This document shows, one piece after another, positions 1 through 39,218 of a DNA stretch of 39,218 nucleotides. Each line of letters opens with the position of its first letter. Position 1 is the first letter of the stretch. This DNA is from Burkholderiales bacterium (lineage in GTDB: Bacteria; Pseudomonadota; Gammaproteobacteria; Burkholderiales; Thiobacteraceae), in contig JAUXTZ010000099.1 of NCBI GenBank assembly GCA_030681095.1, forward strand, positions 1 to 39,218. The letters run 5' to 3'. The position numbers and the translations under genes were made by a program. The notes below the pieces were generated by a model. It saw only the letters and a list, made by a program, of their open reading frames with translations. It was not told the DNA's origin and did no database searches.

Positions 1-957
1 GAACGCGAGCAGGCTTTGCAAATATTAGCCACGGTGCTCACCGCGCCGGAATTTCCCGATACGGTGGTGCAGCGCGAGAAAGCGCGCGTGATCGCCGCCT
101 TGAAGGAAGCCGCGACCCAACCCGCCAGCATTGCCGATAAGGCTTTCTCCAAAGCGGTTTATGGCGCGCATCCCTATGGCTTGCCGCCGGATGGTGAGGT
201 GGAGACGGTAGCCAAACTCACGCGTGAAGATTTGCTGAATTTTTACCGGCTGCGCTATGCCGCGTCGAGCGCCGTGGTGGCGATCATGGGCGATGTCACG
301 CGTGTTGAAGCGGAAGCCATCGCCGAACGTCTGACCACGGGTTTGGTTGCGGAAGTGGCGTGTGAGGATATTCCGAATGTTGAACCGCTGACCAAGGCCT
401 ACACCGAACGTATTGCTCACCCCGCGAGTCAAGCGCACATCCTCATTGGCGCGCCGGGCATGAAGCGCGGCGATGCGGATTACTTCGCCTTATATCTCGG
501 CAACTATGTGCTGGGCGGCGGCGGCTTCGATTCGCGCATCCTCAAGGAAATTCGTCAGAAGCGCGGCTTGGCCTACAGCGCGCACAGCTATTTCGTGCCG
601 CTGAAACAGGAGGGCCCGTTCCAAATCGGCTTGCAGACTAAAAAGCAGGATGCGGACACGGCGCTGAAAGTGGCGCAAGAAACGCTGGTACGCTTCATTC
701 AAGAAGGGCCGAGTGCAGCGGAACTGAAACAGGCCAAAAACAATATTATTTTGGGCTTCCCGCTGCGCATCGACAGCAATGCCGAGATCCTCAATTACTT
801 GGGTGTGATCGGCTTCTATGATTTGCCGCTCACTTATCTCGACGATTTCCCGCGGCTGATCAATCAAGTGAGCGCGCGCGAGATTCAAGATGCTTTCAAG
901 CGCCGCGTGCATCCGGATAAACTGGTGACGGTGATCGTCGGTGCACCGGAAAAATAA
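1..957 (+). CDS. M16 family zinc peptidase-like protein (C-terminal part, 5' truncated by window)
   Basis: Frame is open to base 1 (EREQALQILATVL...); the protein resembles the C-terminal half of an M16 peptidase (AHPYGLPPDGEVETVAKLTREDL, GGGGFDSRILKEIRQKRGLAYSAHSYF). Confidence 0.88.
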   Translation, partial: EREQALQILATVLTAPEFPDTVVQREKARVIAALKEAATQPASIADKAFSKAVYGAHPYGLPPDGEVETVAKLTREDLLNFYRLRYAASSAVVAIMGDVTRVEAEAIAERLTTGLVAEVACEDIPNVEPLTKAYTERIAHPASQAHILIGAPGMKRGDADYFALYLGNYVLGGGGFDSRILKEIRQKRGLAYSAHSYFVPLKQEGPFQIGLQTKKQDADTALKVAQETLVRFIQEGPSAAELKQAKNNIILGFPLRIDSNAEILNYLGVIGFYDLPLTYLDDFPRLINQVSAREIQDAFKRRVHPDKLVTVIVGAPEK

Positions 958-965
958 GGTTTACT

Positions 966-2282
<1,317 letters not shown>

Positions 2283-2334
2283 CGAATAGATGAGGCGGCG
2301 AGAAATCACCGCCAATTGTGGGGAGCTGGTTTAC

Positions 2335-2476
2335 TTGGCACCTGGGACTAAGCGGGAAATAACGGGATAAATCGAAACAGAACGCAGAGTTAGATGATGT
2401 TCAAGCGCGAACGTTAATTTGGCACAAAAAAAGCCGAAAAACAAAAAACGCAGGGAATTGACGCGCTATTTGGCAC
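2335..2476 (+). repeat. Three direct TTGGCAC repeats near the left end (candidate transposase-binding sites)
   Basis: TTGGCAC at 2335-2341, 2419-2425 and 2470-2476, all same orientation, between host ferredoxin and repressor stop. Confidence 0.6.
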
Positions 2477-2480
2477 TAGC

Positions 2481-3194
2481 CTATACCTCACCGGCGGCCC
2501 AAACGACGCGGCCAATAATATGAAGTGAGGGAGTGTCAACGGCGAATAGATGATGCTCACGATATGCCGCGTTATCGCTGCGAATATAGACCCCCCCCTT
2601 GAAATCACGTTGCAGGCGCTTCGCAACTAGGTGGCCATCCACCGTCAGCACGTAAATCCCGTCTTCCTTGATGTCATTGCGGCGTGTATCGACCAATGCG
2701 AGCGCGCCATCGCGAATGGTGGGCGACATAGAGTCACCGGTGATTCGCACCACCACCAGGCTTTTTTCGGATAAGCCTTTCTGTCTAAGCCAATCACGCC
2801 TGAAAGCAAGTTTTCCAATCTCGATCTCGTGTTGTTCAAATCGGCCGTGGCCTGCGCTGATCTCTACATCGTACTGCGGTACCAGGGCAAACTCGTTGCC
2901 GATATCCATCGTTTGAATAGCAGGGCTACCCAAGGCATCGCCCACCGCATCCAGTAAGGCGAGCGCCTCTTTTGCTCCTGGCGCTTTGCTCTCGCGGATT
3001 CGCAGCTCCAGCAGTAGCAAAAAATCCTCACTTGTTGTATTGGCGAATGAAATCAGAAAGTCGATATCCGGCAGCCGCTCTCCCCGCTCATACGCACCCA
3101 AGGTGTTCTTGTTGACGCCTAGTCGATCCGCCATATCGGGGATATTTACCCCGTCTTTTTCCCTGGTCTTCCTGAGCTTATCGCCTAATTTCAT
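2481..3194 (-). CDS. Phage repressor: N-terminal HTH plus C-terminal S24 (LexA-like) peptidase domain
   Basis: MKLGDKLRKTREKDGVNIPDMADRLGVNKNTLGAYERGERLP (HTH) and GDSMSPTIRDG ... LVAKRLQ (Ser/Lys dyad), AG candidate cleavage dipeptide. Start at 3194 preferred over 3227. Confidence 0.92.
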   Translation of the reverse strand: MKLGDKLRKTREKDGVNIPDMADRLGVNKNTLGAYERGERLPDIDFLISFANTTSEDFLLLLELRIRESKAPGAKEALALLDAVGDALGSPAIQTMDIGNEFALVPQYDVEISAGHGRFEQHEIEIGKLAFRRDWLRQKGLSEKSLVVVRITGDSMSPTIRDGALALVDTRRNDIKEDGIYVLTVDGHLVAKRLQRDFKGGVYIRSDNAAYREHHLFAVDTPSLHIIGRVVWAAGEV

Positions 3195-3198
3195 GGTC

Positions 3199-3332
3199 GG
3201 TTGCAGCTTTCCCCACGAAAGGTGCAACCGAAAGATGCAACTTCGCAGCCGGTTGCATCTTTAATTATCTTATTGATTGTTATATTTAATTTCACTTTTA
3301 AAAATACCTGTGCGAAATTGAAAGCTGCAACC
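3199..3332. promoter_or_regulatory. Repressor/Ner operator region with perfect inverted repeats
   Basis: GGTTGCAGCTTT (3199-3210) is the exact reverse complement of AAAGCTGCAACC (3321-3332); AAAGATGCAA (3231-3240) is the exact reverse complement of TTGCATCTTT (3253-3262). Confidence 0.7.
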
Positions 3333-3343
3333 TAAAAAACTGG

Positions 3344-3373
3344 TTGACTTGAACTAAAAAACTAGTTTATTGT
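3344..3373 (+). promoter_or_regulatory. Candidate early promoter for ner/transposition operon
   Basis: TTGACT (3344-3349), 18-nt spacer, TATTGT (3368-3373), just upstream of ATG 3381. Confidence 0.45.
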
Positions 3374-3380
3374 TCAATCC

Positions 3381-3737
3381 ATGCGGCGAATTGAACAAAC
3401 CAAAAAAACCAGCCCGGAAGTGGGCTGGCACAAGGCGTACATCGTTGCGGCATTACATGCCGCAGGCACATCGCTACGAAAACTTTCAGTGGCGAATGGT
3501 TATAAACCATCCGTCCTCAAACATGCATTGGCATCCCCGTGGCCAAAGGCTGAGCGGCTGATCGCAGAAGCGATCGGAGAAAAGCCGCACGAGATATGGC
3601 CATCTCGCTACACCCCAGAAGGAATACCCCTATCAAAAAAAGGGGCTCGCCAGGCTGCCGGGCAAGGTCGCCATGTTAACGCTAATTGTAACCAGCCAAA
3701 TCAATATGGCAATGTCAAATTGCGGAGGGCTGCATGA
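3381..3737 (+). CDS. ner: Ner/Nlp-family DNA-binding regulator
   Basis: GWHKAYIVAALHAAGTSLRKLSVANGYKPSVLKHALASPWPKAERLIAEAIGEKPHEIWPSRY matches the Ner signature. Confidence 0.93.
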   Translation: MRRIEQTKKTSPEVGWHKAYIVAALHAAGTSLRKLSVANGYKPSVLKHALASPWPKAERLIAEAIGEKPHEIWPSRYTPEGIPLSKKGARQAAGQGRHVNANCNQPNQYGNVKLRRAA

Positions 3738-4237
3738 ACAAGCGGAAAAAGTCTCCAGGGCAGGCGGAAATGTCGTTTTTCGAAGTTCCTGCCACACCGC
3801 GATCTGACGCCGGAAGCTTGGATGTAGCCCAAGCGGTGCGTGATGGTTTAACCGATACGCTAGCTACAGCGAAAGCTGAAGGATGCGACCGCTACGATAT
3901 AGCTGCAAGTATTAGCCGCCTTTCTGGTCGCGATATGTCGAAAGACATGCTGGATCGCTACACCGCTTCATCATCGGATGGACATCGTTTCCCCTTAGAA
4001 GCACTACCCGCGCTCGTACAAGCAACCGGCGATTTTCGCTTGCTTGAGTTGATCGCCCAAAAGTGCGGATGCAAGATATTGCGCGGCGAAGAGGCGGTGC
4101 TAGCCGAAATCGGCGCGCTCATGCTGCAAGATCGCACTACCAAAGCCCGCCTCGACCATATCAAAAAAGCGGTACCAAACAGCGTCATGGATCGTCTAGT
4201 CGCTGAAGTGCTGGAAAGAATGGGCAACGGGAGATGA
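3734..4237 (+). CDS. Early phage protein, CII-like/regulatory family (tentative)
   Basis: SISRLSGRDMSKDMLDRYTASSSDGHRFPLEALPALVQATGDFRLLELIAQKCGCKIL pattern; overlaps neighbouring genes by 4 nt. Confidence 0.6.
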   Translation: MNKRKKSPGQAEMSFFEVPATPRSDAGSLDVAQAVRDGLTDTLATAKAEGCDRYDIAASISRLSGRDMSKDMLDRYTASSSDGHRFPLEALPALVQATGDFRLLELIAQKCGCKILRGEEAVLAEIGALMLQDRTTKARLDHIKKAVPNSVMDRLVAEVLERMGNGR

Positions 4238-6279
4238 CCATTCGCGAGCGCTTAACCATTCAGCAGCTTGCCGTCGCCCTGACGGTAACGAGACAAGCCG
4301 CAAGCAAGCGTGCAAACCAGGAAAGCTGGTTGTTCAGTGAAGAAACAGGGCGGGGCGGCCGGAAGCGCCTGTACGAAACCAAAAGCCTGCCTGCAGAAAT
4401 ACGCGAAGCGATCATGCACCACGCCTTGCGCGAATCATCCCTCCCTGTGCCAGTCCCATCGCTTCCGACGGTGAGCGAAAAGCCCACACCGACACCAGCC
4501 AACCTAAAAGACTGGCAACGCTCGGCAGCCGAAGCCCGCGCAGCCCTAGTCGCCGAAGTGAAGCGCCTGGCCGAGCACGGCGGCACCGAGCGCGCCATCA
4601 TGGCCTTGGTCAACATGGCCGCAAAGAGCGGCCTACCAGAACACCTGCAGCAGATCGTGCCCATCGCCAACGCCCGATCCGGCAAAGACGGAAAACGCAC
4701 ACTATCACGCCGCAGCCTCTATCGATGGCTGAATGATGCCGAGCAAGGCTTCACCGCGCTGGCCCCAAAAAACCGGGAAAAAGTAGCTGTCCCCGCTTGG
4801 GCTCAAACACTGCTCCGGCTGCGCAACGTCCCGCAGGGCGTCAACCTTACTTGGGTGATGGAGCAGCTCCCCGCGCAATTACCCGCCGGCACTCCGGCCC
4901 CCTCATACAGCCAAGCCCGCCGCTTCATCGACAAAATGTCCGCCGTCGATCGCGAGGCGGGTCGCATGGGGCCGCGCGAGATCAAATCCATCCGCGCCTA
5001 CGTCAAACGCGACAGCTCCGGCATGTGGCCCACCGAAGCCTACACCGCCGATGGTCACGCCTTCGATGCCGAAATCGCCCACCCTGCACACGGCAAACCC
5101 TTCCGGCCCGAGCTTACTACCGTGCTCGATATCGCCACCCGCAAAGCGGTTGGCTGGTCGGCCGGGCTGGCCGAATCCACCTGGGCCGTGCTCGATGCCT
5201 TGCGCCATGCGTGTTTCGTCGGCGGCATCCCAGCCATCTTCTATGTCGACAACGGTTCCGGCTATAAAAACGACCTGATGGCCAACGAGGCCACCGGCTT
5301 CATGGGGCGGCTCGCCATCACCATGAGCAACAGCTTGCCCTACAACTCGCAAGCGCGCGGCGTGATCGAGCGATCGCATCAAACCATCTGGATCAAAGCC
5401 GCCAAAACCTTGCCCACCTACATGGGCGCGGACATGGATCGCGAGGCCAAGCAAAAGGTATTCAAGATCACCCGCGCCGACATCAAAGCAGTGGGCAGCT
5501 CGCGGCTGCTCATGCCCTGGGCTGAGTTCGTCGCCTGGTGCCAAGTGCAGATCGACGCCTATAACAGGCGCCCGCATCGCGCCCTTCCCAAAATGCGCGA
5601 TACCGAAACCGGCAAGCTGCGCCACCAAAGCCCGAACGAAGCCTGGCAAGCAGCGATCAATGAAGGTTGGCAGCCTGTGCCGGTAGAGGCGCACGAGGCC
5701 GACGATCTATTCCGGCCCTACAAAGAATGCGTCACCCGCCGCGCGATGGTGCAGCTCTTCAGCAACAGCTATTTCCACCGAGACCTAGAACACCACCACG
5801 GTGAAACCGTGCGTGTCGGCTACGACATCCACGACGCCAGCCGCGCCTGGGTGCGTGACAACCAAGGCCGCCTGATCTGTGTGGCCGAGTTCGAAGGCAA
5901 TAAGCGTAGCTACTTCCCCGAAAGCTTCATTGAACAAGCCGCGCAAAAGCGCGCCACAGGCCGCATCAAGCGCGCCCAGGTGCGCATCGACGAAGCCGAG
6001 GCCGAGCTTGATCCGCCTCGGCAAATCGAGCACATGCCAGCGGAAACGCTGCCGGTGATGGATTTTGCCCACGCAATCGAAGGCGCAAACGTAGTGCGCC
6101 TACCCGAGCCGCTGCCAGAACGCCCCATGTTCGACACCGACGCAGGCAAATACCGCTGGCTCACACGCAACCCAGAAACCATCGCGGCTGAAGACGACGG
6201 CTGGATGGCTTGGTACCGCACCACCAGCGAGTGGGAAGACTTGTTTGGAGAAGATTTCGAGGAGGCGGCCGGCAGGTAG
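4234..6279 (+). CDS. MuA-type DDE transposase
   Basis: 681 aa; N-terminal Mu-type HTH (RLTIQQLAVALTVTRQAASKRA), catalytic core YTADGHAFDAEI ... FYVDNGSGYKN ... GVIERSHQTIW (DDE), C-terminal Mu domain. Confidence 0.97.
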   Translation: MTIRERLTIQQLAVALTVTRQAASKRANQESWLFSEETGRGGRKRLYETKSLPAEIREAIMHHALRESSLPVPVPSLPTVSEKPTPTPANLKDWQRSAAEARAALVAEVKRLAEHGGTERAIMALVNMAAKSGLPEHLQQIVPIANARSGKDGKRTLSRRSLYRWLNDAEQGFTALAPKNREKVAVPAWAQTLLRLRNVPQGVNLTWVMEQLPAQLPAGTPAPSYSQARRFIDKMSAVDREAGRMGPREIKSIRAYVKRDSSGMWPTEAYTADGHAFDAEIAHPAHGKPFRPELTTVLDIATRKAVGWSAGLAESTWAVLDALRHACFVGGIPAIFYVDNGSGYKNDLMANEATGFMGRLAITMSNSLPYNSQARGVIERSHQTIWIKAAKTLPTYMGADMDREAKQKVFKITRADIKAVGSSRLLMPWAEFVAWCQVQIDAYNRRPHRALPKMRDTETGKLRHQSPNEAWQAAINEGWQPVPVEAHEADDLFRPYKECVTRRAMVQLFSNSYFHRDLEHHHGETVRVGYDIHDASRAWVRDNQGRLICVAEFEGNKRSYFPESFIEQAAQKRATGRIKRAQVRIDEAEAELDPPRQIEHMPAETLPVMDFAHAIEGANVVRLPEPLPERPMFDTDAGKYRWLTRNPETIAAEDDGWMAWYRTTSEWEDLFGEDFEEAAGR

Positions 6280-6334
6280 TTAGCGCTACCCGCACGGCCT
6301 ATTTGAAACGCAAGAAGCAGCGAGGAGTGTACGA

Positions 6335-7090
6335 GTGAAAAAGACTTTCGTCAAAAGTGTCACGAACTACGAACGATTCCGCACCGGTATCTCAGCAGTT
6401 GAAACACGCGGCGCAGCCGAGGCCAGCATGCTGCTGGTCACCGGCGAAGCGGGCTACGGTAAAAGCCAGACGGTGGATCACTGGGCGGTGCAAAACGGCG
6501 CGGCCTACCTGCGCGCCAAGGTCGAGTGGACGCCGCACTACTTCATGACCGAGCTGGCGGAAACGCTCAAGCTCGATACACGCGGCCGCGCCAAGGATCT
6601 CTTCGGTCGCATCGCAGGCGTCATCGGCGGCCAGCAAATACCGCTCGTGATCGACGAAGCCGAACACTGCCTCATCAATGGCGCAAAGGTGCTGGAAGCC
6701 GTGCGCGATCTCTCCGATCTCACCGAGGTGATGGTGATTTTAGTGGGCATGGAACAAGTGCAGGCCAAGATCGCACGCTACGCGCAGATATCCAGCCGCA
6801 TCGCCAAGGTAGTGACCTTCCAGCCCGCCACGGCTGAGGATGTGGCGGAATTCTGCAAACACCTGGCCGAAGTCGAAATGTGCCCTGATCTAGTAGGCGA
6901 AATCCACCGCCAAAGCGCTGGCCGCGCGCGCGAAATCCTCAACGCCATCGCCACCGTCGAGCGCACCGCCAAGCGCAACGGCACGGCCAAAGCAACGCTG
7001 GCCGACATGGCGGGCCAAGTACTCACCCACGACTGGCAAGCTCGGCGTCCGCGCGTAATCAAGCCTGCTGTTGCGACGGGAGGGCGGTGA
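6335..7090 (+). CDS. MuB-type AAA ATPase (transposition target protein)
   Basis: Walker A TGEAGYGKSQT, Walker B IPLVIDEAEH; directly after MuA. GTG start. Confidence 0.95.
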   Translation: MKKTFVKSVTNYERFRTGISAVETRGAAEASMLLVTGEAGYGKSQTVDHWAVQNGAAYLRAKVEWTPHYFMTELAETLKLDTRGRAKDLFGRIAGVIGGQQIPLVIDEAEHCLINGAKVLEAVRDLSDLTEVMVILVGMEQVQAKIARYAQISSRIAKVVTFQPATAEDVAEFCKHLAEVEMCPDLVGEIHRQSAGRAREILNAIATVERTAKRNGTAKATLADMAGQVLTHDWQARRPRVIKPAVATGGR

Positions 7091-7091
7091 G

Positions 7092-7343
7092 ATGAACGCC
7101 TACGCATGGCGAAGTGGCAGGATCGATTTCGGTCGCAAGACGCCGGAAGGTGCATTGACGATAGCCACCGGCCCTGCAAAAAAGATCAAGGGCGTCATTT
7201 GCGCGACAGCCAGACACGCCTACGACGGGGTAACCCTGCTGGTGCCGGGTATCCCCGAAGCGGCGAATGATGATGCGGCCCTGGATGCGCTGCTCGCTTA
7301 CCAAGATTGGATCGTTCCACGTTTCATTAAGGAGGCCCGTTAA
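7092..7343 (+). CDS. Hypothetical early phage protein
   Basis: 83 aa ORF in tight early operon; ATG 7092. Confidence 0.6.
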   Translation: MNAYAWRSGRIDFGRKTPEGALTIATGPAKKIKGVICATARHAYDGVTLLVPGIPEAANDDAALDALLAYQDWIVPRFIKEAR

Positions 7344-7928
7344 ATGGCCTGGATCGCCGAGCAACTTTTAACGGCCATCAGCAAGGCCGCGCCGCGCGAC
7401 TGCATCACCGAGGCGGCAGTGCAGCAGATTACTAAGCTCAACGCGCGCCAGATCGAGCAGGGCATCCTCAAGCTGCGCAAGCATGGGCTGGTCGAGAAAG
7501 TGTCGCCCGGCTGCCACAAGCTCACCGACGCAGGCCGCGAAGCCGTAGCATCCGGACTCAAGCTACGCTCCGGCCCAAAGGGCAGCGGCCAGCCAGGCAA
7601 GCGTATCCACAAAGACACCTTGCGCATCCGTGTCTGGCGCGCTATCCGCATCCGCCGCAAATTCAGCATCCCCGATCTCGTATCCCTGGTCGCCGAAGGC
7701 GGCGAGCGCGATATCGAATCCAACATCCGCAAATATCTCAGCGCGCTCACCCGCGCCGGCATCTTAACCGAGCTGCCGCGCCGCGACGCGGGCACCGCGC
7801 TCACCAGCAACGGCTACAAACGCTGGTGGTTGCGCGATGAAAAAAACAGCGGCCCACTGGCACCGGTGTGGCGGCAAGGTGCGAACACGGTTTACGACCC
7901 GAACACCGAGACGGAGGTTGCGCTATGA
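7344..7928 (+). CDS. Hypothetical early phage protein with winged-helix-like repeats
   Basis: NARQIEQGILKLRKHGLVEKVSPGCHKLTDAGRE, and a second similar region (IRKYLSALTRAGIL); operon context. Confidence 0.65.
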   Translation: MAWIAEQLLTAISKAAPRDCITEAAVQQITKLNARQIEQGILKLRKHGLVEKVSPGCHKLTDAGREAVASGLKLRSGPKGSGQPGKRIHKDTLRIRVWRAIRIRRKFSIPDLVSLVAEGGERDIESNIRKYLSALTRAGILTELPRRDAGTALTSNGYKRWWLRDEKNSGPLAPVWRQGANTVYDPNTETEVAL

Positions 7929-8251
7929 ATTGGCTCGACCTGCTCAACAAAGCCGTCGCCGAGCATCCGCGTGGCCGCGCCGGTGTGGCCGAAGCGCTGG
8001 ACGTTTCGCGCACCACCATCTCGCTCGTGCTCGACGACAAATACCCGGCCAAGACCGACAAGATCGAAGCCAAGGTGATGGACATGTACGCCCGCGTGCC
8101 GTGCCCGCACCTGAATGAAACCATCAGCATCAATGCCTGCCGCGCGCACGCCCTGCGCGCAGCGCCCACCAATAGCCCGCGTGAAATGCGCCACTGGCGC
8201 GCTTGCCAAACCTGCGCGTGCAAACCCGAGGAGAAACGTCATGCAGCGTGA
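7925..8251 (+). CDS. Small HTH protein
   Basis: GRAGVAEALDVSRTTISLVLDDKYPAKTDKIEAKVMDMY; 4-nt overlap with upstream gene. Confidence 0.75.
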   Translation: MNWLDLLNKAVAEHPRGRAGVAEALDVSRTTISLVLDDKYPAKTDKIEAKVMDMYARVPCPHLNETISINACRAHALRAAPTNSPREMRHWRACQTCACKPEEKRHAA

Positions 8252-8555
8252 AAACACCGCCTTTCCCATCACCGCGCAAAGTCGCTCCATGCGCGCAATC
8301 ATTATCGACCGTCTCACCTGCGCGCAGCGCGCAGTGATCGCGCTTGAGCTCGACGGCTACAGCGTGATCGACGTGCGGCTGACCGGCTGCTGCAGACCCA
8401 CGATCGAGATACAAAACGACGCGCGCTTAGGTCAGCTCGTCGACGATGCGCGCGCTTGCTACTACGCCCGCAAGCATGGCCTGCACGGGGTAGAGCGAGT
8501 CGGGCAATTCGAGCTGGAAGGCTGCCGCGTCATCTGGACTGTGAAGGGACACTAA
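8241..8555 (+). CDS. Hypothetical early phage protein
   Basis: ATG 8241 with GAGGAG upstream; continuous frame to 8555. Confidence 0.55.
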   Translation: MQRENTAFPITAQSRSMRAIIIDRLTCAQRAVIALELDGYSVIDVRLTGCCRPTIEIQNDARLGQLVDDARACYYARKHGLHGVERVGQFELEGCRVIWTVKGH

Positions 8556-8557
8556 TC

Positions 8558-9193
8558 ATGACCACCAAAACCAAAACCGAACTCGCTATTGATTTCATCG
8601 CCAAGCAGGGCGTAGCGCGCTCGGCCGATATCGGCGAAGCCTCCGGCATCCAGGAGAAGAGCGTATGCACGATGCTTTATCACTACGTACGCGGCGGCGT
8701 GCTCGTTTCCTGCCGCGTAGAGCAGTCAGGCAAACCGTCGTGCAACGAATACCGGCTTGCTACCGGCGTCACTGCGCAAACCTGGCGCGATTTCAAAGTG
8801 GGCCTCTTCAGCGAAGCCGCTGTTCCCAAGGCCCCGCCCAAACGCATCACCCCACCGGCCCCCACGCCGGCAGACCAGCCGCAGGTGTCTGTAACTAACA
8901 GCGGCAGCACGCAAGTGGTACCTCCCGCTACAGGGCGTGCCGTGACCGAAAAAAAGCCCCACCGGAAGGCGACGCAACGCGCCCCCGGTGTGGGTGGTCA
9001 TGTCACTGCAAAAGTAGCTAGAAATATTCCGGAAAATATTCCCGATCCCGATCAGGCCCGGTTCGGCTATTGGAGCGACGGTAATTTATCGATCATGCAG
9101 GGCGATATGCACATGGTGCTGCCCTCGGCTGACGCCGGGCGCCTCGCGGAGTTCTTGATTAACTGCATGACGACCACCGGGGTAGATGAGTGA
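8558..9193 (+). CDS. Hypothetical early phage protein, N-terminal winged-helix-like
   Basis: AIDFIAKQGVARSADIGEASGIQEKSVCTMLYHYVRGGVL; ATG 8558. Confidence 0.65.
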   Translation: MTTKTKTELAIDFIAKQGVARSADIGEASGIQEKSVCTMLYHYVRGGVLVSCRVEQSGKPSCNEYRLATGVTAQTWRDFKVGLFSEAAVPKAPPKRITPPAPTPADQPQVSVTNSGSTQVVPPATGRAVTEKKPHRKATQRAPGVGGHVTAKVARNIPENIPDPDQARFGYWSDGNLSIMQGDMHMVLPSADAGRLAEFLINCMTTTGVDE

Positions 9194-9717
9194 AACTCTC
9201 CTGCCCATCATGCGGCGCAGTGATGAGCCTCGACGTGCTCATCAGCAACGATGGCGCACGCGAGGCCGTCATGGCCGCGTTGGCACTCCCCGCGCCGCTG
9301 GGCAAGCTGTTGGTTCAATACCTCGCGCTGTTTCGCCCGGCCCAGCGCCAGCTCTCATTTGACCGCGCGCAGAGCCTGCTCTCCGAACTCGCCCCCATGA
9401 TCGAAGCCGCGCGCATCGAGCGCGGCGGCCGCACTTGGGTAGCGCCACTGGAGTACTGGAAAGCCGCAATCGAAGAAATGCTCGCCAAGCGCGACAAGCT
9501 CACCCTCCCGCTCAAGAGCCACGGCTACCTGCTCGAAATCATCGCTGGCTACGCCAACAAAGCCGAGGGTGCCGTGGAAACCAAGCGCGAACAAGAACGC
9601 GCCTACGCCTACACCCGTGAACAAAAGCCCGACCCAGGCATGAAACCAGCGCGCTCGGTAATGCCCGACAGCGTGCGCAAACAGCTCAAGCAATTAGCCA
9701 AAGGAGATGCGCCGTGA
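9190..9717 (+). CDS. Conserved-looking phage protein with N-terminal CPSC
   Basis: MKLSCPSCGAVMSLDVLI...YLALFRPAQRQLSFDRAQSLLSEL; 4-nt overlaps both sides. Confidence 0.65.
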   Translation: MKLSCPSCGAVMSLDVLISNDGAREAVMAALALPAPLGKLLVQYLALFRPAQRQLSFDRAQSLLSELAPMIEAARIERGGRTWVAPLEYWKAAIEEMLAKRDKLTLPLKSHGYLLEIIAGYANKAEGAVETKREQERAYAYTREQKPDPGMKPARSVMPDSVRKQLKQLAKGDAP

Positions 9718-10034
9718 TCGCGAACAAAGACCAGCTACTCACCATCCTATCCAGCCACATCGGGCGCGGGCGCGGCATCACCGCCAACAATCTTGCCGAA
9801 TTACTGAGCACCTACTCCCGCCAAGTGCGCACGCTCATCACCGAGCTGCGCTTGGATGGCGTCGCGGTCTGCGGCACGCCTGAGACCGGCTACTACATCG
9901 CGGCCGATGCCGACGAGCTGGAAGAGACCTGCCAATTCCTGCGCAGCCGTGCGCTACACAGCCTCGGCCTGGAAGCGCGTTTGCGCAAAGTGCCGCTCGC
10001 CGATCTGGTTGGCCAGATGCGACTTAAGACCTGA
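9714..10034 (+). CDS. HTH/winged-helix phage protein
   Basis: ITANNLAELLSTYSRQVRTLITELRLDGVAVCGTPETGYYIA (replication/regulatory winged-helix style). Confidence 0.65.
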   Translation: MIANKDQLLTILSSHIGRGRGITANNLAELLSTYSRQVRTLITELRLDGVAVCGTPETGYYIAADADELEETCQFLRSRALHSLGLEARLRKVPLADLVGQMRLKT

Positions 10035-10057
10035 AATTCAGAGGAAAGGAAGAAAGC

Positions 10058-10324
10058 ATGGAAGAACGCATGGAAGAACGCTTAATAAGCATGACGCACG
10101 GCCAAATGCAAAAAGTAGCCGCGCGATTAGTGCGGGCGCTAAACGATGCTCAGTTCGTGGATGGATACATGGCTGATGAGGTATTGATGGCTGCCCTGTA
10201 TGTGATCGGCGCTGGGCTCAAACGACGCGGCGCGGTAGTGGCATTGGACGCCCCACTCCGAATCTCACTCCCACCACTGGCGGCAGGGTACTTAGCCGAA
10301 GCAAAAAGAATGGGGCAGCACTGA
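10058..10324 (+). CDS. Hypothetical early phage protein
   Basis: GAGGAAAGGA upstream; start region contains a 12-bp tandem duplication (MEERMEER). Confidence 0.55.
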   Translation: MEERMEERLISMTHGQMQKVAARLVRALNDAQFVDGYMADEVLMAALYVIGAGLKRRGAVVALDAPLRISLPPLAAGYLAEAKRMGQH

Positions 10325-10518
10325 TGGCTGTATCAGTGGGCACCATGATTGAGCAATTGGACGGGCTACGGGACACCGAAGACCTGACGGAATGGGAACA
10401 AGGCTTCGTGACCAACGTGCTGGGCCAGTACATCAAGGCGAAAAAGAACACCCAGCAATTCACCGAAAAACAGGTTGAAAGGGTGGAGCAAATTTGGGCA
10501 AAGCACTTCGCTGGCTAA
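10324..10518 (+). CDS. Hypothetical small early phage protein
   Basis: 64 aa ORF in operon; start overlaps preceding stop. Confidence 0.5.
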   Translation: MAVSVGTMIEQLDGLRDTEDLTEWEQGFVTNVLGQYIKAKKNTQQFTEKQVERVEQIWAKHFAG

Positions 10519-10544
10519 TACGATTTTTACCAAGGAGATTTAAC

Positions 10545-11168
10545 GTGAACCAAACAGAAAGCAACATCCCGGCAGGCTTCATGCAAGACGCGCGCGGCGC
10601 GCTGTGGCCAGTCGAAACCATCAAGGAAATCGACCGTGCCCGCGATGATCTGGTGCGCGAGATCGTCGAAAAAGCCCGCGCCATGTCAGCGCTGCTGTCC
10701 ACCTTCAAAGGCAGCGTATTCGGCGACATCCAAGCCTTCGTCGAACTCTCGGCCGAGAAATACGGCGCTCACATGGGCGGTATCAAAGGCAACGTCACCC
10801 TGTTGACCTTCGATGGCCGCTACAAAATTCAGCGCGCGATATCAGAGAACCTAGTGTTCGACGAGCGCCTGCAGGTCGCCAAAGAGTTGATTGACCAATG
10901 CATCCACGAATGGAGCAAAGGCTCGCGCCCGGAGCTGATCGCGCTGGTCAATGACGCCTTCAACGTCGACAAGGAAGGCAAGGTCAACACCGGCCGCATC
11001 TTGAGCCTGCGCCGTCTGGATATTGAAGACGAGAAGTGGCAACAGGCGATGAAAGCCATCGGCGAGAGCCTGCAAGTAGCGGGCACCAAGGCTTACATCC
11101 GCGTCTATGAGCGGGTGGGCAATAGTGACCAGTACCGCCCGATCAATCTGGATGTGGCGGCTGTGTAG
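10545..11168 (+). CDS. DUF3164 family phage protein
   Basis: GFMQDARGALWPVETIKEIDRARDDLVREIV...YKIQRAISENLVFDERLQVAKELIDQCI...INTGRILSLRRLDI-like pattern; GTG 10545 with AAGGAG. Confidence 0.85.
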   Translation: MNQTESNIPAGFMQDARGALWPVETIKEIDRARDDLVREIVEKARAMSALLSTFKGSVFGDIQAFVELSAEKYGAHMGGIKGNVTLLTFDGRYKIQRAISENLVFDERLQVAKELIDQCIHEWSKGSRPELIALVNDAFNVDKEGKVNTGRILSLRRLDIEDEKWQQAMKAIGESLQVAGTKAYIRVYERVGNSDQYRPINLDVAAV

Positions 11169-11244
11169 CGGTACCTCAACGCAGGCGGTAAATACGTGAT
11201 AGCCGTGACACGACAAACACAGGCAAAAATTAAAAGGACTAGAA

Positions 11245-11487
11245 ATGCATTACAGAAATGGTAGAGAAGAAAAAAACGGGGACAAGGTTGTGAAGCTGGA
11301 TGGCGGAAAAATCGTCTCCTTCGGCGTACTGCACGGCGCGACCCCAGGCAACGACTACTGCAACGGCAATATCGCGGTGGTTCAGTCGGCCACCGAAGGC
11401 GCTTGCATGTGCGACTGCCTGCACATCGACGATGTGGCGGAATTGCTGGCAGAGAAAGGTTTGGCCAAGCGGCCAGAAGGTAAGTAA
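11245..11487 (+). CDS. Hypothetical phage protein
   Basis: 80 aa ORF between DUF3164 and HU-like genes. Confidence 0.5.
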   Translation: MHYRNGREEKNGDKVVKLDGGKIVSFGVLHGATPGNDYCNGNIAVVQSATEGACMCDCLHIDDVAELLAEKGLAKRPEGK

Positions 11488-11553
11488 TTCGATTCCCCCA
11501 TGAATTTGATGACTAACAATTTTTACCACCAACCCTCTCAAAAGGAGAACAGC

Positions 11554-11853
11554 ATGAACAAGCAAGAACTCGTACTAAAAGTCGCAGCAGCGAACGACAT
11601 CAGCAAAAAACAGGCCGAAGAAGTGATCGACAGCGTAGCCGCCACCATTACCGAAGCGCTGGTCGCGGGCGACGATATCACCCTGCCCGGCATCGGCAAG
11701 CTGAGCGTGGTACAGCGCGCCGCGCGCACCGGCCGCAACCCGCAAACCGGTGAGGAAGTGCAGATCGCCGCCAAGCGTGCCCCGAAATTCGGCGCGGCAA
11801 AGGCGCTGAAGGATGCGCTCAACGTCAAGACCGCGAAGGCCAAAAAGAAGTAG
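11554..11853 (+). CDS. HU-like DNA-binding protein
   Basis: MNKQELVLKVAAANDISKKQAEEVIDSVAATITEALVAGDDITLPGIGKLSVVQRAARTGRNPQTGEEVQIAAKRAPKFGAAKALKDALN; AAAGGAG upstream of ATG 11554. Confidence 0.95.
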   Translation: MNKQELVLKVAAANDISKKQAEEVIDSVAATITEALVAGDDITLPGIGKLSVVQRAARTGRNPQTGEEVQIAAKRAPKFGAAKALKDALNVKTAKAKKK

Positions 11854-11864
11854 ACCATCGCCTC

Positions 11865-11890
11865 AAGCGGCTCGTTAATCCGGGCCGCTT
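11865..11890 (+). terminator. Hairpin after HU-like gene (terminator or processing site)
   Basis: AAGCGGC (11865-11871) / GCCGCTT (11884-11890), perfect 7-bp stem, no clear U-run. Confidence 0.35.
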
Positions 11891-11910
11891 CGGGAGAGGG
11901 TTTAACGCAA

Positions 11911-12390
11911 ATGGAGAAGGAAATGACAGACAAACTTTGGACAATATTCGCACGCTGGCTGGTGGGCCACCCGCGCCGGGTTGATTGGATCATCCGCCGC
12001 GCCAAGCGCAAGCCCTATGTGCATCTCACAAACTACATGGGCCGGTGGTGGCTCATACAGCCATCGCGCTTCTTGCCGTTCAGTATTCGCGTGCACCACA
12101 TCCTGCGCGCAGACAATGACCGCACACCGCACAACCACCCGTGGGCATTCCGCACCATCGTCTTGCGCGGTTGGTACGTCGAGGAACTAGGGTTTTCATT
12201 CGGCACGAGCACCCTTGTGGCGGGTGCCGGTGAGACTTATGCGAGAACGACAGATCAATACCATCGCATCGCACACGTACCACGCGGCGGCGTCTGGACG
12301 CTATTCATCATGGGCAAGAAGCGCGGGCAGTGGGGCTTCCTGGTCGATGGCCAGCACGTTAATCGGCGGGATTACCGCCAGAACGTTTAA
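11911..12390 (+). CDS. Cupin-like phage protein
   Basis: RADNDRTPHNHPWAFRTIVLRGWYVEE ... YHRIAHVPRGGVWTLFIMGKKRGQWGFLVDGQHV, cupin-type His-rich strand pattern. Confidence 0.7.
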   Translation: MEKEMTDKLWTIFARWLVGHPRRVDWIIRRAKRKPYVHLTNYMGRWWLIQPSRFLPFSIRVHHILRADNDRTPHNHPWAFRTIVLRGWYVEELGFSFGTSTLVAGAGETYARTTDQYHRIAHVPRGGVWTLFIMGKKRGQWGFLVDGQHVNRRDYRQNV

Positions 12391-12402
12391 CGCGAGACAG
12401 CC

Positions 12403-12834
12403 ATGCCAATCAGCAAAGAACAGTGGGTCGAGATTGAGTACCAGCTTTCCAGCATTCCCGGCCGCGTGGAGCTGCGTTGCGATGGCCATGCTGTCGTAGC
12501 AGAAATCGCAGGCGTGGGTACGCTCAAGCAAGGTATCGCCGTCTATATCGACGGCTCCATCAAGGGCATATGGCTGAAAGGCGAAGATGAGATCGCGCGC
12601 AAATTTCACCGCGAGTCGAAGCGCTTTGCGCGCTCGATGAAGACGCGCGAGCTTTATAAAAAGACCGCCGCAAATCGACGCCTACCGAAAGACGTTCGCG
12701 AGGAATACGCGCGTCGCGCTGCTCAAACCTATTCGATTTGGTACCCCTGGTGGACGAATGTAAAAGCGTTTCGCCGCCACATCAGCAAGACGTGTAAAGA
12801 GATTGATATCGTGAAGATTGGCTACGGGGGGTGA
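12403..12834 (+). CDS. Hypothetical phage protein
   Basis: 143 aa ORF, MPISKEQWVEIEYQLSSIPGRVELRCDGHAV; adjacent to cupin and Rieske ORFs. Confidence 0.6.
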   Translation: MPISKEQWVEIEYQLSSIPGRVELRCDGHAVVAEIAGVGTLKQGIAVYIDGSIKGIWLKGEDEIARKFHRESKRFARSMKTRELYKKTAANRRLPKDVREEYARRAAQTYSIWYPWWTNVKAFRRHISKTCKEIDIVKIGYGG

Positions 12835-12837
12835 TGC

Positions 12838-13350
12838 ATGAGTGATCGCAATCCCTACATCGTCGGAAAATTCTATGACGTGCCGACCGTGCATGGCTTG
12901 ATCTACGGCGTGCGGATGGATTGGCCGGTAATCGGCCCAATGCACGAGGATGCCGAAATTATCAATTTCCCTTGGCAGCATTACCACATCGACTGGAGGT
13001 TTGTTCCTTTACGGATATGCCGCAGCGTGGCCGTGAAATGGCACTCCTATGGGCTGGCCGGTGTGTACGCCATAGTGCTTCACGCACGACCGGAAGTTCA
13101 CCCAAATGGGCTGCCAGCACCAGTCATGAAGCGGATGAAATGCAAGATGGAGTTCCCGGTGTTCCCAGAGCACGTAGTTCGATGGCTCCATGAGCTACGC
13201 GAAAAATTCGCCGGATGCAAACTAAAACCCGGAATGGTGTGTCCGCATCGCGGTGTCCCGCTGGCCAGCTTGCCGAGCGTGGATGGCATCGTCACATGCC
13301 CCGCGCATGGACTGAAATGGAATGTAAAAACGGGAGAGATGGTGCTATGA
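12838..13350 (+). CDS. Phage protein with C-terminal Rieske-type [2Fe-2S] motif
   Basis: CPHRGVPLASLPSVDGIVTCPAHGLKWNVKTGEMV contains C-X-H ... C-X2-H with the CPHRG and CPxHG boxes. Confidence 0.82.
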   Translation: MSDRNPYIVGKFYDVPTVHGLIYGVRMDWPVIGPMHEDAEIINFPWQHYHIDWRFVPLRICRSVAVKWHSYGLAGVYAIVLHARPEVHPNGLPAPVMKRMKCKMEFPVFPEHVVRWLHELREKFAGCKLKPGMVCPHRGVPLASLPSVDGIVTCPAHGLKWNVKTGEMVL

Positions 13351-13751
13351 CCACCGCCCCCGACATCCGCAAACGCGAGCTGGCGCAGATCCACATCGCC
13401 AAGGCCCAGCTCGGCATGGACGATGAAACCTACCGCGCCATGCTGTGGACGATCGCGCGCGTGAAGTCAGCGGCGGATCTCGATTGGGCTGGCCGCAAGC
13501 GCGTGCTCGATCACTTCAAAGCCAGTGGCGCCAAGCTCGGCGGTCTGCGGGCCCCACGCGCCGCCCCAGACCGCGCGGGACTGGTAGGCAAGATTGGCGC
13601 GCAGCTCACCGACATGAGCCTGCCCTGGGCCTACGCCCACGGCATGGCAAAGCACATGTTCAAGTTGGAGAAGGTCGAATGGTGCAGCCCCGAACAGTTG
13701 CGCAAGATCGTGGCAGCGCTCGCCTACAAGCAAAAGAAGGGGGCGGCATGA
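13347..13751 (+). CDS. gemA: GemA/gp16 family (DUF1018) protein
   Basis: RKRELAQIHIAKAQLGMDDETYRAMLWTIARVKSAADLDWAGRKRVLDHFKASGAKL ... LSPEQLRKIV-like C-terminus. Confidence 0.93.
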   Translation: MTTAPDIRKRELAQIHIAKAQLGMDDETYRAMLWTIARVKSAADLDWAGRKRVLDHFKASGAKLGGLRAPRAAPDRAGLVGKIGAQLTDMSLPWAYAHGMAKHMFKLEKVEWCSPEQLRKIVAALAYKQKKGAA

Positions 13752-13966
13752 GCGAAGGGCTGTGTTTTGTATTGGGTGCCGGATTTGGCGCGTGGTTAGC
13801 TTGGCATTTCTGGCTCGACCGTGCCCAACCGAAGGTCGAGCTAAAGATCGACCCCGCCGTGCTCAGCCAGATCAACAGCCTCGTGGTGACCGCGTGGCTG
13901 GAACAGCGCGGCCTGGTGTGGATGCCCAAGGGCGTCGATTTTAAAGCGACGGTTAAAAAATCATGA
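13748..13966 (+). CDS. Small phage membrane protein (hypothetical)
   Basis: MSEGLCFVLGAGFGAWLAWHFWLDRA N-terminal hydrophobic segment; 4-nt overlaps. Confidence 0.6.
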   Translation: MSEGLCFVLGAGFGAWLAWHFWLDRAQPKVELKIDPAVLSQINSLVVTAWLEQRGLVWMPKGVDFKATVKKS

Positions 13967-14316
13967 ACGAAGCCGAACTCGCCTCAGGCTACCCGGAGCT
14001 GCTCGCGGACCTCGCCGACCAGATCGCGTGCAAGCTGCTCGAATTCGGCATCGAACCCGAGCGCGCGGCCGAGGCTGGTTTCGCGGCGGCGGAACACATC
14101 CGCGCCAACTGGTCGGGGCAGAGCCTGTATGTGCCCAAGGGCGTGGAGTACGAGCTATCCAAGCGCGACATGGTGATCTTCGAGCGCTGCAACGGGCGCA
14201 ATCATGAGGTGCTGGCCCGCGAGTACAATCTCACGGTTATGCGCATTTACCAGATCATCAAGGCCGTCAAGGCCGAGTTGTTACGGAAGCGCCAGGGGGC
14301 GCTGTTTGAAACTTAA
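13963..14316 (+). CDS. Mor/C-family transcriptional activator
   Basis: YPELLADLADQIACKLLEFGI...YVPKGVEYELSKRDMVIFERCNGRNHEVLAREYNLTVMRIYQIIKAVKAE. Confidence 0.93.
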   Translation: MNEAELASGYPELLADLADQIACKLLEFGIEPERAAEAGFAAAEHIRANWSGQSLYVPKGVEYELSKRDMVIFERCNGRNHEVLAREYNLTVMRIYQIIKAVKAELLRKRQGALFET

Positions 14317-14331
14317 CCAGGGGAGGAAGTC

Positions 14332-14889
14332 ATGAAGGCATTCAGAATCGTTGTTATCGTTATCGTTGTTTCGTTCATTGGGCTTTTTGTGTGGGCTAAA
14401 TACGATAACTGGAAGAACCGTTCGCATGCAGCGGAGGTGGCTGCGACGCAGCACTTACCCATTAAGCAAAAGACACTAAATTTGGATTGGTTCGAATTAC
14501 GTCAGCAGTGGAACGCGGTTGTTGGGGAAGTGGTTCGTATTGAATCATTCAAGGAACCGGCAAAAGGCGGCTATACCGTCGATTTCGGAAACAACCTGGC
14601 AATGCTCGCCGGGACTTCCGACAGTAAAGTTACAAACTTGCTGATTATCTATGGTGGTGGCGATGGCCTTGGGGCGATCAAACTCTTTGGTGCAATGCTT
14701 GGGGCAATCGCCGTCACTAATCCAAGCCTATCGCCAACAGAGCGCGGGGCGATTTTGAAACGAATGAAGCTTGCGGGTGATGATGAGGACTATTCAAAAG
14801 GTAAGAGTGAATCCGTCACCGAAAATGGCATCGAGTATGCAGTCGTAATTAAAGACTTCGGCCTTCTTTTTTCCGCGACACCGAAATGA
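14332..14889 (+). CDS. Membrane-anchored hypothetical protein
   Basis: N-terminal hydrophobic anchor AFRIVVIVIVVSFIGLFVW; GGGGAGGAAG RBS; lower-GC look than neighbours. Confidence 0.65.
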   Translation: MKAFRIVVIVIVVSFIGLFVWAKYDNWKNRSHAAEVAATQHLPIKQKTLNLDWFELRQQWNAVVGEVVRIESFKEPAKGGYTVDFGNNLAMLAGTSDSKVTNLLIIYGGGDGLGAIKLFGAMLGAIAVTNPSLSPTERGAILKRMKLAGDDEDYSKGKSESVTENGIEYAVVIKDFGLLFSATPK

Positions 14890-15179
14890 CTCGAATAGTC
14901 ATCTCGATCCTGCTTTGCATAAGCGCATTTGGTGTCTCTGACGCCCGCGATGCGTCTGTGCGTAGGATATTCACACAGCAGAACCCATGCCCCGCCATCG
15001 GCGAGCCACGCGGCGCTTGCCCCGGCTGGGTGGTCGATCACATCGTCCCGCTGTGCGCGGGCGGCGCGGACACGACGGACAACATGCAGTGGCAGACCAA
15101 GGAAGAGGCGCTGGAGAAAGACAAGGAAGAGTGGCGGCTATGCCGGGAGTTACGAAAACAACGGGCTAGCGAGTATTAA
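14886..15179 (+). CDS. HNH-motif protein with predicted signal peptide
   Basis: MTRIVISILLCISAFGVSDA (signal-like) then VDHIVPLCAGGADTTDNMQWQTKEEALEKDKEE (HNH-type core). Confidence 0.78.
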   Translation: MTRIVISILLCISAFGVSDARDASVRRIFTQQNPCPAIGEPRGACPGWVVDHIVPLCAGGADTTDNMQWQTKEEALEKDKEEWRLCRELRKQRASEY

Positions 15180-15242
15180 TGCTGACCGAGGCGCAAGCCC
15201 ACGCACTGGAACCGCAACTGAAACAAGCCGCTTAGGCGGTTC

Positions 15243-15260
15243 TAAAATCCTTTAGCGGAT
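15243..15260 (+). promoter_or_regulatory. Candidate late-promoter/activator site upstream of lysis operon
   Basis: TAAAATCCTTTAGCGGAT; shares TAAANNNCTTTAGCGGAT with 26413-26430. Confidence 0.6.
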
Positions 15261-15292
15261 CATCCCCCCCTTGCTCGAATACCCTCCTGGGT

Positions 15293-15832
15293 ATGCGAGC
15301 TATCAAACTAATCATCATCCATTGCAGCGCCACCGCCAACGGCGACACGCTGTTTCGCTCCTCGCCCGGCGGCCCCGGTCTGGTCGCGCCGGTTGTCGTC
15401 ATCGATCGTATGCACCGCGCGCGCAAGTTTCAGCGCGCAGACATCTGGCGTAACCGCCAAAACCCCGGCTTAACTTCCATCGGTTATCACTTCGTCGTCT
15501 ACACCAACGGCGCGGTTGCCTCCGCCCGCCACCTGGAAGAGATCGGCGCGCACGTCAAAGGCTACAACGCCAACAGCATCGGCATCTGCATGATCGGCAC
15601 CGATAGCTACGAGCGCGTGCAGTGGAAAGCGCTCGCCGCTCTGGTGATCGGCCTCTTAAAAACCTACCCCAACGCACGCGTGTGCGGCCATCGCGATCTC
15701 TCGCCGGATAGTGACAATGATGGCACGGTAGAGCCGCACGAGTGGCTAAAAACCTGCCCCGGCTTCGACGTCAAAACCTGGGTCGATGGCGGCATGTCTC
15801 CGCTGGCCGGGCACATCCAGGAGAGCGCATGA
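15293..15832 (+). CDS. N-acetylmuramoyl-L-alanine amidase (endolysin)
   Basis: IIIHCSATANG ... SIGYHFVVYTNGAVASARHLEEIGAHVKGYNANSIGICMIG ... VCGHRDLSPD...CPGFDV (amidase_2 zinc ligands). Confidence 0.95.
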   Translation: MRAIKLIIIHCSATANGDTLFRSSPGGPGLVAPVVVIDRMHRARKFQRADIWRNRQNPGLTSIGYHFVVYTNGAVASARHLEEIGAHVKGYNANSIGICMIGTDSYERVQWKALAALVIGLLKTYPNARVCGHRDLSPDSDNDGTVEPHEWLKTCPGFDVKTWVDGGMSPLAGHIQESA

Positions 15833-16029
15833 ACGCCGAGAAAAAGCCTTGGTGGAAAAGCAGAACACTCCAATTCAACGCCGTCGTCGCAGGGCTTGCC
15901 GCACTGGAATTGAGCGCGAAGCTAATCCAGCCCTATGTCCCTGGCAACGTGTATGGCTACGGCGTGCTGTTGCTCACCGTCGGCAACGCCGTGCTGCGCA
16001 TTGTCACCACGCAGGGGCTGAGCAAGTGA
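15829..16029 (+). CDS. Holin-like small membrane protein
   Basis: 66 aa, KPWWKSRTLQFNAVVAGLAALELSAKLIQ..VYGYGVLLLTVGNAVLRIVTTQGL, next to endolysin. Confidence 0.75.
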   Translation: MNAEKKPWWKSRTLQFNAVVAGLAALELSAKLIQPYVPGNVYGYGVLLLTVGNAVLRIVTTQGLSK

Positions 16030-16195
16030 AATGCCGGTACCGCTATCCGCCGCCGGACGCTCGCTGTGCTACCGCTGCGCCGCATGGGATTGGGCCATCG
16101 TCCAGATCGATGACGACTGGCTGTGGGAACACCACTGCAAATCGCCGCTGCGCTGCACGCCGGGCGATCACGTCTCTGTCTGCCGGGGCTACGCC

Positions 16196-16717
16196 ATGCT
16201 CGCATTGATCGGCATGGCCAAGACACTGTTTAACCCGGTGGCGCTAGTCGCCGCGCTGGCGCTGTTCGCGGGCGGGCTATGGACAGGCAATCATCTCGCG
16301 AATCAGGCAGCCAAGGCCGATCGCCTCGATGCAGTCGAGCGCGCCATCGTTCAGGCCAACGAAATCGCCCGCGAAGATGCCGAGATACTTGCGGCTGGGG
16401 ATGTGAAGCACGCCGCGCGCCGAGTCGCCATGAAACAGCTAGACGAGGAGATTGAAAAAAATGTGGAAGCCAACCCTGCTTATCTTGAGTGCGGCCTTGA
16501 CGCTGACGGGCTGCGCCTCTGGAACGCCGCCAATGCCGGCTACGACGATTTACCTGGGCAACGCGGATACGGATTGCCCGCCGCTCCCCTCGGCCAAGTC
16601 GGGAAACCTCGCGGCGCTGGCGAAAAACCACAAGGAAGTGACAGATCAATACCACGACTGCAAAGCCCGGTACCGGGAAGCGCTGATGCGATACAACAAC
16701 CAAAGGAGCAACCATGA
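16196..16717 (+). CDS. Rz-like i-spanin (frame open from ATG 16031)
   Basis: TM segment LFNPVALVAALALFAGGLWTG followed by charged coiled region; Rz1-like ORF nested in another frame. Start 16031, 16196 or 16214 possible. Confidence 0.72.
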   Translation: MLALIGMAKTLFNPVALVAALALFAGGLWTGNHLANQAAKADRLDAVERAIVQANEIAREDAEILAAGDVKHAARRVAMKQLDEEIEKNVEANPAYLECGLDADGLRLWNAANAGYDDLPGQRGYGLPAAPLGQVGKPRGAGEKPQGSDRSIPRLQSPVPGSADAIQQPKEQP

Positions 16718-16730
16718 AACGACTAAGTAA
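16461..16730 (+). CDS. Rz1-like o-spanin lipoprotein (nested)
   Basis: MWKPTLLILSAALTLTGCASG lipobox (LTGC), GAGGAG RBS, overlaps the i-spanin in a different frame. Confidence 0.82.
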   Translation: MWKPTLLILSAALTLTGCASGTPPMPATTIYLGNADTDCPPLPSAKSGNLAALAKNHKEVTDQYHDCKARYREALMRYNNQRSNHETTK

Positions 16731-17217
16731 TCTAATTCTCGTCGCCGCGATAGCGTGTGCGGCCTTCACCGTCAGCGCCGGCAGTTTCACCGACTACTTT
16801 GAAAACAAACTCGTCGATCTGCTGATTCGCGGCCAGACCTACACGCCCCCTGCCACGCTTTACGTTGGCCTCGATACCGTGGCCTGTACCGAAGCGGGCG
16901 GTGGCACAGAAGTCACCGGCGGCAGCTATGCACGCGTCGGCGTGACATCGAGCCTAGCCAACTGGGCGGGCACGCAGGGCGCTGGCACCACCACAGCATC
17001 GAGCGGCACCAGCGGCACCACCGGCAACAATGGCGCGATCACTTACGCAGCACCCACGGCCAACTGGGGTCAAGTGCTGAGCTTCCGCATTTGGGATGCA
17101 TTGACGGCAGGCAACGCGCTCATCTGCCAAACACTCACTACGCCTAAGACCGTGAACAACGGCGACCCAGGGCCATCGTTTGCAGCGGGCGCGCTGACGA
17201 TTCAAGCCGATAACTAA
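16714..17217 (+). CDS. Phage tail/fibre-like protein with N-terminal signal-peptide-like segment
   Basis: MKRLSNLILVAAIACAAFTVSAGS then SFTDYFENKLVDLLIRGQTYTPPATLYVGLDTVACTEAGGGTEVTGGSYARVGVT, a recurrent phage domain pattern. Confidence 0.7.
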   Translation: MKRLSNLILVAAIACAAFTVSAGSFTDYFENKLVDLLIRGQTYTPPATLYVGLDTVACTEAGGGTEVTGGSYARVGVTSSLANWAGTQGAGTTTASSGTSGTTGNNGAITYAAPTANWGQVLSFRIWDALTAGNALICQTLTTPKTVNNGDPGPSFAAGALTIQADN

Positions 17218-17219
17218 GC

Positions 17220-17459
17220 ATGTACGAATACCGCGCTGCGATGAAATCTTACGTTTTGAATATCGTCTACGCGCTCGATCTACTCATCAACGCCCTATTC
17301 CGCGGCCAGCGCCACGAAACTGTTTCTGCACGCTGGGGCAAGATCAGCGGCCACGTACGGCTATGGTATTGGGCGTGCCGGCTGCTGAACTGGTTTGATA
17401 GAGAGCATTGCGAGCAAGCCGCGGCACGACACGTAAAAATTAAAGAGGCGACCAAATGA
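17220..17459 (+). CDS. Small phage protein (hypothetical)
   Basis: 79 aa, LDLLINALFRGQRHETVSARWG pattern; overlaps next ORF. Confidence 0.6.
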   Translation: MYEYRAAMKSYVLNIVYALDLLINALFRGQRHETVSARWGKISGHVRLWYWACRLLNWFDREHCEQAAARHVKIKEATK

Positions 17460-17950
17460 GCGACATCAACTTAACACAACTCAAAACCGATATTTTGGCA
17501 GATGCCACACTCGCGCCGCTGGCCGGTGCTGCCGGCGTGAACGGTGATTACCCCAACTCAAAAGACGGCACTATCTCCGCCGCGCTTAACGTCAAGAATG
17601 TTCCGGCGAATAAATCACGTCTCATTACCGCGCGCACGTTGCTGGCCGAACTCAACCCCGTCACGGCGGCGACCATCCTCGATAAGCTCGAATCCGCTAG
17701 TGTGGCAAACACGGTTATCAAGTGGGCCATGAAGTTTCTGACCGCCGAGCCTGGACTGGATATTGGGCACCTGAACACGCTGGCAATGCTGGGTCAGTTG
17801 GTCACCGCGAACGTGATCACGGCTGCGGAAGCGGCAGCGCTCAAGGGGCTATCCGCCGTGACAATCTCGGTAGCCGAACAAAAATACGGACGTGATGTGC
17901 ATAACCTGGACATAGCCAAGTGTTTTGGCCGTGTCGGATTGGGGAGCTAG
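17456..17950 (+). CDS. Hypothetical phage protein
   Basis: 164 aa ORF in contiguous operon, 4-nt overlap. Confidence 0.6.
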   Translation: MSDINLTQLKTDILADATLAPLAGAAGVNGDYPNSKDGTISAALNVKNVPANKSRLITARTLLAELNPVTAATILDKLESASVANTVIKWAMKFLTAEPGLDIGHLNTLAMLGQLVTANVITAAEAAALKGLSAVTISVAEQKYGRDVHNLDIAKCFGRVGLGS

Positions 17951-18397
17951 ATGGCTATCGGCACAAATGACTCAATCGTAAAAGTGGGCACGCAACTCAC
18001 GTTGGAGAGCGCAGGCGGAGCGATCGCCAATAACACTATCGTCGCCGCTGCGACCGCCTACGACATCTCGGCAAACGGTAATGCGCCCCATGTGGACGCG
18101 GCGCTGATGATCCAATACACCACAGCCCCAGCCGTCAACACCACGCTCAATCTCTACGCAGCCGAGCAAGACATCGACAGCACCAATGATGAGCAAGTTC
18201 CAACGACGACCTACAAGCCGAAGTACATTTGCTCGTTCACTGTCAACGCAGTGACCACCGCTCAGTACCTGGACAAGTTTCTGCGCAACGTTCCACGTAA
18301 CGCCAAATACTCGCTGCACAACAACGGAACCGGTCAGTCGGTCAACGCGAACTGGACGCTGAAATTCACGCCACGCACCATTGGCCCATCCGCGTAA
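17951..18397 (+). CDS. Hypothetical phage (structural?) protein
   Basis: 148 aa, beta-rich Thr/Asn/Ala pattern; operon context. Confidence 0.55.
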   Translation: MAIGTNDSIVKVGTQLTLESAGGAIANNTIVAAATAYDISANGNAPHVDAALMIQYTTAPAVNTTLNLYAAEQDIDSTNDEQVPTTTYKPKYICSFTVNAVTTAQYLDKFLRNVPRNAKYSLHNNGTGQSVNANWTLKFTPRTIGPSA

Positions 18398-18406
18398 GGG
18401 CGATCA

Positions 18407-19963
18407 ATGATTCTAGTGCAGGATCAGCGGATATGGACTGAGCAGCCTCAATACCCTGTCGGCGTCGACAAAGACCATCCGTTATTTCCAGAGCTTGTTC
18501 GAGCCATTGTTGTTCCCGAGAATTATGACGCATGCACAGATACCGTAGGCACATTAAATAATGTTGCGGCGATCTTGGGGACGCCATATGGTGTGTCACC
18601 CATCTATAACACGACAACGGCAAAAACCGGTTTAGAATTTAACAACACAACTCTTTCGCATTCCACCGAATATACGATTGCGGCACTTGCCGCTCCGTCG
18701 GCCGAAGCCCGCAGGTCGGAATTCTATTTCGAGGGAGATGTATCCGGTTCACCCTATAGTCAGTTTGCTCTTAGTGCCAATTTTTGGCCGAATAATAATG
18801 TTGCCTCGGCTGGCCGCTTTGCGCTGGTGGGGTATGGTAGTCCTGGTTGGGTAACACAGTCTTGCAGCGGCACTACTAAAATTGACGGTAACTTCCATTG
18901 GTTTGTGGGTTGTCGCGACAATATTGATGCCAAAGTCTATTTGGATGGTACTGAAGTATCTGAGTCCGGTGGTCTGGTCACTGCTGGTGACGTTAACATT
19001 GATGGCAAAACGTCGGGGATAGGCGGCGAGTGGCCCTCCGCTGGGGCTGGTGCTAATTTTCCAATCATTGCCGTTTTCGTCTGGAGAAGGAAATTAACTG
19101 CTGCGGAAATAAAGGCATATTTTTCAGATTTTACTTCTGCCTTTAGTTTATTTGCTCCCGAAGATGATTATTCGCTCATGCCGAGTGCAGGGGGGGGCGC
19201 AGCCGCTTTAGCCGGTAACGCCGCTGCCGTAGCCGCTGCCGCAGGCGCGCCAACCACCGCGATTCCGTTCAACGGCGGCGCGGTATCCATCGCCACAATG
19301 ACTGGTTTGGCCACTACCGCAATCGATTTTGTGGGTGTAGCGACCGGCAGCGCTAACTCAGCGGGCGATCTTTTTACCCAGATCAAATTCGACGCGGCAG
19401 CACTGGCACAAGCCTTGGTGCAAGCCGGGATCGACACGGGCATCTCGTTTCTTGGCAATGCCACAGCGCAAGCGGGTGGGGGTGGCGATGTCACGATCCA
19501 GATCGCGATGCTAGCTGCCGCCATATCCAATGCGCTGGCGCAAGGCGCTTTGAGCGGCGGTACCAGCGGCTTCGCGAGCGATGCGGGTGCGCGGGCACAA
19601 GTAACGGGTGAGCTGACTACCGCCACCCCGCTTATTGGCGATCCAAAAGCTTATGCGGGCGCGTCGGGCAATATCACCAACATCATTCAAGTTGTAGCCG
19701 CGTCCGGGGCGATCAGCAACGTAACCGGTGATCTTACGGCGTCGATCACATTTACCGCGCAAGCGTTGGCCCAGGCACTGAGCCAGGCATTCCTCACGAT
19801 CCAGATTCGCTTCGCGGGCACAGCGCTGGCGCAAGCGCAAGCCAACGGCACGCTCGCCGGCACCGCACCAAAGCCCTCGCCCAACCCACGCTATATGGTT
19901 GAGATCGAGCCGCGCCTGTATGAGGCCGAGATCGCACCACGCCTGTACGAGGTGGCGGCATGA
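18407..19963 (+). CDS. LamG/ConA-like domain protein with C-terminal 20-residue repeats (fibre/adhesin candidate)
   Basis: N-terminal half ends FWPNNN..HWFVGCRDNIDAKVYLDGTEVSESGG..FVWRRKLTAAEIKAYF, typical LamG-type closure; C-terminal Ala-rich 20-aa repeats. Confidence 0.75.
   Translation: MILVQDQRIWTEQPQYPVGVDKDHPLFPELVRAIVVPENYDACTDTVGTLNNVAAILGTPYGVSPIYNTTTAKTGLEFNNTTLSHSTEYTIAALAAPSAEARRSEFYFEGDVSGSPYSQFALSANFWPNNNVASAGRFALVGYGSPGWVTQSCSGTTKIDGNFHWFVGCRDNIDAKVYLDGTEVSESGGLVTAGDVNIDGKTSGIGGEWPSAGAGANFPIIAVFVWRRKLTAAEIKAYFSDFTSAFSLFAPEDDYSLMPSAGGGAAALAGNAAAVAAAAGAPTTAIPFNGGAVSIATMTGLATTAIDFVGVATGSANSAGDLFTQIKFDAAALAQALVQAGIDTGISFLGNATAQAGGGGDVTIQIAMLAAAISNALAQGALSGGTSGFASDAGARAQVTGELTTATPLIGDPKAYAGASGNITNIIQVVAASGAISNVTGDLTASITFTAQALAQALSQAFLTIQIRFAGTALAQAQANGTLAGTAPKPSPNPRYMVEIEPRLYEAEIAPRLYEVAA
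19202..19864 (+). repeat. Degenerate 60-bp/20-residue tandem repeats inside the LamG-like gene
   Basis: Units start at 19262, 19322, 19382, 19442, 19502, 19562, 19625, 19685, 19745, 19805 with pattern I-x-F-x-G-x-A-x-A-x-A-...-G-x-L-T-T-x. Confidence 0.8.
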
Positions 19964-20277
19964 GCTATCGCATCGCAAATTGGCCCGATAAAGCACCCGC
20001 CGAAAAGGTGTGGCTGACCTTCAAATACAAACGCGGCTTAGCGCCTGGCGAATCGGTCACGTCGGTGGCCATGATCGTTACGCTAAAAGGGGGCGTGGAT
20101 GCAAGCCCAGCGCTGATTTTGGATGGCGTGCCGGTGCTGCTCGCCGATGGCCGCGTGATGCAGCGCATCAAAGATGGCATCCATTTGGCGGCGTATATGG
20201 TGCTCTGCAAAGCCACGACATCTACTGGTCAGATTTTAGTGTTAGCCGGAGTCATACCGGTTAGGGAGATTGCATGA
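19960..20277 (+). CDS. Hypothetical phage protein
   Basis: 105 aa ORF with 4-nt overlaps on both sides. Confidence 0.6.
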   Translation: MSYRIANWPDKAPAEKVWLTFKYKRGLAPGESVTSVAMIVTLKGGVDASPALILDGVPVLLADGRVMQRIKDGIHLAAYMVLCKATTSTGQILVLAGVIPVREIA

Positions 20278-20615
20278 ATTATGTGGCACTAGATTTTTGG
20301 TGGAAAGTGGGCATCACCGTCCTTAACGCAGGCTTTTGCATTTACATGTACCTGGTGACACGCAACCGCGTCACCAACGAACGCATTAGCAAGCTGCAAG
20401 AGAATGTGGATACCCGGCTCGACAATCACGGTGATCGGTTGGCCCGCATCGAGCAAGATGCCCGCCACGCCCCGACGCACGAGGATTTAAAGCGCATCCA
20501 TACCCGCATCGACGAAACCGCAAAATCTCTCGCCCGCATTGAGGGTGAGTTCGCGGGCACCAATCACACGCTGAATTTGATTCATGAATATTTGCTGAAT
20601 GGGAACAATAAATGA
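20274..20615 (+). CDS. DUF2730 family protein (Mu gp25-like)
   Basis: N-terminal TM, then NERISKLQENVDTRLDNHGDRLARIEQDARHAPTHEDLKRIHTRIDE. Confidence 0.85.
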   Translation: MNYVALDFWWKVGITVLNAGFCIYMYLVTRNRVTNERISKLQENVDTRLDNHGDRLARIEQDARHAPTHEDLKRIHTRIDETAKSLARIEGEFAGTNHTLNLIHEYLLNGNNK

Positions 20616-20908
20616 GCTACGCCGATATCGTCGAAGCCGATCGCCGCCTGGTGATCCTCAAGGTGCTGCAAAACAGCACCGCCTACGCCTGCAACGAGCA
20701 CTTGCTCGGCACGCTGGCGGGTTCGTTCGGTCATGTCGTCACTAACGACCGGCTGCGCACCGATCTCGCCTGGCTCGTCGAGCAGGGCTTGATTACGCTA
20801 TGCGAAGTATCCGGTGTGCAGATCGCGACCCTCCTGCAACGTGGGCTCGATGTCGCCCAAGGCCGCGCCCACGTACCCGGCGTCAAACGCCCGGCACCCG
20901 GAGCCTAG
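20612..20908 (+). CDS. Mu gp26-like phage protein
   Basis: RLVILKVLQNSTAYACNEHLLGTLAGSFGHVVTNDRLRTDLAWLVEQGLIT; position before DUF3486. Confidence 0.8.
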   Translation: MSYADIVEADRRLVILKVLQNSTAYACNEHLLGTLAGSFGHVVTNDRLRTDLAWLVEQGLITLCEVSGVQIATLLQRGLDVAQGRAHVPGVKRPAPGA

Positions 20909-20909
20909 C

Positions 20910-21434
20910 GTGGCGCGCGGCCGCAAGAACACCGTCGTCACGCTCGACCCGCGCATCCGCGAGTCGGTCGATACCGCTATCCGCGAGGGCCGTGCCACTA
21001 TCGACGATATCGTCGCCATCATCCGCGCGATGGGTGGCGATGCTTCGCGCTCGGCCGTGGGCCGCTACAAGCAGCAGGCCGAATCGCAGATGCAAAAATA
21101 CCGCGAGGCGCAAGAGATCGCCAAGGTATGGATCGGCAAGCTCGCCACCGACCCCGAGGGCGACGTCGGACGCTTGCTCTCAGAGATGCTACGCACCGCA
21201 GCCTTTCAGACCATCGGCGACATGGAAGCTGCCGGGCCGATGGATTTGATGCTGCTGGCCAAAGCGTTAAAGGATTTGGCGGGTGCGGACAAGTTAACGG
21301 CGGAGCGCATCCTCAAAGTGCGCACGGAAGCGGCGAAAGAAGCGGCAGAGAAAGTCGCGGCCGTGGGCAAGGCAAAGGGCTTGAGCAAAGAAACTGTCGA
21401 GGAATTGCGGCGCGAGATTCTGGGGGTGAGATGA
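20910..21434 (+). CDS. DUF3486 family protein (Mu gp27-like, putative small terminase)
   Basis: GTG 20910; VARGRKNTVVTLDPRIRESVDTAIREGRATIDDIVAIIRAMGGDASRSAVGRYKQ. Confidence 0.88.
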   Translation: MARGRKNTVVTLDPRIRESVDTAIREGRATIDDIVAIIRAMGGDASRSAVGRYKQQAESQMQKYREAQEIAKVWIGKLATDPEGDVGRLLSEMLRTAAFQTIGDMEAAGPMDLMLLAKALKDLAGADKLTAERILKVRTEAAKEAAEKVAAVGKAKGLSKETVEELRREILGVR

Positions 21435-21589
21435 AAAACAGAGAACGTGGTTTCATCGATAGAGATGCATTCATGGGTATGTTCATCGGCCTGATCGTGA
21501 TCGGTATCGCCATCGGCGGCCTGTTGTTCCTCGGCGTGCCCTGGCTGTGGCATCTTCTCAAGCCGTGGATTCATACGGTCACCGGCTGA
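21431..21589 (+). CDS. Small TM protein (hypothetical)
   Basis: 52 aa, MGMFIGLIVIGIAIGGLLFLGVPWLWHLL; ATGA overlaps both sides. Confidence 0.6.
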   Translation: MKNRERGFIDRDAFMGMFIGLIVIGIAIGGLLFLGVPWLWHLLKPWIHTVTG

Positions 21590-23148
21590 TGACCGACCCG
21601 CTTTCTCGCCTCGATCCACCCAGCGCCGCCGCTCTGCCGCCGGCGCTGCTGCCTTATCAGCAACGCTGGATCGCCGACACGTCACCATTCAAGCTGATGG
21701 AGAAAGGCCGACGCACGGGTATCACCTGGGCGGAAGCTTCCGACAATGTGCTGATCGCGGCCGCCGAGAAATCGGCGGGCGGACAAAACGTGTACTACAT
21801 CGGCACCGATCAGGAGATGACCGAGGAATACATCCAGGCCTGCGCTATGTGGGCCAAGGCATTCAACCGCGCGGCGGGTGAGATCGAATCGGGTTTTTGG
21901 GATGAAGAAAAAGAAGACCGGCACATTCGCACCTTCTCCATCCGCTTTCCCAGCGGGCACAAGATACTGGCGCTAGCCTCGCGCCCGCGCAAGCTGCGTG
22001 GCCGCCAAGGCGTGCTGGTCGGCGACGAGGCGGCGTTCCAGGATGAGCTGGGCGAGCTAATCAAAGCGGCGATGGCCTTCCTCATCTGGGGCGGCAAGGT
22101 GCGCATCATCAGCACCCATGACGGCGAAGACAACCAATTCAACGATCTGATCAACGATGTCCGCGCGGGTAAGCGCAAGGGTAACGTGCATCGCGTGACC
22201 TTTCGCGAAGCGGTGGCAGAAGGCTTATATCGCCGCGTCTGCTTTCGGCGCGGTACCGAGTGGAGCCAGGCCGAGGAAGATGCCTGGGTGCAGGATGTTT
22301 ACGAGTACTACGGCAACGATGCGGATGAAGAGCTGGATGTGATCCCGGCATCGGGCAGCGGCATCTTCTTGGCCTCCGCCCTGATCCTCTCCCGCATGTC
22401 GCCCGATACGCCGCTGGTGCGCGGCGCCTGGAAATCCGAATTCGCCATGATCCACGACAAGCTGCGCGAGATCGAAGTCGCCGACTGGTGCGAGGATAAT
22501 CTGCTGCCGCATCTGCGTGAGCTTGATCCAGAGCGCGCCCACGGCATTGGCCTGGACTTCGGCCGCCTGCGCGACCTGACCGTGCTGCCCGTGATCGAAG
22601 AAGGCAAGACCATGAAAAACCGTGTGCGCCTGTGGATCGAGCTGGCCAACTGCCCTTACCGGCAGCAGGAGCAGATCCTCAAGTACGTGATCGATCGCCT
22701 GCCGCGCTTCCGCAAGGGCGCGCTGGATGCCACCGGCAATGGCCTGGCTTTGGCGGAATACGCCCAGCAGCAATACGGCACCATGCGCATCGAGGCGGTG
22801 AAGCTCTCCGATACGTTCTACCTGGAAAACATGCCGCACTTCCAGGCCGCGTTCCAGGACGGCACGATCAGCGAGATCCCGAAAGACGACGAGATCCGCG
22901 ACGACCTGCGCGCGCTCAAGAAAATTCGCGGCGTGCCCAAGCTCGGCCCGGCGCGCACCCAAACCGGCGGCGATAAGAAACAGCAGCGCCACGGCGACGG
23001 TGCGATCGCATTGTTCCTGGCTGATTTCGCCATGCGCCAGGATGTATCGCCCATCGAATACACCGAAGCGCCGCGCCACCGCGTATGGGATGGCCTGCCC
23101 GACGATGCAGACTTAGACGAAACCGAGTCGCCCGCCGGCGGCTGGTAG
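21589..23148 (+). CDS. Large terminase subunit (Mu gp28-like)
   Basis: PYQQRWIADTSPFKLMEKGRRTGITWAEA ... VLVGDEAAFQD ... IISTHDGEDNQFNDLI ... HGIGLDFGRLRDLTV. Confidence 0.94.
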   Translation: MTDPLSRLDPPSAAALPPALLPYQQRWIADTSPFKLMEKGRRTGITWAEASDNVLIAAAEKSAGGQNVYYIGTDQEMTEEYIQACAMWAKAFNRAAGEIESGFWDEEKEDRHIRTFSIRFPSGHKILALASRPRKLRGRQGVLVGDEAAFQDELGELIKAAMAFLIWGGKVRIISTHDGEDNQFNDLINDVRAGKRKGNVHRVTFREAVAEGLYRRVCFRRGTEWSQAEEDAWVQDVYEYYGNDADEELDVIPASGSGIFLASALILSRMSPDTPLVRGAWKSEFAMIHDKLREIEVADWCEDNLLPHLRELDPERAHGIGLDFGRLRDLTVLPVIEEGKTMKNRVRLWIELANCPYRQQEQILKYVIDRLPRFRKGALDATGNGLALAEYAQQQYGTMRIEAVKLSDTFYLENMPHFQAAFQDGTISEIPKDDEIRDDLRALKKIRGVPKLGPARTQTGGDKKQQRHGDGAIALFLADFAMRQDVSPIEYTEAPRHRVWDGLPDDADLDETESPAGGW

Positions 23149-23156
23149 GAGGAAAC

Positions 23157-24728
23157 ATGGCACAAATACTGGATCAATACGGAAAACCAATCGATCGCGG
23201 CGTGTTGCGCGAGCCGCAAACGTCCAAGCTCGGCTATCTGGCGCAGGAATTCGCCACGCATCCCTCGCGCGGGCTCACGCCCGCCAAGCTCGCTGGCATT
23301 TTACAGGACGCCGAATTAGGCAACCTCACCGCGCAAGCCGATCTCTTCATCGACATGGAAGAGAAAGACGCCCACATTTTCAGCGAGATGAGCAAACGCA
23401 AGCGCGCCATGCTCACCTTGGACTGGGAGATCAAGCCGCCGCGCAATGCCAGCAAGGCCGAGGAAGACGATGCCGCTTATCTGACGGAAGTGTTCCAGGA
23501 CTTGGAGAATTTCGACGATGTGGCGCTCGATGCGCTGGACGGAATCGGCCACGGCTTTAGCGCATTGGAGATCGAGTGGAAGATGCTCGGCCGCGAATGG
23601 CTGCCGGGCAAGATCGAGCATCGCCCGCAGGGGTGGTTCCAGCTCGACCGCGCCACGCATTCGCAATTGCGCCTGCGCGATTTCAGCCCGGATGGCGCGG
23701 AGTTGCAGCCCTTCGGCTGGATACTCCACACCCACAAAGCGAAAAGCGGCTATGTCTCGCGCAGCGGATTGCACCGCATCTTGTCCTGGCCGTACCTGTT
23801 CAAGAATTACAGCGTGCGCGACCTGGCTGAGTTTTTGGAGATCTACGGCTTGCCGCTGCGCCTGGGCAAATACCCGCCGGGTGCGAGCGATCAAGAGAAG
23901 GTGACGCTGCTGCGCGCCGTCGCCGGCATCGGCCACAACGCTGCCGGCATCATCCCCGAGGGCATGTCAATCGAGTTCGAGGAAGCCGCCAAGGGCACGC
24001 AAGACCCGTTCGAGGCCATGATCAACTGGTGCGAGCGCAGCCAGAGCAAGACCATCCTCGGCGGCACGCTCACCAGCCAGGCCGACGGCAAGAGCAGCAC
24101 CAACGCGCTCGGAAATGTGCACAACGAAGTGCGCCACGATCTGCTGGCGTCTGACGCCAAGCAGCTCGGCGGCACGCTGACCCATAAGCTGCTCTATCCC
24201 ATGCTCGCGATGAATCGCGGCGTGCGCGATCCGCGTCGCATCCCGCGCTTCATTTTCGATACGCAAGAACCCGAGGATCTGGCGCTGTTTGCCGAAGCTC
24301 TGCCGAAACTTACCGGCATCGGTATGAAAATCAAGAAAAGCTGGGCGCACGATAAGCTGCGCATCCCGGAGCCGGACGAAGACGACGAAGTACTGGGTGC
24401 GCCCGCGCCTGCCGCGCCGCCAATCGATCAGAAGCCACTGCCGGCGGCCAACCGTGCCGCGCTGAAATCCGATCCAGATCCGGCGCAAGATGCCTTCGAC
24501 GTGTTCGCCGAAGATCTCGCGTCGGAGTGGGAGCAAGTCACTGACCCGCTGGTGGCCCCGATCGAGCAGCTCGCGGCCGAGTGCAAGGATCTGCAAGAGT
24601 TTCAGGCGCGCCTGCCGGAGCTGATCGAGACAATGGACGCCGCCAAGCTCACCGCCGCGCTGGCCAAGGGGCAATTCGCCGCCGCCGTGTGGGGCCGTAT
24701 CGGCGGCGACAATCGCGGCGATAAGTAA
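23157..24728 (+). CDS. DUF935 portal protein (Mu gp29-like)
   Basis: ILDQYGKPI...LTPAKLAGILQDAELGNLTAQADLFIDMEEKDAHIFSEMSKRKRAML...GLPLRLGKYP; GGAGG upstream of ATG 23157. Confidence 0.94.
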   Translation: MAQILDQYGKPIDRGVLREPQTSKLGYLAQEFATHPSRGLTPAKLAGILQDAELGNLTAQADLFIDMEEKDAHIFSEMSKRKRAMLTLDWEIKPPRNASKAEEDDAAYLTEVFQDLENFDDVALDALDGIGHGFSALEIEWKMLGREWLPGKIEHRPQGWFQLDRATHSQLRLRDFSPDGAELQPFGWILHTHKAKSGYVSRSGLHRILSWPYLFKNYSVRDLAEFLEIYGLPLRLGKYPPGASDQEKVTLLRAVAGIGHNAAGIIPEGMSIEFEEAAKGTQDPFEAMINWCERSQSKTILGGTLTSQADGKSSTNALGNVHNEVRHDLLASDAKQLGGTLTHKLLYPMLAMNRGVRDPRRIPRFIFDTQEPEDLALFAEALPKLTGIGMKIKKSWAHDKLRIPEPDEDDEVLGAPAPAAPPIDQKPLPAANRAALKSDPDPAQDAFDVFAEDLASEWEQVTDPLVAPIEQLAAECKDLQEFQARLPELIETMDAAKLTAALAKGQFAAAVWGRIGGDNRGDK

Positions 24729-24799
24729 TGCACCACAAGGGTACTCCGACTTTCTACGCCTGCGAGGCCACGCCTAAACGCGCGTCCTCGCAGGCGTGA
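24728..24799 (+). CDS. 23-codon mini-ORF coupling portal and MuF genes
   Basis: TAATG overlap with portal stop; MHHKGTPTFYACEATPKRASSQA*; TGA overlaps GTG 24796 (GTGA). Confidence 0.45.
   Translation: MHHKGTPTFYACEATPKRASSQA
24756..24797 (+). promoter_or_regulatory. Perfect 12-bp inverted repeat over the MuF start
   Basis: ACGCCTGCGAGG (24756-24767) / CCTCGCAGGCGT (24786-24797), 18-nt loop. Confidence 0.7.
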
Positions 24800-26076
24800 A
24801 AGATCGTATGCCCATCCGCTTCAAGGCGCTGCCGCCCGAGCAAGCGTTAAAGTTTTTTCGGCAGAAGGGCTTCGTGATCGGCTTCGACCATCGCGACGTG
24901 TGGCAGGCCGAGCAGCAAGCAGCCTTCACCGTGGCCAAGGCCATGCAGCTCGATCTGTTGCAAGATATCCGCGCCCAGGTGGATAGCGCGCTCGCTAATG
25001 GCACCACCTTGCAGCAGTTCAGCAAGGCGCTCAAGCCGAACCTGGTTGCGCGCGGCTGGTGGGGACGGGCAACCATGACCGACCCACTCACCGGCGAAGA
25101 CAAAGACGTGCAGCTCGGCAGCACGCGCCGCTTGAAAACCATCTACGACACCAATCTGCGCACGGCCCACGCAGAGGGCCAGTGGGCGCGCATTCAGGAA
25201 TCCAAGGCCAGCTTCCCTTACCTGATGTATGACGGCAATAACTCCGAACATCCGCGCCTGCAGCACGCCGCGTGGGATGGCTTGGTGATTCCAGCCGACG
25301 ACCCGTGGTGGCAATCGCACATGCCGGTGAAAGCCTGGGGCTGCAAGTGCCGCGTGATTCAGATGGGGCAGCGGCAGATCGATCGGCAAGGGTTGAAAGT
25401 GAGCGACGCGCCGGCTGAGAGCTACCGCGATTACATCAACAAGCGCACGGGCGAGACGCAGCGCATTCCAGGCGGCGTCGATCCGGCCTTCCACTACCCG
25501 CCAGGTGGTCGCTTGGAAAATCTCGGCAGGATGCTGGCAGGCAAGGTTGAGCAAGCGCCGGTCAAGGTCGGCGCGGCGGTGTTCCGCCAGGCGGCGCAGG
25601 CGGTCATGCCCGCGCTGATGCAGGATTACACCGGGTGGGTCAACGCCATAGACGGCGGCGGCAGCAAGGGCTTGGGTGCGCGGCGTGTGATTGGCGCTTA
25701 TTCCGAGAAAGTGGTGTCGGGCCTGGCCGAATTGGGCGTTGTGTTATCGAGCGCGGCCGTGTCGGTCGAGCAGCGCGAAGTCGCGCACCTGTTCGCCGAG
25801 GAACGCAAAGGCCGCAAATCCGTGGCGCGTGCTTTCGTCTATGCCTTGCCTGAAAAGCTATTGGCGCCGGCTGCCGTGATCTACGATGCAACGCCTGGCA
25901 GCGAGGCCATCCTGTACGTTTTCAAGCGGCCAGGCGGCAAATACTATCGCGTCGCCGTGCGGCCGAATTTCAAACTCAAGGGAGAGAACTACACTAACAG
26001 CGTGCGCAGCGGGCACATTGTCGAGCGGGATAATCTGTCGGGAAAGTATTTCACGGTACTGGAAGGGGAGCTTTAA
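24796..26076 (+). CDS. MuF-type head morphogenesis protein (gp30-like) with C-terminal extension
   Basis: ALPPEQALKFFRQKGF...TIYDTNLRTAHAEGQWARIQES..YLMYDGNNSEHPRLQHAAWDGLVIPADDPWWQSHMPVKAWGCKCRV; start GTG 24796 or ATG 24808. Confidence 0.93.
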   Translation: MKDRMPIRFKALPPEQALKFFRQKGFVIGFDHRDVWQAEQQAAFTVAKAMQLDLLQDIRAQVDSALANGTTLQQFSKALKPNLVARGWWGRATMTDPLTGEDKDVQLGSTRRLKTIYDTNLRTAHAEGQWARIQESKASFPYLMYDGNNSEHPRLQHAAWDGLVIPADDPWWQSHMPVKAWGCKCRVIQMGQRQIDRQGLKVSDAPAESYRDYINKRTGETQRIPGGVDPAFHYPPGGRLENLGRMLAGKVEQAPVKVGAAVFRQAAQAVMPALMQDYTGWVNAIDGGGSKGLGARRVIGAYSEKVVSGLAELGVVLSSAAVSVEQREVAHLFAEERKGRKSVARAFVYALPEKLLAPAAVIYDATPGSEAILYVFKRPGGKYYRVAVRPNFKLKGENYTNSVRSGHIVERDNLSGKYFTVLEGEL

Positions 26077-26358
26077 CCGCCGGGCGGGACGCCGTCCTGG
26101 TCGAACCAGGCGCCCCCGCATGATCCTCAGGTTTCCCCCAGGATATCTGCCGGCGCTTTTCCAGACACTCCGGCGGTCAAGGCAATGCCAGTATAGCCGA
26201 TTTTTCCACAAACCAAAAAACAGGCCCTGTGGCGAATTTACCCCCCGTTTGGCGGCCCATGTAGCCACCAAGTACCGATCGGCGTTTTTAACGCGGGTCT
26301 AACGCGGTTGACGGGCCTGTTCGTCGCCGAGTAATCTCCCCATCTCTCCCCAGCCGCC

Positions 26359-26402
26359 GGTCGACCGTTTTTTTTGGGGTGGTTCCGCCTCGGTTCCACC
26401 CC
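26359..26402 (+). terminator. Hairpin/T-run cluster before protease gene
   Basis: CGGTCGACCG followed by T8 (26368-26375), then GGGGTGG (26376-26382) / CCACCCC (26396-26402) stem. Confidence 0.45.
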
Positions 26403-26412
26403 CCCTCATTAG

Positions 26413-26430
26413 TAAAGCGCTTTAGCGGAT
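26413..26430 (+). promoter_or_regulatory. Candidate late-promoter/activator site upstream of protease/capsid operon
   Basis: TAAAGCGCTTTAGCGGAT; shares TAAANNNCTTTAGCGGAT with 15243-15260 at the same distance to the start codon. Confidence 0.6.
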
Positions 26431-26461
26431 AGACCCGCGAGATGGCGTTATCTTCGACGGC

Positions 26462-27505
26462 ATGATTCGTCGTGCCTATGCCGCTTTCACCGTAACGCTA
26501 GACCCGTCCCGCAAGGATGTTCGGCTAATCCCTGCCGGTCAGTTTCGCGCCGTCGATGGTCGTCCCAAGAATATTCCCGGTTGGAAGCTCGACGCAGCGT
26601 TGGCGGCGCGTGTCATTGCCCGCGTCGCGGATCGTGCCGATGCGCGCGTCGTCGATTACGAACACCAGACTATCTACTCGGAAAAGAACGGCCAGCCCGC
26701 ACCTGCCGCCGGCTGGTTCAAAAATCTCGAATGGCGCGAAGGCGATGGCTTGTACGCCACCGATATGGAATGGACTGAGCGCGCCGTTGGCCATATCGCG
26801 GCGAAGGAGTACCGGTACATCTCGCCGGTTTTTGCCTACGACCAGAAAACCGGCGAAGTGCTAGACATCCTCCACGCCGGCATTACCAACAACGCCGGGC
26901 TCGATGGTCTGACCGACCTCGCCACCCTCGCCGCCAAGTTTGACGCCGACCACTCCCCGGCAGATCAGGGAGACAACATACCAAAGGAGAAATCCATGTC
27001 AGTGATTTTAAGAAAGCTGCTCGGTCTGGCTGAAGACGCCGACGAGAAAGCGGTCGAAGGCGCGGTCACCGCGCTCAAGGCCAATGCGGATAAAACCGCG
27101 ACACTCGAAACCGAAGTCGCCGCGCTGAAAGCCACCGCACCCGACCCGGCCAAGTTCGTGCCCGCCGACACCGTGAAGGCCCTGCAAACCGAGGTCGCAA
27201 CCCTCACCGCGCAGATCCACGGCCGCGCAGTGGACGAGATGATCGCTGCTGGCCTGAAAGATGGGCGCATTCTGCCCGCGATGGAAAGCTGGGCGCGTGA
27301 TCTGGGCAAGAAGAGTGTCGCTGACCTCAAGAGCTATCTGGACAACGCCAGCCCGGTGGCCGCGCTACACGGCACGCAAACCGGCGGTAGGGAGCCGGGT
27401 GGCGGCAAGGATGGCGCGCTGTCCGAAGAGGAGCTGGCTGTTTGCAAGCAAATGGCCATCGATCCTGAAGCCTACAAGAAAGATAAAGCGGCAGCCGCCG
27501 CCTGA
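26462..27505 (+). CDS. Mu I-like capsid protease with C-terminal scaffold region (gp32-like)
   Basis: IPAGQFRAVDGRP..GWKLDAALAARVIAR..RVVDYEHQTIYSEKNGQPAPAAGWFKNLEWREGDGLYATDMEWTERA..IAAKEYRYISPVFAYD. Confidence 0.94.
   Translation: MIRRAYAAFTVTLDPSRKDVRLIPAGQFRAVDGRPKNIPGWKLDAALAARVIARVADRADARVVDYEHQTIYSEKNGQPAPAAGWFKNLEWREGDGLYATDMEWTERAVGHIAAKEYRYISPVFAYDQKTGEVLDILHAGITNNAGLDGLTDLATLAAKFDADHSPADQGDNIPKEKSMSVILRKLLGLAEDADEKAVEGAVTALKANADKTATLETEVAALKATAPDPAKFVPADTVKALQTEVATLTAQIHGRAVDEMIAAGLKDGRILPAMESWARDLGKKSVADLKSYLDNASPVAALHGTQTGGREPGGGKDGALSEEELAVCKQMAIDPEAYKKDKAAAAA
26996..27505 (+). CDS. Candidate internal-start scaffold (Mu Z-like) in frame within protease gene
   Basis: AAAGGAG (26983-26989) followed by in-frame ATG 26996 (MSVILRKLLGLAEDADEKAVEGAV...). 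Confidence 0.65.
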   Translation: MSVILRKLLGLAEDADEKAVEGAVTALKANADKTATLETEVAALKATAPDPAKFVPADTVKALQTEVATLTAQIHGRAVDEMIAAGLKDGRILPAMESWARDLGKKSVADLKSYLDNASPVAALHGTQTGGREPGGGKDGALSEEELAVCKQMAIDPEAYKKDKAAAAA

Positions 27506-27536
27506 TCGTAACCGTCACTTCGCATAGGAGATATAA

Positions 27537-27950
27537 ATGTCCGCTCTTACCGCTGATCGCGCCACGGCTGAACGCCTGGGCGACGAATTTTCTTTCGATG
27601 TCGCTGCCTCGGTCGTGTGCCGGGCCGGCGGCATCGCCGTCCTGGATGCAACCGGCAACGTCAAGCCCGCTGTCGTCGCTACCGGCCTGGTCTGTATCGG
27701 CCGCTTCGAGGAGACCGTCGACAATAGCGCAGGCGGTGCCGCTGCCGTCAAGGCCAAGGCGAAACGCGGCGTGTTCCGCGTCGGCAACTCGGCTGCCGGC
27801 GACGCCATCACCAAGGCGGAGATCGGCGACACCTGCTACCTGGTTGATGACCAGACCGTGGCCAAGACAGACGGTACCGGTGCCCGTAGCGCCGCCGGCA
27901 AGATCGTCGACGTCGACAGCGCCGGCGTCTGGGTACGCATGGGCCTGTAG
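27537..27950 (+). CDS. Capsid decoration-like protein (DUF2190-like)
   Basis: MSALTADRATAERLGDEFSFDVAASVVCRAGGIAVLDATGNVKPA..GDTCYLVDDQTVAKT..AGKIVDVDSAGVWVRMG; between protease and capsid genes. Confidence 0.82.
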   Translation: MSALTADRATAERLGDEFSFDVAASVVCRAGGIAVLDATGNVKPAVVATGLVCIGRFEETVDNSAGGAAAVKAKAKRGVFRVGNSAAGDAITKAEIGDTCYLVDDQTVAKTDGTGARSAAGKIVDVDSAGVWVRMGL

Positions 27951-27989
27951 GCCTGAGCAAACTCATTCACAGTCCATTAGGAGACATCA

Positions 27990-29042
27990 ATGAAAATCAG
28001 TATCAAGTTTCTCTCGCTGGTTAGCTTGGCCGTCATGGCCCTGCTGGCCTTTACCGCCAATTTACCCCCTCCGGTTTTGCCGGATGGTTCCGCCATGTCG
28101 CCGTTCTTTTTCGGTGGCCTGTTGGTGAACAAGGGCACGCTCGATGCCGTTTTTAACGGGCTAAAAACCCTCTTCAACAATGCACTCAAGGCCCAGCCGG
28201 GAAGCTGGCAAGCCACAGCGATGGAGGTGCCGTCCACCGGCGCTGGCGAGGATTACGCATGGCTCTCGCGCTTCCCCAAGATGCGCAAGTGGGTCGGCGA
28301 GAAATTCGTGAAGGTGCTGGAAGCCGGCAAGTACTACAAGAAGAATGAAGACTGGGAGGCCACCATCGAGGTCGACAGAAATGACATCGAGGATGATCGC
28401 CTGGGCATCTACAACACCCAGGCGATGGGTGCGGGCGAGTCTGCGGGCGAGCTGCGCGACATCATCGTCGATGACCTGAAGAACGGCGCTTTCGTCAACA
28501 CCAGCATGGATGGCCAATATTTCTACGACACAGATCATCCGTTGAAAAGCAGCGACGGCGTCGCGTCAAGCGTCAGCAACAAACTGACGAAGGCGCTTTC
28601 CGCCGCCACCCTGGCTGCTGTGCAGGCCAGCTACGGCGCTGGACGGATAGCCATCATGGGTTTCACTGATTCAGAGGGCATGCCGCTGCGGCTGATCCCG
28701 GACACCCTGGAGGTTCCGCCCGCCCTGGAAGCTGTTGCACGCATCCTGTGCGAGGCCGACAAGCTGCAGGACAACTCGCCCAACCCCTATAAGGGTACCG
28801 CCAAGGTGCTGGTGAATCCCGCACTGACCAGCGCCACCGCATGGATGCTGCATGTGACCAGCAAGCAGAGCATCAAGCCTTTCATCATCCAGATGCGCAA
28901 GCCTCCTGTGTTCGTTTCACAGACCGACATGGCGACCGACGACGTGTTCAACAAGCGCAAGTTCAAGTACGGCGCCGAGGCGCGCGCGACTGGCGTTTAC
29001 GGCTTCTGGCAGCTCAGCGTCGGCAGCGACGGCACCACATAA
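27990..29042 (+). CDS. Major capsid protein (Mu gpT-like)
   Basis: NKGTLDAVFNGLKTLFNNAL...STGAGEDYAWLSRFPKMRKWVGEKF...EVDRNDIEDDRLGIY...YFYDTDHP..KYGAEARATGVYGFWQLSVGSDG. Confidence 0.95.
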   Translation: MKISIKFLSLVSLAVMALLAFTANLPPPVLPDGSAMSPFFFGGLLVNKGTLDAVFNGLKTLFNNALKAQPGSWQATAMEVPSTGAGEDYAWLSRFPKMRKWVGEKFVKVLEAGKYYKKNEDWEATIEVDRNDIEDDRLGIYNTQAMGAGESAGELRDIIVDDLKNGAFVNTSMDGQYFYDTDHPLKSSDGVASSVSNKLTKALSAATLAAVQASYGAGRIAIMGFTDSEGMPLRLIPDTLEVPPALEAVARILCEADKLQDNSPNPYKGTAKVLVNPALTSATAWMLHVTSKQSIKPFIIQMRKPPVFVSQTDMATDDVFNKRKFKYGAEARATGVYGFWQLSVGSDGTT

Positions 29043-29086
29043 CCCTTCGGGTTTTGATACCCAGCCCCTTCCCCGCGAGGGGGCTG
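29041..29086 (+). terminator. Two consecutive hairpins after major capsid gene
   Basis: AACCC-TTC-GGGTTTT (29041-29055) and CAGCCCC (29062-29068)/GGGGCTG (29080-29086). Confidence 0.5.
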
Positions 29087-29121
29087 TAATCAACGTCTGA
29101 TCCAATCAACAGGAGACAATC

Positions 29122-29433
29122 ATGGCCAAGTCCAGCAAGCAATCCAATAAAACCACGCCGCCCGCGCCACCGGCTGCGCCCGTCCAAGCACCACCGGCTG
29201 CGAGCAACACCCCGCCACCAGCGAAAGGCCTGGATGGTGGCGCGCCGAAGAAAGACAAGACCGTGAAGGTGCTGCGCGTGATAGCCAAGCAGCAAGGCTT
29301 CCGCCGCGCAGGACGTGAATTCGGTACTGCAGCGACAGATATCGTGCTGGCCGAATTGAGCGACGAACACATCCAGCAACTCATGAGCGAACCGATGCTG
29401 TCGTGTATTGAAGTTGAAATCGAATCTAACTAG
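29122..29433 (+). CDS. Mu gp35-like (HI1506-related) protein
   Basis: Pro/Ala-rich N-terminus, then VKVLRVIAKQQGFRRAGREFGTAATDIVLAELSDEHIQQL; position after capsid. Confidence 0.75.
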   Translation: MAKSSKQSNKTTPPAPPAAPVQAPPAASNTPPPAKGLDGGAPKKDKTVKVLRVIAKQQGFRRAGREFGTAATDIVLAELSDEHIQQLMSEPMLSCIEVEIESN

Positions 29434-29449
29434 CCCCTAACTAGCTGCC

Positions 29450-29944
29450 ATGTACGCCACCGCCACCGACATTCTCGACCGCTTCGATGCCGAAGAGATC
29501 GCGCAGCGCGCCGACCGGGCCACGCCTCGGCTGGTGACTGCCGATCTCTTGAAGCTCGCTGCGGCCGCCGGTGATCTATCCGGCTACACGGTGGCGGAGC
29601 AAGCGGCGGCAGCGGCGGCACTGGTGCTGGTCAACCGGGCGCTCACCGATGCAAGCGATGCAATTGATGGTTACCTGTCCGGCCGCTATGCGGTGCCGCT
29701 GGCAACCCCACCGCAAGCCATCGGCCGCATTGCGTGCGACCTGGCGCGCTACTACTTGTTCGACGATCAAGCTACCGACACGGTGCAAAAGCGCTATGAC
29801 ACGGCGGTGCAGTTTTGCCGCGATGTGGCCGCAGGGAAAGTTTCATTGGGCGCTATTGTTGATGCGCCGCCCTCCGGCGGCACGGTGGAAATGGTGAGCG
29901 ACGGCACAGTATTCGGCCGCGCGAATTCGGGGAGCTTTATCTGA
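29450..29944 (+). CDS. DUF1320 family protein (Mu gp36-like)
   Basis: YATATDILDRFDAEEIAQRADR...NRALTDASDAIDGYLSGRYAVPLATPPQAIGRIACDLARYYLF. Confidence 0.93.
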   Translation: MYATATDILDRFDAEEIAQRADRATPRLVTADLLKLAAAAGDLSGYTVAEQAAAAAALVLVNRALTDASDAIDGYLSGRYAVPLATPPQAIGRIACDLARYYLFDDQATDTVQKRYDTAVQFCRDVAAGKVSLGAIVDAPPSGGTVEMVSDGTVFGRANSGSFI

Positions 29945-30405
29945 TGGATGTCTGGGGCAAAGTCGATGATGCCGAGATCCTCGGCGCGCTCAAGCGCCTT
30001 ATCTCGCTTGGACGCAACCCGGAACCGGCGATGCGCGACATCGCCACCCTGGGCGAATCGAGCACCCGTCTGCGTTTTCGTACTGAGACCGGCCCGGACG
30101 GCAAGAGGTGGAAACCCAGCCTGCGCGTGCAATTGTACGGCGGCAAGACGCTTACCAAAGATGCCCATCTCTCCGGTTCAGTATCGAGCAATCACGGCCG
30201 CGATTTCGCCGAGTGGGGCGTGAACCGCGTTTATGCCGCCATTCAGCAATTCGGCGGCCGCGCCGGCCGTAAGGTCGGTAAGTTCGGCCCGCTGCGTGGC
30301 GCAATCATCCCTGCGCGCCCTTACCTCGGTGTGTCGAGCGACGATGCGCGCGACATCCTGGACATCCTGCAGCGCCGCATCGACGGAGCCGCGCATGCTG
30401 GCTGA
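29944..30405 (+). CDS. Phage virion morphogenesis protein (gpG-like)
   Basis: MRDIATLGESSTRLRFRTETGPDGKRWKPS..GKTLTKDAHLSGSVSS...ARPYLGVSSDD. Confidence 0.88.
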   Translation: MDVWGKVDDAEILGALKRLISLGRNPEPAMRDIATLGESSTRLRFRTETGPDGKRWKPSLRVQLYGGKTLTKDAHLSGSVSSNHGRDFAEWGVNRVYAAIQQFGGRAGRKVGKFGPLRGAIIPARPYLGVSSDDARDILDILQRRIDGAAHAG

Positions 30406-30991
30406 AGCCGAGAACGGCCTGATCGCGCTCATCAAGGCCGCGCCCGTCGGCGCCAAGTTGCGCGAGGTGGCGAGTCTGCCCGACCTGGATGGCGATAGCT
30501 TGGTGAAAAAATTTTTCAACGATGCGCCGGCCGTCTATGTCGCGCCAGGCAGTTTCCAGGTGCGCGATCGAATTGCCTATTTGAAGTTCGGTCTGGCCTG
30601 CGTTGCCCGCAACAGTCGCGGCCACGCCGCTGCGCGCATCGGCGACGGCAAGCTGATCGGCCTGTACGAAATGATGGAAGCCGTAGCCGCCGCGCTCGAT
30701 GGCGCGGTCGCCGGGGAGTGCGGCTGGTACGTCACCGGCTGCGATTTCATGTCTGACGAGGTGCTCTACAAAAACGGCGTTTACGCCGGTGTGGTACAGA
30801 TCGAGTCGCCTGGTGTCACGCTGCCGTCGTCGCTCGATCCGGCCACGCTCGGTGATTTCATCAGCTTCCGCGCCGATTACGACATCCCGCCATTCGAGAC
30901 GCCGGTCGAGCGCGACAAGTGGAGCAAAGAGCCGCCTGATTACAGCACCAGCAAGCCCGACGTCAGCGAGACGTCGACTGTTCAAACCTAG
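30395..30991 (+). CDS. DUF1834 family protein (Mu gp37-like)
   Basis: LAEAENGLIALIKAAPVGAKLREVASLPDLDGDSLVKKFFNDAPAVYVAPGSF; position before DUF2635. Confidence 0.88.
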   Translation: MLAEAENGLIALIKAAPVGAKLREVASLPDLDGDSLVKKFFNDAPAVYVAPGSFQVRDRIAYLKFGLACVARNSRGHAAARIGDGKLIGLYEMMEAVAAALDGAVAGECGWYVTGCDFMSDEVLYKNGVYAGVVQIESPGVTLPSSLDPATLGDFISFRADYDIPPFETPVERDKWSKEPPDYSTSKPDVSETSTVQT

Positions 30992-31002
30992 GAGACCGAA
31001 CA

Positions 31003-31230
31003 ATGGAAAAAGTTTTCGTAACGCCCGCCGCCGGCATGCGCGTGCGCAAGCAAGACGGCAGCATCTTGGCCGAGAGCGGCGAGCCGGTCGAGCGCAATGC
31101 GTTTTGGCTGCGCCGCCAGCGTGACGGCGACGTGATGCTCGATGCGTTGCCAGATGGAGCGCTGGCGGCATCTGTGCCCGCCGCTGACGATTCAACGGCT
31201 GCAACCGCCGCCACCAAAACCAAGAAATAA
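31003..31230 (+). CDS. DUF2635 family protein (Mu gp38-like)
   Basis: VFVTPAAGMRVRKQDGSILAESGEPVERNAFWLRRQRDGDV. Confidence 0.92.
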   Translation: MEKVFVTPAAGMRVRKQDGSILAESGEPVERNAFWLRRQRDGDVMLDALPDGALAASVPAADDSTAATAATKTKK

Positions 31231-31239
31231 GGAGCGATC

Positions 31240-32718
31240 ATGCCCGACAACATTCCGTTTATGACGATCCCGATCGATTGGCGCGTCCCTGGCCAATACA
31301 TCGAGATCGACCACACCAAGGCCGTGCGCGGCTTGCCCGGTATGCCGCGCCGCATCTTGATTCTGGGCCAGCGTCGAACCACCGGCACGGTTGCTGCGGG
31401 CGTACTAACGCGCGTGAGCCGAAAGGAAGATGGCGTTAACTATTTCGGGCGCGGCTCGATGTTGGCGCAGATGATCGACGCCAGCATTAAGGTTAACCCC
31501 TACACCGAAACCTGGGCGCTCGCACTTGACGACCTGGTCGCTGGCGTTACGGCGGCCGGGACGATTACGGTCACCGGCACCGCAACTGCGGCGGGTACCT
31601 TATACGTGTATGTGGGCGGCGTGCGCATCGCCGTGGGCATCGCCGCCGCCGCTGTGGCAAATACCATCGCCACCAACATCGCCGCCGCGATTAACGCCAA
31701 CCTCGATCTGGCCGTGACCGCAGCAGCAGCTCTCGGCGTGGTGACACTGACCGCGCGCCATAAAGGTGTTGAGGGCAACGATATCAATATCCGCTTCAGT
31801 TATTACGATGGCGAGACCATCCCGAGTGGCGTTACGTTGGCCATCGTCGCCATGTCCGGCGGCAGCGGCAACCCGGATGTGCTCACCGCTATCGCGGCCA
31901 TGAGCACCGGTGCTTATTACACCATCGTGATGCCCTGGACGGATAGCGCAAACATGGTGTCGATGGAATCCGAGCTATCAAACCGCTGGGGCGGCATGGA
32001 TATGCGCACCGGCCACTGCTTCAGCTTCAAGAATGGCACCTACTCCGGCCTTTCGACTTACGGCTCCGCGCGCAACAGCGCCCATACCACAGTGCCGGGG
32101 CTCAACAAATCGCCGACCCTGCCTTGGGTCATCGCGGCGCAGTTTGCAGCGATCGCAGATTTCTCCGCAGGCATCGACCCGGCCGTACCATTTCGCAGCT
32201 TAAGCTTGCCGGATGTGATGGCCCCGGCCGAGGCTGATCGGTTCACCAGTCAAGAGCGCAACCTGCTCATGTACGACGGCATCTCGACCATCATCTTCGA
32301 CGAATCGGGCAAGGCGATGATCGAGCAGATCATCACCACCTACCAGACCAACACCTTCGGTCTGAATGATATCTCGCTGCTCAAACTAAACACCAAATGG
32401 ACGGTGGACTACATCCGCTACGCTTTCCGCTACGCCGTGGCGCGCGATTTCCCACGTCACAAATTGGCTGGCGACGATGTGTTGCCATTCATCCAGGCAG
32501 GGCAACCCATCGCCACGCCAAAGCTGATCAAAAACACCCTGATCGGCGAGGCGATGAAGCTGGTGAAGGTTGGCCTGATCGAGGATATCGAGCAGTTCAA
32601 GCGCGATTTGATTGTAGTGCGTTCGGATGCCGATCCCAACCGGGTTAACGCAATCATCCCGCCGAACATCGTCAATCAATTCGACGTGTTTGCCGCCGCA
32701 GTTCAATTCATTTTGTAA
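31240..32718 (+). CDS. Tail sheath protein (Mu gp39/L-like)
   Basis: INFPFMTIPIDWRVPGQYIEIDHTKAVRGLPGMPRRILILGQR-type N-terminus and ..IATPKLIKNTLIGEAMKLVKVGLIEDIEQFKRDLIVVRSDADPNRVNAIIPPNIVNQF. Confidence 0.95.
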   Translation: MPDNIPFMTIPIDWRVPGQYIEIDHTKAVRGLPGMPRRILILGQRRTTGTVAAGVLTRVSRKEDGVNYFGRGSMLAQMIDASIKVNPYTETWALALDDLVAGVTAAGTITVTGTATAAGTLYVYVGGVRIAVGIAAAAVANTIATNIAAAINANLDLAVTAAAALGVVTLTARHKGVEGNDINIRFSYYDGETIPSGVTLAIVAMSGGSGNPDVLTAIAAMSTGAYYTIVMPWTDSANMVSMESELSNRWGGMDMRTGHCFSFKNGTYSGLSTYGSARNSAHTTVPGLNKSPTLPWVIAAQFAAIADFSAGIDPAVPFRSLSLPDVMAPAEADRFTSQERNLLMYDGISTIIFDESGKAMIEQIITTYQTNTFGLNDISLLKLNTKWTVDYIRYAFRYAVARDFPRHKLAGDDVLPFIQAGQPIATPKLIKNTLIGEAMKLVKVGLIEDIEQFKRDLIVVRSDADPNRVNAIIPPNIVNQFDVFAAAVQFIL

Positions 32719-32727
32719 GGAGCAAAA

Positions 32728-33078
32728 ATGCCACAAGTCACTGGACGCGTATTTATCACAGTCGGCGGGAAGCGCATCAACTCCAAGGAGGGCGCTACGC
32801 TAAAATTTGGCGGGGTCGAGCGCGAAGCCGTGCTCGCCGATAACGGCGTCATCGGGCCGATGGAAAAGATCACCGCGCCGGAGATCGATTGCACCTTGGT
32901 GCATACCAAAGAGGTGGCGCTGAAGGAAATTCAGGACATCATTGATTCGACAATCTCTTTCGATACCGATACCGGTCGCTCTTTCATCATGACCGGTGCG
33001 TTTTTCGCGGGCGGTCTTTCGCTGACGAAAGGAGAACTGCAGATCAAGTTCCAGGGCATCGAGTGCAGGGAGAATTGA
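32728..33078 (+). CDS. Tail tube protein (Mu gp40/M-like)
   Basis: GRVFITVGGKRINSKEGATLKFGGVEREAVLADNGVIGPMEKITAPEIDCTLVHTKEVALKEIQDI. Confidence 0.93.
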   Translation: MPQVTGRVFITVGGKRINSKEGATLKFGGVEREAVLADNGVIGPMEKITAPEIDCTLVHTKEVALKEIQDIIDSTISFDTDTGRSFIMTGAFFAGGLSLTKGELQIKFQGIECREN

Positions 33079-33079
33079 A

Positions 33080-33400
33080 ATGACCGACGAGCTCGAAAAT
33101 AAAACAAACAACCTGACTATTGTTCGCCAGTTCAAACATGGACTGACTATCGCCGGTGTATCGCATAAGGAGTTCGAGATACACGAAGCGTCGCTCGCGG
33201 ATATGCTCGACGCCGAGAAAATCTCGCCTGCGTCGAGCCCAATGAATTTCAACGCAGAGCTAGCCGTGCGTCAGCTCGTGCGCGTGGGGGATTTCACCGG
33301 GCCATTTACCTTGAATCTATTGAAGCGATTGCGCCCGGCTGACTGGTGGACGCTGCGTGACGCGCAAGAGGAGCTTGGCGCAATGGGGGAAGGCGAGTAG
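33080..33400 (+). CDS. Tail assembly chaperone, short form (Mu gp41-like)
   Basis: Between tube and tape measure; ends GAMGEGE*. Confidence 0.85.
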   Translation: MTDELENKTNNLTIVRQFKHGLTIAGVSHKEFEIHEASLADMLDAEKISPASSPMNFNAELAVRQLVRVGDFTGPFTLNLLKRLRPADWWTLRDAQEELGAMGEGE

Positions 33401-33540
33401 AGCGCTGCGCCGGGCCGCTCTATGCAATTCTTTTGCTCGCCACCAAAACCGGCTGGAGCCGCGCGGAAATCGTGGCTCTACCGCCTGCCGAATTCAATTA
33501 TTACCTTGAGAATTTAACTAAGATCAGCGATGGCCTCTAA
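33080..33540 (+). CDS. Tail assembly chaperone -1 frameshift fusion (predicted)
   Basis: G5 run 33385-33389 at ATG-GGG-GAA; -1 frame continues GRRVERCAGPLYAILLLATKTGWSRAEIVALPPAEFNYYLENLTKISDGL* to 33540. Confidence 0.75.
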
Positions 33541-35383
33541 CCGTGACATGAATCTGACAATGCGGTTGATGGCCGATACGCGCCAATGGCAAGCCCGTAT
33601 GGGCGAAACCGAAAAGCGCGTTGCGTCTTTGGGCAAGGGAGTCGAGCAAGAGGGCCGACGCATGCAGGCCGCATTCGTAGGGGTGGAGCGCGCCAGCGTG
33701 CGTGCGACTACGGCGATGGTCAACAACCTGGAAAAGACCGTAAACCGGATGCGGCAACTCGCCAGCATCGCATCCGGCATCGTGGCTGGCGGTTATGTCA
33801 TTAAGCAAGCCGCCGCCGCGCCGATGGCCTACGACAGGCGTTTGGCGTTGATGGCTAACACTGCATTTTCCGACCGCAGTGTGGCGGGGCGTATTGCTGG
33901 TAAGCGTGAGTTAGATTCAACAATCGTTGGCGCGGTGCGTACCGGCGGTGGCACACGCGAGGACGCCGCAGAGACACTAGACTCATTGCTGGCCTCCGGC
34001 GCGTTCAATGCAAAATCGGCAGGTGGGCTTTTGCCGTTGTTGCAGAAATACGCTACCGGCGCTGGTGCCGCGCCGAAAGACTTGGCCAATATTGCAATAC
34101 GTGCCAAACAGAATTTTGGCATTCGCGACGATCAGTTCGGTGAGATGTTCGATAAGGCCATTGCATCAGGCCAGGCGGGCGGTTTCGAGCTTAAAGATAT
34201 GGCACGCTGGTTGCCGCAACAGATGGCCGCTGCGCGGCTCTCCGGCATGAAAGGTATGGGCGGGTTCGAGCGTCTGTTAACCGCAAACCAGCTTGGCGTC
34301 ACCGTTGCGGGCTCCAAGGATGAAGCCGGTAACAACCTGCTAAATCTCTTGGCTAAAATAAATAGCCAAGACACCGCCAATGATGCCAAAAAATTAGGCA
34401 TCAATCTTCCGGGCCGCTTGGCGGCAGGCCGCGAAAAAGGCCGTGAAGGGCTTGATACTTTTATCGACATCATTGATGAAGTCGTCGCAAAAAATCCAAA
34501 ATATAAGCAGCTCCAACAGAAAGCGGCCACTGCAACAGGGGACGAAAAACGCGCCACTTTTGCGAGCATGGCCGACATTCTGCAAGGTTCCGCCATTGGT
34601 AAATTGATTCAAGATCGACAAGCACTGATGTCCGTGATCGGAGAAATGGGACAGCGTGATTATCGAAAAAGAATTGAAGGCGTTTACGGCACAGCGACGG
34701 GCGAAGGAGATCGTTCTTTTGCCGGGGTATCTACTACCGCCAGTCACCAAGAAGAAAGACTAGCCAACGAAAAAGCCGTGGGCATGCAGACGGCTTTTGA
34801 TTCTGTATCGAGTGGTGCGGGCAATCTGGTAGGTAAACTCGCCGACCTAGCACAACAGTACCCTGGTCTGACCGCAGCTACGGTGGCCGCGACGACCGCG
34901 TTGACCGCATTGGCTGCCGCCGCTGCCGCTTCTGGCTTGTTTTCGATGCTGACCGGCGGCAAGGGTGGCGGCGCGATCAAGACGGCTTCCAAACTTAGAA
35001 CCACCGTGGCGCTGTTGGCTGGCGCAACCCCGTCTGGTTTGGCCATGATGGGAAGCGGTGCGCTCGCCACAGGGGGGTTGGCGCTGGCTGGTGCAGGCGC
35101 CGCCGGTTACGGTATCGGCTCGCTTGCTTATAGTAAAGGCCTGGCGGGGACAACGGTCGGTGACAAGATCGGCGAAACGATTGCTAAGACCCTGGCCTTT
35201 TTCGGCAATGAGGAAGCGCGCCGAGCGGTCGAAATAACCGAGAAATTCAAGCAGGCCGAGATCAAGGGCGAGATCCGCGTTAAGGTTGATCAGGACGGTC
35301 GCATCGCATCCGTGCGCGCCACCAGCTCCAACTCCCGCGTGCCAATGAACGTCGATGCGGGCGAGACAATGAGGCAGCCATGA
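33530..35383 (+). CDS. Tail tape measure protein (Mu gp42-like)
   Basis: 617 aa; LTMRLMADTRQWQARMGETEKRVASLGKGVEQEGRRMQAAF...; hydrophobic Ala-rich segments; position after chaperone. Confidence 0.92.
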   Translation: MASNRDMNLTMRLMADTRQWQARMGETEKRVASLGKGVEQEGRRMQAAFVGVERASVRATTAMVNNLEKTVNRMRQLASIASGIVAGGYVIKQAAAAPMAYDRRLALMANTAFSDRSVAGRIAGKRELDSTIVGAVRTGGGTREDAAETLDSLLASGAFNAKSAGGLLPLLQKYATGAGAAPKDLANIAIRAKQNFGIRDDQFGEMFDKAIASGQAGGFELKDMARWLPQQMAAARLSGMKGMGGFERLLTANQLGVTVAGSKDEAGNNLLNLLAKINSQDTANDAKKLGINLPGRLAAGREKGREGLDTFIDIIDEVVAKNPKYKQLQQKAATATGDEKRATFASMADILQGSAIGKLIQDRQALMSVIGEMGQRDYRKRIEGVYGTATGEGDRSFAGVSTTASHQEERLANEKAVGMQTAFDSVSSGAGNLVGKLADLAQQYPGLTAATVAATTALTALAAAAAASGLFSMLTGGKGGGAIKTASKLRTTVALLAGATPSGLAMMGSGALATGGLALAGAGAAGYGIGSLAYSKGLAGTTVGDKIGETIAKTLAFFGNEEARRAVEITEKFKQAEIKGEIRVKVDQDGRIASVRATSSNSRVPMNVDAGETMRQP

Positions 35384-36594
35384 TCTCGCCCTGGCGTCAG
35401 CAACTCCAGCGCGCGAAATTTCGCGACGTGGCGTTTTTTGTGCGGTCCACGGACGGGCAGGTCGGTCGCCGCACCGTGCTGCACGAATACCCGCAGCGGG
35501 ATGATCCCTACTCGGAAGACATGGGGCGCCGTGCGCGGGAGTTCACGATTGAGGCCATCATCATCGGCCCCGATTATTTCAAGGTGCGCGATGCGCTGAT
35601 CGATGCCATCGAGACGCCCGGCCCCGGCACGCTGATACATCCCTACCGGGGACGCATGGAAGTGGTGCTGTCGCAACCCGCGCGGATATCCGAGTCGCCC
35701 GAGGAGGGCGGCCTGGTGCGCTTCTCGCTCACCTTTGTCGAGGCGGGCAAGAACCAGCAGCCTTCCGCCCGCGCCGATACTCGCACGCAGGTCGATCAGG
35801 CGGCCGCGAATGCTACTAGCGCGGTCGCGGCAGATTTCGCCAAGGTGTTTTCGGTAGCGGATAAGCCGGAGTTTGTCGAGGCTTCCGCGCTTGCAGTGGC
35901 GCGTAACGTTACCGCCGCGATCACAGCGGTGCGCAGCGGCATGATTCCCGACCTCTCGGTGATCGCCGAATACACCGCCGCCGCATTTGGTGTGAGCAAC
36001 GCCCTGGGCTCGCTGATCCGCAGCCCGGCGGATCTCGCCTCCAACATCATGGGCCTAGTGCAAGGGCTGCGCGGACTGGGGCGTTCACCGCTGGCGGGCT
36101 TCGATGCGCTGGCTGGGTTGTTCGGTTATGGCAGCGACCTCAAACCCGTGCCGACCACCACGGTGGTGCGGCGTGCGCAAGCCGCCAACCAAGCGGCGCT
36201 GGTGATCCTAACGCGCCAGACGGCTGCTATCGAGGGCGCGCGGGCAGCAGCTCAAGCCGATTACGAGAGCTACAACCAGGCGATTACCGTGCGCGACAAA
36301 ATCGCCGATCAACTAGACAGCGAAGCCCAGATCGCACCCGAGGCTGTGTACACCGCGCTGATCGATCTGCGCGCCGCAACGGTGCGCGACATCACCGCGC
36401 GCGGCGCTGATCTGGCGCGCATCAGCAGCATCACCTTGCCGTCGACCATGCCCGCCGTGGTGGCCGCATACCGCATCTATGGCGACGCGACCAAAGAGGC
36501 CGAGTTGGTCACCCGTAACCGCATTCGTCATCCCGGTTTTGTGCCCGGCGGTGCGCCGCTCGAAGTGCTGGCCGCGAGTAAAGCGTTTTCCTAG
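35380..36594 (+). CDS. DNA circularization/tail protein (Mu gpN, gp43-like)
   Basis: SPWRQQLQRAKFRDVAFFVRSTDGQVGRRTVLHEYPQRDDPYSEDMGRRAREFTIEAIIIGPDYF. Confidence 0.94.
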   Translation: MISPWRQQLQRAKFRDVAFFVRSTDGQVGRRTVLHEYPQRDDPYSEDMGRRAREFTIEAIIIGPDYFKVRDALIDAIETPGPGTLIHPYRGRMEVVLSQPARISESPEEGGLVRFSLTFVEAGKNQQPSARADTRTQVDQAAANATSAVAADFAKVFSVADKPEFVEASALAVARNVTAAITAVRSGMIPDLSVIAEYTAAAFGVSNALGSLIRSPADLASNIMGLVQGLRGLGRSPLAGFDALAGLFGYGSDLKPVPTTTVVRRAQAANQAALVILTRQTAAIEGARAAAQADYESYNQAITVRDKIADQLDSEAQIAPEAVYTALIDLRAATVRDITARGADLARISSITLPSTMPAVVAAYRIYGDATKEAELVTRNRIRHPGFVPGGAPLEVLAASKAFS

Positions 36595-36621
36595 AACCGT
36601 GACCCTCGGAAAACTAAGCTG

Positions 36622-37740
36622 ATGCGCATGGATAACCCGAATCAAAACCTGGCTGAGTTAAAAGTAGGTGGTGCCTTCTACGGCGGCTGGAAGCGGCTAT
36701 CAATCACCCGATCGATCGAGCAGATTGCAGGCACGTTTGATTTGGAAGTGACCGAGCGCTGGCCGGGGCAATCATCTGCGCGCCCGATTAAACCGGGTGA
36801 GCCGTGTCAGGTGTTGCTGGGTGGCGAGCCGGTGATTACCGGCCATGTGGACACCGCTGAGGTGAGCTATGACAATTCGTCGCACAGTTTCCGCGTTTCC
36901 GGGCGGGATAAGACCGGCGACCTGGTCGATTGCTCTGCGATCTACAAGACCGGGCAATGGGCCAATTCTAAGCTGGACCGCATTGCCCGCGATCTGCTCG
37001 ATCCGTTCAAGATTAAAGTGGTAGTGGAAACCGACGTCGGCGCGGCGTTTCCGAGCTACAAAATCCAGGAAGGCGAGACCGTATTCGAGTGCCTGGAGCG
37101 CGCGGCCCGCATGAAAGCTGTATTGCTGGTGAGTAACACGGCGGGCGATCTGGTGATTACCCGCGCATCGAAGCAGCTTGTCGCGGCCTATCTGGCCGAG
37201 GGCGAGAACATCCTCTCCGCGCGCGCCGAATTTAGCTGGAAGGAGCGCTTTTCCCGGTACACGGTGAAGGGCCAGGACAAGGGCAACGATGACCAGAACG
37301 GCGCGGCCGTGGCACAAATTTCCGGTGCCGTGACGGACGAAACGATCAACCGCTATCGCCCCTTGATCGTGCTCGCCGAGAGCCACGGCCCCGGCGCGAC
37401 GCTGCGCGATCGCGCCGAGTGGGAGCGCAATGTGCGCGCCGGTCGCGGCGCACGTGGCACGATCAGCGTGCAGGGCTGGCGTCATGCTGGCGGCGACATA
37501 TGGCGACCCAATACATTGGTGCGCGTGGTGTCCCCCATGATCTATCTGGATGCCGACATGCTGATCGTCGGCTGCGCCTACACGCTGGACGAAGGCGGCA
37601 CGCGCACCGAGCTATCGATTGCCCGGCGCGAATCTTTTGAGTTGCTGGCCGGTATTGGCCGCTCTAAGCTCAGCCAAAAACTCAACGATAAAGAGCAAAA
37701 AGAGAAAAAGAAAAAGGGCGACGATTGGAGCCTCCAATGA
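36622..37740 (+). CDS. Baseplate hub protein (Mu gpP, gp44-like)
   Basis: LKVGGAFYGGWKRLSITRSIEQIAGTFDLEVTERWPGQ..IKPGEPCQVLLGGEPVITGHVD; start 36622 or 36628. Confidence 0.94.
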   Translation: MRMDNPNQNLAELKVGGAFYGGWKRLSITRSIEQIAGTFDLEVTERWPGQSSARPIKPGEPCQVLLGGEPVITGHVDTAEVSYDNSSHSFRVSGRDKTGDLVDCSAIYKTGQWANSKLDRIARDLLDPFKIKVVVETDVGAAFPSYKIQEGETVFECLERAARMKAVLLVSNTAGDLVITRASKQLVAAYLAEGENILSARAEFSWKERFSRYTVKGQDKGNDDQNGAAVAQISGAVTDETINRYRPLIVLAESHGPGATLRDRAEWERNVRAGRGARGTISVQGWRHAGGDIWRPNTLVRVVSPMIYLDADMLIVGCAYTLDEGGTRTELSIARRESFELLAGIGRSKLSQKLNDKEQKEKKKKGDDWSLQ

Positions 37741-38330
37741 TGCAGGCCTTTTCCCGGCTCCTTGGCCCGATGGCCCGCCGCATTCGGCTACTGACAGCAC
37801 GAGCCGTAGTCACGGTTATCAACGATGCGTTGAAGATGCAAGGTGTGCAGGTCAAGCTGCTCGATGGCGAGGTATGCGACAACGTCGAGCGCTTCCAAAA
37901 TTACGGCTTCACCTCCCATCCTTTGCCCGGCGCGGAAGGCATCTATCTTTCAATCGGCGGCGACCGCGACCACGGTGCGGTGATCGCGGTCGATGACCGG
38001 CGCTACCGGATCAAAGGTTTGCAAAGCGGCGAGGTGGCGATCTACACCGACGAGGGCGACAGCATCGTGCTGAAGCGCGGCAGGTTGGTCGAAGTGAACA
38101 CGCAAACATTTCGCATCAACGCATCCACGTTAGTTGAAATAAATACGCCCAAAGTGCAGATGAACGCGCCCTTAGTTGCGACCACGGGCGAAATAAAAGC
38201 CGACCTCGATATCACGGATCGCAACGCCACGACGCCAAAGTCGATGCGCGGCATGCGGGATGTTTACAACGTGCACACCCACACCGACCCGCAAGGCGGC
38301 AGCGTTTCTACACCGACTGGGCAGATGTAA
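37737..38330 (+). CDS. Baseplate spike/assembly protein (Mu gp45-like)
   Basis: QGVQVKLLDGEVCDNVERFQNYGFTSHPLPGAEGIYLSIGGDRDHGAVIAVDDRRYRIKGLQSGEVAIYTDEGDSIVLKRGR. Confidence 0.94.
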   Translation: MMQAFSRLLGPMARRIRLLTARAVVTVINDALKMQGVQVKLLDGEVCDNVERFQNYGFTSHPLPGAEGIYLSIGGDRDHGAVIAVDDRRYRIKGLQSGEVAIYTDEGDSIVLKRGRLVEVNTQTFRINASTLVEINTPKVQMNAPLVATTGEIKADLDITDRNATTPKSMRGMRDVYNVHTHTDPQGGSVSTPTGQM

Positions 38331-38783
38331 ATGAGCGATCTGCGCACCTTGTTTGTATCGTTCGAGGCCGGAGCAGACCTGGCGCTGGAAGGGTTCGCGC
38401 TCGCCACCGACGATGGCTTAGAGACCGCTGTGATCCTCTCGCTTTTCACCGATGCCCGCGCGGCCGACGACGACGCACTACCCGCCGGATCGACCGAGCG
38501 GCGCGGTGCGTGGATCGATTCGTACCCGGTGGTCGATGGCGATAAGTTTGGTAGCCGCCTCTGGCTACTACAGCGCGAGAAGCAAACCCAGGACACGCTT
38601 AACCGCGCCAAAGAGTATGCGGAAGAAGCGCTCGGCTGGATGATCTCAGACGGCGTCGCTAGCCGCGTTGATGTCGCAGCCTTCATCGTGCGCATGGGCG
38701 TGCTTGGCTTGTCGATCGCGATCCACCGGCCCGATGTCAGTGTGACGCGCTATCGATACGAAAACTTGTGGAATAACGCCTGA
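38331..38783 (+). CDS. Baseplate protein gp46-like
   Basis: DGLETAVILSLFTDARAADDDALPAGSTERRGAWIDSYPVVDGDKFGSRLWLLQREKQTQDTLNRAKEYAEEALGWMI. Confidence 0.93.
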   Translation: MSDLRTLFVSFEAGADLALEGFALATDDGLETAVILSLFTDARAADDDALPAGSTERRGAWIDSYPVVDGDKFGSRLWLLQREKQTQDTLNRAKEYAEEALGWMISDGVASRVDVAAFIVRMGVLGLSIAIHRPDVSVTRYRYENLWNNA

Positions 38784-39218
38784 TGCCATTCTCTCGCCCG
38801 ACATTGCAAACCCTGATCGATCGCGTGATCAGCGACTTTGAGTCGCGCCTGCCGGGTGCAGATGCGCGGCTGCGCAGATCGAATCTCAATGTGCTGTCGC
38901 GCATTCACGCGAGTGCAGCGCATAGCTTGTATGGTTTTCTGGATTGGATTTCGCGCCAGGTCTTTCCAGATACCGCCGAAGCGGAGAATCTCGAACGCTG
39001 GTCTACGATCTGGGGCATACAGCGCCGCGTTGCCGCATTCGCTATTGGACAGGCCACGGTAACGGGTACCAACGGTACGGTGATACCGCCCGCCACGCGC
39101 TTCAAGCGTGCCGATGGTGTCGAATATGAAACCGATGCACAGGTCACCATCGCGAGTGGCACCGCAACCGTGGCGTTCACTGCAATCGGTGCAGGGCAAA
39201 ACGGCAATGCAAGTGCCA
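38783..39218 (+). CDS. Baseplate J-like protein (Mu gp47-like), truncated by window end
   Basis: ATG 38783; MPFSRPTLQTLIDRVISDFESRLPGADARLRRSNLNVLSRIHASAAHSLYGFLDWISRQVFPDTAEAENLERWSTIWGI; open to the last base. Confidence 0.93.
   Translation, partial: MPFSRPTLQTLIDRVISDFESRLPGADARLRRSNLNVLSRIHASAAHSLYGFLDWISRQVFPDTAEAENLERWSTIWGIQRRVAAFAIGQATVTGTNGTVIPPATRFKRADGVEYETDAQVTIASGTATVAFTAIGAGQNGNASA

Follow-up and report, generated by a model that had tools for sequence, protein, structure and literature searches.

Rieske iron-sulfur clusters, familiar from textbooks as cofactors in respiration and in oxygenases, have, to our knowledge, always been described on one base fold. Among described proteins, the Rieske ferredoxins, such as T4moC (1vm9) and the ferredoxin of 3-nitrotoluene dioxygenase (5bok), carry the same C-x-H...C-x2-H ligands as the protein reported here, and Foldseek superposes 37 of its residues at 1.4 A on these two and on a further Rieske ferredoxin, 3dqy; however, our protein is without their base beta domain and post-cluster segment and possesses an unrelated N-terminal domain instead. 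The alpha subunits of Rieske non-heme iron oxygenases (SxtT/GxtA, DdmC) provide the best profile matches in the PDB, in the cluster subdomain at E-values of 1e-6 to 1e-5, and likewise have a second His/Asp site. These subunits are 330-450 amino acids long with the Rieske part at the N-terminus, whereas our protein has about 170 amino acids and a C-terminal Rieske part. No sequence or fold match to their 2-His-1-carboxylate catalytic domain was found, its His/Asp motif and fold being different, and by its fold the protein does not belong to the Rieske oxygenases. Rieske ligands borne by a phage also occur in QTJ63004.1 of Stenotrophomonas phage TS-12 (L010 3860-4177, annotated as hypothetical), but this is a complete, ordinary-looking Rieske ferredoxin of 105 amino acids, without the N-terminal domain and motif, and falls outside the present family. 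The family itself corresponds to PHROG 10072 by full-length matches (E 3e-11 for our protein, 2e-11 for L017 and 1e-9 for L012). That entry assigns no function and makes no mention of a Rieske subdomain; the relatives reported here extend its known host range to spirochaetes, cyanobacteria and Bacteroidota. What is new is a probable iron-sulfur protein in which the cluster-binding half of a Rieske domain is joined to a previously unseen fold, across phages and plasmids of very different bacteria.

The window, that is, the whole stretch of DNA analysed, comprises 39218 nucleotides of a Burkholderiales bacterium, and the mini-Rieske gene, the neighbouring genes given below with coordinates and the MuA and MuB genes lie on its forward strand. 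The mini-Rieske gene (12838-13350, 170 amino acids) begins with ATG and is preceded by a ribosome-binding site, GGGGGG (12826-12831), beside the stop codon (12832-12834) of the upstream gene. Its own stop codon shares a 4-bp ATGA at 13347 with the start of gemA (13347-13751; Mu GemA, PF06252). The ribosome-binding site and this overlap make the gene a member of a tight phage operon, which runs in the order HU-like protein, phrog_4786 (11911-12390), phrog_5671 (12403-12834), mini-Rieske gene, gemA and a Mor-type late/middle transcription activator (phrog_532, 13963-14316). PHROG gives no function for phrog_5671, a look-alike of which, judged by eye, also lies ahead of the Rieske gene in L006, a Mu-like locus. 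The cupin-like product of phrog_4786 is labelled a phage 'cysteine dioxygenase'; encoded two genes 5' of the Rieske gene, it is another possible metal oxygenase of the operon. Compared with its counterpart in L006, the mini-Rieske gene has a dN of about 0.35 and a dS of about 1.9, the latter near saturation, and it evolves under purifying selection.

The initial annotation placed this gene inside a Mu-like prophage. The Mu-like character is real, as a MuA-type transposase (4234-6279) and a MuB-type transposition protein (6335-7090) are present together with GemA, Mor and Mu-type morphogenesis genes; the window also encodes a repressor, terminase, head protease, tail sheath, tape measure and baseplate. 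As to integration, the contig, one of 409 in the assembly, is the entire window, so that host flanks are out of view and the element may be either an integrated prophage or a binned phage contig. To the left of the repressor, a short ORF (1017-1517) resembles the C-terminal part (positions 296-407 of 458) of phrog_11787, a phage DNA methyltransferase family; it may be a remnant or a short gene in its own right.

The cluster-binding subdomain occupies residues 133-168 (13234-13341) and reads C135-x-H137-x16-C154-x2-H157, with the ligand codons at 13240-13242, 13246-13248, 13297-13299 and 13306-13308, respectively; the C-x-H and C-x2-H pairs are thus located as first annotated. Pfam PF00355 matches the protein at 26.6 bits, above its curated cut-off of 20.3, over residues 133-168 only and over positions 41-75 of its 88 only. 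The same profile is matched independently by 89 of 95 relatives at E <= 0.01, some of them below the cut-off (for example L213, 17.9 bits). Conservation of the ligands among homologues, on which the initial annotation had staked its assignment, was examined in 92 representatives with less than 60% identity, which were retrieved only through the N-terminal motif and not selected on Rieske ligands. C135, P136, H137, C154 and H157 are kept in all 92, while other positions drift (G139 in 52, G158 in 67 and C102 in 68), and the spacer between the ligand pairs ranges from 9 to 35 residues, most commonly 16-17. Because 89 of 95 relatives match on their own and the ligands are invariant without having been selected for, the PF00355 match is not due to chance. 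PDB searches with the single sequence and with the family profile retrieved Rieske proteins only, and only for this C-terminal stretch (profile positions of about 114-172), led by SxtT/GxtA at 1e-6 and followed by dicamba demethylase and the toluene-4-monooxygenase ferredoxin at 1e-5. C135, H137, C154 and H157 most likely hold a [2Fe-2S] cluster, as judged from homology. The base beta domain is not recognisable by the Pfam profile or by structure search, which aligns about 37 residues, and the chain terminates right behind the second ligand loop, without the proline loop that covers the cluster in other Rieske proteins. As the base domain was sought and not found, the protein falls short of full membership in the Rieske fold despite its Rieske-type ligands; the annotated identity therefore holds for the cluster-binding half but not for a complete domain.

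The N-terminal domain (residues 1-131, 12838-13230) bears out the earlier remark that the first 130 or so amino acids are not obviously an oxygenase subunit. No Pfam family was matched in this region in 21 family members scanned, and the domain used as a profile had no sequence match in the PDB. An AlphaFold2 model of the whole protein, built on an alignment from 29 relatives, has a pLDDT of 90.9 and a pTM of 0.85; Foldseek found nothing below E 0.5 over its whole length among 350542 PDB chains and no relative among the viral structures of BFVD. A second model, of a Leptospira-plasmid member only 28% identical to the window protein (95-row alignment; pLDDT 87.9, pTM 0.76), shares the order of elements, namely strand, long strand, strand, helix and then the Rieske loops, and also has no full-length Foldseek match in the PDB. 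Two independent confident models without a PDB match favour a new fold over a bad model, and the N-terminal domain apparently adopts such a fold, unrelated to the Rieske base fold.

This domain contains an equally invariant motif that the initial annotation missed, P30-x5-H36-x-D38-x9-H48-Y-H50-x-D52-x-R54-F55 (12925-13002), whose family form is P-x5-H-x-D-x8/9-H-x-H-x-D-x-R-F. P30, H36, D38, H48, H50, D52, R54 and F55 are kept in 31-32 of 32 relatives retrieved mainly through the C-terminal Rieske motif. In both models H36 and D38 lie at the end of one strand and H48, H50 and D52 on the next, and the alternation of residues in a beta-hairpin would place all five on the same side. These His and Asp residues probably form a second metal-binding or catalytic site. 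A DNA pattern representing only the N-terminal motif was used to scan IMG/VR; 133 of its 134 hits proved to be family members (118 distinct proteins), and in 128 of the 133 a C-x-H...C-x2-H follows in a test of fixed spacing. The five exceptions are two proteins with ligands at unusual spacing (L118 and L187), one cut at a contig end (L098) and two truncated copies (L182 and L205). Searches through either motif thus check each other and establish their coupling: the N-terminal and Rieske motifs always travel together.

Family genes sit in co-directional operons, with ATGA or GTGA at the stop codon in 65 of 120 copies, and their neighbourhood is of the early or replication type (methyltransferases, RusA, DnaB, primase, RecT). 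Clustering of the neighbours of first 30 and then 123 loci yielded only small, lineage-bound sets and no recurring reductase, oxygenase or other partner gene. DNA methyltransferases are the commonest recognisable adjacent genes (11 of 113 downstream and 7 of 115 upstream). Their supposed enrichment was rejected as support, since 18 of 228 adjacent genes against 4 of 114 control genes 3.5 kb away is not significant (Fisher p 0.16), which leaves no more than a hint of a nucleic-acid target. In L007, a conserved phage gene (6541-7017, RHYS...NPGFCFLMAGW) adjoins the Rieske gene; its relatives in Paenibacillus, Micromonospora and Salinibacter phages are all hypothetical, and a phage search gave no support for considering it Mom-like. 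On an Oscillatoria plasmid (L013), DISARM drmD and a DNA methyltransferase (11947-15096) lie downstream of the family member, at a distance of about 4 kb.

We give an even chance to the reading that this is a phage- and plasmid-specific protein of two parts, a [2Fe-2S] half and a new fold with a second metal or catalytic site, which carries out a redox reaction early in infection. Host ferredoxin or flavodoxin reductases would reduce the Rieske cluster; with no reductase or oxygenase gene recurring next to the family in 123 loci, the host would have to supply the electrons. Within this single small chain the cluster would then hand them on to the N-terminal site, and that site would perform a small redox reaction during early or middle infection, most plausibly on a nucleic acid, on a nucleotide, or on a target in host defence or metabolism. 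We infer the cluster, the second metal and the electron path of this mechanism alike. Counted against it are the loosely kept G139 and G158, the variable spacer, a C2H2 ligand set that could hold one zinc, the lack of a recurring partner gene for a reductase or oxygenase, and the weak link to DNA enzymes. The family would demonstrate that the cluster-binding half of a Rieske domain can be reused by itself, here on an unrelated fold and alongside another strictly conserved site, and would offer a candidate for a new redox enzyme acting in conflicts between phage and host or in the metabolism of phage DNA. A bolder form of this proposal, in which the family is a class of compact single-chain Rieske metalloenzymes with their own mononuclear metal site, oxidising a base, a nucleotide or a defence-related molecule for phages and plasmids, seems unlikely; if true, it would mean that a function like that of the Rieske oxygenases was invented independently of the known oxygenase fold.

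The main rival of the two-part redox protein is a structural metal site, in which the loops hold zinc or a single iron as a zinc-ribbon-like knuckle on a non-redox adaptor, for example a nucleic-acid-binding protein or an inhibitor of a host enzyme. We regard it as the lesser possibility, somewhat unlikely on balance. The glycines of the [2Fe-2S] turns are not strictly kept, the ligand spacing varies, and the protein lacks both the base fold of Rieske proteins and the proline loop that comes after the cluster, all as a structural site might have it. The Foldseek matches of the knuckle, moreover, include an RNA polymerase I subunit (7ob9_I, E 2.7), and those of the Leptospira model include Tudor/Hfq small barrels, a faint likeness that is not significant (E above 0.4). 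Such a knuckle is, however, difficult to reconcile with a profile that matches Rieske proteins only, and beyond the ligands alone, with PF00355 recognised in the great majority of members, and with an invariant CP-H and a mostly kept CP-x-H-G-L, a context that is Rieske-like. Nor would a simple adaptor need a second invariant His/Asp motif.

The initial annotation had suggested an electron carrier, a redox sensor or an accessory to DNA or metabolite modification as possible roles. Less likely than the structural site, and to our mind quite improbable, is a simple electron carrier that substitutes for a Rieske ferredoxin in feeding a host or phage oxygenase, with the N-terminal motif as its docking surface. 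The closest solved cluster subdomains do include the Rieske ferredoxins of toluene, nitrotoluene and biphenyl oxygenases, but no oxygenase or reductase gene recurs alongside, the remainder of the ferredoxin fold is missing, and a docking surface would hardly hold five His/Asp residues invariant in phages whose hosts are as different as spirochaetes, proteobacteria and Bacteroidota. That the protein is a redox or iron sensor, or a regulator tuning the phage transcription programme, is very improbable, for although labile Rieske clusters are known as sensors in principle and the gene lies in the window in a middle operon between the early genes and gemA/Mor-type activator, no DNA-binding domain is recognised, the gene position is not conserved outside Mu-like members, and the invariant polar motif looks catalytic.

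The two-part protein is not peculiar to a single prophage but belongs to a large phage and plasmid family, a point that the initial annotation missed. About 120 distinct relatives were found in IMG/VR, on plasmids and in one Hymenobacter genome. The plasmid carriers are Leptospira plasmids with phage genes, a Methylorubrum megaplasmid, the Oscillatoria plasmid and a 41-kb element of Rhizobium rhizoryzae (phage-plasmid L012) with terminase and capsid genes, and several IMG/VR isolate entries with family members come from Leptospira. The Leptospira plasmid and Rhizobium phage-plasmid copies offer cultured material for tests. Contig GC of the family loci spans 24 to 74%, indicating very diverse hosts. 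Of 399 genomes sampled in the host phylum, none besides the window's own had a match to the N-terminal profile. A search of 369 genomes of the class with the full profile gave 213 positives; nearly all of the matches listed covered the Rieske half only, and the positives were rejected as family carriers, the matches listed being essentially generic Rieske proteins. Given this absence from the genomes sampled in the phylum and these generic matches in the class, against the relatives in IMG/VR and on plasmids, the family looks restricted to mobile elements (phages and plasmids) within the data searched. A tblastn search of 50697 phage records with the window protein and several relatives returned no family member. 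Matches in an Acinetobacter 'phage' were rejected as relatives, being ordinary Rieske oxygenases; the records concerned (CAKLQH02 and CAKLQF02, Acinetobacter phage MD-2021a) hold several host-type Rieske oxygenase genes (kshA, antA, ndoA) and look like bacterial chromosome filed as phage. In the open-access literature, subscription papers and preprints being outside the scope, no paper was found that describes the family or pairs Rieske with phage genes in this way. The family is large, conserved, widespread and apparently undescribed.

The Leptospira members show signs of exchange and of decay. The L213 protein is 100% identical to a 'hypothetical protein' on plasmid p2 of L. interrogans, where it is found beside a cytosine methyltransferase, while on lcp3 the neighbour of the Rieske gene is RusA. 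Comparison of the two plasmids (p2, L221 4189-5764; lcp3, L220 4654-5857) shows the upstream gene swapped and the Rieske gene constant, a cassette-like exchange. Truncated copies are found at L182 8405-8746 and L205 2073-2303 and in the plasmid hits NZ_CP092659, NZ_CP092745 and NZ_CP092160; these keep the N-terminal motif, or the first 45 residues only, which suggests decay after loss of need.
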